The notes beneath the pieces were generated by a model. The model saw nothing but the letters and a program-made list of their open reading frames with translations. It was not told the origin of the DNA and did not search any database. From Xanthobacteraceae bacterium (GTDB taxonomy: Bacteria > Pseudomonadota > Alphaproteobacteria > Rhizobiales > Xanthobacteraceae), in assembly GCA_031291475.1 (NCBI GenBank), contig JARLIY010000043.1, forward strand, positions 1 to 64,000: a stretch of DNA of 64,000 nt, given 5' to 3'. A program made the position numbers and the translations under genes. Shown one piece after another: positions 1 to 64,000 of the stretch; the stretch's first letter is position 1, and every line of letters starts with the position of its first letter.

Positions 1-556
1 ACAGCGGCGCCATGCCCTTGTCCTTGGGTCCCGCAGGGTCGGAAGCCATCCAGCCCTGCTTGGCCGAACCGTAGAGCAGCGGGAAATCGAGCTGCGCCTC
101 GGTCGCATCGAGCGCGGCGAACAAGTCGAAGACTTCGTTGGCGACTTCCCTCGGCCGGGCGTCCGGCCGATCGACCTTGTTGATGATGACGATCGGCTTG
201 AGCCCGACCTTGAGCGCCTTGATGACGACGAACTTGGTCTGCGGCAGCGGGCCCTCGGCGGCATCGACCAGCACCAGCGCGCCGTCCACCATGCCGAGGA
301 TGCGTTCGACCTCGCCGCCGAAATCGGCGTGGCCCGGCGTATCGACGATATTGATGCGGGTGTCCTGCCACAGGATCGACGTGACCTTCGACAGGATGGT
401 GATTCCCCGCTCGCGTTCGAGGTCGCTGGAGTCGAGCGCCCGCTCGGCAACGCGCTGATTCTCGCGGAAGGACCCCGCTTGCTGCAACAGCCGATCGACC
501 AGCGTAGTCTTGCCGTGGTCGACATGGGCAATGATGGCAATGTTGCGCAGCTTCAT
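1..556 (-). CDS. typA: Translational GTPase TypA/BipA, N-terminal part (cut by window edge)
   Basis: Ribosome-associated GTPase of the EF-G/LepA class that acts in ribosome assembly and stress adaptation. About 185 N-terminal residues are visible from the ATG at 556; the rest lies beyond the left edge. Seen directly: G1 motif HVDHGKTT (residues 11-18), switch I with RGITI (about 50-54), G3 [14 protein letters not shown] starting at residue 72, and G4 NKVDRPD (126-132). The long [10 protein letters not shown] stretch after G3 is typical of TypA and not of EF-G or LepA. It is divergent from the radical SAM gene to its right. Confidence 0.93.
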
Positions 557-577
557 GGGGGCGGTGTTAAATCGTTA

Positions 578-595
578 CGGGCCCCGAGGGGCCCG
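578..595. repeat. Perfect GC palindrome in the typA leader
   Basis: Eight-base arms CGGGCCCC and GGGGCCCG flank a two-base centre, 22 bases upstream of the typA start. There is no T-tract, so it is not a standard terminator. It could be a protein-binding site or a leader hairpin for typA. Function is unknown. Confidence 0.35.
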
Positions 596-730
596 CGATG
601 TCGTATATAGTCAGCCGCGGGTGCTTCGCAATGCGGGTCGTCGTTGAATGAATGTGGTAGGGTAAAGCTAACAGCCGCTGCTGAGTTCCGGGGGACGCGG
701 ACGCGGCGGGCAAATCGGAGCGGGGTTTCT

Positions 731-2362
731 TTGCGTTTTGCGCTTTCCACCTCCAGCACGCGCCGGATTCTCTGCGTATTCCCGGCCTATGCGCCCTCCT
801 TCGGGACGTTCTCGCACGCTTATCATTTGTTCGGTCGGGTACGGGCTTTCATGCCGCCGCAGGGCCTACTGCTGATTGCAGCCTATATGCCGGCGCATTG
901 GCCGGTACGCTTTGTCGATGAGAACATCCGGCCGGCAAGCGACGCCGATTTCGCCTGGGCGGACGTTGTCCTGGTGAGCGGCATGCACATCCAGGCGCCG
1001 CAGATTCACGACATCGCCCGCCGCGCCAAGGCCGCCGGCAAGGTCACTGCGCTCGGCGGCCCCTCGGTATCCAGCGCGCCGGAAATGTATCCGGACTTCG
1101 ACTACCTCCACGTTGGCGAGCTTGGCGACAGTACGGATGGGCTCATTGCCCGTCTCGACGAGAGCTGCGCGGCGCCGGCCCAGCAAGTGCGATTTGAAAC
1201 CGGTGAGCGGCTGCCGCTCTCCGATTTCCCGGTGCCGGCCTACCATCTCATCAGGCTCGATCGCTATCTGCTCGGCTCGATCCAGTTCTCCAGCGGCTGT
1301 CCATACCGTTGCGAGTTCTGCGACATTCCGGCGCTTTACGGCCGGCAGCCGCGGCTGAAGACGCCCGAGCAGTTAACCGCCGAGCTTGACGCCATGATGG
1401 CGCAGGGCAGTTATCCGACCTTCATCTATTTCGTCGACGACAACTTCATCGGCAACAAGAAGGCGACCCGCGAAATGCTGCCGCATCTGATCGAGTGGCA
1501 GAAGAAGCGCGGGCACCCGTTAAGATTCGGCTGCGAGGCGACGCTCAATCTTGCCAAGCAAACCGAAGTCCTTTCGCTCATGCGGGCGGCGGAATTCCAG
1601 ACCGTGTTCGTCGGCATCGAAACGCCGGAAGTCGATGCGCTCAAGCACATGCGCAAGGAACAGAACGCCACGCTGCCGATGCTGGAGGCGATTAACACGC
1701 TCAACAGCTACGGGCTGGAGGTGACGTCCGGAATCATTCTTGGGCTCGATACCGACAGCGCGGACACCGAGGCGCGGTTGAAAGCATTCATCGATGCTTC
1801 CAATGTGCCGATCCTCACCATCAATTTGTTACAGGCGCTGCCGAAGACGCCGTTGTGGGATCGGCTCAAACGCGACGGCCGCGTGGTCGCCGACGACACC
1901 GGCCTCGAAAGCAACGTTGTGTTCCTGCGCCCTTATGATGAGGTAGTGGCGACCTGGCGGCGCGCGATCGCGCATGCTTACGCGCCGGAACGGCTATTCC
2001 AGCGCTTCCTGCACCAGGTCGAGGCCACCTACGTCAACCGGTTGGTCGGTCCGGTACACGGCAAGCTTACCTGGAACAATCTCAGCCTTGCGCTCGTGCT
2101 CGCCTTCAACATCGCGTGGCGGATCGGTGTCTTCGCCGATTATCGCCGCTGGTTCTGGAAGGCGGTGTTGCCGGCGCTGCGCCGCGGCCAGATCGACGCC
2201 GCTTTCAGCATGGGCGTGGTCGGCCACCACATGATCACGTTCTCGCGCGAAGCGTTGCGGGGCGAGCAAAACGCCTCGTTCTATTCGGCGCAATCGCGCC
2301 GCGCCATGAGCATGGCGAAGCCGCCGGAGGCCACCTTCACCAAGATGCGGAAGTCGCGCTGA
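731..2362 (+). CDS. B12-binding-type radical SAM protein (DUF4070-like)
   Basis: The N-terminal part (about residues 10-150 from the chosen start) looks like a cobalamin-binding Rossmann domain (PPQGLLLIAAY, VSGMHIQAP, LGGPSVSS). A radical SAM core follows with the cluster motif CPYRCEFC (Cys190/194/197 from this start), then a C-terminal region like DUF4070. The family carries out radical methylations or rearrangements; the substrate here cannot be told. Start: TTG 731 has GGAG ten bases upstream and sits just before conserved sequence. An ATG at 644 would add 29 residues that look non-coding. It converges on the TAXI gene with a three-base gap. Confidence 0.8.
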   Translation: MRFALSTSSTRRILCVFPAYAPSFGTFSHAYHLFGRVRAFMPPQGLLLIAAYMPAHWPVRFVDENIRPASDADFAWADVVLVSGMHIQAPQIHDIARRAKAAGKVTALGGPSVSSAPEMYPDFDYLHVGELGDSTDGLIARLDESCAAPAQQVRFETGERLPLSDFPVPAYHLIRLDRYLLGSIQFSSGCPYRCEFCDIPALYGRQPRLKTPEQLTAELDAMMAQGSYPTFIYFVDDNFIGNKKATREMLPHLIEWQKKRGHPLRFGCEATLNLAKQTEVLSLMRAAEFQTVFVGIETPEVDALKHMRKEQNATLPMLEAINTLNSYGLEVTSGIILGLDTDSADTEARLKAFIDASNVPILTINLLQALPKTPLWDRLKRDGRVVADDTGLESNVVFLRPYDEVVATWRRAIAHAYAPERLFQRFLHQVEATYVNRLVGPVHGKLTWNNLSLALVLAFNIAWRIGVFADYRRWFWKAVLPALRRGQIDAAFSMGVVGHHMITFSREALRGEQNASFYSAQSRRAMSMAKPPEATFTKMRKSR

Positions 2363-2365
2363 AAT

Positions 2366-4120
2366 CTACGCGGCTGCGGCCTTGGTGCCGGCTTTACTTC
2401 CGGCGCCGTTCTCGACGAGAATCGCGCGCCGCGCGGCGATGGCGAAGCGAACCTGGTCGAGCGCGAGCGAGAACGACATCTGCACCGCCTGATCGTATTC
2501 TTCATGCTCGGTTTGATGGATGATGGCGATCACCAAGTGGTCGACATCGATCTGCATCTGATCGAGCACCTCCAGCGACGGCGCGGTATGCGCCTTGCGC
2601 ACCAGATCCAGTAGACGCTGCAACAGCCGCAGCCGCCGCGTGCGGCCGTTGTTGTGGAAATAGCTGGCCACGCCGGCGATCGCCGATCCGAAGATCGGGA
2701 AAATCAGCAGGCCATAGAAGATGTCGTCGCCGTATTTATCAAAAAACGATTTTTGATCGTCGTTCAGATAAGCAAGTGCTCCGGAATGCACCAGCGCGGC
2801 CGCATCCTTGTCGGTCGACGGCGCTTCGATCTTGATCTCGCCGGGCATGCCAGCCGCCAGCGCCAGTCGCGAGGAATAGATCAGCTTCGCCAGCGTGCCG
2901 ACAGCCTCATGGCTGAACGATTTTCGCGCGACGAGATATTCGGGAAAGCTCAGGGTCGTCAGCGTGTCGTCGGGCATCGGCGGATTGCCGCCGAAAGTCC
3001 CGGCGTCGATATCGGCGGAATCGAAAGCGGGGATACGCTTGGCGATGCCTTCCGCCTGATCGATGGGGATGAAGCTCGGCGCTTGGCCGTTTCGCGAAGC
3101 CGCCGCAACGGCGTCGCTGATGGCTTGCCCGGTGGCCGAGCCGGCGACGAAAATCGCATCGATCTGATCATTCCTGACGGCCTCCGCCAGGTTCTTCGGA
3201 TCGATCAACGAAACCTGCACCTGGTCGGCGGCGACGCCGTAATGATTGAGGACGATGTTGAGTAAATCCCTCGTCGCGACGCTTCCGGTCACGATGCCAA
3301 CACGGTGGCCGACGAGTTTCGTGACTTTGTCCAGCTTATTCATGGCGCCGGCATCCGCATTATCGGTGTCGTCGCTGCTGCCGTCGTCGGCGTCCGCATC
3401 CTCGCTTTTGGTGGCCTTTGCCGTCTTGTCGCTCTTGGTATTCTTGGCGGTCTTGGTGCTATGGGCGCTTTTGCCGTGCTTTACCGTTTTGGCGGCGGCT
3501 GCGCCCTTGGCGGCTTTGGCTTCCTTGCCGGGTTTTTCCTTCTTTTCGGGGACGCTTGCTTCCTTTTTCTCCGGAGCGCTTGCCTCTTTCTTTGCAGAGG
3601 TTGCCGCTGGCGCCGGCACGATCAGCGCCATCACATTCTGCCGCATGACGGCGATGACCGGCCAATCCGCCGCGTTGCCGACCGTGCTGGGCAAAATCGC
3701 CAGATCGGCCTTGGCGTCGCGCAGCGCCTGCGCGCTTTCCTTCGGACCGCCGGTGCCAACAAGCTGCAGCCGGACTTTGTCGCGGTCGTCGGCGAGCTTT
3801 TGCGTCAGGACGTGAACAAGCTCGACATTGGCACTGCCGGAAGGACCGGCGGCGATCCGCATGACGGTCGGCGCGGTCATCAAATAGAATGCCGCCCACA
3901 CGCCGCCGCCAAGGACGATGCTGCCCAGAACGGTCACGAGCCAGGTGTGACGGAGAAACATTCTGACCCGGCTGCGGACGATGTGTTCGAGCGACTCCAT
4001 GCTCATGGGTCGGGCCGATGTGTGGGCCGCCGCCGCATCCGTCTTTTTGCCGCGGCCGAAATTCCAGGCAAGCCACAGCTTCATGGTCATCGACGGTTGT
4101 CGTGGTACTTGCGGAGGCAT
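2366..4120 (-). CDS. TAXI-family TRAP solute-binding protein with a Lys/Ala-rich insert
   Basis: Periplasmic substrate-binding protein of the TRAP-associated extracytoplasmic immunogenic (TAXI) family, anchored by an N-terminal membrane segment (about residues 60-81) and a second near the C-terminus (GLLIFPIFGSAIAG). TAXI hallmarks are the start of the binding domain (VMRIAAGPSGSAN), a second lobe (VGHRVGIVTGSVATRDLLN) and the C-terminal region (TEHEEYDQAV). Oddity: about 90 residues between the lobes (DNA 3341-3613) are low complexity, first Lys/Ala/Glu-rich and then Asp/Ser-rich. No DctQ/DctM membrane partner is adjacent. The start is uncertain: ATG 4120 is chosen, with ATG 4183 and ATG 4090 as alternatives. 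Confidence 0.82.
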   Translation of the reverse strand: MPPQVPRQPSMTMKLWLAWNFGRGKKTDAAAAHTSARPMSMESLEHIVRSRVRMFLRHTWLVTVLGSIVLGGGVWAAFYLMTAPTVMRIAAGPSGSANVELVHVLTQKLADDRDKVRLQLVGTGGPKESAQALRDAKADLAILPSTVGNAADWPVIAVMRQNVMALIVPAPAATSAKKEASAPEKKEASVPEKKEKPGKEAKAAKGAAAAKTVKHGKSAHSTKTAKNTKSDKTAKATKSEDADADDGSSDDTDNADAGAMNKLDKVTKLVGHRVGIVTGSVATRDLLNIVLNHYGVAADQVQVSLIDPKNLAEAVRNDQIDAIFVAGSATGQAISDAVAAASRNGQAPSFIPIDQAEGIAKRIPAFDSADIDAGTFGGNPPMPDDTLTTLSFPEYLVARKSFSHEAVGTLAKLIYSSRLALAAGMPGEIKIEAPSTDKDAAALVHSGALAYLNDDQKSFFDKYGDDIFYGLLIFPIFGSAIAGVASYFHNNGRTRRLRLLQRLLDLVRKAHTAPSLEVLDQMQIDVDHLVIAIIHQTEHEEYDQAVQMSFSLALDQVRFAIAARRAILVENGAGSKAGTKAAAA

Positions 4121-4268
4121 GGTTAATCTTACCACGGCCCGGGAGTTTTGCCGCAACGGTGTCGCGGATTTGCCGTCCAACAATCGCCTTGGTTAATCGC
4201 GGCGAGAGGCAAAATTTTGTCCGTCACGATAAGTCCTTCCGCAACATCCGGCTTGCCAGCCTTGCCTG

Positions 4269-5393
4269 CTAAGCCGCGCTGCGGCCGGCCGATCCCCATG
4301 GCCCAAACCGCACGCCGGTCGGCAGCGCCTGGTGCAGCATGAGCATTTCGCCGATGGTTTCCGACGTTACCAGACCGACCAAACGCTCCGATGCATCGAC
4401 GACCGCCACGGCCGGCACGGACTTTTCCTGGAGCAGCCGGAAGGCTTCGTCGAGGCAGCGATCTTTGCTCATCGTGGGGATGTGGGCGGTCATGGCGTCG
4501 GCTACACGTGCGTCCGGACCGCGCTGCTTGAGCGCGCGGACGATGTCGTTGCGGCCCAATATGCCGAGCGGCCGGCCGCTGCCGTCCACCACCGGAAATT
4601 CGCTCTGACTGGTGTGCAAGAGAGTCTCGATCGCGGCGTCGATATGCTCGTCGGGCGTCAACGTCGCGTACTGCGTCACCATCGCGGCGGTCACCGGCAC
4701 GCCGTGCGACATGGCGCGGGTCGCCACGAGATGCGCTTCCGCGGACGCGGCGAGGTGGACGAAGATGGCGATGAAGATCAAAAGCGGATTGCCGAACAGG
4801 CCGAAGAAGCCGAGCGCGAATGCGACCCACTGCCCGATCATGGCGGCAACTTCGGTGGCGTGGACGTAGCCGAGCCGGGTGGCGAGCAGCGCGCGCAGCA
4901 CGCGCCCGCCGTCCATCGGAAACGCGGGGATCAGATTGAACAGCGCGAGGAACAGATTAACCAGCGCGAGCCGGTCGATCATGCTCACGTCGGCATTGCC
5001 GATCACGGCAAGGCGGTCGGCCGAAAGATTCGCGCCGCCGATGAATACCAGCGCGAGCCCGATGACCACGTTGACCAAGGGCCCGGCGATGGCGATGAGG
5101 AATTCCTGGCTCGGCTGTTCCGGTATGCGTTCGAGCCGCGAAACGCCGCCGATCGGCAGCAGGATCACGTCGGGGGTCCGGATGCCGAAAGCGCGCGCGG
5201 TGAAGATATGGCCGAATTCGTGCAGCAGCACGCACAGGAACAGGAGCACGATGAACAAGAGGCTGCTCCAGGCCACCTGCGGCCCCCCGGAAAGGTATTG
5301 CACGCCGAAAATCCAGGCGAGCAGCAGGAGGAAGGTCACATGGATGCGCACGGCGGTGCCGGCGACCGATCCGATGTTCAAAGACCAGCCCAT
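4269..5393 (-). CDS. Site-2 protease (M50) with tandem CBS domains
   Basis: Intramembrane zinc metalloprotease, 374 residues. The N-terminal half has several membrane segments, the zinc-site motif HEFGH (residues 58-62) and the second conserved motif [11 protein letters not shown] (153-163), which supplies the third ligand. The C-terminal third (about 235-355) holds two CBS repeats ([19 protein letters not shown] and [19 protein letters not shown]) that usually sense adenylate nucleotides. The length and layout match the bacterial M50B/CBS subfamily. The substrate is unknown, and there is no adjacent anti-sigma factor to suggest one. Confidence 0.9.
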
Positions 5394-5492
5394 GGAAGCC
5401 TCCTGGAAGCTCGCGTCTTACCGTATGGCTTGCTAGCTAGTAATCTTGCCGCATATTTGCGAGGCCGGCACCGCCAACAGGGAGTTCGAAAT

Positions 5493-5783
5493 ATGGCCCA
5501 GAAGCTTTCCGGCGAGGCTCGCAGTCGCGCGCTCGCCCGGCTCAAGGGCTGGAGCGAGGTCAAGGGCCGCGACGCGATCAGCAAGAAATTCGTGTTCGCG
5601 GACTTCAACGAGGCCTTCGGCTTCATGACTCGCGTCGCTTTGACGGCGGAGAAACTCGACCATCATCCGGAATGGTCTAACATCTACAAGACCGTCGAGG
5701 TAACGTTGTCGACGCACGATGCCGGCGGGTTGACCGAGCTCGACATCAAGCTCGCCGAGGCGATGGATAAATTCGCCGGCTGA
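5493..5783 (+). CDS. phhB: 4a-hydroxytetrahydrobiopterin dehydratase (PCD/DCoH)
   Basis: Small cytosolic enzyme (96 residues) that dehydrates pterin-4a-carbinolamine, regenerating the pterin cofactor of aromatic hydroxylases. The family core is visible: [26 protein letters not shown], with the catalytic histidine pair in LDHHPEW, and a C-terminal [11 protein letters not shown]. The ATG at 5493 is preceded by AGGGAG. The frame stays open far upstream, but that part is antisense to the M50 gene and is not real coding. The phenylalanine hydroxylase partner is not in the window. Confidence 0.92.
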
Positions 5784-5876
5784 AAATCGACCCCTGCGCA
5801 AGCGCTTGGTCTTGCCTTGCGGCTGCCGCCTTTGGGAACCACTTTCGGCGACGGCCTGATTCCTGGAGAGCGACGC

Positions 5877-6260
5877 ATGCAATTTGGTCAAACAGCCGCT
5901 TCTTGGTCGGATGTCGAAAGCCTGGTCCGGCGCATCGCCGCGAACGAGCAGGATCTGCAACGGCGCTTCTGGCGCAAGCTGCGGCGGCTGGCGGCGAAAC
6001 TGCCCTTCGCCGAGGATTTGATCGCCGCGCATTATTGCGCTTTCGACCGGCGGACCCCGCTGCATGTCAAGGCTGCGCTGGTCGGCGCGCTTGCCTATTT
6101 CGTGCTGCCGGCGGACGTCATCCCCGATGTCCTGCCGGTGATCGGCTACACCGACGATGCCGCGGTGCTTGCCGCCGCCCTCAAGCTCGTCGCCTCCCAC
6201 ATCACGCCTGACCATCGCGAGGCGGCGCAGCGCACGCTCTCGCACATGCGGGGCGGATAA
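5877..6260 (+). CDS. YkvA/DUF1232 membrane-associated protein
   Basis: A 127-residue protein with the DUF1232 signature: a hydrophobic segment LVGALAYFVLPADVIPDVLPVIGYTDDAAVLAAAL near residues 66-100, where PxDxIPDxLPxxGYxDD is the family hallmark. The biochemical role of the family is not established. The ATG at 5877 has GGAGAG just upstream. It follows phhB by 93 bases and may be co-transcribed with it. Confidence 0.85.
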   Translation: MQFGQTAASWSDVESLVRRIAANEQDLQRRFWRKLRRLAAKLPFAEDLIAAHYCAFDRRTPLHVKAALVGALAYFVLPADVIPDVLPVIGYTDDAAVLAAALKLVASHITPDHREAAQRTLSHMRGG

Positions 6261-6300
6261 TTCGTTCTGCCCCCGCTGCGCAGGGTACGAAAAAGCATGA

Positions 6301-7275
6301 TCAGGGCCGCAGCACGATCTTGCCCATGACCTTGCGCTCGGCGATGGCCTTCAGCGCAGCGGGGGCCTCGGCCAGCGGATAGATCGCGTGCACGTGCGCG
6401 CTGAGCTTGCCCTCGGCACACCAGCGGGCGATGTCGGCCATCAATGCCCGCTGCCGCTCAGGCTCGCGCAAAGTCCAGGCGCCCCAAAGCACGCCGCGAA
6501 TATCGCAGCTTTTGAGCAGCACCAGGTTGAGCGGGAGCTTCGGAATCTCGCCGGCGGCAAAGCCGATCACCAGATAGCGCCCCTCCCAGCCGAGCGATCG
6601 CATGGCGGGCTCCGCATAGGCGCCGCCGACCGGATCGTAGACCACGTCGACGCCGTGGGCGCCGCCGAGCTGCTTGAGTGCGTCGCGCAGGTCTTCGCTG
6701 GCGTAATTCACCGTTTCGTCGGCCCCGTGCGCACGGGCGAATTCGAGCTTTTCGGCGGACGAGGCGCAGGCGATGACGCGCGCGCCCATGATCTTGCCGA
6801 TCTCGATTGCGGCGAGCCCGGTGCCGCCGGAGGCGCCAAGCACCACGAGCGTTTCGCCGGGTTTGAGCCCGCCGCGCTCGCGAAGCCCATAGAGGGTGGT
6901 CGAATAGGTCACGGTGAGGCCGGCGGCACGCTCGAAATCGAGCTTGTCGGAAATCTTCACGAGTTGCTTGGTGGGAGCGGCAAGGTATTCGCATGCCGCG
7001 CCCCAGCCGGTCGAACCCATCACGCGATCGCCCGGAGCCACATCGCGCACGCCTTCGCCGACGCTCTCGACGACGCCGGCGAATTCCGACGCGGGCGAGA
7101 ACGGAAACGGCGGTCTGTGCTGGTATTTGCCGGCGATGATCAGCGTATCGAAGAAGTTGAGCGCGGCGGCTTTGACCCGCACCACCGCCTCGCCGGGTCC
7201 GGCGACGGGCGGGTCGACGTCACCGAGCACGAGGTCGTCGGGCCCGCCAAAATGGGTGCAGAGGACTGCTTTCAT
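6301..7275 (-). CDS. NADPH:quinone oxidoreductase family (zinc-free MDR)
   Basis: Medium-chain dehydrogenase/reductase of 324 residues. The GroES-like N-terminal domain has ALNFFDTLIIAGKYQ and PFSPASEFAGVVESVG; the NADPH-binding Rossmann fold has LGASGGTGLAAIEIG (about 146-160); and YDPVGG follows. Catalytic-zinc ligands of alcohol dehydrogenases are absent, which fits the quinone oxidoreductase/acryloyl-CoA-reductase-like group. The exact substrate cannot be read from sequence. It lies downstream of the ECF sigma gene on the same strand, with a 56-base gap. Confidence 0.88.
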   Translation of the reverse strand: MKAVLCTHFGGPDDLVLGDVDPPVAGPGEAVVRVKAAALNFFDTLIIAGKYQHRPPFPFSPASEFAGVVESVGEGVRDVAPGDRVMGSTGWGAACEYLAAPTKQLVKISDKLDFERAAGLTVTYSTTLYGLRERGGLKPGETLVVLGASGGTGLAAIEIGKIMGARVIACASSAEKLEFARAHGADETVNYASEDLRDALKQLGGAHGVDVVYDPVGGAYAEPAMRSLGWEGRYLVIGFAAGEIPKLPLNLVLLKSCDIRGVLWGAWTLREPERQRALMADIARWCAEGKLSAHVHAIYPLAEAPAALKAIAERKVMGKIVLRP

Positions 7276-7331
7276 GGGATTCTCGTCATTCCGGGCCGGC
7301 GGGCTTAAGCGCGCGCCTCAGAACGACAAAC

Positions 7332-7946
7332 CTACGTTGTGGTCACGCCGGCCTCAAGCAGCAAGCGGCGCAAACAGGCGAACGCGAGCCGCAGCCGCGA
7401 TTTCACCGTGCCGAGTGGCAGGTCGAGTCTTCGCGCAATGGTGCTGTGGGACAGTCCTTCGAAGAAAGCGAGCCGCACGAGCGTGAATTGTTCGCGCGGC
7501 AAGGCGTCGAGCGCGACGCGCATGCGGCGTTCGCGTTGGGCGGCGTCCACGCAATCGTCGCTGCTTTCGGCGGGGTCGGCAATGGCGTGAAAATCCTCGG
7601 CGGCAACAACGAATTCGCGGCTGCGCCGCTTGACGTCGATCCGACGGTTGCGGGCGATCTGTTGCACCCAGGTGCTGGCCGCGGATTTGCGCGGATCGTA
7701 GAGGTGCGCCTTGCGCCAGATTGTTTCCATCACGTCCTGGGCCAAATCCTCCACCGCGACGTGACTGACGCCGAGGCGAACCAGTTGCGCCCGCACGCGC
7801 GGCCGAAAATGATCGAACAGGACCAAGAACGCCTTGCCGTCGCGGCGCGCGCCCACCGCGATCAGGAGATCGTCGAGTTCATCCGTCCTCGCCCGTAAGC
7901 CGTTTCGGGGATTGCAGGGATCGTCGATCCAGGACGTCAGATGCAC
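7332..7946 (-). CDS. ECF-type RNA polymerase sigma factor
   Basis: Extracytoplasmic-function sigma factor of 204 residues. Region 2 runs about 40-110 (LFDHFRPRVRAQLVRLG, AVEDLAQDVMETIWRKAHLYD, STWVQQIARNRRIDVKRR) and region 4 about 145-195 (LPREQFTLVRLAFFEGLSHSTIARRLDLPLGTVKSRLRLAF). The closest resemblance by eye is the SigK/RpoE-ChrR-like group. No anti-sigma gene is adjacent, which is unusual for that group; the regulator may lie elsewhere. Three direct repeats lie 44-76 bases upstream of the start. Confidence 0.9.
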   Translation of the reverse strand: MHLTSWIDDPCNPRNGLRARTDELDDLLIAVGARRDGKAFLVLFDHFRPRVRAQLVRLGVSHVAVEDLAQDVMETIWRKAHLYDPRKSAASTWVQQIARNRRIDVKRRSREFVVAAEDFHAIADPAESSDDCVDAAQRERRMRVALDALPREQFTLVRLAFFEGLSHSTIARRLDLPLGTVKSRLRLAFACLRRLLLEAGVTTT

Positions 7947-7989
7947 GGCACGCTTCCGTCGTAACGCCGCGCGGCGGGTGCATCGCCCG

Positions 7990-8022
7990 GATGCAAGATC
8001 GGATGCAGGACCGATGCAAGAC
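7990..8022. repeat. Three direct repeats of GATGCARGAY upstream of the ECF sigma gene
   Basis: Copies GATGCAAGAT (7990), GATGCAGGAC (8002) and GATGCAAGAC (8013) start 12 and 11 bases apart, about one DNA helical turn. They lie in the divergent region between the sigma gene and the ialB-like gene, where an operator could control either. A related GATGCA-type half site (AGATGCACGG) occurs near 7940. No known binding protein is assigned. Confidence 0.5.
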
Positions 8023-8226
8023 AGGCCCGCGTGCCGGCGACTGTCGGCAGTATCCGGCCTTCAGCGGTAGCCGGATGTGCTGGCCGTCACGTTTTGCCGT
8101 CGGGTGCTTGCGATTGACCGGCTCCCAGGGCCGCCCACGCCATGCGAATCCGTTCCCTCCCCGCCGGAAATGGGTTAAACTTGAAGGGTTTGGATTTAAG
8201 CTGACGCCGTAACCGGGCGAGGGCCG

Positions 8227-8877
8227 ATGCATAACAATCGACGCGGGAGGCTTGTCACTGCGCTCGTTGTTGCGGGCGCTTTCGCGGTCCCCGCATTGGC
8301 CCAGCAGCCGCCCGATTCTGCGCCGCCCGCAGTTCTGGCTCCAGCGGCTCCCGCGCCCGCCGCTAAAAAACCTCCCAAGCACAATCATGCGGCTGCGAGC
8401 GCCGAGCCGGCTGCGGCCGTGGCCGGCGGGGTCAAGCCGACGCTCCTTGGCCAATTCGGCGACTGGGGGGCGTACACCGCCTCTCCCGGCGGCAAGAAAA
8501 TCTGCTTTGCCATCGCCAAGCCGTCCACCTCGGAGACCATCCCGCCCAACCGGCCTCGCAATCCGTCCTACATGTTCATTTCCTCGCGGCCGGCGGACAA
8601 GGTGAGCAACGAGATGTCGATCATCATCGGCTATCCGTTCAAGCCGAGTTCGGACGCGACCGTGGCGGTCGGCTCGAACACGTTTGCGCTCTACACCCAG
8701 CAGGACGGCGCCTGGATCAAGAACGCGGCTGAAGAGGCCCATCTGCTCGAGGTCATGCGCGCGGCGCAGAGCGCGGTGGTGAAGGGTACGTCGGCGAAAG
8801 GTACGCGCACGAGCGACGTCTTCTCCCTCAAAGGCTTCGGCCAAGCCCTCGATCGCGCTGCCCAGGACTGCAAATAA
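8227..8877 (+). CDS. Invasion-associated locus B (IalB)-like secreted protein
   Basis: 216 residues: signal peptide (residues 1-25, cleavage after ALA), a Pro/Ala-rich linker (26-70), then the IalB-type domain (LGQFGDWGAYTASPGGKKICFAIAKPS, YMFISSRPADKVSNEMSIIIGYPF, GTRTSDVFSLKGFGQALDRAAQDCK). The two cysteines, in KICFA and at the C-terminus, are typical. The family is periplasmic or outer-membrane associated and common in Hyphomicrobiales; its function outside Bartonella invasion is unclear. It is divergent from the ECF sigma gene. Confidence 0.82.
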   Translation: MHNNRRGRLVTALVVAGAFAVPALAQQPPDSAPPAVLAPAAPAPAAKKPPKHNHAAASAEPAAAVAGGVKPTLLGQFGDWGAYTASPGGKKICFAIAKPSTSETIPPNRPRNPSYMFISSRPADKVSNEMSIIIGYPFKPSSDATVAVGSNTFALYTQQDGAWIKNAAEEAHLLEVMRAAQSAVVKGTSAKGTRTSDVFSLKGFGQALDRAAQDCK

Positions 8878-8971
8878 AGGGATCACTGCCGCGGGCGCGG
8901 TGGTTTGCGCCTATCGGGAGGGCCAAGGCCGCCCCATCTATGCCTGAACCCTTTTCTCATTCGGGTCGACC

Positions 8972-10201
8972 ATGACTGCTTCGCTTTCCGTTACCCAGCC
9001 GGACGCCGTTGCGGCGGCCTCGGCCATCGAAAAGCGGCCGCTCGAGCGCTACGTCGCGCCGGCGAAGCCTTCGCTTGTCGGTCTCTCGCGCGCCGCTCTC
9101 GCCGAGGCTTTGGGCACCGCCGGCGTGCCGGAACGGCAGCGGCGGATGCGCGTCCAGCAGATCTGGCACTGGCTGTATGTCCGTGGCGCGCAGGACTTCG
9201 ATGCCATGACCACCTTGTCGAAGGAGCTTCGCACCGCATTGGCCGAACGCTTCACGCTGGCGCGCCCGGAAATCGCCGCCGAGCAAATCTCCGTCGACGG
9301 CACGCGCAAGTGGCTGATCCGCCTGCCGGGCGAACTCGCCGACCGGCCGCATGAGGTGGAGTGCGTGTATATTCCGGAAACCGATCGCGGCACGCTCTGC
9401 ATTTCCAGCCAGGTCGGTTGCACGCTCAATTGCACCTTTTGCCATACCGGCACGCAGCGCCTTGTGCGCAATCTCACGGCCGGCGAGATCGTCGGTCAGG
9501 TCGTGCTGGCGCGCGACCGGCTGGAGGACTGGCGTACGGCGCCGACCGGCACCGAGCCGGAGAAGCGCCTCGTCTCCAACGTGGTGATGATGGGGATGGG
9601 CGAGCCGCTCTACAATTTCGAGGCGGTGCGCGACGGCCTCAATGTCGTGGCCGACGGCGAGGGTCTGAGCATTTCCAAGCGGCGGATCACGTTATCGACT
9701 TCGGGCGTGGTGCCGAATATCGCGCGCGCCGGCGATGAGATCGGCGTCATGCTGGCGGTTTCGCTGCACGCCGTCACCGACGAATTGCGCAACCACCTGG
9801 TGCCGCTCAACCGCAAATATCCGCTGCGCGATTTGCTCGACGCCTGCCGGCATTATCCCGGGCTCTCCAATGCGCGGCGCATCACCTTCGAATACGTCAT
9901 GCTCAAAGGCATCAATGATTCGCTTACAGAAGCGCGCGCGCTGGTGCGCCTGGTCAAGGGCATTCCCGCCAAGATCAATCTCATCCCGTTCAATCCCTGG
10001 CCGGGCAGCAAATATGAATGCTCGGACTGGGAGCAGATCGAGAAATTCTCCGAGATCGTCTTCGACGCCGGCTACGCCTCGCCGGTGCGCACCCCGCGCG
10101 GCCGCGACATCCTCGCCGCCTGCGGCCAGCTCAAGAGCGCGAGCGAAAAGATTTCCGCGCGTGAGCGGTTGGCGCTGCGTGCCATGGCGATGACCGATTG
10201 A
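8972..10201 (+). CDS. rlmN: Dual-specificity 23S rRNA (A2503)/tRNA (A37) C2-methyltransferase
   Basis: Radical SAM methyltransferase of 409 residues that methylates adenosine C2 in 23S rRNA position 2503 and in some tRNAs. Seen: N-terminal RNA-binding region ([15 protein letters not shown]), the cluster motif C150-TLN-C154-TF-C157, [11 protein letters not shown], and the C-terminal CGQL with the methyl-carrying catalytic cysteine (about residue 387). The length is a little above average because of a 30-residue N-terminal extension. Confidence 0.96.
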
Positions 10202-10209
10202 CGCGCTTC

Positions 10210-10638
10210 ATGAGCGTCATCCTCCGTCTGATGGCGATTTTTCTTGCCTACATTCTGGCCTGCATTACCGCTTCGCTGGTGCTCACCATCGGCACGCTGA
10301 CCCCGCATTGGGACGATCTGGCGTCGCTCGGCCTGCAATCGGCGGCGGTGTGGGTCGTCGTCGCGGTCGGCGCGGCGATCATCGGAGCGGTTGCCATGTT
10401 GCCGACACTGTTGATTGTTGCGCTGGCCGAGGGCTTCGCCTGGCGATCTGTCATCCTCTATGGGGCGCTTGGCGGTGTGCTGGCGCTCGCGCTGTGCTAC
10501 GGCATGGGCTTCGCCGGTTACATCGGTGAGCCCGATAGCTTCCTGGCGCGTGAGCGCGAGGTGCTAGCCGCCGCCGGTATCGCCGGCGGCCTCGTTTATT
10601 GGCTGTTTGCCGGCCGCCGGGCCGGCGCGTGGAAGTGA
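10210..10638 (+). CDS. Small integral membrane protein, unknown function
   Basis: About 142 residues with four likely membrane segments (near residues 2-28, 40-68, 74-98 and 117-135). I do not recognise the family. ATG 10210 is eight bases after rlmN; a TTG at 10198 overlapping the rlmN stop is an alternative start. It is tightly packed between rlmN and the PAP2 gene (15-base gap), suggesting one transcript. Confidence 0.7.
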   Translation: MSVILRLMAIFLAYILACITASLVLTIGTLTPHWDDLASLGLQSAAVWVVVAVGAAIIGAVAMLPTLLIVALAEGFAWRSVILYGALGGVLALALCYGMGFAGYIGEPDSFLAREREVLAAAGIAGGLVYWLFAGRRAGAWK

Positions 10639-10653
10639 GCGCAAGGTAAGCTG

Positions 10654-11415
10654 ATGAACCGGACCGGGCTTGCCGTCGCGCTCGCTATTGCCGTGGTGGT
10701 CGGCGGCGTTTTCGCGCTTTATCCGCAATGGGATCTCAACATCGCCGCCTTGTTCTACGATCCGGCGACCCACAGATTCCGGGCCTGGGGCACGATCTGG
10801 ATGGACCATGCGCGCGACGCGGGAAGCCTGCTCATCACCCTCCTTGCGGCGCCGGCCTTTTTAGCCATCCTCGGCAAACTCGTCATGCCGCGGCGGCGCA
10901 TGCTGATTCCCGGCCGCGCCGTGGTGTTCCTGATCATCACCTTGGCGCTCGGGCCGGGTCTCCTCGCCAACAAGATTTTAAAGGATCATTGGGCGCGGAT
11001 GCGGCCGGAGGACATTATGCAGCTCGGCGGCACGCGCGCCTTCACACCGTGGTGGGATCCGCGCGGTCCGTGCCAGGAGAATTGCTCGTTCATTGCCGGC
11101 GAGCCCTCGGGCGCGTTCTGGACGCTCGCCCCGGCGGCGCTCGTACCGCCGCAATGGCGGCCGCTCGCCTATGGCGGCGCCCTCTTGTTCGGCGCGGGGA
11201 TGGGCGCCTTGCGCATGGCCGGCGGCGCGCATTTCTTCACCGATGTGGTGTTTGCCGGCATATTCATGTTCCTGCTGATCTGGATTTTCCACGGCCTGAT
11301 CTATCGCTGGCGGTTGACGCGGCTATCGGATGAGACCATCGAGCGGCCGCTCCAACGGTCGGGCGAGATGCTTGCGGCGCTCCTGCGGCGATTGACCGGG
11401 CGCAAAAGCCTGTGA
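10654..11415 (+). CDS. PAP2-family membrane phosphatase (lipid phosphatase-like)
   Basis: 253 residues, several membrane segments. PAP2 motif 1 is KDHWARMRP (about 109-117) and motif 3 is RMAGGAHFFTDVVFAG (about 187-202), with the catalytic His and Asp. Motif 2, normally PSGH, reads CSFIAGEPSG, with Glu where the general-acid His usually sits; this variant is seen in a subset of bacterial PAP2 proteins. Likely lipid or undecaprenyl/lipid A phosphate hydrolysis on the periplasmic side, but the substrate is not determinable. Confidence 0.82.
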   Translation: MNRTGLAVALAIAVVVGGVFALYPQWDLNIAALFYDPATHRFRAWGTIWMDHARDAGSLLITLLAAPAFLAILGKLVMPRRRMLIPGRAVVFLIITLALGPGLLANKILKDHWARMRPEDIMQLGGTRAFTPWWDPRGPCQENCSFIAGEPSGAFWTLAPAALVPPQWRPLAYGGALLFGAGMGALRMAGGAHFFTDVVFAGIFMFLLIWIFHGLIYRWRLTRLSDETIERPLQRSGEMLAALLRRLTGRKSL

Positions 11416-11510
11416 AGCCGCGCTTGCGTCGGACCCGCGTGCGCCTATAGTCCGCGCGGTTTTCGGGGGTTTGCCCGGCACGTGGTTTTTTCCAATATCG
11501 AAGAGCTGCA

Positions 11511-12743
11511 ATGTCAAAGGGTGACGTGAAGAAAGTCGTGCTGGCCTATTCCGGGGGTCTCGACACGTCGATCATCCTGAAGTGGCTGCAGACCACTTAT
11601 GGCTGTGAAGTCGTCACTTTCACCGCCGATCTCGGGCAGGGCGAGGAGCTCGAACTGGCGCGGAAGAAGGCGCTGATGCTCGGCATCAAGCCGCAAAATA
11701 TTTTCATCGAGGATTTGCGCGAAGAATTCGTGCGCGACTACGTCTTCCCGATGTTTCGCGCCAACGCGCTCTATGAGGGCCAGTATCTGCTCGGCACCGC
11801 GATCGCGCGGCCGCTGATCGCCAAGAAGCAGATCGAGATCGCGGAGAAAGTCGGCGCCGACGCCGTCGCCCATGGCGCGACCGGAAAGGGCAACGACCAG
11901 GTGCGCTTCGAGCTCGCCTATTATGCGCTCAAGCCCGACGTGAAAGTCATCGCGCCCTGGCGCGAATGGCAGTTCAAATCGCGCGAGGCTTTGCTCGCCT
12001 TTGCCGAAAAAAATCAGATTCCCGTCGCCAAGGACAAACGGGGCGAGGCGCCGTTTTCGACCGACGCCAACCTCCTGCACACCTCCTCCGAGGGCAAGGT
12101 GCTGGAAAATCCCGGCGAAGAAGTGCCGGACTATGTTTATTCCCGCACTGACGATCCCGCGGCGGCGCCCGACAAGCCCGAACACGTCACCATCGATTTC
12201 GAGCGTGGCGATCCGGTTGCCATCGGCGGCAAAAAAATGTCGCCCGCCGCGCTCCTCGCCGCGCTCAACGCGCTGGGCAGGCGCCACGGTATCGGCCGCG
12301 TCGATCTGGTTGAGAACCGTTTCGTCGGCATGAAATCGCGCGGCATGTATGAGACGCCGGGCGGCACCATCCTGCTTGCGTCCCATCGCGGCATCGAATC
12401 GATCACGCTCGATCGCGGCGCTGCGCATCTGAAGGACGAACTGATGCCGAAATATGCCGAGCTGATCTACTACGGCTTCTGGTTCTCGCCTGAGCGCGAA
12501 ATGATGCAAGCGGCGATCGACAAGAGCCAGGAATTCGTCACCGGCCGGGTGCGGCTCAAGCTCTACAAGGGCAATGCCGTCGTGGTGGGGCGCGAGAGCA
12601 AATATTCGCTCTACGACCAGGATCTGGTGACCTTCGAAGACGGCAAGGTCGCCTACGACCAGCGCGACGCCGAAGGCTTTATCCGGCTGAACGCGCTACG
12701 GCTACGCACGCTCGGGCAGCGGAAGCGGAAGCTGAAATTGTAG
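11511..12743 (+). CDS. argG: Argininosuccinate synthase
   Basis: Joins citrulline and aspartate with ATP in arginine biosynthesis. 410 residues, normal length. The PP-loop AYSGGLDTS (12-20) binds ATP; further family blocks are [27 protein letters not shown], and the C-terminal region [18 protein letters not shown]. It is preceded by about 95 bases of non-coding DNA and followed by a palindromic repeat. No other arginine gene is nearby. Confidence 0.97.
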
Positions 12744-12767
12744 GTAAGCCGCCCCAACATTTTCGTC

Positions 12768-12851
12768 ATGGCCGGGCTTGACCCGGCCATCCACCTTGCA
12801 GCCGCCAAAGATGGATCACCGGGTCACGGCGCTTCGCGCCGGCCCGGTGAT
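12768..12851. repeat. Two adjacent palindromic repeat units (REP-like)
   Basis: Unit 1 is ATGGCCGGG-cttga-CCCGGCCAT (12768-12790). Unit 2 (12815-12851) is an ATCACCGGGTC/GGCCCGGTGAT outer pair around a CGGCGC-ttc-GCGCCG hairpin. This style of intergenic palindrome is widespread in Bradyrhizobium-type genomes. It separates the convergent argG and sdhB genes and may act as a bidirectional terminator. Confidence 0.7.
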
Positions 12852-12861
12852 GATGCCGGCG

Positions 12862-13641
12862 CTACACCTGCCGCTCGACCAGCGCGCGCTTGATCTCGGC
12901 GATGGCCTTCGCCGGGTTGAGGTGCTTCGGGCAAGCCTTGGCGCAGTTCATGATGGTGTGGCAGCGATAGAGCCGGAACGGGTCTTCCAGATCGTCGAGC
13001 CGTTCGCCGGTGGCCTCGTCGCGCGAGTCGGAAATCCAGCGCTGCGCCTGCAGCAGCGCTGCCGGCCCCAGAAAGCGTTCCGAGTTCCACCAATAGCTCG
13101 GGCAGGCGGTCGAGCAGCAGGCGCAGAGGATGCATTCGTAGAGACCGTCGAGTTTCTGCCGGTCGTCGTGGCTCTGCTTCCACTCCTTCTGCGGCGTCGG
13201 CGAGACCGTTTGCAGCCACGGCTTGATCGAGGCGTACTGGGCGTAAAAGTTGGTGAGGTCGGGCACGAGGTCCTTGACCACCGGCATGTGCGGCAGCGGA
13301 TAGATGCGCACCGGCCCGCTCACCTCGCTCATCGCCTTGGTGCAGGCGAGCGTATTGGTGCCGTCGATATTCATCGAGCAGGAGCCGCAGATGCCCTCGC
13401 GGCAGGAGCGGCGGAAGGTCAGCGTCGCGTCGATATTGGTCTTGATCCAGATCAGCGCGTCGAGAACCATCGGTCCGCAATCGCCGGTATTGACGTAATA
13501 GGTGTCGATGCGCGGATTGCCGCCATCGTCGGGGCTCCAGCGATAGACGCGGAATTCGCGCTCGGACTTGGCTTTCGCCGGATGCGGCCAGGTCTTGCCT
13601 TCGCCGATCTTGGAATTTTTGGGCAGCGTGAACTGGACCAT
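12862..13641 (-). CDS. sdhB: Succinate dehydrogenase iron-sulfur subunit
   Basis: 259 residues; carries electrons from SdhA flavin to quinone. The [2Fe-2S] motif is CREGICGSC plus a distal cysteine (NTLACTK); the [4Fe-4S]/[3Fe-4S] region has [16 protein letters not shown] and [20 protein letters not shown] 13641 has GAGGT upstream; the longer open frame runs back into sdhA antisense-frame sequence and is not real. Last gene of sdhCDAB. Confidence 0.97.
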
Positions 13642-13661
13642 GAAAACCTCAATGCATCCGT

Positions 13662-15497
13662 TTAGTAGACGCGTTTTTTCGGCTCGACATAGGCCACGTC
13701 GTTGGTGAGCGTGTAGGTGTGCACCGGCCGGTAGTCGATCGTCACCTTGCCGGTTCGGATGTCGAGCCACGCCTGCGTGTGTTTCATCCAATTCTTGTCG
13801 TCGCGATCGGGAAAGTCCTCGCGCGCGTGGGCGCCGCGGCTTTCCGTGCGATTGAGCGCCGAATCCACGGTGACGACGGCCTGCTCGATCAGGTTGACGA
13901 ATTCGAGCGTCTCGATCAGGTCCGAATTCCAGATCAGCGAGCGGTCGCTGACGTGCAGGTCGCCGACACCGTTGAACACTTCGTGGATGAGCTTGGAGCC
14001 TTCCTGGAGCACCTCGCTGGTGCGGAACACGGCGCAATTGCTTTGCATCACGTGTTGCATCCTGCCGCGCAGCTGCGCCGTCGGCGTGCCGCCCGAGGCG
14101 TTGCGGAACTTATCGAGCCGCGACAGCGCGCGCTCGGCGGAGTCCTTCGGCAGCTCGGGATGCTTGTCGTTGGGCATCAGCATTTCGGCGCAGCGCAGCG
14201 CCGCCGCGCGGCCGAAGACCACGAGATCGATCAGCGAATTCGATCCCAGCCGGTTGGCGCCGTGGACGGAGACGCAAGCGGCTTCGCCGAGCGCCATCAT
14301 GCCGGGCACCACGTAATCGGGGTTGCCGTCTTTCTTGATCAGCGCCTCGCCGTGATAATTCGTGGCGATACCCCCCATGTTGTAATGCGCGGTCGGCACG
14401 ATCGGCACCGGCTCATGGGTGAGATCGACTCCGGCGAAGATGCGCGCCGACTCGGTGATCCCCGGCAGCCGCTCGGCGATGACCTGCGGGTCGAGATGGT
14501 CGAGATGCAGGAAGATGTGGTCCTTCTTTGGCCCGACGCCGCGGCCTTCGCGAATTTCGATGGTCATGGCGCGGGAAACGACGTCGCGGGAGGCCAAGTC
14601 CTTGGCCGACGGCGCATAGCGCTCCATGAAGCGCTCGCCCTCGGAATTGACCAGATAGGCGCCTTCGCCGCGGGCGCCCTCGGTGATCAGCACGCCGGCG
14701 CCGTACACGCCGGTCGGATGAAACTGCACGAATTCCATGTCCTGCAGCGGCAGGCCGGCGCGCAGCACCATGGCGTTGCCGTCGCCGGTCTGGGTATGCG
14801 CGCCGGTGCACGAGGCATAGGCGCGCCCGTAGCCGCCGGTCGCGATCACCGTCATTTGCGCGGAAAAGCGATGGATCGAGCCGTCGTCGAGGTTGAGCGC
14901 GATGACGCCGCGGCAGCGGCCGTCGTCGTCCATGATCAGATCGATGGCGAAATACTCGATGAAGAACTCGGCCGCGTGGCGCAGCGCCTGGCCGTACATC
15001 GTATGCAGCATGGCGTGGCCGGTGCGGTCGGCGGCGGCGCAGGTGCGTTGTGCGGTGCCCTTGCCGTAATGGGTGGTCATGCCGCCGAACGGCCGCTGAT
15101 AGATCTTGCCGTCTTCCCGGCGGGAGAACGGCAGGCCCCAATGCTCGAGCTCGTAAACCGCCTCCGGCGCGTTGCGGCACAGATATTCGATGGCGTCCTG
15201 GTCGCCGAGCCAGTCCGAACCCTTGACGGTATCGTACATGTGCCAGCGCCAGTCGTCTTCGCCCATATTGCCGAGAGCGGCCGCGATGCCGCCCTGCGCC
15301 GCCACCGTGTGCGATCGGGTCGGGAAGTCCTTGGTGATGCAGGCGGTTCGCAATCCGGCTTCGCTGCAGCCGACCACGGCGCGCAAGCCCGCGCCGCCGG
15401 CGCCGATAATGACGACATCGTAAGCGTGATCCTCGATCGGATAAGCGCGACCGTTGGTGGCCGGGGCGCCCTGTCCGTTGCCTCCGTTCGTCGCCAT
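13662..15497 (-). CDS. sdhA: Succinate dehydrogenase flavoprotein subunit
   Basis: 611 residues. FAD-binding dinucleotide fold [13 protein letters not shown] near the N-terminus; the histidine that binds FAD covalently lies in [10 protein letters not shown]; substrate-site residues are in [10 protein letters not shown] and [11 protein letters not shown]. Oxidises succinate to fumarate at the inner membrane. ATG 15497 is chosen; a GTG at 15503 would overlap the sdhD stop (GTGA) and is equally possible for translational coupling. Confidence 0.97.
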
Positions 15498-15499
15498 GC

Positions 15500-15898
15500 T
15501 CACACTCCGAACGACAGCTTGAAGATGCCGTAGGCCGAGGCCAGGGCCACGGCGATGCAGAAGAACGTATTGGCCATGATCAGGATCAGCTTGGCGACTT
15601 CGTCATGCACGTAATCCTCGATGATCACCTGCATGCCGATCCGCATATGGGTGGTGATCGAGGCGATGAACAACAGCATGATGATGGCGACCAGCGGCGT
15701 GCCGAGAATCTGTGCCGCGGCGGCCTGGTTGCGGCCGAGCAACATGACGATGATGACGATCGCAGCGATGGTCAGCGGAATATTGGCGACGGCGGTGAGG
15801 CGCTGGCGCCAGAAATGATCGGTGCCGGAGCGCGCCGCGCCGCGGCCGAGCACGCGCGCGAGCGGCGTGCGCATATGCTTGAGGGGGGTCTGGCTCAT
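15500..15898 (-). CDS. sdhD: Succinate dehydrogenase membrane anchor subunit
   Basis: 132 residues with three membrane segments (about 38-55, 63-83 and 104-126). Conserved SdhD parts: [17 protein letters not shown] near the N-terminus and the quinone/heme-side segment [21 protein letters not shown], where the His of the THMR motif is the likely heme ligand. Start ATG overlaps the sdhC stop by four bases (ATGA). Confidence 0.93.
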
Positions 15899-16305
15899 CG
15901 CGGCCCTCCCATCGCCAACAGGCCGACGATCCACAGCAGGACGGTGATCGCGATCGAGCCGATCAGATTGGCGGCGGCGAGCCATTCGCGCTCGCCCGGG
16001 CTGAAGCCGCGGCCGGTATCCCAGATCAGGTGGCGGATGCCGCCGAGCATGTGATGGATCAGCGCCCAAGTGTAGCCGAACAGGATCAAGCGGCCGATGA
16101 TCGACCCGGCAAACCATTCGAACTTGGCGTAACCATTGGGTCCGGAAGCAGCGGCGAGGAACCACCAGGCGAGGAGAAGCGTGCCGAAATAGAGGCCGAA
16201 TCCGGTGATGCGATGGGCGATCGACATCATCATCGTCAGCATCGGCCGGTAGATTTGCAGGTGCGGCGACAGCGGCCGTGCGGCGGGGGCCTTGGTTTCG
16301 GCCAT
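15895..16305 (-). CDS. sdhC: Succinate dehydrogenase cytochrome b556 subunit
   Basis: About 136 residues with three membrane segments. Family signatures RPLSPHLQIYRP, SIAHRITGFGLYFGTLL and the heme-ligand region HHMLGGIRHLIWDTGRGF. First gene of sdhCDAB, divergent from a LysR regulator. ATG 16305 is chosen; ATG 16314 would add three residues. No strong Shine-Dalgarno sequence is visible for either. Confidence 0.94.
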   Translation of the reverse strand: MAETKAPAARPLSPHLQIYRPMLTMMMSIAHRITGFGLYFGTLLLAWWFLAAASGPNGYAKFEWFAGSIIGRLILFGYTWALIHHMLGGIRHLIWDTGRGFSPGEREWLAAANLIGSIAITVLLWIVGLLAMGGPR

Positions 16306-16453
16306 GGGATGCATTCCGAATTCGATCGACGCCAACAGGAGCTGACGCCAAGCTTGAGCAACGTTCCTAGCCAATCCGGCCGTATGCTGCAATGCGATAG
16401 CGGCTGACGATTGCCGGTAGATGGTTCATGCTTCGTATTAGACGAAAGATTAG

Positions 16454-16491
16454 CATTGAACAGCCTATGCCCAATTGGCATTATTCAAATG
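16454..16491. promoter_or_regulatory. Possible LysR-type operator between sdhC and lysR-like gene
   Basis: A clean inverted repeat ATGCC-caatt-GGCAT (16467-16481) lies between outer CATTGAA (16454-16460) and TTCAAATG (16484-16491) elements in a locally AT-rich patch. It is 33 to 70 bases upstream of the chosen GTG start of the LysR-family gene and about 150 bases from sdhC. Position and symmetry suit an autoregulatory LysR site; not proven. Confidence 0.4.
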
Positions 16492-16523
16492 TTAGCTTCG
16501 TCAATTACGAAGGCAGGGTTTCC

Positions 16524-17414
16524 GTGCGCTTCGACCTCGCCGACCTCAGCCTGTTCCGTCATGTGGTGGAGGCGGGCAGCATCACTCACGGCGCCGCCCG
16601 CGCCAACCTGGCGCTTGCCGCCGCTTCGACCCGCATCAGCAACATGGAGGAAACGCTCGGCGTCGCGCTGCTGACCCGCGGTCGGGCGGGGGTCGTTCCG
16701 ACGCAAGCCGGCCGCACCCTGCTGCAGCACGCGCGCGCCATCCTGCGCCAAGCCGAGCGCTTGCACGAGGATCTCGGCGCCTACGGCGGCGGCCTCGCCG
16801 GGCAAATTCGCGTGTTGTCGAACACCAACGCGCTGACCGAGTTCCTGCCCGAGGCGCTCAGCTCATTCCTTGCCGCGCATCCGAGCGTCAGCGTCGATCT
16901 GGAAGAACGCCTGAGCGACGAAATCGTCGGGCTGATCGCCGAGGGCGTCGCTGACCTCGGCATCGTCGCCGGCACGGTCGATGCGCGCGCGCTTGAAACC
17001 TATCCGTTCCGCCGCGACCGCTTCGTGCTCGTGGTCGCGCGCGGGCATGCCTTGGCGAAGCGGGCGAAGATCGCGTTTGAAGATGTTCTCGACCACGATT
17101 TCGTCGGTCTCGATCGCGCCAGCGCGCTCCAGCGGTTTCTCGCCAGCAAGGCGGTGCGCATCGGCCGGCCGTTGCGCTTGCGCGTGCAATTACGCAGCTT
17201 CGACGCCGTGTGCCGGCTTGTGGAATGCAAGGTCGGCATCGGCATCGTGCCGCAGACCACCGCGCAGCGCGTCGCCAAGACCATGGCGATCGCGATCGTT
17301 CCGCTCACTGATGCCTGGGCGGTGCGCGAGCTGACGATCTGCGTCCGCAACATGAAGGAATTGCCGCTCTATGCGCGGCAGCTGGTGGAGCATTTGCGCG
17401 GCAGCGATCAGTAG
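16524..17414 (+). CDS. LysR-family transcriptional regulator
   Basis: 296 residues. N-terminal winged helix-turn-helix (about 1-62): DLADLSLFRHVVEAGSITHGAA and STRISNMEETLGVALLTRGRAGVVPTQAGRTLL. The remainder is a periplasmic-binding-protein-like effector domain (QIRVLSNTNALTEFLPEAL, VADLGIVAGTVDA, VECKVGIGIVPQTTA). Start GTG 16524 fits the family start; an ATG at 16428 would place the inverted repeat inside the gene. Divergent from sdhC; a role in controlling sdh or the nearby mesaconyl-CoA hydratase is possible but unproven. Confidence 0.9.
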   Translation: MRFDLADLSLFRHVVEAGSITHGAARANLALAAASTRISNMEETLGVALLTRGRAGVVPTQAGRTLLQHARAILRQAERLHEDLGAYGGGLAGQIRVLSNTNALTEFLPEALSSFLAAHPSVSVDLEERLSDEIVGLIAEGVADLGIVAGTVDARALETYPFRRDRFVLVVARGHALAKRAKIAFEDVLDHDFVGLDRASALQRFLASKAVRIGRPLRLRVQLRSFDAVCRLVECKVGIGIVPQTTAQRVAKTMAIAIVPLTDAWAVRELTICVRNMKELPLYARQLVEHLRGSDQ

Positions 17415-17437
17415 TCGGGCATCAGGATCAGCCGGCG

Positions 17438-18268
17438 TTAGGCTTCAACCACAAGTGTCGCCGCGACGACTTCGCTGTCGGTGACGTAATGGTTGACCTG
17501 CTGGGCGGGCAGATGTTGCCGGGCCCGATATGAACTCACCTCGCCGATGACCTTATTTCTTCTGAGCTCGTCGATGATGTAGTCACGTTCGGCATTCGTA
17601 TCGGAATCGGTCGCGTGGGTGATCTGAAAAGTGAGTTGCGTCAGCGAAAAGCCGGTATCTTTGGTCCCGGCTCCGACCCAGTAGACGTGCTCGTGATCCG
17701 GCGGCCGGTGCGTTTTTAGCCACAAATCGGCCGTCCCCAACGTCGCCTGCGCACGTGTGATGCTGAGCGCCCAAAATCGAATGTGATGACGCTTGCGCGG
17801 GCTGTTATCGATGGCCTTCTGGAAGCCGATGTCCTGGCCGCGACCGAAAAGATAGAGCGTGCTGAACGGGGCCGTCGGATAAGGCGAGTTGAGCACGAAG
17901 GCGCGAACCATGCGCCACGCACTCGCGAGATTAAGCCGATCGGCCTCCGACCAGCCGGCTCTCGCAAACGCGGTGCGGAGCTGTTGCAGCGTGCCTGCAA
18001 GCACGAGATTAACCGGATCGCCAGGCAGTCCATCGCCGGTAATGGTGTAGCGCGGAACATGCTTGCGCTGGAGAATTTTCAGACTGATGACAACGGTGCG
18101 CGGCAAGATGACGTAAGCGGCGATGCCGTAAGTCACGGCGAACGCCAGAACCCATGGCAGTCGGTGGTCGGCGAATCTGAAGACGACAAAGACAATCAGC
18201 CAGACGCTCAACGCGCCCAACGCCAGAACGAGCAGGCGCCGCAAAAAGCGTTTCAGCATTCTCACCAT
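17438..18268 (-). CDS. Membrane protein with LssY C-terminal domain
   Basis: 276 residues. Two N-terminal membrane segments (about 9-31 and 37-58) precede an LssY-C type domain with GDPVNLVLAGTLQQLRTAFARAGW, LFGRGQDIGFQKAIDNSPRKRHHIRFW and VYWVGAGTKDTGFSLTQLTFQITH. Similar C-terminal domains follow PAP2/DedA modules in LssY proteins; here only the anchor and the C-domain exist. Molecular function is unknown. Converges with the LysR gene. Confidence 0.75.
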   Translation of the reverse strand: MVRMLKRFLRRLLVLALGALSVWLIVFVVFRFADHRLPWVLAFAVTYGIAAYVILPRTVVISLKILQRKHVPRYTITGDGLPGDPVNLVLAGTLQQLRTAFARAGWSEADRLNLASAWRMVRAFVLNSPYPTAPFSTLYLFGRGQDIGFQKAIDNSPRKRHHIRFWALSITRAQATLGTADLWLKTHRPPDHEHVYWVGAGTKDTGFSLTQLTFQITHATDSDTNAERDYIIDELRRNKVIGEVSSYRARQHLPAQQVNHYVTDSEVVAATLVVEA

Positions 18269-18335
18269 CGAGCTGCCGTAACCGTCTCGTGTTCCACCGT
18301 GGCCAGGTAGCTGTAAAGATGTTACAAAATCGCGA

Positions 18336-19391
18336 TCAGCGCGGCATCAGCACCCAGTAATCGAGGTCGAGCAGGATCGCCTTGTCGTAATCCTCGCCGG
18401 ACTTGAAGGGAAAATCCTCGCACGGACGGTCGCTAGTCGCGATGGTACGCAGCCGCAGCGCGCCGACATCCGTTCGTCCCGGCAGTGCGGACTTCGCCAG
18501 CACCTCCGACCAGGCGAACACGGTCTTGCCGGCGAAGAGCGGTGAAACGTGGCGGCCGCCGTTGATGGCGGCGACGTGGAAGGCATTGGCGAGCCCGTTG
18601 AAGGACAGCGTGCGGGCGAGCGAAATCACGTGTCCCCCATAGATCAACCGCCGGCCGAAGCGGCCCTTGCCCTCGATATACTGGTTGAAGTGGATGCGCG
18701 CGGTGTTCTGGTAAAGCCGGGTTGCGATCATGTGCTCGGCTTCTTCGACGGTCACGCCGTCCACGTGATCGATGCGTTCGCCGACTTCATAGTCGCCGAA
18801 GCGATAGGGGCTGCCGCTCAGCGCGAAATCGTAAGATCCCACATCGATCGGCGGGCAGGCTTCACCCAAAACCTTGGGATCGAGAACGGTCGGCAAGCGC
18901 GGCACGTGATCGCCGGGCGCGGGCGCCGATTCGTCGCGTTTGCGCACCATGACCCAGCGGACATATTCGAGCACCGGCGCGCCGTCCTGGTGGTATCCGG
19001 TCGTGCGCACATAGACGATGCCTGTCTTGCGGCTGGAATTTTCCTTAAGCCCGATGACTTCGGAGAGCGCCGTCAGCGTATCGCCGGGAAACACCGGTCT
19101 GCGGAAATAACAACCCGCATACCCCAGATTGGCGACGGCATTGAGCGAGACGTCGGGAACGGTCTTGCCGAAGACGACGTGGAATACGAGCAGGTCGTCA
19201 ACGGGAGAACGCGGGTAGCCGATCGCCTTGGCAAATTCATCCGACGATTGCACCGCGAAGCGTGGCCCGAACAAGCCGTTGTAGAGGGCGACATCGCCGG
19301 TCGTCACCGTCCGCGGCGTGGCGTGCCGGATCACCTGGCCGATGCGGAAATCCTCGAAGCAATTGCCGGGACTGGTCTTCGACACTGGCAA
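18336..19391 (-). CDS. mch: Mesaconyl-CoA hydratase (beta-methylmalyl-CoA dehydratase), MaoC family
   Basis: 351 residues made of two hotdog/MaoC modules. By recalled sequence it is very like Rhodobacter sphaeroides Mch across its length: HATPRTVTTGDVALYNGLFGPRF near the N-terminus, FGKTVPDVSLNAVANLGYA, RIDHVDGVTVEEAEHMIATRLYQNTARIHF, RLIYGGHVISLARTLSFNGLANA, and C-terminal LDLDYWVLMPR. The enzyme hydrates mesaconyl-C1-CoA in the ethylmalonyl-CoA pathway for acetate or C1 assimilation. Other signature genes (ccr, ecm, msd) are not in the window. The symbol is by similarity. Confidence 0.85.
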   Translation of the reverse strand: MPVSKTSPGNCFEDFRIGQVIRHATPRTVTTGDVALYNGLFGPRFAVQSSDEFAKAIGYPRSPVDDLLVFHVVFGKTVPDVSLNAVANLGYAGCYFRRPVFPGDTLTALSEVIGLKENSSRKTGIVYVRTTGYHQDGAPVLEYVRWVMVRKRDESAPAPGDHVPRLPTVLDPKVLGEACPPIDVGSYDFALSGSPYRFGDYEVGERIDHVDGVTVEEAEHMIATRLYQNTARIHFNQYIEGKGRFGRRLIYGGHVISLARTLSFNGLANAFHVAAINGGRHVSPLFAGKTVFAWSEVLAKSALPGRTDVGALRLRTIATSDRPCEDFPFKSGEDYDKAILLDLDYWVLMPR

Positions 19392-19456
19392 ATCCTTTGG
19401 TCAACCCGGCAATCGGTGCGCGTTTCATAGCGGAACGTCTGTCAGGCGCAAAGGGT

Positions 19457-19483
19457 GGAACTTAAATATCGGGCGGCGTCGTT
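19457..19483 (+). promoter_or_regulatory. Possible EcfG-type general-stress promoter
   Basis: GGAAC (19457-19461), an 18-base spacer and CGTT (19480-19483), about 70 bases before the small secreted protein at 19553. EcfG promoters in alphaproteobacteria follow GGAAC-N16/17-CGTT, so the elements match but the spacer is one base longer than usual. Confidence 0.4.
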
Positions 19484-19552
19484 TGCCTAAACAGGGGGCG
19501 GTACGGTAAGCCTCTGCAGGAGCCTGAGCAGTCCGAAAGAGGGAGATGTTTG

Positions 19553-19897
19553 GTGAAAGTGGTGATGTTGCTGGCCGGCCTCTTGGCCGTTTCATATGCC
19601 GGCACGCTTGCCAACGCCGCGGCCTCCAATCCGTTCGACGGCGAGTGGATCGAAGTCATCGTCGGCGAGAACGAGCATTGTGACGTCCGCGTGGATACGT
19701 CGTTCACGGTCAGCAGCGGCCATCTCACCCAGCCGGGCTCCAGCGGCATCGTCAGCCCCAATGGATCGGCGCAAGGGACGTCCTACAACGGCGGTTTCTC
19801 GGCAACATGGACCGGGCATTTTTCCGGTAACAAGGCAGCCGGCCGATTTAAGCGCAGTGACGGCTGCGTCGGACGCTGGAGCGCCGTGAGGCACTAG
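19553..19897 (+). CDS. Small secreted protein, unknown function
   Basis: About 114 residues. Signal peptide (about 1-23, cleavage after ANA) then a short domain with two cysteines (EHCDVRV, DGCVGRW) and DGEWIEVIVGENE. The pattern of Gly/Ser-rich beta strands (SGHLTQPGSSGIVSPNGSAQGTSY is in this region) suggests a small beta-sandwich. I do not recognise the family. Start: GTG 19553 has GGGAG upstream; TTG 19550 and ATG 19565 are alternatives. It lies downstream of a possible EcfG promoter. Confidence 0.65.
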   Translation: MKVVMLLAGLLAVSYAGTLANAAASNPFDGEWIEVIVGENEHCDVRVDTSFTVSSGHLTQPGSSGIVSPNGSAQGTSYNGGFSATWTGHFSGNKAAGRFKRSDGCVGRWSAVRH

Positions 19898-20071
19898 CCG
19901 TCGGGGCGCCGCCGCCTGCGGCACCTGCTGCAAAATTCACGCAGCCGTGAGCAGGAGACTGAAACCCGCCACTTGAGCGGCCGTATCTCGATGCGGTGAG
20001 GCGATCACTTCGCGTCCCCCGGCACAATGCGCCGGCACTCTCATCGCAACACGTCAGATATGGAGCTCCTC

Positions 20072-20647
20072 ATGTCCAAGCGTTTCGCCCTGATCGCCGC
20101 CGCGGCGGCTCTTGCCCTGACCGCCAGTGCTGCGGTCCCGCTCTCCGCGGCGGAGATGTCGGAAAAGACCGTCAATGTCGGCGGCGCGCCGATGTATCCG
20201 TCGAAGAACATCATCCAGAACGCAGTGAATTCGAAGGACCACACGACGTTGGTCGCGGCGGTAAAGGCTGCCGGCCTGGTCGATACCCTGCAAGGTCCGG
20301 GCCCGTTCACCGTGTTCGCGCCGACCAATGAAGCCTTTGCCAAGTTGCCGGCGGGCACGGTCGACAACCTGCTCAAGCCCGAGAACAAGGACACCCTGGT
20401 GAAGGTGCTGACCTATCACGTCGTCCCCGGCCGCATGAGCGCCCTCAATCTGATGAAGGCGGTCAAGGAAGGCGAAGGCACGGCCAAACTAAAGACCGTC
20501 GCGGGCGAGGATATCTGGATCAAGCAGGCCGGCCCCGGCAAGCTCACCGTCACCGATTCCAAAGGCGACGTCGCCGTGGTGACGATTGCCGATGTGATGC
20601 AGTCGAATGGCGTCATCCATGTCATCGACACCGTCCTGTTGCCCTAA
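20072..20647 (+). CDS. Fasciclin (FAS1)-domain secreted protein
   Basis: 191 residues: signal peptide (1-25, cleavage near SAA) and one FAS1 domain (about 45-190). FAS1 hallmarks are DHTTLVAAVKAAGLVDTLQGPGPFTVFAPTNEAFAKL, the YH motif in LTYHVVPGRM and the C-terminal NGVIHVIDTVLLP. FAS1 proteins are adhesive or surface proteins; such genes often sit beside SigF/NrsF-type stress loci. ATG 20072 has GGAG at 20062. Ends in a strong terminator, so it is a separate transcript from sigF. Confidence 0.93.
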   Translation: MSKRFALIAAAAALALTASAAVPLSAAEMSEKTVNVGGAPMYPSKNIIQNAVNSKDHTTLVAAVKAAGLVDTLQGPGPFTVFAPTNEAFAKLPAGTVDNLLKPENKDTLVKVLTYHVVPGRMSALNLMKAVKEGEGTAKLKTVAGEDIWIKQAGPGKLTVTDSKGDVAVVTIADVMQSNGVIHVIDTVLLP

Positions 20648-20664
20648 GGCAGGTCGGCACGCAG

Positions 20665-20696
20665 GGGGCCGGCGGCAACGCCGGCCCCGGCGTTTT
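20665..20696 (+). terminator. Rho-independent terminator after the fasciclin gene
   Basis: Perfect ten-base stem GGGGCCGGCG/CGCCGGCCCC closed by a GCAA tetraloop, followed by GGCGTTTT. It lies 18 bases after the fasciclin stop and just upstream of the sigF promoter, insulating the two. Confidence 0.8.
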
Positions 20697-20701
20697 GTGG
20701 T

Positions 20702-20727
20702 GTAACCGTCTGAATATTTGCAACGAA
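20702..20727 (+). promoter_or_regulatory. SigF-type ECF promoter for sigF-nrsF
   Basis: GTAACC at 20702-20707, a 16-base spacer, and CGAA at 20724-20727, 51 bases before the sigF ATG. The architecture GTAACC-N16-CGAA equals the promoter recalled for Caulobacter SigF, the sigma factor paired with NrsF, implying autoregulation. A second copy with the same spacing is at 22148. Confidence 0.8.
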
Positions 20728-20777
20728 AGAAAAGATAAGAAACTGCGCGATTTCCGCGCAGAGGTGCCGAGAACCCG

Positions 20778-21485
20778 ATGACGCAGGGGCTTCAACCGAA
20801 CGTGATAGCGCTGCGCGCCGGAGGGCGGTTGCTTCCCTCGGCATTTGCCTTCATGCGGACCCGGAAAACCCGTGTTACGGATGCCCGGATGGCCAGGGCC
20901 GAGCCACAAAACCGAAGCGCCGACGATTTGCGTCGCTCCAGCCAGATGGCGGCGGCGCAGGCCGGCGATCGCGCGACCTACGAGGCGCTGCTGCGTGACT
21001 GCGTCCCGCTTATCAGAGCCTTTGCCGCCCGCCAGGGTGTCCCTGCGGACCATCTCGACGACGTCGTCCAGGACGTGCTCCTCACCATCCATCGCGCGCG
21101 TCAAACCTATGATCCGACGCGCTCCTTCACTGCCTGGCTGCGCATTATTGCCGAGCGCCGCGCAATCGATCTGCTGCGCCGGTTCGGCCGGCAGCGTGCG
21201 CGCGAAATTCATTCTCCCCTGGCGTTTGAATCCTACGCCGACGACACCCTACGTCCCGCGCATAACGGCGACGATGCCGGCCGTTCAAATCGCGTGAAAA
21301 AAGCGCTGACGACACTCCCGGAACGGCAGCGCGAGGCAATTCAAGTTTTGGTTTTGGAAGATCGGTCGCTCGCCGAAGCGGCAATTGCCACACGGCGCAC
21401 CAAAGGTGCGTTAAAGGTCAGCCTCCACCGGGCGCTCAAAGCGCTCCGCGCCAAATTTGCAGGGAAGGATTTAGGGAAGCCATGA
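20778..21485 (+). CDS. sigF: ECF sigma factor, SigF type (NrsF-controlled)
   Basis: 235 residues from ATG 20778; starts at 20889 (ATG) or 20946 (ATG) would remove an unconserved leader. Region 2: YEALLRDCVPLIRAFAARQG, HLDDVVQDVLLTIHRARQTYDP and SFTAWLRIIAERRAIDLLRR. Region 4: LPERQREAIQVLVLEDRSLAEAAIATRRTKGALKVSLHRALKALR. Directs polymerase to oxidative or reactive-chlorine response genes. It overlaps nrsF by four bases (ATGA) and is preceded by its own GTAACC-N16-CGAA promoter. Confidence 0.9.
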   Translation: MTQGLQPNVIALRAGGRLLPSAFAFMRTRKTRVTDARMARAEPQNRSADDLRRSSQMAAAQAGDRATYEALLRDCVPLIRAFAARQGVPADHLDDVVQDVLLTIHRARQTYDPTRSFTAWLRIIAERRAIDLLRRFGRQRAREIHSPLAFESYADDTLRPAHNGDDAGRSNRVKKALTTLPERQREAIQVLVLEDRSLAEAAIATRRTKGALKVSLHRALKALRAKFAGKDLGKP

Positions 21486-22177
21486 CTTCGACCCCTTACG
21501 ATCGTCTGATCCGCGGGCTTGCCGCCGATCTCAAGCCGGTACGCCGATTACCGTCGCCCGTGCTCCGCGCGTTCGCCTGGCTCGCCATGGTCGCCGCGCT
21601 TGCCGCCGGATTGGCGTCCTTCGCCGACCTGACTGCCGTTTGGGAGCGGATCATTGCGGCGCCAGACATGTGGCTTGCCGTCATCGGTTCGACTCTGACC
21701 GCCGTTCTTGCCGTCATCGTTGCGTTTGAGCTGAGCCTGCCTGATGCCTCCCGCGGTTGGGCTGTGCTGCCGCTGCCCGCTGTGGTGCTTTGGATTGCCG
21801 CGAGCGGCTTTGGTTGCTTGCGAGGCTGGATCGTACCCCAGAGCCACGTCGCGGCTCTGGGGGAAGCGCGCGATTGCCTTATCTTCATCGTCGCCTTGTC
21901 GGTGCCGCTGTCGGCGCTGCTGCTATTGATGTTGCGCCGCGCTTTCCCGCTTTATCCCGGCATGACGGCCGCGATCGGCGGCCTCGCCGTGGCGGCCGCC
22001 GCGGCGACGCTACTCAACTTTTTTCATCCCTACGACGCGGCGGCGACCGACCTCGCCGTGCACGCCGGCGCGGTGGCGATCGTCGTCGTCGCCAATCGCG
22101 CGCTGGGCGGCAGAGTTTTCGGCCCCTTGGCATACGCGCCGATCAATGTAACCGAAGGTGAGGTCGCACCGAATTAG
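21482..22177 (+). CDS. nrsF: NrsF/DUF1109 membrane anti-sigma factor
   Basis: 231 residues with six likely membrane segments (about 30-47, 63-83, 94-110, 132-150, 160-180, 192-206) and a cytoplasmic N-terminus (YDRLIRGLAADLKPVRRLPSP, family hallmark). Holds SigF at the membrane until oxidative stress. Only two cysteines exist: Cys112 and Cys132, at the two ends of the predicted periplasmic loop between segments 3 and 4. The usual LHC motif after segment 5 is replaced by FFH (residues 180-182). Its 3' end contains the mrpX promoter. Confidence 0.9.
   Translation: MTSTPYDRLIRGLAADLKPVRRLPSPVLRAFAWLAMVAALAAGLASFADLTAVWERIIAAPDMWLAVIGSTLTAVLAVIVAFELSLPDASRGWAVLPLPAVVLWIAASGFGCLRGWIVPQSHVAALGEARDCLIFIVALSVPLSALLLLMLRRAFPLYPGMTAAIGGLAVAAAAATLLNFFHPYDAAATDLAVHAGAVAIVVVANRALGGRVFGPLAYAPINVTEGEVAPN
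22148..22173 (+). promoter_or_regulatory. SigF-type ECF promoter for mrpX-yedZY, inside nrsF
   Basis: GTAACC at 22148-22153, 16-base spacer, CGAA at 22170-22173. It overlaps the last codons of nrsF and lies 56 bases before the mrpX start. Same elements and same spacing as the copy in front of sigF, so effector genes can be transcribed separately from and more strongly than the sigma/anti-sigma pair. Confidence 0.8.
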
Positions 22178-22212
22178 GAGGCGATGGCGCCGGTCAGCGT
22201 CATCGAACATCC

Positions 22213-22222
22213 TTAAGGAGGA
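22213..22222 (+). promoter_or_regulatory. Near-perfect Shine-Dalgarno sequence of mrpX
   Basis: TTAAGGAGGA eight bases before the mrpX ATG, complementary to nearly the whole anti-Shine-Dalgarno sequence. It is much stronger than the sites of neighbouring genes, as expected for a peptide needed in bulk. Confidence 0.8.
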
Positions 22223-22229
22223 TCAACCA

Positions 22230-22472
22230 ATGACCCGTTCCACCACCGTCCTGTCGCTTGCCGCCGCGACCTTGAGCCTTGCGCTCGCCTTCGCGCCGGC
22301 CGCCTTCGCCGACGACATGTCGAAGGACAGCATGTCCAAGACCGACACGATGAAGAAAGACGACGGCATGAAAAAGGACACGATGTCGAAGGATTCCATG
22401 TCCAAAGACAGCATGTCGAAGGACACGATGAAGAAAGACGACGGCATGAAAAAGGACGACATGAAGCACTAG
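22230..22472 (+). CDS. mrpX: Methionine-rich periplasmic peptide (MXKDX pentapeptide repeat, MrpX-like)
   Basis: 80 residues: a 27-residue signal peptide ending APAAFA, then a 53-residue mature peptide built only of MSKDS/MSKDT/MKKDDG-type units. It has ten Met in 53 residues, with Lys, Asp, Ser, Thr, Gly and one His, and no Cys or aromatic residues. It matches the MXKDX repeat family and, in context, MrpX of Azospira suillum, where methionines are oxidised by hypochlorite and then reduced again by YedY. Likely intrinsically disordered. Preceded by a SigF-type promoter and a very strong Shine-Dalgarno site. Confidence 0.88.
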   Translation: MTRSTTVLSLAAATLSLALAFAPAAFADDMSKDSMSKTDTMKKDDGMKKDTMSKDSMSKDSMSKDTMKKDDGMKKDDMKH

Positions 22473-22484
22473 GTCACATTCGCG

Positions 22485-22516
22485 TGTGCCGGGTTCGGTT
22501 TCTCGAATCCGGCACA
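22485..22516 (+). other. Stem-loop between mrpX and the cytochrome b gene
   Basis: Thirteen-base-pair stem (arms 22485-22497 and 22504-22516, one G-T pair) with a six-base loop, starting 12 bases after the mrpX stop. No T-tract follows, so it may be a leaky terminator or an mRNA 3'-end stabiliser that keeps mrpX transcript above the downstream genes. Confidence 0.55.
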
Positions 22517-22573
22517 ACGCGATGTTAAATGTCCTATCGGCCGGACCCGGCAACGAGCGAACGAAGCCAACCG

Positions 22574-23206
22574 ATGAGTGTCCAAACCGCAGAGCGTCTC
22601 CCGTTAGGAATTGACGCCTCGCATAGCGTCATCCACCCGCGTTGGGTGCGCGTGACCCACTGGATCAATGCGCTGGCGATGCTGATGATGATCGGGTCGG
22701 GCTGGCAGATCTACAATGCCTCGCCGCTGTTCGGCTTCGAATTTCCCCGTCAGATCGCGCTTGGCAATTGGCTCGCCGGCGCGCTGCTATGGCATTTCGC
22801 GGCGATGTGGCTCCTGGTAATCAACGGCTTCGTTTACCTCACGCTCGGCATTGTCACCGGCCGCTTCCGCCGCAAGTTTTTTCCGATCCGTCCGAGCGAT
22901 GTTCTTCACGATCTCTTTGCCGCGCTGCGGGGCAAGCTGTCGCATGACGACCTTAGCGTCTACAACGCGGTGCAGAAGCTCCTCTATCTCGGCATTCTGC
23001 TCACCGGAATCGTGATCGTGCTGTCGGGCCTGTCGATCTGGAAGCCGGTACAGTTTCAGGCTTTGACGAGCTTCTTCGGCGGTTACAATACCGCGCGTTA
23101 CGTGCACTTCGCCGCGATGACGGCGATCGTATCGTTTCTCGTGGTGCATGTGGCGCTCGCGGTTCTGGTGCCGAAAAGCCTGCGCGCCATGATCGTCGGC
23201 CGTTGA
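22574..23206 (+). CDS. Cytochrome b561-type membrane protein (electron donor to YedY)
   Basis: About 210 residues with four to five membrane segments, of the cytochrome b561/Ni-hydrogenase b-type family. Candidate heme-ligand histidines: H29 (RVTHWINALAM), H74 (LLWHFAAMW), H178 (YVHFAAMT) and H192 (LVVHVAL), numbered from ATG 22574; ATG 22529 would add 15 residues. Takes quinol electrons to the periplasmic molybdoenzyme encoded 14 bases downstream. It corresponds in position to YedZ1 of the Azospira locus, though it is not the classic MsrQ fold. Confidence 0.85.
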   Translation: MSVQTAERLPLGIDASHSVIHPRWVRVTHWINALAMLMMIGSGWQIYNASPLFGFEFPRQIALGNWLAGALLWHFAAMWLLVINGFVYLTLGIVTGRFRRKFFPIRPSDVLHDLFAALRGKLSHDDLSVYNAVQKLLYLGILLTGIVIVLSGLSIWKPVQFQALTSFFGGYNTARYVHFAAMTAIVSFLVVHVALAVLVPKSLRAMIVGR

Positions 23207-23219
23207 ACAGGAGAAGCCG

Positions 23220-23996
23220 GTGCCCCGTCAACGCAAGCCCATCCCCGGCGTCGATCCCAAGCTCCTGATCAAGGATGCGGCGAAGCTTTTGCCCGAGGCG
23301 TCGCGGCGCTTCTTCCTGCGCGGCGCCGCGAGCCTTGGCGCGCTCGCCGTGCTTTCTGGTTGCGATATCATCGACGGCGATTCCTCGGAGAATGCGCTGC
23401 GCGTCATTTCGCGCTTCAATGATCGCGTCCAGGCTCTGCTGTTTAATCCGAACACGCTGGCGCCGGAATATCCGGAAAGCATGATCACGCGGCCGTTTCC
23501 GTTCAACGCCTATTACAGAGAGGACGAGGCGCCCGACATTGACGGCGACAAATGGCAGCTCGAAATCGGTGGACTGGTCGATAACAAGAAGCCGTGGACG
23601 CTTCCTGAGCTCTACAAGCTGCCGGAAGTTTCGCAGATCACGCGCCATGTCTGCGTCGAAGGCTGGAGCGCCATCGGCTCCTGGCAGGGCGTCAGGTTGT
23701 CCGATTTCCTCAAGGTGATCGGTGCCGACACCCGCGCCAAATACGTCTGGTTCCAGTGCGCGGAAGGCTATTCGAACACCATCGACATGCCGACCGCGCT
23801 GCATCCGCAGACGCAACTGACGCTGAAATTCGATCACCAGATCCTGCCGCGCGCCTACGGCTTCCCGGTCAAGTTCCGCATTCCCACCAAGCTCGGCTTC
23901 AAAAATCCCAAATACGTCACCGCGATGTGGGTGCAGAACAACGACGCCGGCGGCTATTGGGAGAACCAGGGCTACAACTGGTTCAGCGGGCTCTGA
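23220..23996 (+). CDS. yedY: Molybdopterin-dependent reductase, YedY/MsrP-like, Tat-exported
   Basis: 258 residues from GTG 23220 (AGGAG at 23209). Twin-arginine signal with RRFFLRG (residues 29-35) followed by a hydrophobic stretch and LSGC, which has the form of a lipobox (Cys48). The sulfite-oxidase-fold Moco domain carries the molybdenum-ligand cysteine Cys145 in HVCVEGW, with WSAIGSWQG and KFRIPTKLGFKNPK downstream. In this context it most likely reduces methionine sulfoxide in MrpX and other periplasmic proteins. Last gene of the SigF unit. Confidence 0.88.
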   Translation: MPRQRKPIPGVDPKLLIKDAAKLLPEASRRFFLRGAASLGALAVLSGCDIIDGDSSENALRVISRFNDRVQALLFNPNTLAPEYPESMITRPFPFNAYYREDEAPDIDGDKWQLEIGGLVDNKKPWTLPELYKLPEVSQITRHVCVEGWSAIGSWQGVRLSDFLKVIGADTRAKYVWFQCAEGYSNTIDMPTALHPQTQLTLKFDHQILPRAYGFPVKFRIPTKLGFKNPKYVTAMWVQNNDAGGYWENQGYNWFSGL

Positions 23997-24084
23997 CGCC
24001 TCTTCGTCGCCTCGACAGTTGCCATAATCCGATCCTGCGATTAGCACTGCGCTTCGTTTTCGCGCAGTCCAAGGATGTCCTTTC

Positions 24085-25206
24085 ATGTCCAGCCCCAAGA
24101 AACTCCTCCTTCTCCCCGGCGACGGCATTGGCCCGGAAGTCATGGCCGAGGTGAAGCGGCTGCTTTCTTTCTTCGCCAAAGCGGGCATCGGCGATTTCAC
24201 CTTCGAGGAAGGGCTGGTCGGCGGCTGCTGCTACGACGCCCGTAAAGTCTCGATCACCGAGGAGACCATGGCCAAGGCGAAAGCCGCCGATGCCGTCATT
24301 TTCGGTGCGTGCGGGGGGCCGAAATGGGACAACGTGCCATACGACGTGCGGCCCGAAGCGGGGCTTTTGCGGCTGCGCAAGGACCTCGGGCTGTTTGCCA
24401 ATATCCGTCCGGCGATCTGCTACCCGGCGCTCGCGGAGTCTTCCAGCCTCAAGCGCGACGTGGTGGAAGGGCTCGACATCATCATCCTGCGCGAGCTGAC
24501 CGGTGGCGTCTATTTCGGCGAGCCCAAAACCATCACCGATCTCGGCAACGGTCAGAAGCGCGCCGTCGACACCCAAGTTTACGACACCTACGAGATCGAG
24601 CGCATCGCCCGCGTCGGCTTCGAGCTTGCCCGCCGGCGCCGCAACAAAGTCACTTCGATGGAGAAGCGCAACGTCATGAAGACCGGCGTGCTGTGGCGCG
24701 AGGTCGTCAGCGAAGTGCATGCGCGCGAGTACAAAGACGTGCAGCTCGAGCACATGCTGGCGGATGCCGGCGGCATGCAGCTCGTGCGCTGGCCGAAGCA
24801 GTTCGATGTCATCGTCACCGACAATCTGTTCGGCGACATGCTGTCGGACATCGCGGCGATGCTGACCGGCTCGCTCGGCATGCTGCCTTCGGCCTCGCTC
24901 GGCGAGGTCGATGCCAAGACCAAGCGGCGCAAGGCGCTCTACGAGCCGGTGCACGGTTCCGCGCCGGACATCGCCGGCAAGGGCATCGCCAATCCGATCG
25001 CCATGCTCGCCTCGTTCGGCATGGCGCTGCGCTACTCGTTCAATATGGCTAAGGAGGCCGACCTCATCGACGCCGCGATCGCCACCACGCTCGCCAAAGG
25101 GCTGCGCACCGCCGACATCAAGTCGGAGGGCGCAAAAGTCGTCAGCACCAGCGAAATGGGTCAGGCGATCGTCGGCGAGCTGGAACAAATCGTGACGCGG
25201 CGATAG
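24085..25206 (+). CDS. leuB: 3-isopropylmalate dehydrogenase
   Basis: 373 residues; oxidises and decarboxylates 3-isopropylmalate in leucine synthesis, in the cytosol. [14 protein letters not shown] at the N-terminus, substrate/metal motif [18 protein letters not shown], and NAD-binding [19 protein letters not shown]. Length normal. It stands 88 bases after yedY and apart from leuC and leuD, which are about 7-10 kb to the right on the other strand. Confidence 0.97.
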
Positions 25207-25242
25207 CGACGCGCGCCGCGTGGCCGGACCAGTGTCGCGAGA

Positions 25243-25632
25243 TCAGTACGGGGTTGGATAGCCCGGGAAAAATCCCGGTATCAAGAACGGCTGGGCGAGT
25301 GGGGTACCGCCAATCCCGGCGGTGTCGGGGCCGAAATACCAGTAAGGCCGGCCGGGATCGCCATCCGGGGGAAACGCATAGTCCATGCGGCTACCGTAAC
25401 CCGGCGGCACATCGGTGCCGACATCGAGATAGGAGCGCCTCGGGACAACGATGACGGTGGTACTGCCGTCGGGATTATGAATGATCGTGCGCGTCGGCTG
25501 AATCACCGTTCCTTGCGCGGAACGAAGCACCGGCGGCTGGTTTTTCTTCGGTGGCGTTTGTGCGGACGCAGGAAGCGATAGGGCCGAAAGGGCAAGGATG
25601 GCGGCGCTTACTCCAACGATTAATGCACGCAT
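25243..25632 (-). CDS. Secreted Pro/Gly-rich protein, unknown function
   Basis: 129 residues. Signal peptide (1-24, cleavage after SAQ or ASA), then a Pro-, Gly- and Tyr-rich mature part with VIQPTRTIIHNPDGSTTVIVVPRRSYLD and a Pro/Tyr-rich C-terminus. ATG 25632 is preceded by GAGGAACG. I do not recognise a family; similar short secreted proteins are frequent in Bradyrhizobium-like genomes. Convergent with leuB. Confidence 0.65.
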   Translation of the reverse strand: MRALIVGVSAAILALSALSLPASAQTPPKKNQPPVLRSAQGTVIQPTRTIIHNPDGSTTVIVVPRRSYLDVGTDVPPGYGSRMDYAFPPDGDPGRPYWYFGPDTAGIGGTPLAQPFLIPGFFPGYPTPY

Positions 25633-25889
25633 CGTTCCTCGCTTTCGCATCGGCCAGTGTAACCGGCTGGCGCCGGCCGCAATAGTCTCTTGAACGGTCT
25701 CTTGGCTCTTGCAGTCTCTTGGCAACCCTTGGCGTCGCCTTAGGTTTCGTAAATTATCGCTCCGGCCAGGACGCGCAAATGACGCAGATCAATAGCGAAT
25801 CTTGGGTTAGCGGTATGATAATAAACACAAATTGGTGTATCCGGGCATAATGAATTGCGCCGAAAGCGAAGAGTCGCGAGGCCGTCGCC

Positions 25890-27128
25890 ATGATGACGCG
25901 ACGCAGGCTCCTTGAGGCCGCCGGAGCAGGCGTCGTATGCGCCGCCGGCGGGTTGGGTGCCCCGCTTCGGTCTGCGGCCGACGCCGCTAGCGTGCCGCTG
26001 TCGCCGGGAGTGCCTGTCGGCCTCGACGGCTCGGCCGTGCTCGAGGCGCTGCCGGGCAAAGAGCCGCTGATCAAGCTGTCTTACCGGCCGCCGAACTACG
26101 AATCTCCGCTGCACTATTTCGACACGCCGATCACCCCGAACGATCGGTTCTATGTTCGCTATCACCTCACGGACATCCCTGATGCCAAGGCTCTCGATGC
26201 CAAGACCTACAAGATCGCCATTGGCGGGGAGGGGGCGAACGCGCAGGCCGAAATCACGCTCGACGAGCTGAAGAGATTCCCGGCTTACGAGATCGTCGCG
26301 GTCAATCAATGCTCGGGAAACCGCCGCGGCCTGTCGCAGCCGCATGTCCCCGGCGTGCAATGGGGCTATGGCGCCATGGGCTGCGCGCGATGGAAAGGTG
26401 CGCGGCTCAAGGATTTGCTCGACAAAGTCGGCCTGAAAAAAGAGGCGATCGAAATCGCGTTCAACGGCGCCGATGGGCCGTTATTCGACAAGACTCCTGA
26501 CTTCATCAAGAGCCTGCCGGTGTGGAAAGCAATCGATGAATCGACCTTGGTCGCCTATGAAATGAACGGCGAACCGCTGCCGCATTTCAACGGCTATCCG
26601 GCGCGTCTCGTCGTGCCCGGCTGGACCGGCACGTATTGGATGAAACATCTGATTGACATCAGCGTGTTGACCAGACCGCAGGGCGGCTTCTGGATGAATC
26701 CGGCCTATCGCATCCCGGCCGGCCAATTCCCGGCGGTGGCGCGCTTTGTGACACAGGAAACCGCCACCACCGTCCCGATCACCGAAATGGTGGTCAACTC
26801 GCTGATCACCAGCCATGCCGACGGCGCTGCGGTGAAAGCCGGTACGATCACGGTGCGCGGCCTTGCCTGGGACGGCGGTTATGGCATCCGCGCCGTCGAG
26901 GCTTCGATCGACGGCGGACAAAGCTGGTCGACGGCGATGCTCGGCGAGGATCTCGGCCGCTACGCCTTTCGGCTGTGGAGCTTCGATCTCACGGCAAAGC
27001 CCGGCAAGAACACGCTGACGGTCAACGCCACCAGCAATCGCGGCGAGACCCAGACGACCACCTTGCTCTTCAACCCCGCCGGCTACCACAACAACGTCAG
27101 GCAAAGCGTGACACTCAATGCCGCATAG
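25890..27128 (+). CDS. sorA: Sulfite dehydrogenase, molybdopterin subunit (SorA-like)
   Basis: 412 residues. Tat signal MMTRRRLLEAAG; Moco domain with the molybdenum-ligand Cys141 in VNQCSGNRRG; C-terminal Mo-co dimerisation domain (about 290-400) with RGLAWDGGYGIRAVEASIDGGQSW. Oxidises sulfite to sulfate in the periplasm and passes electrons to SorB. The following cytochrome gene overlaps it, as in other sorAB operons. Confidence 0.88.
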   Translation: MMTRRRLLEAAGAGVVCAAGGLGAPLRSAADAASVPLSPGVPVGLDGSAVLEALPGKEPLIKLSYRPPNYESPLHYFDTPITPNDRFYVRYHLTDIPDAKALDAKTYKIAIGGEGANAQAEITLDELKRFPAYEIVAVNQCSGNRRGLSQPHVPGVQWGYGAMGCARWKGARLKDLLDKVGLKKEAIEIAFNGADGPLFDKTPDFIKSLPVWKAIDESTLVAYEMNGEPLPHFNGYPARLVVPGWTGTYWMKHLIDISVLTRPQGGFWMNPAYRIPAGQFPAVARFVTQETATTVPITEMVVNSLITSHADGAAVKAGTITVRGLAWDGGYGIRAVEASIDGGQSWSTAMLGEDLGRYAFRLWSFDLTAKPGKNTLTVNATSNRGETQTTTLLFNPAGYHNNVRQSVTLNAA

Positions 27129-27420
27129 AATAATGATCCGCGTCGTTGCCTTCACGATGACAGCGGCACTCGCCGGCCTCACCGCCGCGGCGGCCGAGGA
27201 ACGGCCGATCGAGCTCAAGCCCGGCGCAGGCCTCGAGGCGGTCGAAGGCAATTGCGGCGCCTGCCACAGCCTCGACTATATCCCGATGAACTCGCCGTTC
27301 CTCAGCGCCGCGGGGTGGAGTGCGGAAGTGACGAAGATGATCAAGGCTTTCGGCGCGCCCATCAGCGAGACGGATGCCAAATCCATCGCCGACTATCTGG
27401 CGAGGAATTACGGATCGTGA
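27118..27420 (+). CDS. sorB: Monoheme cytochrome c subunit of sulfite dehydrogenase (SorB-like)
   Basis: 100 residues: signal peptide (cleavage after AAA near residue 25), a single heme motif CGACH (Cys46-His50), and the SorB-like SLDYIPMNSPFLSAAGWSAEVTKMIKAFGAPI, with the axial methionine probably in PMNS or KMI. ATG 27118 overlaps the end of sorA; ATG 27133 is an alternative. Confidence 0.88.
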   Translation: MPHRIMIRVVAFTMTAALAGLTAAAAEERPIELKPGAGLEAVEGNCGACHSLDYIPMNSPFLSAAGWSAEVTKMIKAFGAPISETDAKSIADYLARNYGS

Positions 27421-27536
27421 AGGCCGGCTATACTGGCCCCCGATATCTCGACATTGTGTTTATGGAGGTTCTCGCTTAGAAGCGCATCCGCTTCAGCCCT
27501 GCTCACGGGCGGGGGCCAAGTTCAGGAGAGTTGACG

Positions 27537-28571
27537 ATGGGCTTTAGCGTCGCAGTCGCTGGCGCGACCGGCAATGTGGGCCGGGAAATGCTGGATATTC
27601 TCGCCGAGCGGTCGTTCCCGGCCGACGAAGTGGTGGCGCTTGCCTCGCGCAAGAGCCTGGGCGTCGAGGTGTCCTATGGCGAGCGGACGCTGAAGGTCAA
27701 AGCGCTCGAGCATTACGATTTCTCCGGCACCGATATCTGCCTGATGTCGGCCGGCTCCGCCGTATCCAGGGAATGGTCGCCGAAAATCGCCGCCGCCGGC
27801 GCGGTGGTAATCGATAATTCATCGTGCTGGCGCTACGATTCCGACGTTCCGTTGATCGTGCCGGAAGTCAATGCCGACGCGCTCGCGAGTTTCCGTAAGC
27901 GCGGCATTATCGCCAATCCCAATTGCTCGACCGCGCAGCTTGTCGTCGCGCTCAAGCCGCTCCACGACCGCGCCAGGATCAAGCGCGTCGTGGTGGCCAC
28001 CTACCAGTCGGTTTCGGGCGCCGGCAAGGAGGCGATGGACGAGCTTTTCTCCCAGACCAAGGCTGTCTTTCAGATCGACGAGATCGCGCCGAAGAAATTT
28101 CCCAAGCGCATCGCCTTCAATGTCATCCCGCAGATCGACTCCTTCATGGAGGATGGCTACACGCGGGAAGAGTGGAAGATGGTGGTCGAGACCAAGAAGA
28201 TCCTCGATCCGAAGATCAAGCTCGTCGCCACTTGCGTGCGCGTGCCGGTCTTCATCGGCCATTCGGAAGCGGTCAACATCGAGTTCGAGCACCCGATCAC
28301 GCCCGACGAGGCGCGCGAAATCTTACGCAATGCGCCGGGCTGCATCGTCATCGATAAGCACGAGCCGGGCGGCTACGTGACTCCCTATGAGTCTGCCGGC
28401 GAGGACGCGACCTTTATCGGCCGCATCCGCGAGGACGCGACCGTCGAAAATGGGCTCGCGATGTGGATCGTCTCCGACAATTTGCGTAAAGGCGCGGCGC
28501 TCAACGCCATCCAGATCGCCGAGTGCCTGATCAACCGCAAGCTGATCACCGCCAAGCGCAAGGCGGCTTAA
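27537..28571 (+). CDS. asd: Aspartate-semialdehyde dehydrogenase
   Basis: 344 residues; makes aspartate semialdehyde for lysine, methionine and threonine synthesis. NADP fold FSVAVAGATGNVGREML, SAGSAVSREW, the catalytic cysteine in NPNCSTAQLV, and YQSVSGAGKEAMDEL. ATG 27537 has AGGAG upstream; the TTG at 27531 is unlikely. Lysine-pathway partner dapF is 13 kb away. Confidence 0.97.
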   Translation: MGFSVAVAGATGNVGREMLDILAERSFPADEVVALASRKSLGVEVSYGERTLKVKALEHYDFSGTDICLMSAGSAVSREWSPKIAAAGAVVIDNSSCWRYDSDVPLIVPEVNADALASFRKRGIIANPNCSTAQLVVALKPLHDRARIKRVVVATYQSVSGAGKEAMDELFSQTKAVFQIDEIAPKKFPKRIAFNVIPQIDSFMEDGYTREEWKMVVETKKILDPKIKLVATCVRVPVFIGHSEAVNIEFEHPITPDEAREILRNAPGCIVIDKHEPGGYVTPYESAGEDATFIGRIREDATVENGLAMWIVSDNLRKGAALNAIQIAECLINRKLITAKRKAA

Positions 28572-28576
28572 GTCCG

Positions 28577-29233
28577 TCACCCTGAGGCGCTCGGCCGGCC
28601 GGCCGCGACGTGCACGAACATGCCGGTCTTTTCGTCGCGCACCGAGAGTTGCCCGGTGGCGACGCCGAAATAAGCGCCGTGGGTCGCCACTTCGCCGCGC
28701 TCGATCATCTTGCGCAGGCGGGGAAACGTCTTGAGGTTGTCGAGGCTGTTGGCGACATTCGCCTGTTCGAGCCGCGTCAGATAATCACTCCAGGAGAGTC
28801 CCTCTTGCGGCCCCGCTTTGGCGAGCGCAGGTGCCATCAGGCGCATCCAGTTGCCGATGAAGTCGCCGGGCGACAGCGGCGCGGCTTTTTCGGCGAAGGC
28901 CCGCACCCCGCCGCAGCGGGCGTGTCCGAGCACGACGATGTGCCTTATTTTCAGCGCCGCGACGCCGAATTCCAGCGCCGCCGATACGCCGTGCGCATGA
29001 TCATCGGGTTGATACGGCGGCACGATATTCGCCACATTGCGCACGACGAACAATTCGCCCGGCCGCGCGTCGAAGATGACTTCCGGCGATACGCGGGAAT
29101 CTGAGCAGCCGATCACCATCACTTCCGGCGCTTGGCCTGCTTCCGCAAGCTCGCGATAGCGGTCTTGCTCGCGCGGCAGCCGGCCGTCGAGAAAGGCGCG
29201 GTATCCCTCGATCAAGCGTTGCGGAAATGGCAT
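28577..29233 (-). CDS. Beta-class carbonic anhydrase
   Basis: 218 residues. Zinc ligands Cys43 (CSDSR motif, with Asp45-Arg47 dyad), His104 and Cys107 (LGHARCGG). Interconverts CO2 and bicarbonate in the cytosol. ATG 29233 preceded by AGGG; an upstream TTG would lengthen the frame by 12 residues. Converges with asd (5-base gap). Confidence 0.93.
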   Translation of the reverse strand: MPFPQRLIEGYRAFLDGRLPREQDRYRELAEAGQAPEVMVIGCSDSRVSPEVIFDARPGELFVVRNVANIVPPYQPDDHAHGVSAALEFGVAALKIRHIVVLGHARCGGVRAFAEKAAPLSPGDFIGNWMRLMAPALAKAGPQEGLSWSDYLTRLEQANVANSLDNLKTFPRLRKMIERGEVATHGAYFGVATGQLSVRDEKTGMFVHVAAGRPSASG

Positions 29234-29376
29234 GCGGTGCGGGAAACCCTGGACGCCCCGCTCACTCAATCACGCCACGCTCGCCATTGGCAACCGGCGG
29301 CCGGCTTCGCCGCAGCGGCCATTGGCACGCCGCCTGCAAGGCGGCTAGTTTGCCATTTTGCGACAGGGAGCGAACG

Positions 29377-30258
29377 ATGACCATCCGGCCGCGGCGCAGT
29401 GTCCTCTACATGCCCGGATCGAACGCGCGGGCGATGGAAAAGGCGCGCGAGCTGCCGGTCGATGCCGTGATCCTCGATCTGGAGGATGCGGTGGCGCCGG
29501 ACGCCAAAGCGAAAGCGCGCGAGCTGATCGTCGCCAGCTTGCGGAAAGGCGGCTTCGGCAGTCGCGAGGTGCTGGTGCGGATCAACGGGCTCGATACCGC
29601 CTGGTGGCTCGACGACCTTGCCGTCGCCGCCGCGGGTCCCGACGCGATTTTGGTGCCCAAGGTGTCGACGCCCGAGCAGCTTCACGAGGTGGCAAAGCAC
29701 CTTGTCGGCGTCCGCGCCGAAGCAGGCATTCGCGTCTGGGCGATGATGGAGACGCCGCTGGCCATGCTCAATGCCGGCGGGATCGCGGCCGCGGCGCGCG
29801 ATCCGCAGACGCGGCTTGCCGGCTTCGTCATGGGCACCAACGATCTCGCCAAGGACACCCGCGCGCGGCTCATGCCGGGACGGGCGCCGATGCTGCCCTG
29901 GCTGATGAATTGCGTCGCGGCGGCACGCGCCTATGGCCTCGACATCCTCGACGGCGTCTATAACGAATTGGGCAATGCCGAGGGTTTCGCCGCCGAATGC
30001 CGCCAGGCGCGCGATCTCGGCTTCGACGGCAAGACGCTGATCCATCCGCAGCAGATCGCGCCGTGTAACCAGGCGTTCTCGCCGACGCCGGAGGAAGTCG
30101 TGTGGGCGCGAAAAATCATCGCTGCCTTCGATTTGCCCGAGAATAAGAACAAAGGCGTCATTCAGGTCGAGGGCCGCATGGTCGAGATCCTGCATGCCGA
30201 TATGGCGCGGCGCACGGTGGCGATTGCCGACGCCATCGGGGCAAGCGGGATGACTTAG
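29377..30258 (+). CDS. CitE-like CoA ester lyase, malyl-CoA thioesterase (Mcl2) type
   Basis: 293 residues, HpcH/HpaI aldolase superfamily. [36 protein letters not shown]-type [36 protein letters not shown] and [13 protein letters not shown] are the acidic metal-binding and CoA-binding blocks. It resembles Rhodobacter Mcl2, (3S)-malyl-CoA thioesterase of the ethylmalonyl-CoA pathway, more than malyl-CoA lyase Mcl1; lyase activity cannot be excluded. ATG 29377 follows CAGGGAG. Stop shares four bases with the convergent ABC permease. Confidence 0.82.
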
Positions 30259-31016
30259 GTTTTCAACCGATAACCGGTTTTGAAAATCCACCAGACAACG
30301 GTCAGGCAGAGGCCAAGAAACAGCAGGATCACCGCCATGCTGAGGCCGACATCGACATCCGCCAGCCCGAAGAAGCTCCAGCGGAATCCGCTGATCAGAT
30401 AGACCAGCGGATTGAACAGCGTGACCGTGCGCCAAAACGGCGGCAACAGGCTGGTCGAATAAAAGGTGCCGCCGAGGAATGTCAGCGGCGTGATGACCAG
30501 CAGCGGCACGACCTGCAGCTTGTCGATGCCGTCGGCCCAGATGCCGATAATAAAGCCGAACAAGCTGAAGCTTAGCGAGGTGAGAACGAGGAAGGCGAGC
30601 ATCCAGAACGGGTGCGCGATGTGCATCGGCACGAACAACGCCGAAGTCGCCAAAATGATCAGGCCGAGCCCGATCGACTTGCTTGCCGCCGCGCCGACGT
30701 AGCCGAGCACGATCTCGAAAGCGGATGCCGGCGCCGAAAGCACCTCGTAAATGGTCCCGGCGAAACGCGGAAAGTAGATGCCGATCGCGGCATTGCTGAC
30801 GCTTTGCGTCAGCAGCATCAGCATCATCAGCCCGGGCACGATGAACGCGCCGTAGGCGACGCCCTCGATCGTCGTCATGCGCGAGCCGATGGCGGCGCCG
30901 AAGACGACGAAATAGAGCGAGGTGGAGAGCACCGGCGAGACGATGCTTTGCATCCAGGTGCGCCGGGTGCGCGCCATCTCGAACCGGTAGATCGCGCCGA
31001 CGGCGTAAAGGTTCAT
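30255..31016 (-). CDS. ABC-2 type exporter permease
   Basis: 253 residues with six membrane segments; ABC-2 signature in [43 protein letters not shown]. Forms an exporter with the ATPase encoded immediately upstream (four-base overlap, ATGA). Substrate unknown; YadG/YadH-type pairs of this kind are widespread. Confidence 0.9.
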
Positions 31017-31939
31017 TGTTTTTGCCTCACCAGTCCAACGAAGATGTCCTCCAGCGAGCGTTCCGTCGTTACCAGGTCCTTGAAGTGCAATCCGGCGCTG
31101 CGCAGATCGTCAAGCAGGTCGGTGACTCCGGTGGGATCGCGCTGCGTGTCGTAGCTGTAGACAAGCTTGCTGCCATCGTCATCGAGAATCAGGTGATGCT
31201 TGGCGAGCGCGGGCGGTATCGCCGCGATCGGCTTGCGAAGCTCCAGCGTCAGTTGCTTCTGGCCGAGCTTGCGCATCAACTCGGCCTTGTTCTCGACCAG
31301 GATGAGCTCGCCCCGGTTGATCACGCCGATGCGATCGGCCATCTGCTCGGCTTCTTCGATGTAATGCGTGGTCAGAAAGACGGTGACGCCGGACGCGCGC
31401 AGCGCGCGCACCATCTCCCACATGCCCTTGCGCAGTTCGACATCGACGCCGGCGGTCGGCTCATCGAGAAAAAGGATCTGCGGCTCGTGCGACAATGCCT
31501 TGGCGATCATCAGGCGGCGCTTCATGCCGCCGGATAAAGTCGCGATCTTGTTGTCCTTCTTGTCCCAGAGCGACAGGTCTTTCAGCACTTTCTGGATGTA
31601 GGCGGGATGAGCCGGCCGGCCGAACAGGCCGCGGCTGAATGACACCGTCGCCCAGACGGTCGAAAACATGTCGGTCGCCAGTTCCTGCGGCACCAGGCCG
31701 ATCAGCGAGCGCGCGGCGCGGTACTCGGCGATAATGTCGTGACCGGCCACCGTGACGCTGCCGCTGGTGGCATTGACGATGCCGCAGATGATGCCGATCA
31801 GCGTGGTTTTGCCGGCGCCGTTCGGGCCGAGCAATGCGAAGATCTCGCCGGGGCGTATCTCCAAGTTGATGTCTTTCAGAGCCTGGAAACCGGAGGCGTA
31901 GGTCTTGTTGAGATGCGAGACGGAAATGGCGGGCGTCAT
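31013..31939 (-). CDS. ABC exporter ATP-binding protein
   Basis: 308 residues. Walker [11 protein letters not shown]-loop region LVPQELATD, signature [15 protein letters not shown], Walker [13 protein letters not shown] and the H-loop [13 protein letters not shown]. The last 75 residues form a regulatory tail usual for ABC-2 exporters. First gene of the two-gene exporter unit; follows leuD by about 40 bases. Confidence 0.92.
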
Positions 31940-31966
31940 TGCGCTTCTTCTGTCGGCCCCCGGAAT

Positions 31967-31983
31967 GACGGCCGCGGGCCGTC
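31967..31983 (-). terminator. Hairpin at the end of leuD
   Basis: GACGGCC-gcg-GGCCGTC overlaps the leuD stop codon and precedes the ABC unit. It lacks a T-tract, so it may be a weak or Rho-assisted terminator. Confidence 0.35.
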
Positions 31984-32587
31984 ACACCCAAGGCCGCGCC
32001 GCTTTGGACTGGCTTTCGAAGCGCTCGATCTGATTGCTCTTGACCATGGTCAGGCCGATGTCGTCGAGGCCGTTGAGCAGGCAGTGCTTGCGATGCGCGT
32101 CGATCTCGAACCTCACCACGCCGCCGTCGGGTCCGCGAATTTCCTGCTTCTCAAGATCGATGGTCAACGTCGCGTTGGCGCCGCGTTCGGCGTCGTCGAA
32201 CAGCTTCTCCAGATCTTCCGGCGAAACCTGCACTGGCAAGATGCCGTTCTTGAAGCAGTTGTTGTAGAAAATGTCGCCGAATGAGGTCGAGATCACGCAA
32301 GTGATGCCGAAATCCTTCAGCGCCCAGGGTGCGTGCTCGCGCGACGAGCCGCAGCCGAAATTGTCGCCGGCGACCATGATCTTAGCCTTGCGATATGCTG
32401 GTCTGTTGAGCACGAAGTCGGGATTCTCGCTGCCGTCGTCCCGATAGCGTTTCTCCGCGAACAAACCCTTGCCGAGACCGGTGCGCTTGATGGTTTTCAG
32501 ATATTGCTTGGGGATGATCATGTCGGTATCGACGTTGATCATCTTCAGCGGCGCCGCGACGCCTTCGAGAACGGTGAATTTTTCCAT
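31982..32587 (-). CDS. leuD: 3-isopropylmalate dehydratase small subunit
   Basis: 201 residues; swivel domain that pairs with LeuC to isomerise isopropylmalate. [22 protein letters not shown] near the N-terminus, [17 protein letters not shown] catalytic loop, and C-terminal [17 protein letters not shown]. Length normal. It is split from leuC by about 1.4 kb of unrelated genes on the same strand. Confidence 0.97.
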
Positions 32588-32602
32588 GTCGCGTTTTTAA
32601 TG

Positions 32603-32650
32603 GAGCATGATCCGGTCGTAAAACCGGCGTCCAGCTCCGGTTCATGCTCT
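32603..32650. repeat. Rhizobial-type intergenic inverted repeat
   Basis: GAGCATGATCCGG (32603-32615) and CCGGTTCATGCTCT (32637-32650) form an imperfect inverted pair. The GAGCATGATC form is a common intergenic repeat in Hyphomicrobiales. It lies in the leuD upstream region. Confidence 0.6.
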
Positions 32651-32688
32651 AAATGGCGCGTTGCCGGGCGCGGGTCAACCCTGTCCGA

Positions 32689-33117
32689 TTAACGCAGATG
32701 CGAGGTGTCTTTCTGCTTGTCATCGCGCGGCAGACCGCCAAGCTTGGTGACCCATGGTTGCGCCGAGCGAAACCAGATTTGCCGGCGCGGAACAAGCCGA
32801 TCGCGCTGGTGCAATAGTCCGACACGCAGCATGTAGAAAGCCTGCGGACCGTCGCCGGGGGTCGTCGAATAAAGTTGCGTGCCGCATTTCGGGCAGAAGG
32901 CCTGGGCGCGCGGATTGCCGCTTTCCGCGGTGGTCTTCACGTAGATCGCCGGCTGCCCGGTCATCCTGAACGTTGCGCCCGGAGCCGGTACGGAGACGCG
33001 AAACGCCGTGCCGGTCGTGGTCTGACAATCGCTGCAATGGCAGATGGAGACCTTCTCCGGATCGACCTCGGCCTCGATGGCGATAAATCCGCAAGAACAC
33101 TTGCCATCGACTTTCAT
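32689..33117 (-). CDS. GFA-family (glutathione-dependent formaldehyde-activating-like) zinc protein
   Basis: 142 residues. Zinc-binding cysteines in GKCSCGFI, CHCSDCQ and FCPKCGTQLY define the CENP-V/GFA fold. Most family members lack proven formaldehyde activity, so the function is open. C-terminal QIWFRSAQPWV is typical of this subgroup. Confidence 0.88.
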   Translation of the reverse strand: MKVDGKCSCGFIAIEAEVDPEKVSICHCSDCQTTTGTAFRVSVPAPGATFRMTGQPAIYVKTTAESGNPRAQAFCPKCGTQLYSTTPGDGPQAFYMLRVGLLHQRDRLVPRRQIWFRSAQPWVTKLGGLPRDDKQKDTSHLR

Positions 33118-33141
33118 GACATCGCTCCCTCAAATCGAATC

Positions 33142-33567
33142 CTATTCCGTAGCGTTCTCGATCGCTGCCATGTCCGCGTCCGAGAGACCGAAGTGATGGC
33201 CGATCTCGTGCACCAGCACGTGCTTGACGATGGCGCCGAGCGTTTCATCGTGCTCGGCCCAGTAATCGAGGATCGGGCGGCGATAAAGCCAGATCATATT
33301 GGGCATTTGCACCGGCGCGCACTCGGCGCGAAACGGCAGGCCGACCCCTTGGAACAAACCGAGCAGGTCGAATTCGCTCTCGGCGCCCATCTGACTGAGC
33401 ACTTCGTCGGTGGGAAAATCGTCGACCTGGATGACGAGATCGACGCATAAGTCGCGAAACCGCCGCGGCAAACGGCGAAACACGTCGCCGGCGAGAACCT
33501 CGAGCGCGGCGAGCGAGGGCGCCTTTATGCCCCGCCAGGCGAGCGGATCGGATGCCGTATCGGCCAT
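33142..33567 (-). CDS. Metallopeptidase family protein (minimal zincin)
   Basis: 141 residues with the zinc motif HEIGHHFGLSD near the C-terminus (HExxHxxGxxD) and VQMPNMIWLYRRPILDYW upstream; matches the short zincin-like family common in Hyphomicrobiales. Substrate unknown. Cytosolic, no signal peptide. Confidence 0.87.
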   Translation of the reverse strand: MADTASDPLAWRGIKAPSLAALEVLAGDVFRRLPRRFRDLCVDLVIQVDDFPTDEVLSQMGAESEFDLLGLFQGVGLPFRAECAPVQMPNMIWLYRRPILDYWAEHDETLGAIVKHVLVHEIGHHFGLSDADMAAIENATE

Positions 33568-33605
33568 ATTCGTAGTTTAGCGTGGATCGGCTAAGGTAGG
33601 CAGCG

Positions 33606-33836
33606 ATGTCGTTGAAACGCTTGATAGCCGGTCTTGCGACGCTGCTGGTTGTCGGCGCCGCTTTGCCGGCCGCCGCACAAAACCCTGCGCCGCGCCCGCC
33701 CGGTTCGCGTCCGCGCATCGAGATCAACCCGCGGCCGCTGCTCTACCGGCGCTGCACCAGCTGGTACGTGATCCAATACCGGCCGAGCGGCACGGTGCTA
33801 TTTCCGGAAAAGCATTGCTGGTGGGTGCGCGGGTAA
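33606..33836 (+). CDS. Small secreted protein, unknown function
   Basis: 76 residues: signal peptide (1-24, cleavage after AAA), Pro/Arg-rich linker, then RRCTSWYVIQYRPSGTVLFPEKHCWWVRG with two cysteines that could form a disulfide. Short proteins with this C-terminus recur in Bradyrhizobium-like genomes, but I know no function. Confidence 0.65.
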   Translation: MSLKRLIAGLATLLVVGAALPAAAQNPAPRPPGSRPRIEINPRPLLYRRCTSWYVIQYRPSGTVLFPEKHCWWVRG

Positions 33837-33845
33837 GCCCGTTCC

Positions 33846-33987
33846 GTCATTCCGGGGCGCGGGCGTTGACCCGCGAGCCCGGAATCCAAGACCACGAAAG
33901 ATGAGGCTCACGGCGGCCGGTGCCGTTCTCGATAAGGACCGTGATTATGGATTCCGGACTCGACGCTTGGCGTCGATCCGGAATGAC
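33846..33987. repeat. Nested palindromic intergenic element, about 142 bases
   Basis: Outer ends GTCATTCCGG and CCGGAATGAC are inverted; inside them GGAATCC (33881) and GGATTCC (33949) form a second inverted pair, so two modules face each other. It fills the gap between two convergent genes. This matches the REP/BIME-like elements of Bradyrhizobium-type genomes. Confidence 0.75.
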
Positions 33988-33991
33988 TAGC

Positions 33992-35401
33992 TTACTTCCA
34001 CTCGCGCACGTCGACGAAATGGCCGGCGATCGCGGCGGCGGCGGCCATCGCCGGCGACACGAGGTGGGTGCGGCCCTTATAGCCCTGGCGGCCCTCGAAA
34101 TTGCGATTCGAGGTCGAGGCGCAACGCTCGCCGGGCGCGAGCTTGTCCGGGTTCATGGCAAGACACATGGAGCAGCCGGGCTCGCGCCATTCGAAGCCGG
34201 CTTGGAGGAAGACCTTGTCGAGCCCCTCGGCCTCGGCCTGCTCCTTCACCAGGCCGGAGCCGGGGACGATCATGGCGTTCTTGACGTTGGCGTGCACTTT
34301 CTTGCCGTCGACGACGCGCGCGGCGGCACGCAAGTCTTCGATCCGCCCATTGGTGCACGAGCCAATGAAGATCCGGTCAAGCGATATGTCGGCGATCTTC
34401 TCGCCGCCCTTTAATCCCATGTAAGCGAGCGAGCGCTCCGCCGCCTCGCGCTTATTGGCGTCCGCGATCTCTTCGAGGCGCGGAACGCGGCCGGTCACGG
34501 AAACGACCTGTTCGGGGCTGGTGCCCCAGGTCACCAGCGGCGGCAATTTAGTGGCATCGAGCCTGATCTCGCGATCGAAATGCGCGCCGTCGTCAGAGCG
34601 GAGCGTCTTCCAATATCGCATGGCTTCGTCCCAGCTCTTGCCCTTCGGCGACTTGGGACGATCCTTGAGGTAAGCGTACGCCTTCTCGTCCGGCGCGATG
34701 AAGCCTGCCTTGGCGCCGGCTTCGACCGACATGTTGCACACGGTCATGCGGCCTTCCATCGACAGCGCGCTGATCGCCTCGCCGGCATATTCGAGCGCAT
34801 AGCCGGTGCCGCCGGCGGTGCCGATCTCGCCGATGATAGCGAGGATGATGTCCTTGGCGGTGACGCCCGGCGGCAGCTTGCCGTCGACGATCGCGCGCAT
34901 GTTTTTCGACTTCTTCTGGATCAGGGTCTGCGTCGCCAGCACATGCTCGACCTCGGACGTGCCGATGCCGTAGGCGAGCGCGCCGAAGGCGCCATGCGTG
35001 CCGGTGTGGCTGTCGCCGCAAACCAGCGTCACGCCGGGCAACGTGAAGCCCTGCTCCGGCCCGATGATGTGGACGATGCCCTGGCGCTTGTCGAATTCGT
35101 CGAAATATTCCAGCCCGAACAGCTTGGCGTTCTCGGCGAGATAGGCGATCTGCGCCGCGCTCTCCGGGTCCGGATTTTTCTGCCGCCGATCGGTCGTCGG
35201 CACGTTGTGATCGACCACGAGCAACGTCTTGTCCGGCGCGCGCACCTTACGGCCGGTGAGCCGCAAGCCCTCGAAGGCCTGCGGGCTCGTCACCTCATGC
35301 ACGAGGTGCCGGTCGATATAGATGAGGGATGTACCGTCCGGCTCTTCGTGGACGAGGTGGTCGTCCCAGATTTTATCGTAAAGGGTACGCGGCTTGACCA
35401 T
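33992..35401 (-). CDS. leuC: 3-isopropylmalate dehydratase large subunit
   Basis: 469 residues, aconitase superfamily. Cluster cysteines in [12 protein letters not shown] and [37 protein letters not shown] is the active-site region. Works with LeuD in leucine synthesis. Starts four bases after the rplS stop and so is almost certainly read from the ribosomal transcript. Confidence 0.97.
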
Positions 35402-35404
35402 CGA

Positions 35405-35812
35405 CTACTCCGCAGACTTTTCCTCCGCGGGGCCCGTCTCGGTTTGTCCGCTGTGATCCTGCCGCTCGAAGATGCGCGCCGACTTGCCGCGGCGGCCGCG
35501 GAGGTAATAGAGCTTGGCGCGGCGCACCTGACCCTTTCGCACCACCTTGATCGAGTCGATCATCGGCGAGTAGAGCGGAAACACCCGCTCGACGCCTTCG
35601 CCGTAGGAAATCTTGCGCACGGTGAAATTCTCGTTCAGGCCCGAACCGGCGCGGCCGATGCAAACGCCTTCATAGGCCTGGACGCGGCTCCTTTCGCCTT
35701 CGACGATCTTGACGTTGACCACTAAGGTATCGCCCGGCTGGAAGTCGGGGATTTCCTTGCCGGCGGTGAGCTTTGCCACCTGTTCGTTTTCGATTTCTTT
35801 GAGCAGGTTCAT
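35405..35812 (-). CDS. rplS: 50S ribosomal protein L19
   Basis: 135 residues. [31 protein letters not shown] and the [21 protein letters not shown] block define L19; a 20-residue acidic tail follows. Located at the 30S-50S interface. Its leader holds a tandem 15-base repeat. Confidence 0.97.
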
Positions 35813-35826
35813 GGCGAATTCTCCAA

Positions 35827-35856
35827 CGGCTGCGCGTCAGGCGGCTGCGCGTCAGG
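35827..35856. repeat. Perfect tandem duplication of 15 bases in the rplS leader
   Basis: CGGCTGCGCGTCAGG occurs twice back-to-back, 15 bases upstream of the rplS ATG and read antisense to the plus-strand form given here. It could be a slippage product or part of a leader structure controlling rplS-leuC. Confidence 0.6.
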
Positions 35857-35928
35857 CGCTCGGTCCGACCGGGGCTAAACGGGTTGGCGCAGCTTCTACG
35901 CTACCCCGCCGGCTTTGTCACCTTCCCG

Positions 35929-36639
35929 TCACCCGGTCCGCGAGCCGCCGCGGAAACGGCTTAAAAAGGCCGTCCACAAATCGGGCCGGCGCGTGCGTGT
36001 CAGCTTTTCCGCCTCCGCTTGCCGCCAGGCGGCGATCTTGCCGTGATCGCCGGAAACGAGCACTTCGGGGATCGGCTGCCCCTCCCAGACTTGCGGCCTC
36101 GTGTATTGCGGATATTCTAGCAACCCTTCGCTAAAGCTCTCCTCATTACGTGAGGCCGGTTCGCCCATGACTCCGGGCAACAGCCGCACGCACGCGTCGA
36201 TCAAGGCCATGGCCGCGATCTCGCCGCCGGACAGGATATAGTCACCAATGGAGACTTCTTCGAGGGAGCGGCTGGCGATAACGCGCTCGTCGACGCCCTC
36301 GAACCGGCCGCAAATCAGGACGACGCCCGCTCCGCCGGCGAGCGCTTCAACCCGCGCTTGCGTCAAGGGTGCTCCGCGCGGCGAGAGCAGAAGACGCGGG
36401 CGCGCATCCGCCGCCGCGGCGTCGATCGCGCGGCCGAGCACGTCGGCCTTCATCACCACGCCCGGGCCGCCGCCGGCCGGGGTATCGTCAACCGTGCGGT
36501 GCCGGTCGGTGGCAAAGGTGCGAATGTCGACGACATCGAGCGACCACGCGCCCGCAGCCATTGCCTTACCGGCAAGGCTCGCGCCCAGAGGTCCCGGGAA
36601 AATATCCGGGAGGATGGTGAGGACGCTCGCCCGCCACAT
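35929..36639 (-). CDS. trmD: tRNA (guanine-37-N1)-methyltransferase
   Basis: 236 residues; SPOUT methyltransferase making m1G37 in tRNA, preventing +1 frameshifts. [41 protein letters not shown], and the knot motif [11 protein letters not shown]. Adjacent to rimM (one-base gap) in the conserved 30S/50S processing operon. Confidence 0.97.
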
Positions 36640-36640
36640 C

Positions 36641-37141
36641 TCACCCTCGTTTCGTCACCACGATTTGTCCCGCCGCGACGTCGACCGTCGGCACGTTGAT
36701 CGCGTCAAATGGAACCAGTTCAGTCCGGTTGCCGGCGACCGGCCGCACTTCGATTAGATCGCCGGCGCCGAAATTATGGATGGCGACGACGGTGCCGAGA
36801 TTTTTCCCGGCGCGGTCGACGACGGCGAGGCCGATCAGATCGGCGTGATAGAATTCGTCGCCGTCGGCCGGCGCGGGCAGCCGCTCACGCGGCACGTAGA
36901 GCTTGAGGTTGACCAATTTCTCGGCGGCGGAGCGGTCGCGAATGCCCGAAAAGCTCGCGACGAAATGGTCCTTCGCCGGCCTTAGCCGCTCGATCTCGAA
37001 GACGCGGCCGTCTTCGGTTTCGAGCGGACCGTAACCGGAAATGGCCGCCGGATCGGATGTGAAGGAACGCAGCCGAACCTCGCCGCGCAGGCCGTGGGCG
37101 GCGCCGACTTGCCCGAGGCAGACACGCGCTCCGCCCGCCAT
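36641..37141 (-). CDS. rimM: 16S rRNA processing protein RimM
   Basis: 166 residues. N-terminal RimM domain ([24 protein letters not shown]) and C-terminal PRC-barrel ([37 protein letters not shown]). Assists 30S head assembly by binding S19. Between rpsP and trmD. Confidence 0.96.
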
Positions 37142-37152
37142 CGCTCGCCCTC

Positions 37153-37557
37153 TTAGGCAGCCGGCGGCGCGGCTTCCGCCGCGGGTGCGGCGCCCGCGGC
37201 GGGCGCTACCGCCGGTGCGGCTCCGGCCGCCGCTTTAGCGGCCTCTTCCTTGGCCTTGCGCTCCTTGCGCGGGATCGCCCGCTGCGGATTGTTGCGCTGC
37301 TGTCGCTTCATGATGCCGGCGGCGTCGAGAAAACGCATGATGCGGTCCGAAGGCTGCGCGCCTTTGGCGATCCAGGCCTTGACCTTATCGAGATCAAGCT
37401 TGAGCCGCTCGGGTTTGTCTTTGGGCAACAGTGGATTGAAATAGCCGATACGCTCGATGAAGCGTCCGTCGCGCGGCGCGCGGCTGTCGGCGATGACGAT
37501 ATGATAAAATGGCCGCTTCTTGGTTCCGGCGCGGGCCATGCGGATGACAACTGGCAT
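37153..37557 (-). CDS. rpsP: 30S ribosomal protein S16 with Ala/Pro-rich tail
   Basis: 134 residues; the conserved S16 core ([39 protein letters not shown]) occupies the first 85. The last 45 are a Lys/Ala then Ala/Pro low-complexity tail, as in many alphaproteobacterial S16 proteins. Downstream of ffh. Confidence 0.97.
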
Positions 37558-37598
37558 TTTTGGGTTCCTTTGTTGAAAACGGGGTCAGCGAGTCAGGT

Positions 37599-39137
37599 TC
37601 ATTTCTTCTTTCCCAGACCGGGAAATCCAGGCGGCAGTTTCGGAAGTCCGCCAGGCCCGGAGAAGCCGGGAAAATTCGGCGGCAGGCCGGGAAGTAATGA
37701 CGGTGGACCGCCGGCACCCGGCATACCGGGCGGCAAACCACCAGGCATCTTCGCCGCAAGCATCGCCATCTCTTCCGCGCTCGGCATGCCGCCGCCGAGG
37801 CCGAGCATATTGGCGAGGCCGGTCATCGGCCCGCGCTTGGCGCCGCCCATGGCCTTCATCACGTCGGCCATGGTGCGATGCATTTTCAGGAGCCGGTTGA
37901 TGTCTTCGGGCTTGGTGCCGGAGCCGGCGGCAATACGCCGCTTGCGGCTTGCTTTGAGGACATCGGGATTGCGCCGCTCTTGCGGGGTCATCGAATCGAT
38001 GATCGCCATTTGCCGCTTGAGCACTTTTTCGTCCAGATTGCGCTCGGCGAGCTGATTTTTCATTTTCGCGACGCCCGGCAGCATCGCCATCAGCCCGCTC
38101 ATGCCGCCCATGCTTTGCATCTGCGTGAGCTGTTCGCGCAAATCCGCGAGATCGAAAGCGCCTTTGCGCATCTTCTCGGCGACGCGCGCCGCCTTCTCAG
38201 CGTCGATGGTGGCTGCGGCCTTTTCCACCAGCGCGACGATGTCGCCCATGCCGAGGATGCGGCCGGCGATGCGGGCCGGGTCGAAATCCTCCAGCGCGTC
38301 GAGCTTTTCGCCGGTACCGATGAGCTTGATCGGCTTGCCGGTCACGGCGCGCATCGAGAGCGCGGCACCGCCGCGGCCGTCGCCGTCGACGCGGGTGAGC
38401 ACGATGCCGGTGAGGCCGACGCGCTGATCGAAGCTGCGCGCAAGATTGACCGCGTCCTGGCCGGTCAGAGCGTCGGCGACCAGCAGGACTTCGTGCGGCG
38501 AAGCGGCGCGGCGCACCTCGGCCGCCTCGTTCATCATCGCTTCGTCGAGCGTAAGGCGGCCGGCAGTATCGAGCAGCACGATGTCGTAACCGCCGAGTCG
38601 CGCCGCCTGCAGCGCGCGCGTGGCGATCTGCACCGGCGTTTGTCCGGCAACGACCGGCAGCGTGTCGACGCCGACCTGGCGGCCGAGCACGGCGAGCTGT
38701 TCCATGGCCGCCGGCCGGCGGGTGTCGAGAGAAGCCATCAGCACTTTGTGCTTGTTGGCCTCGGCGAGGCGCTTGGCCACTTTCGCTGTGGTCGTAGTTT
38801 TGCCCGAGCCCTGCAATCCCACCATCATGATGGCGATCGGCGCCGGCGCATTGAGATCGATCGGCTGGGCGCTCGATCCCAACGTCTCCACCAATTGATC
38901 GTGCACGATCTTCACGACCATCTGGCCGGGCGTGACCGACTTGACGACCTCGACCCCAACCGCGTGCTTCTTCACCCCTTCGGCGAAGGCGCGCGCGACA
39001 TCGAGCGCGACGTCGGCCTCGATCAGCGCGCGGCGCACGTCCTGGAGCGCCGCCTCGACATCCGCCTCCGCCAGCGCGCCGCGCCGGGTCAGGCGGTCGA
39101 GGACCGCATTCAAACGCTCGGAAAGACTGTCGAACAT
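37599..39137 (-). CDS. ffh: Signal recognition particle protein Ffh (SRP54)
   Basis: 512 residues: N domain, GTPase G domain with GLQGSGKTTT (107-116), DTRRPAAMEQL, DTAGR and TRVDGDGRGG, and the Met-rich M domain with a Gly/Pro/Met-rich end (GLPPGMPGAGGPP). Binds signal peptides with 4.5S RNA and docks on FtsY, also in this window. ATG 39137 chosen over an upstream start at 39164. Confidence 0.97.
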   Translation of the reverse strand: MFDSLSERLNAVLDRLTRRGALAEADVEAALQDVRRALIEADVALDVARAFAEGVKKHAVGVEVVKSVTPGQMVVKIVHDQLVETLGSSAQPIDLNAPAPIAIMMVGLQGSGKTTTTAKVAKRLAEANKHKVLMASLDTRRPAAMEQLAVLGRQVGVDTLPVVAGQTPVQIATRALQAARLGGYDIVLLDTAGRLTLDEAMMNEAAEVRRAASPHEVLLVADALTGQDAVNLARSFDQRVGLTGIVLTRVDGDGRGGAALSMRAVTGKPIKLIGTGEKLDALEDFDPARIAGRILGMGDIVALVEKAAATIDAEKAARVAEKMRKGAFDLADLREQLTQMQSMGGMSGLMAMLPGVAKMKNQLAERNLDEKVLKRQMAIIDSMTPQERRNPDVLKASRKRRIAAGSGTKPEDINRLLKMHRTMADVMKAMGGAKRGPMTGLANMLGLGGGMPSAEEMAMLAAKMPGGLPPGMPGAGGPPSLLPGLPPNFPGFSGPGGLPKLPPGFPGLGKKK

Positions 39138-39341
39138 TCGTTGTGCCTTAACCAAACACGTCATACGCCCGAGGGCGCATCGCGCTGTCGGGCGGTGACC
39201 TCCGGCCTCCTTAAGCCGGTCGGCAGATGAACTTTCAAGTCTCTTACGAAAGCGTGCGGAAAATAGGTGCAGACCCCGCTGCCGTCAACCGCGGCCTTTT
39301 GCTGCCGCGCCGTGGGGCCGGGCTGGTATAATCCAAACTGA

Positions 39342-40364
39342 ATGTCGCGCTATTACAACGGCCCCATTTCCGATCATTTCGACGGCGAGCGGTTCTTCGA
39401 TCGGCACGGCGTAGCGCCCCGCAGCCGAGGCGTTCTACTGCGCTGGATGGTCGATCGTTACTGGCGGGGCACAAAAGCAAAGTGGCCGGTCTGGGCACCT
39501 TCACCTTATGCCGACCGCCCGCCGGCGCGCGTCGAAGGCGCGTCCTGGCGCATTGCCTATGTCGGCCACGCCAGCTTCCTCGTGCAGACGGCCGGGCTCA
39601 ATATCCTGCTCGACCCGGTCTGGTCGCAACGCGCCTCGCCGTTCCGCCACGTTGGCCCGCGGCGGGTGAACGATCCGGGTGTCGCTTTTGCGGACCTGCC
39701 GCCGATCGATGCCGTTCTGGTATCGCACGCGCATTACGATCATCTCGATATCGCCACGCTGTCGCGGCTCGCGGCCGCGCATCGCCCTCGCGTCGTAACG
39801 CCGCTCGGCAACGACGCCATCATGCGCAATAGCGATCCGGCGATTGCCGCCGAAGCTTACGACTGGCACGAGCGGGTCGATCTTGGGGCGGGCGTCGCGG
39901 TGACGCTGGTGCCGACGCGTCATTGGTCGGCGCGCACACTTTCCGACCGCAACATGTCGCTGTGGGCGTCGTTCGTCGTCGAAGCGCCGGGAGGACGAAT
40001 TTATCTCGTCGCCGATTCGAGCTACGGCGACGGCCGCAATTTCCGCGCCGCGCGCGAGCGGTATGGACCGTTCAAGCTCGCCGTTCTGCCGATCGGAGCT
40101 TTCGAGCCGCGCTGGCTCATGGCCGATCAGCACATGAATCCGGCGGAGTCGGTGCGGGCCTTCGTCGATTGCGGCGCCGAGCTCGCGCTCGGTCACCATT
40201 ACGGCACGTTCCAGCTCACCGACGAAGCTATCGACGCACCGCTCGTGGCTCTGGCCAATGCGCTCAAGCGCGCCGGAATTCCGCCCGAGCGTTTCCGAGC
40301 TTTGCGGCCCGGGGAGGTATGGCATTCGTCGTCCGCGTCAGCGGACGATCCGGCCGTTATTTGA
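39342..40364 (+). CDS. MBL-fold metallo-hydrolase, NAPE-PLD-like group
   Basis: 340 residues. Metallo-beta-lactamase motif SHAHYDHLD with the other metal ligands in PTRHWSAR, VADSSYGDG and GHHYGTF. N-terminal YVGHASFLVQTAGLNILLDPVWSQRASPF is shared with NAPE-hydrolysing phospholipase D-type enzymes (UlaG/NAPE-PLD). Substrate unknown. A TATAAT sits ten bases before the ATG but has no matching -35. The end overlaps the convergent gene by eight bases. Confidence 0.87.
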   Translation: MSRYYNGPISDHFDGERFFDRHGVAPRSRGVLLRWMVDRYWRGTKAKWPVWAPSPYADRPPARVEGASWRIAYVGHASFLVQTAGLNILLDPVWSQRASPFRHVGPRRVNDPGVAFADLPPIDAVLVSHAHYDHLDIATLSRLAAAHRPRVVTPLGNDAIMRNSDPAIAAEAYDWHERVDLGAGVAVTLVPTRHWSARTLSDRNMSLWASFVVEAPGGRIYLVADSSYGDGRNFRAARERYGPFKLAVLPIGAFEPRWLMADQHMNPAESVRAFVDCGAELALGHHYGTFQLTDEAIDAPLVALANALKRAGIPPERFRALRPGEVWHSSSASADDPAVI

Positions 40365-40971
40365 TCATGACAAAGACGTTGACGACCAGGTGATCCTCAT
40401 TGGTCGTCAGGGGATCGGTCAGATACTGCTCGATGAACATGTCCTTGGCTTCCAGTCGCCGCTCATCGAGGTAATTGGTGATCGCCTCATAGGTATTGTC
40501 CAATCCGTCATACGATCCGCGGTGGACGAATTTGAGCGCGCGGCCTTCCGGCGAGGTGCCGATGGCGATATCGCCACGCGGCGGATTTTTTGGCGGCGCG
40601 GCGACCGGTATGGCGGCCTCGAACTGAAAGCCGGTGTCATCGGTCGAGGTGAACAGCGTCATCGGCTGACCGTCGACCTTGAGGCCCTCTTTATCGACGT
40701 AGGCTTTGACGGTCTTGAATGATTTGGTGATCGTCTCGAAGGCATTGTCCCAGGTGCCGGAGCCTTTGACATACACAATCGGCTTTGCCGTCAGCGTCGT
40801 GTCCTCGCCGAACGGGTCGCCGGGCTGGGTGGTGGCGCCGGGCGGGGATACGGCCGGCGCCGTGTCCGGCTTGGTCGCGGCTGCTGGCGGCGTTTGCGCC
40901 CAAGGCTGCGGCGCGGCGAAAACGACGGCTGCGGCCGCGACAAACAAGAAGAGCGCAAAGCGCAGCAACAT
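40357..40971 (-). CDS. Secreted GyrI-like/effector-binding-domain protein
   Basis: 204 residues. Signal peptide (1-26, cleavage after WAQ), Pro/Ala-rich linker (27-55), then a GyrI-like small-molecule-binding fold: VYVKGSGTWDNAFETITKSFKTVKAYVDKEGL, FQFEAAIPV and KFVHRGSYDGLDNTYEAITNYLDERRL. Such domains usually bind hydrophobic ligands; periplasmic location is unusual and its ligand unknown. ATG 40971 has GGAGAAC upstream. Confidence 0.82.
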   Translation of the reverse strand: MLLRFALFLFVAAAAVVFAAPQPWAQTPPAAATKPDTAPAVSPPGATTQPGDPFGEDTTLTAKPIVYVKGSGTWDNAFETITKSFKTVKAYVDKEGLKVDGQPMTLFTSTDDTGFQFEAAIPVAAPPKNPPRGDIAIGTSPEGRALKFVHRGSYDGLDNTYEAITNYLDERRLEAKDMFIEQYLTDPLTTNEDHLVVNVFVMIK

Positions 40972-41130
40972 CCAAAGTTCTCCGTCTGCGTACCGGCGCG
41001 ATGGCTCGGCGCCGGGTCGGGGTGTTTCGTCGTCCCCGTTTGATGTTAGCACGGCCGCCGGCGGACGCGATCATGGTACTGGCGCACAAGACCGAAGTCC
41101 TCATATAAGTCCGCACATTCGGGCTTAATC

Positions 41131-41997
41131 ATGGGTACGCTGGCGGATCGGGATTTCGTCAAGATGAACGGCCTCGGCAACGAGATCGTGATCGTCGATC
41201 TGCGCCGTTCGGCGGGCGCGATCGCGGCGGGCGAAGCGCGTGCGGCGGCGCGCCAGGAGCCCTACGACCAGCTGATGGCGCTTTATCCCGGGCACGGTGC
41301 AATCGACGCGTCCATTCGCATCTACAACAACGACGGGTCGGAGGCGGGCGCCTGCGGCAACGGCATGCGCTGCGTGGCCTTCCTGGTCAGCGGCGAGACC
41401 GGCAAGGCGAAGCTCAATTTCGAGACCTCCGCCGGCCTCGTCTCCTGCTGGCGCAACGGTGACGGGCTGTTCACCGTCGACATGGGGGTGCCGCGCTTTC
41501 GCTGGGACGAAATCCCGCTGGCTAGAGCGATGCCCGACACGCGCGCCATCGAGCTTGATTTTGGGCCGCCCGGGGCGCCGATCCTGTGCTCGCCGTCGGT
41601 GGTGAATATGGGCAATCCGCATGCGATCTTCTGGGTCGAGAATCCGCAAAGCTACGATCTTCGCCAAATCGGCCCGCGGCTCGAGCATCATCCGCTGTTT
41701 CCCGCGCGCGCCAACATCACGCTGGCGGCAACGCCGTCGCGCGACCGCATCGTTATCCGTACCTGGGAGCGCGGCGCCGGACTCACCAAGGCCTGCGGTT
41801 CGGCGGCTTGCGCCGTCGCGGTCGCCGCGGCGCGGCTTGGGCGAACCGGCCGCAAGGTGACGGTTACCTTGCCCGGCGGCGATCTTGCGATCGAATGGCG
41901 CGAAAGCGACGACCACGTGTTGATGACCGGCCCGGTCGAATACGAGCACGCCGGACGTTTCGATGCCGCGCTGTTCGCCGGCGTTGGAGCGCCGTGA
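41131..41997 (+). CDS. dapF: Diaminopimelate epimerase
   Basis: 288 residues; converts LL- to meso-diaminopimelate for lysine and peptidoglycan. The two catalytic cysteines are in ACGNGMRC and KACGSAACA; FVKMNGLGNEIVIVD at the N-terminus is diagnostic. Just upstream of mtaB (4-base gap). Confidence 0.97.
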   Translation: MGTLADRDFVKMNGLGNEIVIVDLRRSAGAIAAGEARAAARQEPYDQLMALYPGHGAIDASIRIYNNDGSEAGACGNGMRCVAFLVSGETGKAKLNFETSAGLVSCWRNGDGLFTVDMGVPRFRWDEIPLARAMPDTRAIELDFGPPGAPILCSPSVVNMGNPHAIFWVENPQSYDLRQIGPRLEHHPLFPARANITLAATPSRDRIVIRTWERGAGLTKACGSAACAVAVAAARLGRTGRKVTVTLPGGDLAIEWRESDDHVLMTGPVEYEHAGRFDAALFAGVGAP

Positions 41998-42001
41998 TCC
42001 G

Positions 42002-43258
42002 ATGAGCGTCGATGTCGTCACCTTCGGTTGCCGGCTCAATGCCGCCGAGTCGGAAGTAATCCGCCGCGAGGCGGAACGCGCCGGGCTGACCGATACCGTC
42101 GTAGTCAATACCTGCGCCGTGACCGCGGAAGCGGTGCGTCAGGCGCGGCAAACTATCCGCGCGCTGCGGCGCCAACGCCCGCAGGCGAACATCGTCGTCA
42201 CCGGCTGTGCGGCGCAGACCGAGCCGCAAACCTTCATCGCCATGACCGAGGCCGATCGCGTGCTCGGTAATTCCGAGAAGCTGAGTGTGGCGGCGTGGGC
42301 GCAAGCGCGTGATGCATTCGGTCTCGCCGACGCGCCGAAGGCGCTGATCAACGACATCATGGCGGTCAGGGATACCGCCGCGCACTTGATCGAAGGCTTT
42401 GCCGGCCGCGCGCGTGCATTCGTGCAAGTGCAGAATGGCTGCGATCATCGTTGCACCTTCTGCATCATTCCCTACGGTCGCGGCAATTCGCGCTCGGTGC
42501 CGATGGGCGCCGTGGTTGCCGACGTGCGTCGACTCGTCGTCAACGGCTACTGCGAAGTCGTCCTTACCGGCGTCGATATCACGAGCTATGGCGCGGACCT
42601 GCCGGGCGCGCTGAAGCTCGGCATGCTGGTCAAGCAGATCCTCAAGCATGTGCCCGAGTTGAAACGGCTCCGCCTGTCGTCGATCGATTCGGTCGAGGCC
42701 GACCGCGACTTGATCGATGCATTCGCGGACGACGAACGGCTGATGCCGCATCTGCATCTGTCGCTGCAATCGGGCGACGATCTCATCCTCAAGCGCATGA
42801 AGCGCCGGCACTCGCGCAGTGATGCGATCGCGTTCTGTGCCGCCTTGCGCCGATTGCGGCCGGACATGGTTTTCGGCGCCGACATCATCGCCGGCTTTCC
42901 GACCGAGACCGAAAGCATGTTCGAGCATTCGCTCGCGCTCGTCGACGACTGCGGATTGACGCATCTGCACGTGTTTCCGTTCTCGGCGCGGCCGGGCACG
43001 CCGGCTGCGCGCATGCCGCAGCTTGCGAGCGCGATCGTCAAGGAGCGGGCGCGGCGCTTGCGCGAGCGCGGGGCGAGCGCCTTGCAGCGGCATCTTGATG
43101 CCGAGGTTGGCGCCACGCGCCGCGTGTTGGTCGAATCGCGCGAGCAAGGCAGGACCGAGCAGTTCACGCCGGTAAAGCTTGCGCTACCGGCCGAACCCGG
43201 CACGCTCGTTGAACTGAGAATCGCCGCGCATGACGGCAGGCAATTGCTCGCGGCGTGA
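42002..43258 (+). CDS. mtaB: tRNA N6-threonylcarbamoyladenosine methylthiotransferase
   Basis: 418 residues. N-terminal UPF0004 domain with FGCRLN (8-13), NTCAVT and TGCAAQ, binding the auxiliary cluster; radical SAM motif CDHRCTFC; C-terminal TRAM-like domain. Makes ms2t6A37 in tRNAs reading ANN codons. CRLN/CTFCIIPYGRG places it in MtaB rather than MiaB. ATG 42002. Confidence 0.95.
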   Translation: MSVDVVTFGCRLNAAESEVIRREAERAGLTDTVVVNTCAVTAEAVRQARQTIRALRRQRPQANIVVTGCAAQTEPQTFIAMTEADRVLGNSEKLSVAAWAQARDAFGLADAPKALINDIMAVRDTAAHLIEGFAGRARAFVQVQNGCDHRCTFCIIPYGRGNSRSVPMGAVVADVRRLVVNGYCEVVLTGVDITSYGADLPGALKLGMLVKQILKHVPELKRLRLSSIDSVEADRDLIDAFADDERLMPHLHLSLQSGDDLILKRMKRRHSRSDAIAFCAALRRLRPDMVFGADIIAGFPTETESMFEHSLALVDDCGLTHLHVFPFSARPGTPAARMPQLASAIVKERARRLRERGASALQRHLDAEVGATRRVLVESREQGRTEQFTPVKLALPAEPGTLVELRIAAHDGRQLLAA

Positions 43259-43266
43259 GTGCGGCG

Positions 43267-43983
43267 CTATTCCGCCGCCTGCATTTGTGGGTCGTCCCTC
43301 CAGCCGCACTCCGCCAGGGCCGCGCGCATGTGCGGCTGCACTGGCGCAATGACGCGGACCGGCGCACGGTTCTCGTCGAGCGGCACGACGATCTCGCGCG
43401 CGTGCAGATGCAGCACTGGTCCGCCGCTTCGCGGCGCGTTGCCATAGACGGCATCGCCGAGGATCGGCCAGCCCATTTCCGCGCAATGCACCCGTAACTG
43501 ATGCGTTCGCCCGGTCTGGGGCTCGAGAGAGAGCCAGGTGATTTTCCCAGTCCGTCCCATCACTCTCCACTGGGTTACCGCCGGGCGGCCCAGCGGATCG
43601 TGCTTCATCCACCAGCCGCGCGTCGCATCGAGGCGGCCAAGCGGCAGCGCGATGACGCCTTCCTCGGTCTCGGGCTCGCCTTCGACGACGGCCCAATAGG
43701 TCTTGCCGACCGCGCCATTCCGGAACAGCTTGCCGAGCTCGGCGAGCGCCTTACGGTGCCGGCCGAGGATCAGGCAGCCGGAGGTGTCGCGGTCGAGTCG
43801 GTGCGCCAGCGCCGGCGGCCGCGGCAGTCCAAAGCGCAGGGCGTCGAAATGGTCCTCGACGCTTTCACGGCGTTTCGCGCTGTTTAGCGGGCCGGCATGC
43901 ACCGACATCCCGGGGGGCTTGTCGATCACCAGCATCAGGGCGTCGCGGTAGAGAACCCGCGACACCATTTCTTCCGGGGTCAT
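43267..43983 (-). CDS. RluA-family pseudouridine synthase
   Basis: 238 residues. Catalytic motif HRLDRDTSG (61-69, Asp64). Further family blocks VIDKPPGMSVHAG, KTYWAVVEG, and PQTGRTHQLRVHCAEMGWPILGD. No S4 domain, so likely an RluA/TruC-type enzyme; target RNA position unknown. Convergent with mtaB, divergent from ftsY. Confidence 0.93.
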   Translation of the reverse strand: MTPEEMVSRVLYRDALMLVIDKPPGMSVHAGPLNSAKRRESVEDHFDALRFGLPRPPALAHRLDRDTSGCLILGRHRKALAELGKLFRNGAVGKTYWAVVEGEPETEEGVIALPLGRLDATRGWWMKHDPLGRPAVTQWRVMGRTGKITWLSLEPQTGRTHQLRVHCAEMGWPILGDAVYGNAPRSGGPVLHLHAREIVVPLDENRAPVRVIAPVQPHMRAALAECGWRDDPQMQAAE

Positions 43984-44022
43984 GGTTGCTTACCTCGGCG
44001 AAACCGCTATCACGGGCCATTG

Positions 44023-44958
44023 ATGAACGACAGCGCCAAAGGCAATTGGTGGCAGCGCCTGACCGGCGGGCTCAAGCGCACGTCTTCGGCGCTGGGCGGC
44101 GCTGTCGCCGACCTCGTCACCAAGCGCAAACTCGATGCCGCGACGATTGCCGAGATCAAGGACGTGCTCATCCGCGCCGATCTCGGCCCCGATACCGCCG
44201 ACCGCATCGCCGCATCTCTCGGCGAAAGCCGCCACGAGGCGGGGATTTCCCCGGCCGAGGTCCAGGCGGTGATGGCCGCCGAGATCGAGAAGACGCTTGC
44301 CCCGGTGGCGCAGCCGCTGGTGATCAAGGCTGCGAAAAAGCCCTTCGTGATCCTTGTCGCCGGGGTGAACGGCTCCGGCAAGACCACGACCATCGGCAAG
44401 CTTGCGGCCAAGTTCCGCGCCGAAGGCCGCAGCGTGATGCTGGCAGCGGGCGACACGTTTCGCGCCGCCGCCATCGATCAGCTCAAGATCTGGGGCGAGC
44501 GCACCGGGGCACCGGTGATCGCGCGCGAGCCGGGTGCCGATTCGGCCGGTCTTGTTTTCGATGCATTGCGCGCGGCACAGGAGCGTAGCATCGATGTGTT
44601 GCTCATCGACACCGCCGGCCGCTTGCAGAACCGCACCGAACTGATGGATGAGCTGGAGAAGGTCGTGCGCGTGATGAAGAAGGTCGATCCGACCGCGCCG
44701 CACGCCGTGCTGCTCGTGCTCGACGCCACCGTCGGTCAGAATGCATTGTCGCAGGTTGAGATTTTCCGCAAAGTGGTCGGCGTCACCGGCCTGGTCATGA
44801 CCAAGCTCGACGGCACCGCCCGCGGCGGCATCCTCGTAGCCATTGCCGCGCGCTTTAAGGTTCCGGTTCACTTCATCGGCGTCGGCGAGAGCGTCGACGA
44901 TCTGGCCCCGTTCTCGGCGCGGGATTTTGCCCGCGCGATCGCCGGGACGGACGCATAA
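44023..44958 (+). CDS. ftsY: Signal recognition particle receptor FtsY
   Basis: 311 residues; GTPase receptor for SRP at the inner membrane. Short N domain, then [10 protein letters not shown] (114-123), [21 protein letters not shown] and [10 protein letters not shown]. Lacks the long acidic A domain of E. coli, as usual in alphaproteobacteria. ATG 44023 chosen. Confidence 0.96.
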
Positions 44959-44962
44959 GTTA

Positions 44963-45550
44963 ATGATGCCGGGCCCTGACATGACCGAAACGACAAAGCC
45001 GCAGCTCAACCCGCTCCTCAAGCTCGCCTTCGACCTCGGGCCACTGGCGTTGTTCTTCTTCGCCAATTCCCGCTACGGCATCTTTGTCGCCACGGCCACC
45101 TTCATGATCGCCGTGCTGGCGGCGCTGGCGGCATCCTATGTGCTGACGCGGGCGCTGCCGATCATGCCGGCGGTCACAGCGGTCATCGTGCTCGTTTTCG
45201 GCGGATTGACGCTGATCCTGCACAACGATCTGTTCATCAAAATCAAACCGACGATCCTCTACGCGCTGTTCGGCGGGGTGCTTCTCGGCGGGCTTTTCTT
45301 CGGCAAGTCATTCCTCGGCGTGGTGTTCGATTCGCTGTTTCACCTCACCGACGAAGGCTGGCGGAAGCTGACTTGGCGCTGGGCATTGTTCTTTTTTGCC
45401 CTGGCGTTGCTTAATGAAATCGTCTGGCGCAATACCTCCACCAACGTGTGGGTGGAGTTCAAAGTGTTCGGCTTTCTGCCGCTCACCTTCCTGTTCGGCG
45501 CGCTGCAATATCCGCTATTGAAGAAATACGCCGCGGAGCCGGCGGAGTAG
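44963..45550 (+). CDS. yciB: Inner membrane septation protein YciB (IspZ/septation protein A)
   Basis: 195 residues with five to six membrane segments. Family blocks [45 protein letters not shown], and [24 protein letters not shown]. Involved in cell-envelope/septum maintenance. ATG 44963; 44966 and 44981 are alternative ATGs. It follows ftsY by four bases. Confidence 0.93.
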
Positions 45551-45552
45551 CC

Positions 45553-45607
45553 GTCATTGCGGATTGCTGCGAAGCGGGCTCCTCGCTTCGCGCGGCCCCG
45601 GAATGAC
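45553..45607. terminator. Palindromic element between convergent yciB and ccmG
   Basis: GTCATTGCGG and CGGAATGAC mark degenerate outer arms around a perfect GCGAAGCG/CGCTTCGC hairpin (45569-45591). Position between convergent stops suggests a bidirectional terminator derived from the REP-like repeat family. Confidence 0.5.
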
Positions 45608-45609
45608 GA

Positions 45610-46206
45610 CTACGATCCCGCCGCCAGCGCTTTCTCGATCTCGGGCTTGAGCACTTTGTCGAGATTGTCGGGGGTGATCGGCCCGACCAACTTATAGGCG
45701 ATGCTGGCGTCGCGCCCGACCACGAAGGTTTCAGGCACGCCGTAAACGCCCCATTCGATCGCGGCGCGGCCGTTGCGGTCGGCGCCCGCCGCGGCGAACG
45801 GATTGCCGTAGCGGCCGAGGAAGCGCCGGGCATTCTCCGGCTCGTCCTTGTAGTTGATGCCGATGATGCGCAGCCGTGCGTCCTGCGCGAGTCCCATGAG
45901 CAGCGGCGCTTCGTCGTGGCAGGGCACGCACCACGACGCCCAGACGTTCACCACCGTCACCGCACCTTTGAAACTCGCCGCGTCGATACCCGGAACGGGC
46001 ATGCCGTTGCGATTGAGGCCGGCGACCGGTGGCAAGTTCGTCTGCGGCGCCGGTTGGCCGATCAACGCCGAGGGAATGCGCGAGGGATCGCCGGAATAGA
46101 GGCGGATCAGAAACAACGCGACGAGCCCGAGGAAAATCACGAGCGGCGCCAAAACGATAAGACGGCGCCGGCCGGTGCTGCCACCGTCTTTCGCTGCTGC
46201 GGTCAC
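45610..46206 (-). CDS. ccmG: Thiol:disulfide interchange protein DsbE/CcmG
   Basis: 198 residues from a GTG that overlaps the ccmD stop (GTGA). One N-terminal membrane anchor (about 16-36), then a periplasmic thioredoxin fold with WASWCVPCHDEAP. Reduces apocytochrome c heme-motif cysteines. Conserved VYGVPETFVV completes the fold. Last gene of ccmABCDG. Confidence 0.94.
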   Translation of the reverse strand: MTAAAKDGGSTGRRRLIVLAPLVIFLGLVALFLIRLYSGDPSRIPSALIGQPAPQTNLPPVAGLNRNGMPVPGIDAASFKGAVTVVNVWASWCVPCHDEAPLLMGLAQDARLRIIGINYKDEPENARRFLGRYGNPFAAAGADRNGRAAIEWGVYGVPETFVVGRDASIAYKLVGPITPDNLDKVLKPEIEKALAAGS

Positions 46207-46406
46207 GATTTTTCCCTCGCCCGTTCTGCCGGCGGCGCCGAGGCCGCCGACGCCGAGCGGCGCGCGAAGCCCCGCTTTTCGAGATCGGCGAGCCTCCCCA
46301 ACTGCACGCGGTAGTCGAGCATCACCCACGCCGTCAGGCCGCCGACGACCGCGCCGGCCGCCGCATAAGCGGCCACGATGAAGGCCATGTGGCTGGTCGC
46401 TTCCAT
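46203..46406 (-). CDS. ccmD: Heme exporter protein CcmD
   Basis: 67 residues. One membrane segment (about 8-30) and a charged cytoplasmic tail (YRVQLGRLADLEKRGFARRS) of the CcmD type. Stabilises CcmC and CcmE during heme delivery. Starts two bases after the ccmC stop and overlaps ccmG by four bases. CcmE, CcmF and CcmH are not in the window. Confidence 0.88.
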   Translation of the reverse strand: MEATSHMAFIVAAYAAAGAVVGGLTAWVMLDYRVQLGRLADLEKRGFARRSASAASAPPAERAREKS

Positions 46407-46408
46407 CG

Positions 46409-47137
46409 TCAACTCACCGCACTCGCCTGCATCAGCCGCAACGCTCGCACGCGCCGGCGCAGGATTTCGTTGCGCATGGCGGCGAGCAGGAGCGTGGCAA
46501 ACAACAACGTGAACGCCGCCGTCATGATCAGGAGCGGAATGAGGATCGACGGGTCGATGGTCGGAGCGGCGAGGCGGAAGACCGACGCCGGCTGGTGCAA
46601 AGTGTTCCACCAATCGACGGAGAATTTGATGATCGGCAGATCGATCGCGCCGACGAGCGTGAGAATCGCCACCGCGCGCGCGGCGCGCGACGGGTCCTCG
46701 ACCGTGCGCCAGAGCGCGATGACGCCGAGATAGAGCAGAAAGAGGATCAGCTCCGACGTCAGCCGCGCATCCCACACCCAGTAGGTGCCCCACATCGGGC
46801 GTCCCCACAACGAGCCGGTGACGAGGCACATGAGCGTGAAGGCAGCGCCGATCGGCGCGGCCGCCTTGGCGGTGACATCGGCGAGCGGATGGCGCCAGAC
46901 CAAAGTTCCGAGCGCGGCAATCGTCATCAGTCCCCAGGCCAGCATGCCAAGCCAGGCGCCGGGCACGTGAAGAAACATGATCTTGACGGTGGCGCCTTGC
47001 TGATAGTCGTCGGGCGCCACCATGGCCTGATTGATCGCGAACGCGAACACCACCACCGTGACGCCGCCGAGCCACGGAATCGCACGATTGGCGAATTGCA
47101 AGAAACGCGTCGGATTGGCGAGATCGATGACAGCCAT
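46409..47137 (-). CDS. ccmC: Heme exporter protein CcmC
   Basis: 242 residues with six membrane segments and the tryptophan-rich heme-handling motif WGTYWVWDARLTSELILF, which defines the family. KIMFLHVPGAW and the histidine in WWNTLHQPASV supply heme ligands. Loads heme onto CcmE at the periplasmic face. Confidence 0.96.
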   Translation of the reverse strand: MAVIDLANPTRFLQFANRAIPWLGGVTVVVFAFAINQAMVAPDDYQQGATVKIMFLHVPGAWLGMLAWGLMTIAALGTLVWRHPLADVTAKAAAPIGAAFTLMCLVTGSLWGRPMWGTYWVWDARLTSELILFLLYLGVIALWRTVEDPSRAARAVAILTLVGAIDLPIIKFSVDWWNTLHQPASVFRLAAPTIDPSILIPLLIMTAAFTLLFATLLLAAMRNEILRRRVRALRLMQASAVS

Positions 47138-47188
47138 CGCAGTTTTCCTAGTCCACTTCGGCGCACCAGTACAACGCAGCAGAAATTG

Positions 47189-47857
47189 CTATTCCATTTC
47201 CTGCCGCAATGCCGCGGCGGCGGCGAATGGTCCCACCACCAGGCTCGCCAGCGTCAGCGCGCAGAGAATCGTAAACGGCGTGCCGAACGGCACCGGCCCG
47301 ACCATTGCGGCATTCGCCGCGGCGACGCCGAAAATGAGCACCGGCACGGTCAGCGGCAATACCAGCACCGCCAGCAGCAGTCCTCCGCGACGCAGTGTCA
47401 CTGCGATGGCGGCGCCGATCAGCCCGATGAAGGTCAGCGCCGGCGTGCCGACGAGGAACGTCAGCACCAGCGCGGCTTCAGCCCGGCCGTCGAGGTTGAG
47501 CAGCAGGCCGATGAGCGGCGCGGCGATGATCAGCGGCAAGCCGGTCGTGAGCCAATGGGCGAGAGCCTTCGCCGCGACCACGAGCTCGAGCGGCGCGCGG
47601 CCCATGAGGATGAGATCGAGCGAGCCGTCCTGGTGGTCGGCCGCAAACAGCCGATCGAGCGCCAGCAGGCTCGCGAGCAGCGCCGCGAGCCAGAGGATCG
47701 CGGGGCCGATGCGCTGAAGGAGCGCGATGTCCGGCCCGAGCGCGAAAGGCGTCAGCGTCACCACGACCAAAAAGAACAACACGCCGATCAGTGCACCGCC
47801 GCCGACGCGCACGGCGATGCGCAGATCGCGGAAGAGGATGGCCGCCAGCGGGCTCAC
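47189..47857 (-). CDS. ccmB: Heme exporter protein CcmB
   Basis: 222 residues with six membrane segments; ABC permease partner of Ccm[15 protein letters not shown] at the start, [14 protein letters not shown] and [14 protein letters not shown] are conserved. It overlaps ccmA by four bases. Confidence 0.94.
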
Positions 47858-48489
47858 GGTGATCCGTCCTTTACCACTTGCGGGGAGGGGCTTTGATCAA
47901 GCCGCAGTTCCTGCGCGCCGTCGAGCCCGAGGACGCCATGCGTTGCGGCCATGATGAGACCGCCGCCGGCGAGATGCGCGCGCATGAATTCGCCAAGCTT
48001 TTCCTGCGCCGCGGCATCCAAAGTGCTGGCCGGTTCGTCGAGCAGCCAGATCGGGCGTTTAACCGCGAGCAACCGGGCGATCGAAAGCCGTCGGCGCTGC
48101 CCCGCGGAAAGATACGTCGCGGGCAGGTCGATCAGCTCCTCGAGCCCGACGGCGGCGAGCGGCGCGCCGATATCGGCTTCGGCGGCGCTGAAAAAGCCTG
48201 CCCAGAAGCGGAGGTTTTCGCCGACCGAAAGCGAAGGCTTCAGCGCGTCCTGGTGGCCGAGATAATGGGCTTGCTCGCCAAGCGTCATTTCCGGATCGCC
48301 ACCCTCCAATGCAAGCCTGCCCGCGGCGACGCGGATGAGGCCCATCACCATGCGCAGCAGCGACGATTTGCCAGCGCCGTTGCGGCCGCGGATAGCCATC
48401 GCCTCGCCGGAGGCGAGCGAAAAGCTTAACCCGGCGAATACCTCGCGGCCGCCACGCCGGCAGGCGAGATCAGTAGCGGAAAGCCGCAT
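47854..48489 (-). CDS. ccmA: Heme exporter ATPase CcmA
   Basis: 211 residues. Walker [10 protein letters not shown], signature [15 protein letters not shown], Walker [15 protein letters not shown]-loop TH. ATPase of the CcmABCD complex releasing holo-CcmE. First gene of the operon, divergent from acnA over 262 bases. Confidence 0.94.
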
Positions 48490-48590
48490 CCTTGAGGTCC
48501 CGGAGCAAGGGCCAAAGCTATGCCGGCCCGTTCGCGCAGCGCGAACAACCCAGCCATTCCCGGCATGTTATCGACCATTTCTTGCCGATC

Positions 48591-48619
48591 TGGCACAAGT
48601 CTTGAAAAGACCCTATAAG
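48591..48619 (+). promoter_or_regulatory. Possible acnA promoter
   Basis: TGGCAC (48591-48596), 17-base spacer, TATAAG (48614-48619), 133 bases before the acnA ATG. The same TGGCAC plus TTGA at 48602 mimics a sigma-54 site but has GA instead of the essential GC at -12, so a housekeeping-type promoter is more likely. Confidence 0.35.
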
Positions 48620-48751
48620 CCGAGGCGCGGACAACGGCGCGTCGGGGACGCCTGCTTTGTCCGGTCGCCGACGGTTCGTTGGCGCCCGTTCCGGCAATAA
48701 ATTACCTTCGAATTGCGCCGGCTGGCGGGCCGGCAGGATGGGAAAATAGTC

Positions 48752-51457
<2,706 letters not shown>

Positions 51458-51562
51458 CGGAGGGGGGCGGCTCACCGTGAATTGAGTGGCGGGTGAGGAC
51501 TGCGCCCGATAACAATGCCGCTCGCCAATCCTGAACTCAGGGGCCGTGGGGCGGAGATTGGA

Positions 51563-52324
51563 ATGCTGTGTGGTCGCCTTGTTTCGGCACCTCTCGTCGC
51601 CGGTTTGCTGGCCGCGAGTTGCGTGGTCGCCGGCGCGGGTGAGCCGCGCGCGCTAATCGAACTGTTCACCAGTCAGGGCTGTTCGTCCTGCCCACCGGCC
51701 GACAAGCTTCTCGGCGAGCTGGCGGCCGATCCGTCGCTGGTCGCGCTCAGTCTGCCCATCGACTATTGGGACTATCTCGGCTGGAAGGATACGCTCGCCA
51801 GCCCGGGGCATTCGGCGCGCCAGCGCGCCTATGCGCGCGTGCGCGGCGATCGGCAGGTCTACACGCCGCAAATCGTCGTCAACGGCGCCGTGCACGTGCT
51901 TGGCAGCGATAAGGCTGCGGTCGAGCACGCGATTGCGCAGACCGACCATAACTCAGCGATCATGTCGGTACCGGTCCTGCTATCGGTCGGCGGTGGCCAG
52001 TTGAACGTGAAAATCGCCGCCGGCAAAGAGCATCTCAGCGGCGAGGTTTGGCTGTGTCCACTCACCAAAGCCATCCCGGTCGAAATCGGCCGTGGCGAGA
52101 ACCACGGCCGCATGATCACTTACCATGACGTGGTACGCGGCTGGCTGAAGCTTGGCGACTATAGCGGAAGTGAAGAGACCTGGACTGTCCCGCTTACCGA
52201 AATTGCCGGCGAACAGGGCGATTCCGTTGCCGTCATGGTGCAGCAAGGGACGAAAGAGAAGCCGGGCATTATCCTCGGCACCGCATACGCGCCCATCGGG
52301 CGGCATGCGACGGAAATCAGATAA
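51563..52324 (+). CDS. DUF1223 secreted thioredoxin-like protein
   Basis: 253 residues: signal peptide (1-25), then ALIELFTSQGCSSCPPADKLLGEL with a CxxC-type pair and the family block YWDYLGWKDTLASPGHSARQRAYA, VYTPQIVVNG. The DUF1223 fold resembles thioredoxin but its role is unknown. ATG 51563 has GGAG at 51553; an ATG at 51515 is less likely. A clear terminator follows. Confidence 0.88.
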   Translation: MLCGRLVSAPLVAGLLAASCVVAGAGEPRALIELFTSQGCSSCPPADKLLGELAADPSLVALSLPIDYWDYLGWKDTLASPGHSARQRAYARVRGDRQVYTPQIVVNGAVHVLGSDKAAVEHAIAQTDHNSAIMSVPVLLSVGGGQLNVKIAAGKEHLSGEVWLCPLTKAIPVEIGRGENHGRMITYHDVVRGWLKLGDYSGSEETWTVPLTEIAGEQGDSVAVMVQQGTKEKPGIILGTAYAPIGRHATEIR

Positions 52325-52353
52325 GCATCGTCATCATCCGTTTTGCGGCAGAA

Positions 52354-52383
52354 TAAAAAAGGCCGGCGCGATGCCGGCCTTTA
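52354..52383 (+). terminator. Rho-independent terminator after the DUF1223 gene
   Basis: AAAAAAGGCCGGC-gcgat-GCCGGCCTTT; ten-base stem with A-tract on one side and T-run on the other. Confidence 0.8.
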
Positions 52384-52754
52384 CGCAAATCGGGGATTGA
52401 ACCGTACTGGAACTATACCTTACCAGAAACTCTGGCCCGGTCCGTCCACACCCCGGGGGGCTGGGGGGCTGAGGAATCCGGAATGCGATCCGGACCGGGC
52501 CCTGAGGCAACAGTCGTCTGTTTCGCAGTTCAGCTTGGCATGTGCTTGACCGAAATGGGGCCGCTTTATGATTGGCCTAACGAATCCGTGATTCCGCGGG
52601 CAAAAATGCCGCACCCGGCGGTGGCTGGATCGGCAATGCGATTCCACGCCAACCCGTCTTACCGGGAATAGACCCTGGCAAGCCCCTTGCCGGCGCATCT
52701 CTCCGGCGCGATCATGAAGCGATCGTGAAGCTCCAATGACCAGGGAGGCGCCGC
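52384..52754. other. 370-base stretch with no recognised gene
   Basis: Between the terminator and the DUF2794 gene. Short open frames on both strands have no family resemblance or convincing start. A GGTTCAATCC-like string on the minus strand near 52395 does not extend to a tRNA cloverleaf. The DUF2794 Shine-Dalgarno (GGGAGG) lies at 52743-52748. No other function seen. Confidence 0.6.
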
Positions 52755-53120
52755 ATGGCATTCGGCGAAATCGAACCAAGCACATGGCGCGGGGGCGAGG
52801 TTCGCGCGCCCGCCCCCGCAAACGAGGTCACCTTCAACCGGCGCGAGCTCGACCGCATCCTCAGTCTCTACGGGCGTAAGGTCGCCGCCGGCGAGTGGCG
52901 TGATTACGCCATCGATTTCCTCAAAGATCGCGCGGTGTTTTCCGTTTTCCGCCGCGCCAGCGAATTCCCCATCTACCGCATCGAAAAGAACCCACGGCTC
53001 GGCCGCCGGCAGGGCGCCTACAGCGTGATTTCGGCGACCGGTCATATCCTGCGCCGCGGGCAGGAGCTCGACCGCGTGCTCGGTGCGCTGGACCGCTCGC
53101 TGAGCGTGGTTGTCGGCTGA
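52755..53120 (+). CDS. DUF2794 protein
   Basis: 121 residues, typical of Hyphomicrobiales. VTFNRRELDRILSLYGRKVAAGEWRDYAIDFLKDRAVFSVFRRASE, YRIEKNP and GQELDRVLGALDRSLSVV match the DUF2794 family. Function unknown. Single gene between a terminator and a shared terminator with the convergent BI-1 gene. Confidence 0.87.
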   Translation: MAFGEIEPSTWRGGEVRAPAPANEVTFNRRELDRILSLYGRKVAAGEWRDYAIDFLKDRAVFSVFRRASEFPIYRIEKNPRLGRRQGAYSVISATGHILRRGQELDRVLGALDRSLSVVVG

Positions 53121-53130
53121 GTTGAAAGCA

Positions 53131-53162
53131 AAACGCCCCGGACCGAAGTCCGGGGCGTTGTT
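53131..53162. terminator. Bidirectional terminator between DUF2794 and BI-1 genes
   Basis: AACGCCCCGGAC-cgaa-GTCCGGGGCGTT: 12-base perfect stem with tetraloop, A-rich left flank and TTGTTGT right flank, between convergent stops (53120 and 53182). Confidence 0.85.
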
Positions 53163-53181
53163 GTGTCCGTTGCCTGACGGA

Positions 53182-53952
53182 TCAGCGACGGTCGCCGAAC
53201 AACCGAAGCAGCATCAGGAACAGGTTGATGAAGTCGAGATAGAGTCGCAGCGCGCCCATCACCGCTTTGCGGCCGGCGATGGTGCCGTCATCGTTGACGT
53301 CATACATCTCCTTGATGCTCTGCGTGTCGTAAGCGGTGAGCCCGACGAAGATCAGCACGCCGATCACCGAGATCGCCCAATAGAGCCCGCTCGACTGCAG
53401 GAACATATTGACCACGCTGGCGATGATGATGCCGATCAGACCCATGAACATGAACGAGCCGACGGCGGTCAGATCGCGCTTGGTCGTGTAGCCGTAGAGG
53501 CTCATCGCGCCGAACGTCGCCGCCGAGATGAAGAACACCCGCGTGATGGACGCCCCGGTATAGACGAGGAAGATCGACGCCAGCGAGAGCCCGAGCAGCC
53601 CGGCGTAAACGAAGAACAGCGTCAGCGCCGTCGACGCCGACAGCCGGTTGATGCCGAAGCTGAGCAGCATCACCAGGCCGAGCGGCGCCAGGATGAAGAG
53701 CCACATCAGCGGGCCGCCGAAGATCGCCTGGCCGAAAGTCGTCAAGCCTGTGATCGAATGCCCGGTAATGGCGATCGAACTGCCGCCGGCGCCCTGATAG
53801 GCGAACCAGGCGACCAGTCCGGTCAGCGCTACGCCGGCGGTCATGTAGTTGTAGACGCGGATCATGTACGCGCGCAGGCCCGCATCGATCGCGACCTGAT
53901 CGGTGCGATAGCCGGGCCGAGCAGCCGCGATATTCCGGTCGAAGTCCGACAT
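53182..53952 (-). CDS. Bax inhibitor-1/YccA family membrane protein
   Basis: 256 residues with about seven membrane segments. YNYMTAGVALTGLVAWFAYQG, GYTTKRDLTAVGSFMFMGLIGIIIAS and the C-terminal TAYDTQSIKEMYDVNDDGTIAGRKAVMGALRLYLDFINLFL with the conserved acid pair. TMBIM family; role in membrane-protein quality control or ion leak is suggested in other bacteria. ATG 53952 chosen. Confidence 0.92.
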   Translation of the reverse strand: MSDFDRNIAAARPGYRTDQVAIDAGLRAYMIRVYNYMTAGVALTGLVAWFAYQGAGGSSIAITGHSITGLTTFGQAIFGGPLMWLFILAPLGLVMLLSFGINRLSASTALTLFFVYAGLLGLSLASIFLVYTGASITRVFFISAATFGAMSLYGYTTKRDLTAVGSFMFMGLIGIIIASVVNMFLQSSGLYWAISVIGVLIFVGLTAYDTQSIKEMYDVNDDGTIAGRKAVMGALRLYLDFINLFLMLLRLFGDRR

Positions 53953-54109
53953 GGAGAATACCCCTGAGTTATCCCGGAAGTGCCGGGCCTTTGCGTTCGG
54001 AAAGCCGAACATAGGTGTAATCGGAATCTAGTGCGAAACGCCCGCAGGCGCCAGATGCAGGGAATGCGATATTTGCGCCCTGTTGCAGAGCGTTCGCGAT
54101 TGCCGGGCG

Positions 54110-56647
54110 CTATAAATTCCTCAAGACCTCCGCGGGTTTGTGGCCGAGCGCGGCGAACGTGCCAGCAAGGCCGAGAGCGACCGTCACGAGCAACGCCGCG
54201 ACCGCGGCCGCGGTCGCCTGGCCCGCCACCCAGACGAAGGGAAATTCCATGATTCGGGTGACGACGAGATCGGCGGCGAGCGAGCCTGCGGCCAGCCCAA
54301 ACAGCCCCGCGGTAAGCCCGATCAGGAGATATTCCAGCGCGTAGGCGGCGAGGAGCCGCAAGCGCGTCGCCCCGAGCGTCCGCAGCACCACGGCGTCATA
54401 GATACGGAAACGCTGGCCGGCCGCGAGCGCCCCGCCAAGCACCAAAGCGGCGGCGATCAACGTCATCGCGCTGGCGCCGCGCAGCGCCAAAACCAGATTG
54501 CTGACGATATGATCGACGGCATCGAGAGCGTCCTTGACGCGCACCGCGGAGACCGTGGGGTAATCCTCAGCCAGCGCCTTGACCAATGCCGTTTCCTCAC
54601 GCGTCGAGCCGCCGTCGGAGAAGGTGAGCGTCGCGATATCGGTATGCGGCGCGCCGGCAAAGCTGCCGGGCGAAAACACCAGCACGAAATTAATGCCGAG
54701 ATTTTGCCAATCCACCACGCGCAGATTGGCGATACGGGCGGTGATGTTGCGGCCGAGCACGTTGACGGTAATGCTATCGCTGACCTTGAGATTGAGGTCC
54801 TTGGCGGTCCGCTCTTCAAGCGATACCAGCGGGGCGCCGGAATAGTCGGCCGCCCACCATTGCCCGTCGACCAGCCGCGAGCCTTGCGGCAACCTTGAAG
54901 CGTAGGTGATGCCACGGTCGCCGCGCAGCACCCACGCCGATCCCTCTCCGGGCTTGAGATCCTGCGCCTTCACGCCGCCGGCGGCCTCAATGCGGCCGCG
55001 CAGCATGGGTACGCGTTCGAGCGAGGAGTGCGGCGCATGTTCACGCACGAAGGCGTCGAAACGCCCGGCGTCGGCCGACGGGATGTCGAGGAAAAAGAAC
55101 GACGGCGCTGTTTCCGGCAAAGTCGCCGCGAACTGGCGATGCAGGTTGCCGTCGATCTCAATCACGGTCACCAGTAACGACAGCCCCAGTCCGAGCGAGA
55201 GCACCACGCTTGGCGTCAGCGCGCTCGGCCGGTGGATGTTGGCGAGCGCGAGCCGCACGAGCGTCAAGCGCGGGCGCGGCAAGCGCCGTGCGAGCGCCAT
55301 CGTCAGCATCGCAACAAGCCGCAGCGCCACGAAAATCACGGCGACGGAGGCCACGAAAATCGCCGCAAGACGGCGATCGTAAGCGCACAGGATGGCCAAG
55401 GCGGCGAGCGCGGCAACGATCAGCGCCGTCACCACGACGTAGCGGCGGCGCGGCCAGCGTCGCTCGGCGGCGATCTCATCGCGAAATAACATGGACACCG
55501 AAATGTCGTGGGCGCGCCCGAGCGGCCACAAGGCAAAAGCCAGCGCCGTCAAGAGTCCGTAGGCGATCGACAGCATCAGGACGGCCGGATGCAGCGTCGG
55601 CGCGACCGGTAGCGGAATGATGGCGCCGAACACCCAAGTAATGCCAAAGGGCAATGCCGCACCGAGCGCGGCGCCGATGCAGGTGGCGAACAGCGCGACC
55701 AGCATGATTTGCGCGCTGTAAATGGCGAACACGCCGCCGCCCGTCGCGCCGAGCGCCTTCATGGTGGCGATGGCGTCGCGCTTGCGCGCCAGATGGTTGG
55801 CGACGGCGTTGGCGACGCCGACGCCGCCGACAAGAAGCGCGGTCAAGGCCACAAGGGTGAGGAATTGACTAAAGCGCTCGACATTGCGTTCAAGCTGCGG
55901 CGACGCATTGTTGCGGGTGCGCACGTCCCAGCCGGCGTTGGGAAATTGCGCGCCGGCCAGTTTTTCGAGCGCGGCCAGTGCGGCGTCGCTCGAATCCGCA
56001 GCGGGCAGGCGCAAGCGATATCGCCAGCGCACCAGACTGCCCGGTTGCAGGAGACCGCTCGCGCGCAAGGCGGCTTCGCTGATCAATAGCCGCGGCCCAA
56101 AGCCAATCCCGCCGGCGAGCCGGTCCGGTTCGCTGGTCAACGCCGCACGCAGCGCGATTGTCGCGTTGCCGATAGTAATGCGGTCGCCGGGCTTAAGATC
56201 GAGTCGAGTGAGCAACGCCGGGTCGGCTGCGGCGCCGAAGGCGCCGCCCTCGAGCGCGAAAAGGGCCGCAAGCGGCATGGCCGGATCGGTCGCCACCGCG
56301 CCGATCAGCGGATAGAAGCCGTCGACCGCCTTGACCTCGACCAAGGTCGTGCGCCCGTCGCTCGTCCGCGCCATGGTCGGCAGTGTAGCGACGACGGAAA
56401 CTGCGCCGTGCACGCCGAGGAAATCGCTCTCGTTAGCGGTTGCTTCACGCTGGACCAGGGAGAAAGCAAGGTCGCCGCCGAGAATCGCGGCGCCGGCGCG
56501 CGAAAGACCCTGGGAGAGGCTTTGTGCAACCGAGCCCACGCCGGCAATGGCCATGACGCCAAGCGCGATGCAGGCGATGAAAACGCCGAAGCCGCGCAAT
56601 CCGCCGCGCAGCTCCCTTAAGGCGAAACGCAACACAACCGCTGTCAT
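54110..56647 (-). CDS. FtsX-like ABC permease (YbbP/lipid-handling type)
   Basis: 845 residues: two FtsX-type membrane blocks (four segments each: about 250-420 and 720-835) and two large periplasmic domains (about 40-240 and 490-690). Membrane helix features LVALTALLVGGVGVANAVANHLARKRDAIATMKALGA and the C-terminal LLVTVALGLAGTFAALGHKPAEVLRNL typical of MacB/LolE-like families. Works with the ATPase overlapping it by four bases. Likely extracts or moves lipids or hydrophobic molecules. Confidence 0.9.
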   Translation of the reverse strand: MTAVVLRFALRELRGGLRGFGVFIACIALGVMAIAGVGSVAQSLSQGLSRAGAAILGGDLAFSLVQREATANESDFLGVHGAVSVVATLPTMARTSDGRTTLVEVKAVDGFYPLIGAVATDPAMPLAALFALEGGAFGAAADPALLTRLDLKPGDRITIGNATIALRAALTSEPDRLAGGIGFGPRLLISEAALRASGLLQPGSLVRWRYRLRLPAADSSDAALAALEKLAGAQFPNAGWDVRTRNNASPQLERNVERFSQFLTLVALTALLVGGVGVANAVANHLARKRDAIATMKALGATGGGVFAIYSAQIMLVALFATCIGAALGAALPFGITWVFGAIIPLPVAPTLHPAVLMLSIAYGLLTALAFALWPLGRAHDISVSMLFRDEIAAERRWPRRRYVVVTALIVAALAALAILCAYDRRLAAIFVASVAVIFVALRLVAMLTMALARRLPRPRLTLVRLALANIHRPSALTPSVVLSLGLGLSLLVTVIEIDGNLHRQFAATLPETAPSFFFLDIPSADAGRFDAFVREHAPHSSLERVPMLRGRIEAAGGVKAQDLKPGEGSAWVLRGDRGITYASRLPQGSRLVDGQWWAADYSGAPLVSLEERTAKDLNLKVSDSITVNVLGRNITARIANLRVVDWQNLGINFVLVFSPGSFAGAPHTDIATLTFSDGGSTREETALVKALAEDYPTVSAVRVKDALDAVDHIVSNLVLALRGASAMTLIAAALVLGGALAAGQRFRIYDAVVLRTLGATRLRLLAAYALEYLLIGLTAGLFGLAAGSLAADLVVTRIMEFPFVWVAGQATAAAVAALLVTVALGLAGTFAALGHKPAEVLRNL

Positions 56648-57366
56648 TGTTTCCGCGCCACGTGCGGCGTCGCCGGTTCGATCCGTCCCGAATGCATATG
56701 CAGCACCCGATCGCAGCGCGCGGCCAGTGCCGTATCGTGGGTGACGAGCACGAGCGTCGTGCCATGCTGGCGGTGGCCGCGAAACAGCAGCTCGATGATC
56801 TCGCTCCCGGTCGCCTCATCGAGATTGCCGGTCGGCTCGTCGGCGACAATGATTGCGGGATTGGGCGCGAGCGCCCGGGCGAGCGCAACGCGCTGCTGCT
56901 CGCCACCCGACAACTCGGCCGGGTAGTGACCGAGCCGCTTGCCAAGCCCGACCGCGGTCAGCTCTTGCGCGGCCCGCGACAAGGCATCGCGCACGCCGGC
57001 GAGTTCGAGCGGCACGGCGACATTTTCCAACGCCGTCATGGTCGGAATGAGATGGAAGGCCTGGAATACGATGCCGATCGTGCGGCCGCGAAACCGCGCC
57101 AGCGCGTCTTCATCGAGCTCACGCAGGCTCTGTCCCGCGACCACGACCGCACCGGCGTCCGGCCGCTCAAGTCCGGTCATCACCATGAGCAAGGTCGACT
57201 TGCCCGAACCCGACGGTCCGAGGAGGCCAACGGCTTCGCCGCGTCCTATATTCAGATCGACGTCTTTGAGGATATGAACGCGGGCGGCGCCGCTGCCGAG
57301 CCAAAGATCGACCCCGTTCAGCGCGATGGCGCTGCCGCCAAAAGGAAGCCCCGACGTGTCGTTCAT
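56644..57366 (-). CDS. LolD-type ABC ATP-binding protein
   Basis: 240 residues. Walker A GPSGSGKST, QAFHLIPTMTALENVAVPLEL, signature LSGGEQQRVALARAL, Walker B IIVADEPTGNLD, H-loop VTHD. Typical MacB/LolD/YbbA group. ATG 57366 is upstream-most family-like start; the upstream frame is antisense to the esterase gene. Divergent overlap with tesA by about 40 bases. Confidence 0.9.
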   Translation of the reverse strand: MNDTSGLPFGGSAIALNGVDLWLGSGAARVHILKDVDLNIGRGEAVGLLGPSGSGKSTLLMVMTGLERPDAGAVVVAGQSLRELDEDALARFRGRTIGIVFQAFHLIPTMTALENVAVPLELAGVRDALSRAAQELTAVGLGKRLGHYPAELSGGEQQRVALARALAPNPAIIVADEPTGNLDEATGSEIIELLFRGHRQHGTTLVLVTHDTALAARCDRVLHMHSGRIEPATPHVARKQ

Positions 57367-58063
57367 CTTTACCGCTGACCCGCGTGCCCGATCATATGGT
57401 GATGGCCGAGGTCGGCGCCAAATCCTGCGTGCGGCGATTCGTAGCGTGGTGTTGATAGCCTTTGCGGCGGTTTCCGCCGCCGGTGCCGAGGCACCGGTCA
57501 AGATTGTGGCGCTCGGCGACTCGCTCATAGCAGGGCTCGGCTTGCCCGAGAAGGAAGCCTTTGTGCCCCGTGTGCAAGCGGCGCTTGCCGCCAAGGGGCT
57601 GGCGGTCGAGATCGAGAATGCGGGCGTCTCCGGCGATACCAGCGCCGACGGGCTTGCGCGGCTCGACTGGTCGGTGCCGCCGGGCACCGAGGCCGTAATC
57701 CTCGAACTTGGCGCCAACGACATGCTGCGCGGGATCAAGCCCGAGGTGACGCGGGAGGCGCTTGAGACCATCCTGCACCGCCTCACCGAGCGGCATATCG
57801 CCGTTCTTATCTGCGGTATGCGCGCGGCGCCAAATCTGGGCGCCGATTACGGTGCCTCCTTCGAACGAATCTACCCCGATCTCGCGGCGAAATACGATGC
57901 GCTGCTCTATCCCTTCTTCCTCGACGGCGTTGCCGCCAATCTCGGCCTGATGCAGCGCGACGGCCTGCATCCCGTCGCGGCTGGAGTGGATGTGATCGTC
58001 GCCCGCATCTTGCCGAAGGTGGAACAACTGGTGGCGCGGGTGCGCGCGCGGAATCCCTCCTGA
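57326..58063 (+). CDS. tesA: GDSL-type arylesterase/lysophospholipase (TesA-like)
   Basis: About 245 residues. Signal-peptide-like segment (about 35-54, SVVLIAFAAVSAAGA) then SGNH-hydrolase blocks: VALGDSL with catalytic Ser, GVSGDTSADGLARLDW, ELGANDMLRG with Asn, and DGLHPVAAG with catalytic Asp/His. The start is uncertain: ATG 57326 lies inside the divergent ATPase gene, and a GTG near the signal segment could serve. E. coli tesA is likewise divergent from ybbA-ybbP, supporting the grouping. Confidence 0.9.
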   Translation: MALPPKGSPDVSFIFTADPRARSYGDGRGRRQILRAAIRSVVLIAFAAVSAAGAEAPVKIVALGDSLIAGLGLPEKEAFVPRVQAALAAKGLAVEIENAGVSGDTSADGLARLDWSVPPGTEAVILELGANDMLRGIKPEVTREALETILHRLTERHIAVLICGMRAAPNLGADYGASFERIYPDLAAKYDALLYPFFLDGVAANLGLMQRDGLHPVAAGVDVIVARILPKVEQLVARVRARNPS

Positions 58064-58160
58064 GGGTTGCGCGTCGCGTGCGATCCCCGCATGCTGCCGG
58101 GACTGCGATTCGCCGATCATGACGCCGATCACACGTCGCTGATTGTGGGCCGCTTGTGTC

Positions 58161-58724
58161 ATGCCCCGTTTGTTCACAGGCCTTGAAATACCGCGGCACG
58201 TCGCCGAGTCGCTCGCCATGATGCGCGGCGGGTTGCCGGGCGCGCGCTGGATCGATCCGGCGAATTATCATCTTACTTTGCGCTTTATCGGCGATATCGA
58301 CGATGCGCTGGCGCGCGATATTGCCGGCTTGCTCGGGCGTGTACAGCGCCGGCCGTTCGAACTGCGCCTCGACGGGCTTGCGTCTTTCGGCGGCCGCAAG
58401 CCGCGCGCGCTCGTCGCTGCGGCGACGCCGGTTGCCCCGCTGCTGGAACTGCAGGCGGAGCATGAACGGCTATTGCAACGGCTTGGGCTCGAGCCGGAGG
58501 GGCGCAAATACACGCCGCACGTCGCGCTGGCGCGGTTGCGCGAATCGTCGAGCCACCAGGTCGCCGATTACCTGACCGCGCGCGCACACTATCGCTCTTC
58601 GGCGTTCGACGTTTCGCGTTTCGTGCTGTTCTCGTCGCGCGCGTCAGTCGGCGGCGGGCCTTATGTGGTCGAAGCCGCCTATCCGCTCGCCGTGCCGGCA
58701 CTCAGGTTGGCGCAAAGCCCCTGA
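58161..58724 (+). CDS. thpR: RNA 2',3'-cyclic phosphodiesterase
   Basis: 187 residues, 2H phosphoesterase. Two HxTx-type motifs: HLTL (37-40) and HVAL (120-123). RLFTGLEIP near the N-terminus and LFSSRASVGGGPYVVEAAYPL at the C-terminus fit ThpR. ATG 58161; the open frame begins earlier at 58143 without SD. Confidence 0.92.
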   Translation: MPRLFTGLEIPRHVAESLAMMRGGLPGARWIDPANYHLTLRFIGDIDDALARDIAGLLGRVQRRPFELRLDGLASFGGRKPRALVAAATPVAPLLELQAEHERLLQRLGLEPEGRKYTPHVALARLRESSSHQVADYLTARAHYRSSAFDVSRFVLFSSRASVGGGPYVVEAAYPLAVPALRLAQSP

Positions 58725-58735
58725 CCATCATGCGA

Positions 58736-59308
58736 TCACGCCCGCAACAGGCGCGATTGCAGATCGAGCATCGCGGTGGCAAAGCCGTGGTGATCGGCCA
58801 TCAGCTCTTGCATCAGAGACAGCGGGTTCGCGCTCGACGAGGCGACCTCGCCGACCACGCTGCCGAAATCGAAGGACAGCTCGGCGTCGAATTTACGCGC
58901 GAGCTGCTGCATGCGCCGGTTGTCGGCGAGGCAGGCCATGTGCAGCAGCCGAAAGCCGCGGTTACGGGCGGTGAGCAAGGTGCGGCGGAGCAGCGCCGAG
59001 CCGACGCCGTGGCTCTGCCACGGCTTTTCCACGCTGATCGCCGCCTCCGCCTGGCGCGGAAAGCGAGTGCCGAGCTGCCGCAACTCGGCGCCGCCGCGCA
59101 TTTCGCCGTTGAGGAAAAAGCCGTGTACGACGGCTTCGAGTGAAATCGACAAATCCACGAAATTGCGAACAAAATCGTCGGATACGCCGCCGCCGAAACG
59201 GTTGTGCCGGCTCGCGGGATCAAGCCGCAACAAATGGTCGCGGTATTTTTCGGTTTCACCGATCCACAATTTGCGGATTACGCCGCCTTCGGGAAGAACG
59301 TCTTGCAT
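58736..59308 (-). CDS. GNAT-family acetyltransferase
   Basis: 190 residues. GNAT core with the acyl-CoA loop region SVEKPWQSHGVGSALLRRTLLTARNRGFRLLHMACLADN (motif A, Q/RxxGxG/A as QSHGVGSA). N-terminal IRKLWIGETEKYRDHLLRLDPASRHNRFGG is frequent in proteobacterial GNATs. Substrate unknown. ATG 59308 has AGGAG upstream; the open frame extends 93 codons further without evidence. Confidence 0.85.
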   Translation of the reverse strand: MQDVLPEGGVIRKLWIGETEKYRDHLLRLDPASRHNRFGGGVSDDFVRNFVDLSISLEAVVHGFFLNGEMRGGAELRQLGTRFPRQAEAAISVEKPWQSHGVGSALLRRTLLTARNRGFRLLHMACLADNRRMQQLARKFDAELSFDFGSVVGEVASSSANPLSLMQELMADHHGFATAMLDLQSRLLRA

Positions 59309-59601
59309 TCCGAGGGTCTCCTGACATTGTTGTCCCAAAACCCTCCTGATCGCGTCCTCCGCTCCGAAAATTTCGCCGAGACGAACGTCTTTATGCGTGC
59401 CGTCTCGAATCAATCCATCATGTCGTGTGCCGCCAAAGATTGGCAAGCTGAAGCATTGAGCAACATGCCTGCATCCCTTATACGCATGGCTAATAATCAG
59501 CTTTGTGACTGCTTTTCGCCCGCGCATCTGGCATGCGAAGTGCAACGCGGTTAAGCGTTCGCCGTTCCCGCCACGTTTCGTCCACACCGGTTAACAGCAT
59601 C

Positions 59602-61867
<2,266 letters not shown>

Positions 61868-61930
61868 TTTAGTGAGGATCCTACCTTCTCACGTTCCGGG
61901 TGCCGCGGCCGGGACACGTGAGCGAGTCGC

Positions 61931-63100
61931 ATGAATATCCACGAATACCAGGCAAAAGTCGTGCTGCGCGAATTCGGCGTGCCGGTGCCGCGCGGCATCC
62001 CGGCGCTGAGCGTCGACGAGGCGGTGAAGGCCGCCGACGAACTCGGCGGACCGGTGTGGGTGGTCAAGGCGCAGATCCACGCCGGCGGACGCGGTAAAGC
62101 CGGCGGCGTCAAGGTGGTGCGATCGGTCGCCGACGTTAAACGCGAGGCCGAGCGGCTCCTCGGCGCGACGCTCGTCACCCACCAGACCGGGCCGCACGGC
62201 AAAGAGGTGCATCGCCTCTATATCGAGGAAGGCTCGGCGATCGACCGCGAATATTATCTCTCGGCGCTGGTCGATCGCGCCACCTCGCGGATCGCCTTTG
62301 TCGCCTCGACCGAAGGCGGCATGGACATCGAGGAAGTCGCACGCACGCATCCGGAAAAAATCATCTCATTCTCGGTCGATCCGGCGACCGGCTTCATGGC
62401 CCATCACGCCCAGCAAGTCGCGCACGCGCTCGGCTTGAGCCGCGATCTTGCGAAGCAGGCCGATGGCCTGCTGCCGCGGCTTTATCAGGCGTTTCTCGCC
62501 AAGGACATGAATCTCCTCGAGATCAATCCGCTCGTGATCACCAAGGCCGGCGCGCTCATCTGCCTCGACGCCAAGCTCGGCTTTGACGACAGCGCGCTTT
62601 ACCGCCATCCCGATATCGCGGCGCTGCGCGATCCGACCGAGGAGGACGCCAAGGAGATCGAGGCGTCACATTACGACCTCAACTATATCGCGCTGGACGG
62701 CACTATCGGCTGCATGGTCAACGGCGCGGGACTGGCCATGGCGACCATGGACATCATCAAGCTTTACGGCGAGACGCCGGCGAATTTCCTCGACGTCGGC
62801 GGTGGCGCCACCACCGAGAAGGTGACTGCGGCGTTCAAGATCATCACCTCCGATCCCAATGTGTAGGGCATTCTGGTCAACATCTTCGGCGGCATTATGC
62901 GCTGCGACATCATCGCCGAGGGTGTCGTTGCGGCGGTCAAGGAGGTGGGCTTGCGCGTGCCGCTCGTCGTGCGGCTCGAAGGCACCAATGTCGCGCTCGG
63001 CAAGGAGATCATCGCCAAATCCAATCTCAACGTCACTTCGGCCGACGACCTCGATGACGCCGCGCAGAAAATCGTCAAGGCGGTGAGGGAGGCGGCCTGA
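61931..63100 (+). pseudogene. sucC: Succinyl-CoA synthetase beta subunit with in-frame amber codon
   Basis: ADP-forming beta subunit: ATP-grasp domain ([48 protein letters not shown]) and CoA-ligase-type C-terminal domain. TAG at 62864-62866 stops translation after residue 311, exactly where relatives carry Lys in [15 protein letters not shown]. The same frame continues without further stop for 77 codons ([16 protein letters not shown] to VREAA) to TGA at 63098-63100, restoring the normal 389-codon length. A single A-to-T change of AAG would explain it. ATG at 62897 (MRCDII) could restart but lacks a good Shine-Dalgarno. Either a sequence error or a real lesion; the flanking mdh and sucD are intact. 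Confidence 0.9.
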
Positions 63101-63981
63101 TGTCCATCCTCATCGACAAGAATACCAAGGTCATCTGCCAGGGCTTCACCGGCAAGAACGGCACCTTCCATTCCGAGCAGGCGATTGCCTACGGCACCAA
63201 AATGGTCGGCGGCACCACGCCGGGCAAAGGCGGCTCGACGCATCTCAACCTGCCGGTGTTCGACACCGTCGCCGAAGCACGCGCCCAGACCGGCTGTGAC
63301 GCCAGCGTGATCTATGTGCCGCCGGCAGGCGCCGCGGATGCGATCTGCGAAGCCATCGACGCCGAGATTCCGCTCATCGTCTGCATCACCGAGGGCATTC
63401 CCGTGCTCGACATGGTCAAGGTCAAGCGCTCGCTGTGCGGATCGAAATCGCGGCTGATCGGACCGAATTGTCCCGGCGTCATGACCGCGGGCGAGTGCAA
63501 GATCGGCATCATGCCCGGCAATATCTTTCGGCCGGGCAAAGTCGGCATTGTCTCGCGCTCCGGCACGCTGACCTATGAGGCGGTGTTCCAGACCACGCAG
63601 GAGGGTCTCGGCCAGACCAGCGCAGTGGGAATCGGCGGCGATCCGGTCAAGGGCACCGACTTCATCGAGATGCTGGAAATGTTTCTTGCCGACAAGGCGA
63701 CCGAGGCGATCGTCGTGATCGGTGAGATCGGCGGTTCATCCGAGGAAGACGCCGCGCAATTCCTCAAGGATGAGGCCAAGCGCGGCCGCAAGAAGCCGAC
63801 TGTCGGCTTCATAGCCGGACGCACGGCGCCGCCGGGAAGGCGGATGGGGCATGCTGGCGCGATCATCGCCGGTGGCAAGGGCGACGCGGAATCCAAGATC
63901 GCGGCCATGACGTCGGCGGGAATCAAGGTTTCGCCGTCACCAGCTCGCTTGGGGAAAACGCTCGTGGAAGCATGGAAATGA
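63100..63981 (+). CDS. sucD: Succinyl-CoA synthetase alpha subunit
   Basis: 293 residues. CoA-binding N-terminus ([26 protein letters not shown]), [21 protein letters not shown], and the phosphohistidine in [17 protein letters not shown]. Overlaps the sucC stop by one base (TGATG), so translation may be coupled; a premature sucC stop could lower its expression. The next 19 bases to the window end show no gene start; sucA would be expected next. Confidence 0.97.
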
Positions 63982-64000
63982 AGATTCACTTCTTGTGTCT

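Follow-up and report, generated by a model that had tools for sequence, protein, structure and literature searches.

The five genes at positions 20702-23996 of the window, the 64,000-nucleotide stretch of a Xanthobacteraceae contig that was analysed, probably encode an oxidant-switched methionine-sulfoxide cycle of the cell envelope under ECF16 control, a kind of system known from the literature. Very probably the locus senses oxidants at the cell surface, such as bleach or peroxide, and responds by making a sacrificial peptide together with the enzyme pair that recharges it. The host organism is related to Bradyrhizobium. The initial annotation had described a set made up of an ECF sigma factor, its membrane anti-sigma factor, a Met-rich peptide, a membrane cytochrome b and a YedY-type reductase, and by their Pfam and TIGRFAM profile scores all five are present on one strand (Table 1). 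Additional to that annotation are two promoters, a lipobox, an intercistronic stem-loop, changed cysteines in NrsF and the apparent cassette nature of sigF-nrsF-peptide.

Table 1. Genes, predicted promoters and stem-loops at the locus (positions in the window)
Feature	Positions	Strand	Basis
fas1, secreted fasciclin-domain protein, start uncertain	20027..20647	+	PF02469 124 bits; fas1-b561-yedY order in relatives
Terminator-like stem-loop with short T run, after fas1	20664..20696	+	Fold and sequence
Predicted promoter 1, TGTAAC-N17-CGAA (ECF16 consensus), before sigF-nrsF	20701..20727	+	Motif match; consensus as given in the part of PMC8315932 consulted
sigF, ECF16-type sigma factor	20778..21485	+	Pfam sigma r2 48.3 bits, r4_2 33.7 bits
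nrsF, six-helix membrane anti-sigma factor (DUF1109)	21482..22177	+	PF06532 71 bits, cut-off 26.8
Predicted promoter 2, TGTAAC-N17-CGAA, within nrsF 3' end, before mrpX-b561-yedY	22147..22173	+	Motif match
mrpX, exported MXKDX Met/Lys/Asp-rich peptide, 80 aa	22230..22472	+	TIGR02953 73.7 bits, cut-off 41
Strong stem-loop without T run, between mrpX and b561	22480..22522	+	Fold, z -3.8
b561-type membrane cytochrome, presumed electron partner	22574..23206	+	PF01292 79 bits
MsrP/YedY-like Moco protein, GTG start	23220..23996	+	PF00174 102 bits

Loci of the SigF/NrsF/MrpX/YedYZ type are recognised by an ECF sigma gene adjoining a DUF1109/NrsF gene, by a Met-rich exported peptide of the MXKDX type and by sigma-type promoters before both regulator and effector genes. 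The first two are found here, the peptide through TIGR02953, and the promoters are predicted by sequence match. The sigma factor is filed as ECF16 by its partner, its promoter and the literature rather than by a group-specific model, and comparison with relatives suggests that its true start may be at 20889. After the AFA site the peptide has 53 residues, of which 10 are Met, 14 Lys and 14 Asp. The b561 gene has an alternative start at 22529.

Exact TGTAAC-N17-CGAA sites stand at both expected starts, where base composition predicts 0.05 in the 64 kb on both strands. The looser GTAAC-N15-17-CGAA has three matches in the window, the two promoters and an opposite-strand site at 4347; shuffled windows gave a mean of 0.64, and three were reached in 4 of 100. 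Paired sites occur in all six cassette loci seen in the family (the window, L265, L266, L267, L268 and L269), with a spacer of N17 in 11 of the 12 sites and N16 in one, and a first base of T in nine and C in three. In a Caballeronia locus (L213), where sigF and the b561-YedY-MXKDX genes are divergent, two such sites likewise lie in the gap that separates them. A wider regulon in the own genome is not supported, since neither the looser motif (18 matches against 19 for the reversed-pattern control) nor the strict one (9 against 17) is enriched. The only further strict, T-starting site (C46:148-174, locus L051) precedes a frame resembling an IS transposase, followed by frames similar to thioredoxin and CcdA, all named by eye. 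The expectation of an ECF16 site before b561 in the closest relatives failed; six of them, L079-L083 and L086, share another element, recognised by eye. In the mrpX-b561 gap stems lie at the same place in all seven relatives folded, and an Rfam scan of the locus gave nothing at gathering scores.

From the observed genes, promoter sequences, export signals and changed cysteines, and from their conservation, we infer each functional step, the identity of the oxidant, the ratio of peptide to enzyme and the role of the peptide as enzyme substrate. NrsF would hold SigF at the inner membrane until its periplasmic thiols, C112 and C132, become oxidised, at which SigF would be released and would fire its own promoter and promoter 2, the latter yielding much Met-rich peptide and less of the b561-MsrP pair. 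Oxidant (HOCl and possibly peroxide) would be consumed by the peptide, whose methionines become methionine sulfoxide, while electrons may pass from the quinone pool through cytochrome b561 to a lipid-anchored MsrP-like enzyme that would reduce the oxidised peptide and other oxidised envelope proteins.

Comparison with known systems supports this functional class. As the initial annotation had proposed, gene content and functional class match the Azospira suillum SigF/NrsF/MrpX/YedYZ system in the portions of its published description used here (PMC4623255, PMC5748585). With SigF/NrsF/MrpX/YedY1/YedZ1 the window has in common an ECF sigma factor, a DUF1109-type anti-sigma factor, a Met-rich peptide, a YedY-type reductase and a membrane partner, a likeness drawn from that description apart from its gene order and the family of YedZ1. 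The Brucella melitensis BcrS/AbcS/BcrXQP system, as far as the consulted part of its account goes (PMC8315932), shares the ECF16 pair, near-TGTAAC-N17-CGAA sites before both units and, in BcrXQP, the order of MXKDX peptide, membrane partner and MsrP-like protein; it is HOCl-induced and protective. Its units are divergent, whereas those of the window are co-directional with promoter 2 inside nrsF, and AbcS has the pair C129/C179 as against C112/C132. The OrhK/OrhR-C3566/C3567/C3568 system of UPEC, in the sections of PMC8550376 drawn on, shares a cytochrome b, a YedY-like protein and a Met-rich peptide, and C3566/C3567 protect against peroxide; however, it has a two-component regulator in place of SigF/NrsF, responds to peroxide and carries its peptide last, not first. 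It probably falls in the same protein clade as the window, placed there through E. coli copies including UTI89 rather than through CFT073 C3567 itself. A homologue on an E. coli plasmid (54% identity for YedY, 55% for b561) is followed by an MXKDX-like peptide that, at 38.8 bits, falls short of the TIGR02953 cut-off (41). Bradyrhizobium EcfF/OsrA (PMC3420878) and Caulobacter SigF/NrsF (PMC3511200) share the ECF16 sigma factor, the six-helix DUF1109 anti-sigma factor and a related promoter but have other regulons.

The published inducers disagree, being HOCl in Brucella, peroxide in UPEC, chromate and cadmium but not ROS in Caulobacter (PMC3511200), and none of those tried for S. meliloti RpoE7 (PMC6180224). 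Reactive chlorine, the stress named in the initial annotation, is one of several, and the UPEC relative answers peroxide in the part of PMC8550376 consulted. It is also conceivable that SigF/NrsF answers chromate, cadmium or similar thiol-reactive agents and that the peptide binds a metal, for example copper, and does not scavenge oxidant. Caulobacter SigF/NrsF controls a YedY gene, CC2748, as well as answering chromate and cadmium (PMC3511200), the mrpX peptide is rich in Met and Asp, and NrsF needs thiols. We nevertheless consider a metal switch unlikely, as the peptide has no Cys and a single His, and the three published loci that combine a Met-rich peptide with a reductase answer HOCl or peroxide in the excerpts used (PMC8315932, PMC4623255, PMC5748585, PMC8550376).

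The Moco protein carries a Tat motif, RRFFLRG, and a lipobox, LSGC, and is predicted to be a Tat-exported lipoprotein; the lipobox Cys48 is present in 130 of 130 alignment rows (109 distinct). Its Mo-ligand Cys145, Glu147 and Asn96 are invariant in 30 sequences. In fold and active site it resembles MsrP, which is nearest by E-value, with the Mo Cys in a CVE motif, the Asn in place and no PF03404 dimerisation domain found by Pfam; the residues are taken to have the roles that they have in MsrP, and CVEGW surrounds the Mo Cys, as in MsrP. By Foldseek E-value the PDB entries closest to the predicted model are those of E. coli MsrP (1xdy/1xdq, 3e-14), and a profile search of the PDB gave 1xdq at 3e-28 ahead of a plant sulfite oxidase at 1e-18. 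TM-scores do not separate MsrP (0.55-0.57) from SorA (0.56-0.57), and the NCBIfam MsrP equivalog NF003767 scores 70.4 bits against a cut-off of 207, so that the substrate is not fixed by family. These two results, with membership in the sulfite oxidase superfamily, would allow a sulfite dehydrogenase or another S/N-oxide reductase with electrons passing through b561. Such an enzyme seems quite improbable given the MsrP-like motif, the missing PF03404 and the best PDB E-value; moreover, the SorA, SoxC and SorT scores (34, 35 and 15 bits) are far under their cut-offs (600, 420 and 570) and under the MsrP score, and a separate SorA-like protein is encoded at 25890-27128.

The b561 partner had been taken as the mark of a variant system, which the relatives contradict: YedY has a neighbouring b561 gene in 99 of 100 of their loci, the remaining one (L117) being cut by a contig end. 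All six YedY-adjoining partners given to Pfam scored PF01292, including one from a SigF/NrsF-linked Caballeronia locus, and in the window protein PF01292 is the only match up to E 0.01, to the exclusion of the MsrQ-type PF01794. MsrQ is a membrane partner of the ferric-reductase type. The window thus differs from E. coli MsrPQ, whose MsrP is the closest solved structure by E-value, in its PF01292 partner and in its predicted lipoprotein enzyme. The upstream FAS1 gene, also offered as a variant feature, is a true syntenic neighbour (58 of 63 Bradyrhizobium-group loci) but the usual one, and does not distinguish this locus. It looks like a separate transcription unit outside the sigma-driven ones, because a terminator-like stem and promoter 1 lie between; its inclusion in a sigma-driven operon was rejected on these grounds and because no GTAAC-CGAA or GTAAC-CGWW site precedes fas1 in the window.

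Within the genus, sigF, nrsF and the peptide gene appear to have been added between fas1 and b561. Another cassette-bearing congener apart, sigF, nrsF and the peptide were not found in the 12 same-genus first-copy loci fetched (L279-L290), nine of which have fas1 directly before b561. Loci were fetched from 13 of the 16 other genus genomes whose first YedY copy reached at least 80%, the exceptions being G999, G977 and G1042 (truncated at contig ends), and from 14 of the 22 other family genomes with an NrsF match (13, and G387 as L207); the named relatives are the best 80 of at least 572, mostly Bradyrhizobium. Linkage of the sigma factor, the peptide and b561-YedY also occurs in Caballeronia and in L073, from a distant YedY clade. 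On the YedY tree the sigma-plus-peptide label is unclustered, with six changes for six labelled carriers and shuffles as low in 500 of 500; three row pairs are one locus twice, and L078, sister to the window, is labelled a non-carrier since its contig ends in b561, although the cassette is present in its genome on a second contig (L266). A linked peptide was not detected in 53 of the 72 rows; we count this and the unclustered label against the methionine-cycle reading. Over 190 class genomes TIGR02953 exceeds its cut-off in the own genome only, and reaches E 0.001 in six; as this makes it too stringent for survey use, Met-rich peptides were identified from their composition, a criterion that can produce both misses and over-calls. 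An accidental gene order, in which sigF-nrsF-peptide happened to insert into a functional fas1-b561-yedY set, would fit L279-L290, but is very improbable because the linkage repeats in distant lineages, and promoter 2 faces the peptide operon with a like site in all six cassette loci.

The sensor cysteines of NrsF depart from those of studied members. The known pairs are C129+C179 in OsrA (PMC3420878) and C131+C181 in Caulobacter NrsF (PMC3511200), whereas window NrsF has C112 (21815-21817) and C132 (21875-21877), around the TM3-TM4 loop, and His182 in place of the second Cys. A single change, located on a long branch, suffices for the split between the two in a tree of 68 homologues of either type. 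Because sequences of the window type were collected with the window protein as query, and those of the studied type largely by taking the highest Pfam scores (30 loci of 59 matches), class frequencies are meaningless and the split alone is meaningful. Two sequences, L228 and L238, could not be aligned and were left out; L255 is fragmentary and three row pairs are identical; this and the YedY tree are quick trees with SH-aLRT support only. A limited literature search, covering parts of the papers, found no description of a C112/C132-type class.

Taken jointly, these observations raise a tentative possibility, to which we give somewhat less than even credence, that NrsF anti-sigma factors form two ancient sensor classes, with cassettes plugged in repeatedly. 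In the studied class the TM4 cysteine would be coupled to a second one, in the loop between TM5 and TM6, and the window class would keep the TM4 cysteine with a partner at the TM3 end; with this other pairing, the window class would be expected to respond to another oxidant or to form another disulfide when it switches. Cassettes with their own peptide and two matched promoters would have entered a standing FAS1/b561-MsrP lipoprotein locus repeatedly, so that the controller of the envelope repair enzyme would keep changing, being perhaps SigF-NrsF of class II in the window and of class I in Caballeronia, a two-component system in enterobacteria and, in Bradyrhizobium, an unlinked ECF sigma factor with a GTAAC/CGTA promoter.

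The functional class is already published and the locus itself is no surprise to a specialist. Its interest lies in a cysteine pair that has been re-wired in nature and through which a six-helix anti-sigma factor may detect oxidants in the envelope; the pair can be compared directly with C129/C179 of OsrA. The evidence that these MsrP-like lipoproteins have a b561 cytochrome as their membrane partner, not one of the MsrQ type, bears on the electron route to the enzyme, and the repair enzyme would appear to keep its genomic seat while its regulator changes.

All five adjacent genes reported by the initial annotation, which encode SigF, the DUF1109 anti-sigma factor NrsF, the MXKDX Met-rich peptide, a b561 cytochrome and an MsrP/YedY-like Moco protein, are present on the + strand, and the locus is a known kind of system. 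That annotation recognised the kind of system correctly but misjudged what makes the locus special. It had taken the b561 partner as the mark of a variant, which does not hold, because a b561 gene occurs in 99 of the 100 loci L058-L157 and all six partners tested in Pfam (L073, L074, L213, L212, L209, L265) score PF01292. A linked peptide is found at five of these six loci, the exception being L074.

Features in and around the five-gene locus and elsewhere in the window
Feature	Position	Strand	Remarks
FAS1 gene	20027-20647		upstream of five-gene set; PF02469
Predicted promoter 1	20701-20727		TGTAAC-N17-CGAA
Five-gene set	20702-23996	+
Predicted promoter 2	22147-22173		TGTAAC-N17-CGAA; within 3' end of nrsF
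leuB (presumed)	24085-25206		downstream of five-gene set
SorA-like sulfite dehydrogenase gene	25890-27128		separate from locus; 449 bits to NCBIfam SorA, cut-off 600
ffh sRNA	39159-39209	-	Rfam, 57 bits
BjrC174 sRNA	52357-52592	-	Rfam, 67 bits

A SorA-like gene near the locus was also seen in some relatives. The sigF reading frame as called has 235 aa, and an ATG at 20889 would better match the relatives. The peptide is 80 aa long, and the 53 residues past its AFA site lack Cys and include 10 Met, 14 Lys and 14 Asp. The Moco protein carries SRRFFLRG and then LSGC and is, by its sequence, a predicted Tat lipoprotein; all 130 aligned rows, 109 of them distinct, share its lipobox Cys48, its Mo-ligand Cys145 and Cys180. 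The best E-value of its structural model is to E. coli MsrP (1xdy/1xdq, 3e-14; profile search 3e-28), and NCBIfam ranks MsrP top, yet below cut-off; by TM-score the model lies about as close to SorA as to MsrP. Given this likeness to MsrP and the published relatives, the best reading by analogy is that an oxidant would release SigF, that the Met-rich peptide would be sacrificial, and that repair would be fed by quinol via b561 and the MsrP-like lipoprotein. The inducers described for related systems are HOCl in Brucella (PMC8315932), reactive chlorine in Azospira (PMC4623255, PMC5748585), peroxide in UPEC (PMC8550376) and metals for Caulobacter SigF (PMC3511200); none was found for S. meliloti RpoE7 (PMC6180224).

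The ECF16 consensus is given as (T/C)GTAAC-N17-CGAA (PMC8315932), and the window has two sites of the form TGTAAC-N17-CGAA. Between fas1 and promoter 1 lies a stem-loop accompanied by a short run of T. A strong stem-loop, here without a T run, lies in the gap between the peptide and b561 genes; folding of this gap in the window and seven relatives (L265, L268, L269, L088, L091, L093, L097) gave z of -2.3 to -4.4, with 0-4 of 200 shuffles equally stable. This structure would permit peptide output far above enzyme output. The only other TGTAAC-N17-CGAA site starting with T found in the same genome (148-174 on G000:C46, in the stretch L051, 148-1463) is followed by an IS-like transposase frame and then by thioredoxin-like and CcdA-like frames; an inserted element may here have parted an ECF16 site from its target.

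Normal function of OsrA needs C129 and C179 (PMC3420878), and changes to C131 and C181 upset control by Caulobacter NrsF (PMC3511200). The window protein has C112 and C132, of which C132 aligns with OsrA C129, while His182 occupies the position of C179. Among 73 aligned rows, 36 have only the studied pair, 32 only the window pair and two all three cysteines; two others have only the TM4 cysteine and one is a fragment. Among the 68 rows that belong to either main type, a quick tree requires one change (branch length 1.65, SH-aLRT 100), a split that could be sharpened by the different searches through which the types were gathered. In the NrsF model (mean pLDDT 88), a single short loop separates C112, close to the end of helix 98-117, from C132, close to the start of helix 125-152; this loop would be periplasmic provided that the N-terminus is inside.

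Comparison within the family suggests that sigF, nrsF and the peptide gene behave as a cassette. NrsF was matched (E <= 1e-15) in 23 of 248 family genomes including that of the window, and five of the 14 others examined, from 22, carry the cassette. The complete order, sigF-nrsF-peptide-b561-YedY, recurs in L265, L268 and L269, the last with its YedY frame split into two. One congener genome (G934) has fas1-sigF-nrsF with both promoters on one contig (L266) and b561-YedY-leuB on another (L278), with no peptide seen; L267 has sigF-nrsF-peptide and no b561-YedY ahead of leuB. Paired promoter sites occur in all six cassette loci, window included, the spacer being N17 in 11 of 12 sites and N16 in one. 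The remaining nine (L270-L277, L207) have sigF-nrsF, and neither peptide nor b561-YedY was detected within the fetched stretch.

Thirteen of the 16 other first-copy YedY loci of the genus were fetched, namely L278 and L279-L290. In the latter 12 sigF, nrsF and peptide were not found, and nine have fas1 directly 5' of b561. A clade of 17 rows (99*) in the YedY tree holds the window and L078 (also G934); in none of its remaining 15 rows is the cassette seen, and the sigF label changes six times for six labelled carriers. Gain of the cassette between fas1 and b561 is therefore the simpler reading for this genus; across the whole family, either gain or loss could explain the distribution. Between the window and G934, two species of one genus, identity is 75% for sigF and 70% for nrsF, as against 89%, 92% and 90% for fas1, YedY and leuB; either faster change or a second import could account for this.

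Other relatives appear to place b561-YedY under different control. Both fas1 and b561 are present in 58 of the 63 Bradyrhizobium-group loci (L058-L062, L100-L157), 57 being distinct in the gap between them, and all 58 have a promoter-like GTAAC-N16/17-CGTA block directly before b561 (40 distinct spacers among 56 of length 26). Of the other five, L142 and L144 have the block, Nitrobacter L112 and L140 lack it, and L117 ends before b561. The invariance of this block makes an unlinked ECF sigma factor the probable controller. The block resembles the Bradyrhizobium EcfF consensus without fully matching it, and the EcfF gene table of that paper lists nothing under the name of sulfite oxidase or YedY (PMC3420878). 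The closest relatives lacking the cassette (L079-L083, L086) share, by eye, a GAATGTGA ... TTTG(C/T)TA-like block before b561, and perhaps have yet another controller.

Beyond the family, tblastn against plasmids returned 608 records. Of six stretches inspected, five belong to the window clade and the sixth, Pararhizobium L214, to a distant one. In Caballeronia (L213), whose NrsF is of the studied cysteine type, two ECF16 sites lie between the DUF1109 and sigma genes on one side and the divergent b561-YedY-MXKDX genes on the other; in Rahnella (L212) a histidine kinase and response regulator precede b561-YedY-MXKDX. Paraburkholderia L211, a stretch without annotation, yielded b561 and YedY by search, and no peptide was detected. 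E. coli L209 and L210 have b561-YedY-Met-rich peptide; L210 also has a two-component pair, and its b561 lies in two overlapping frames. Identity of the window proteins to L209 is 54% for YedY and 55% for b561. Among 5426 E. coli genomes the L209 gene occurs in 73, always on plasmids, and the L210 gene in 282, UTI89 included, with 288 of 289 places chromosomal. This is consistent with UPEC C3566-C3568 in a comparison with their published description (PMC8550376).

The literature consulted on NrsF and anti-sigma cysteines names only a C129/C179-type pair. Within the literature searched we found no description of the sensor-cysteine variant or of the apparent plug-in history of the cassette.
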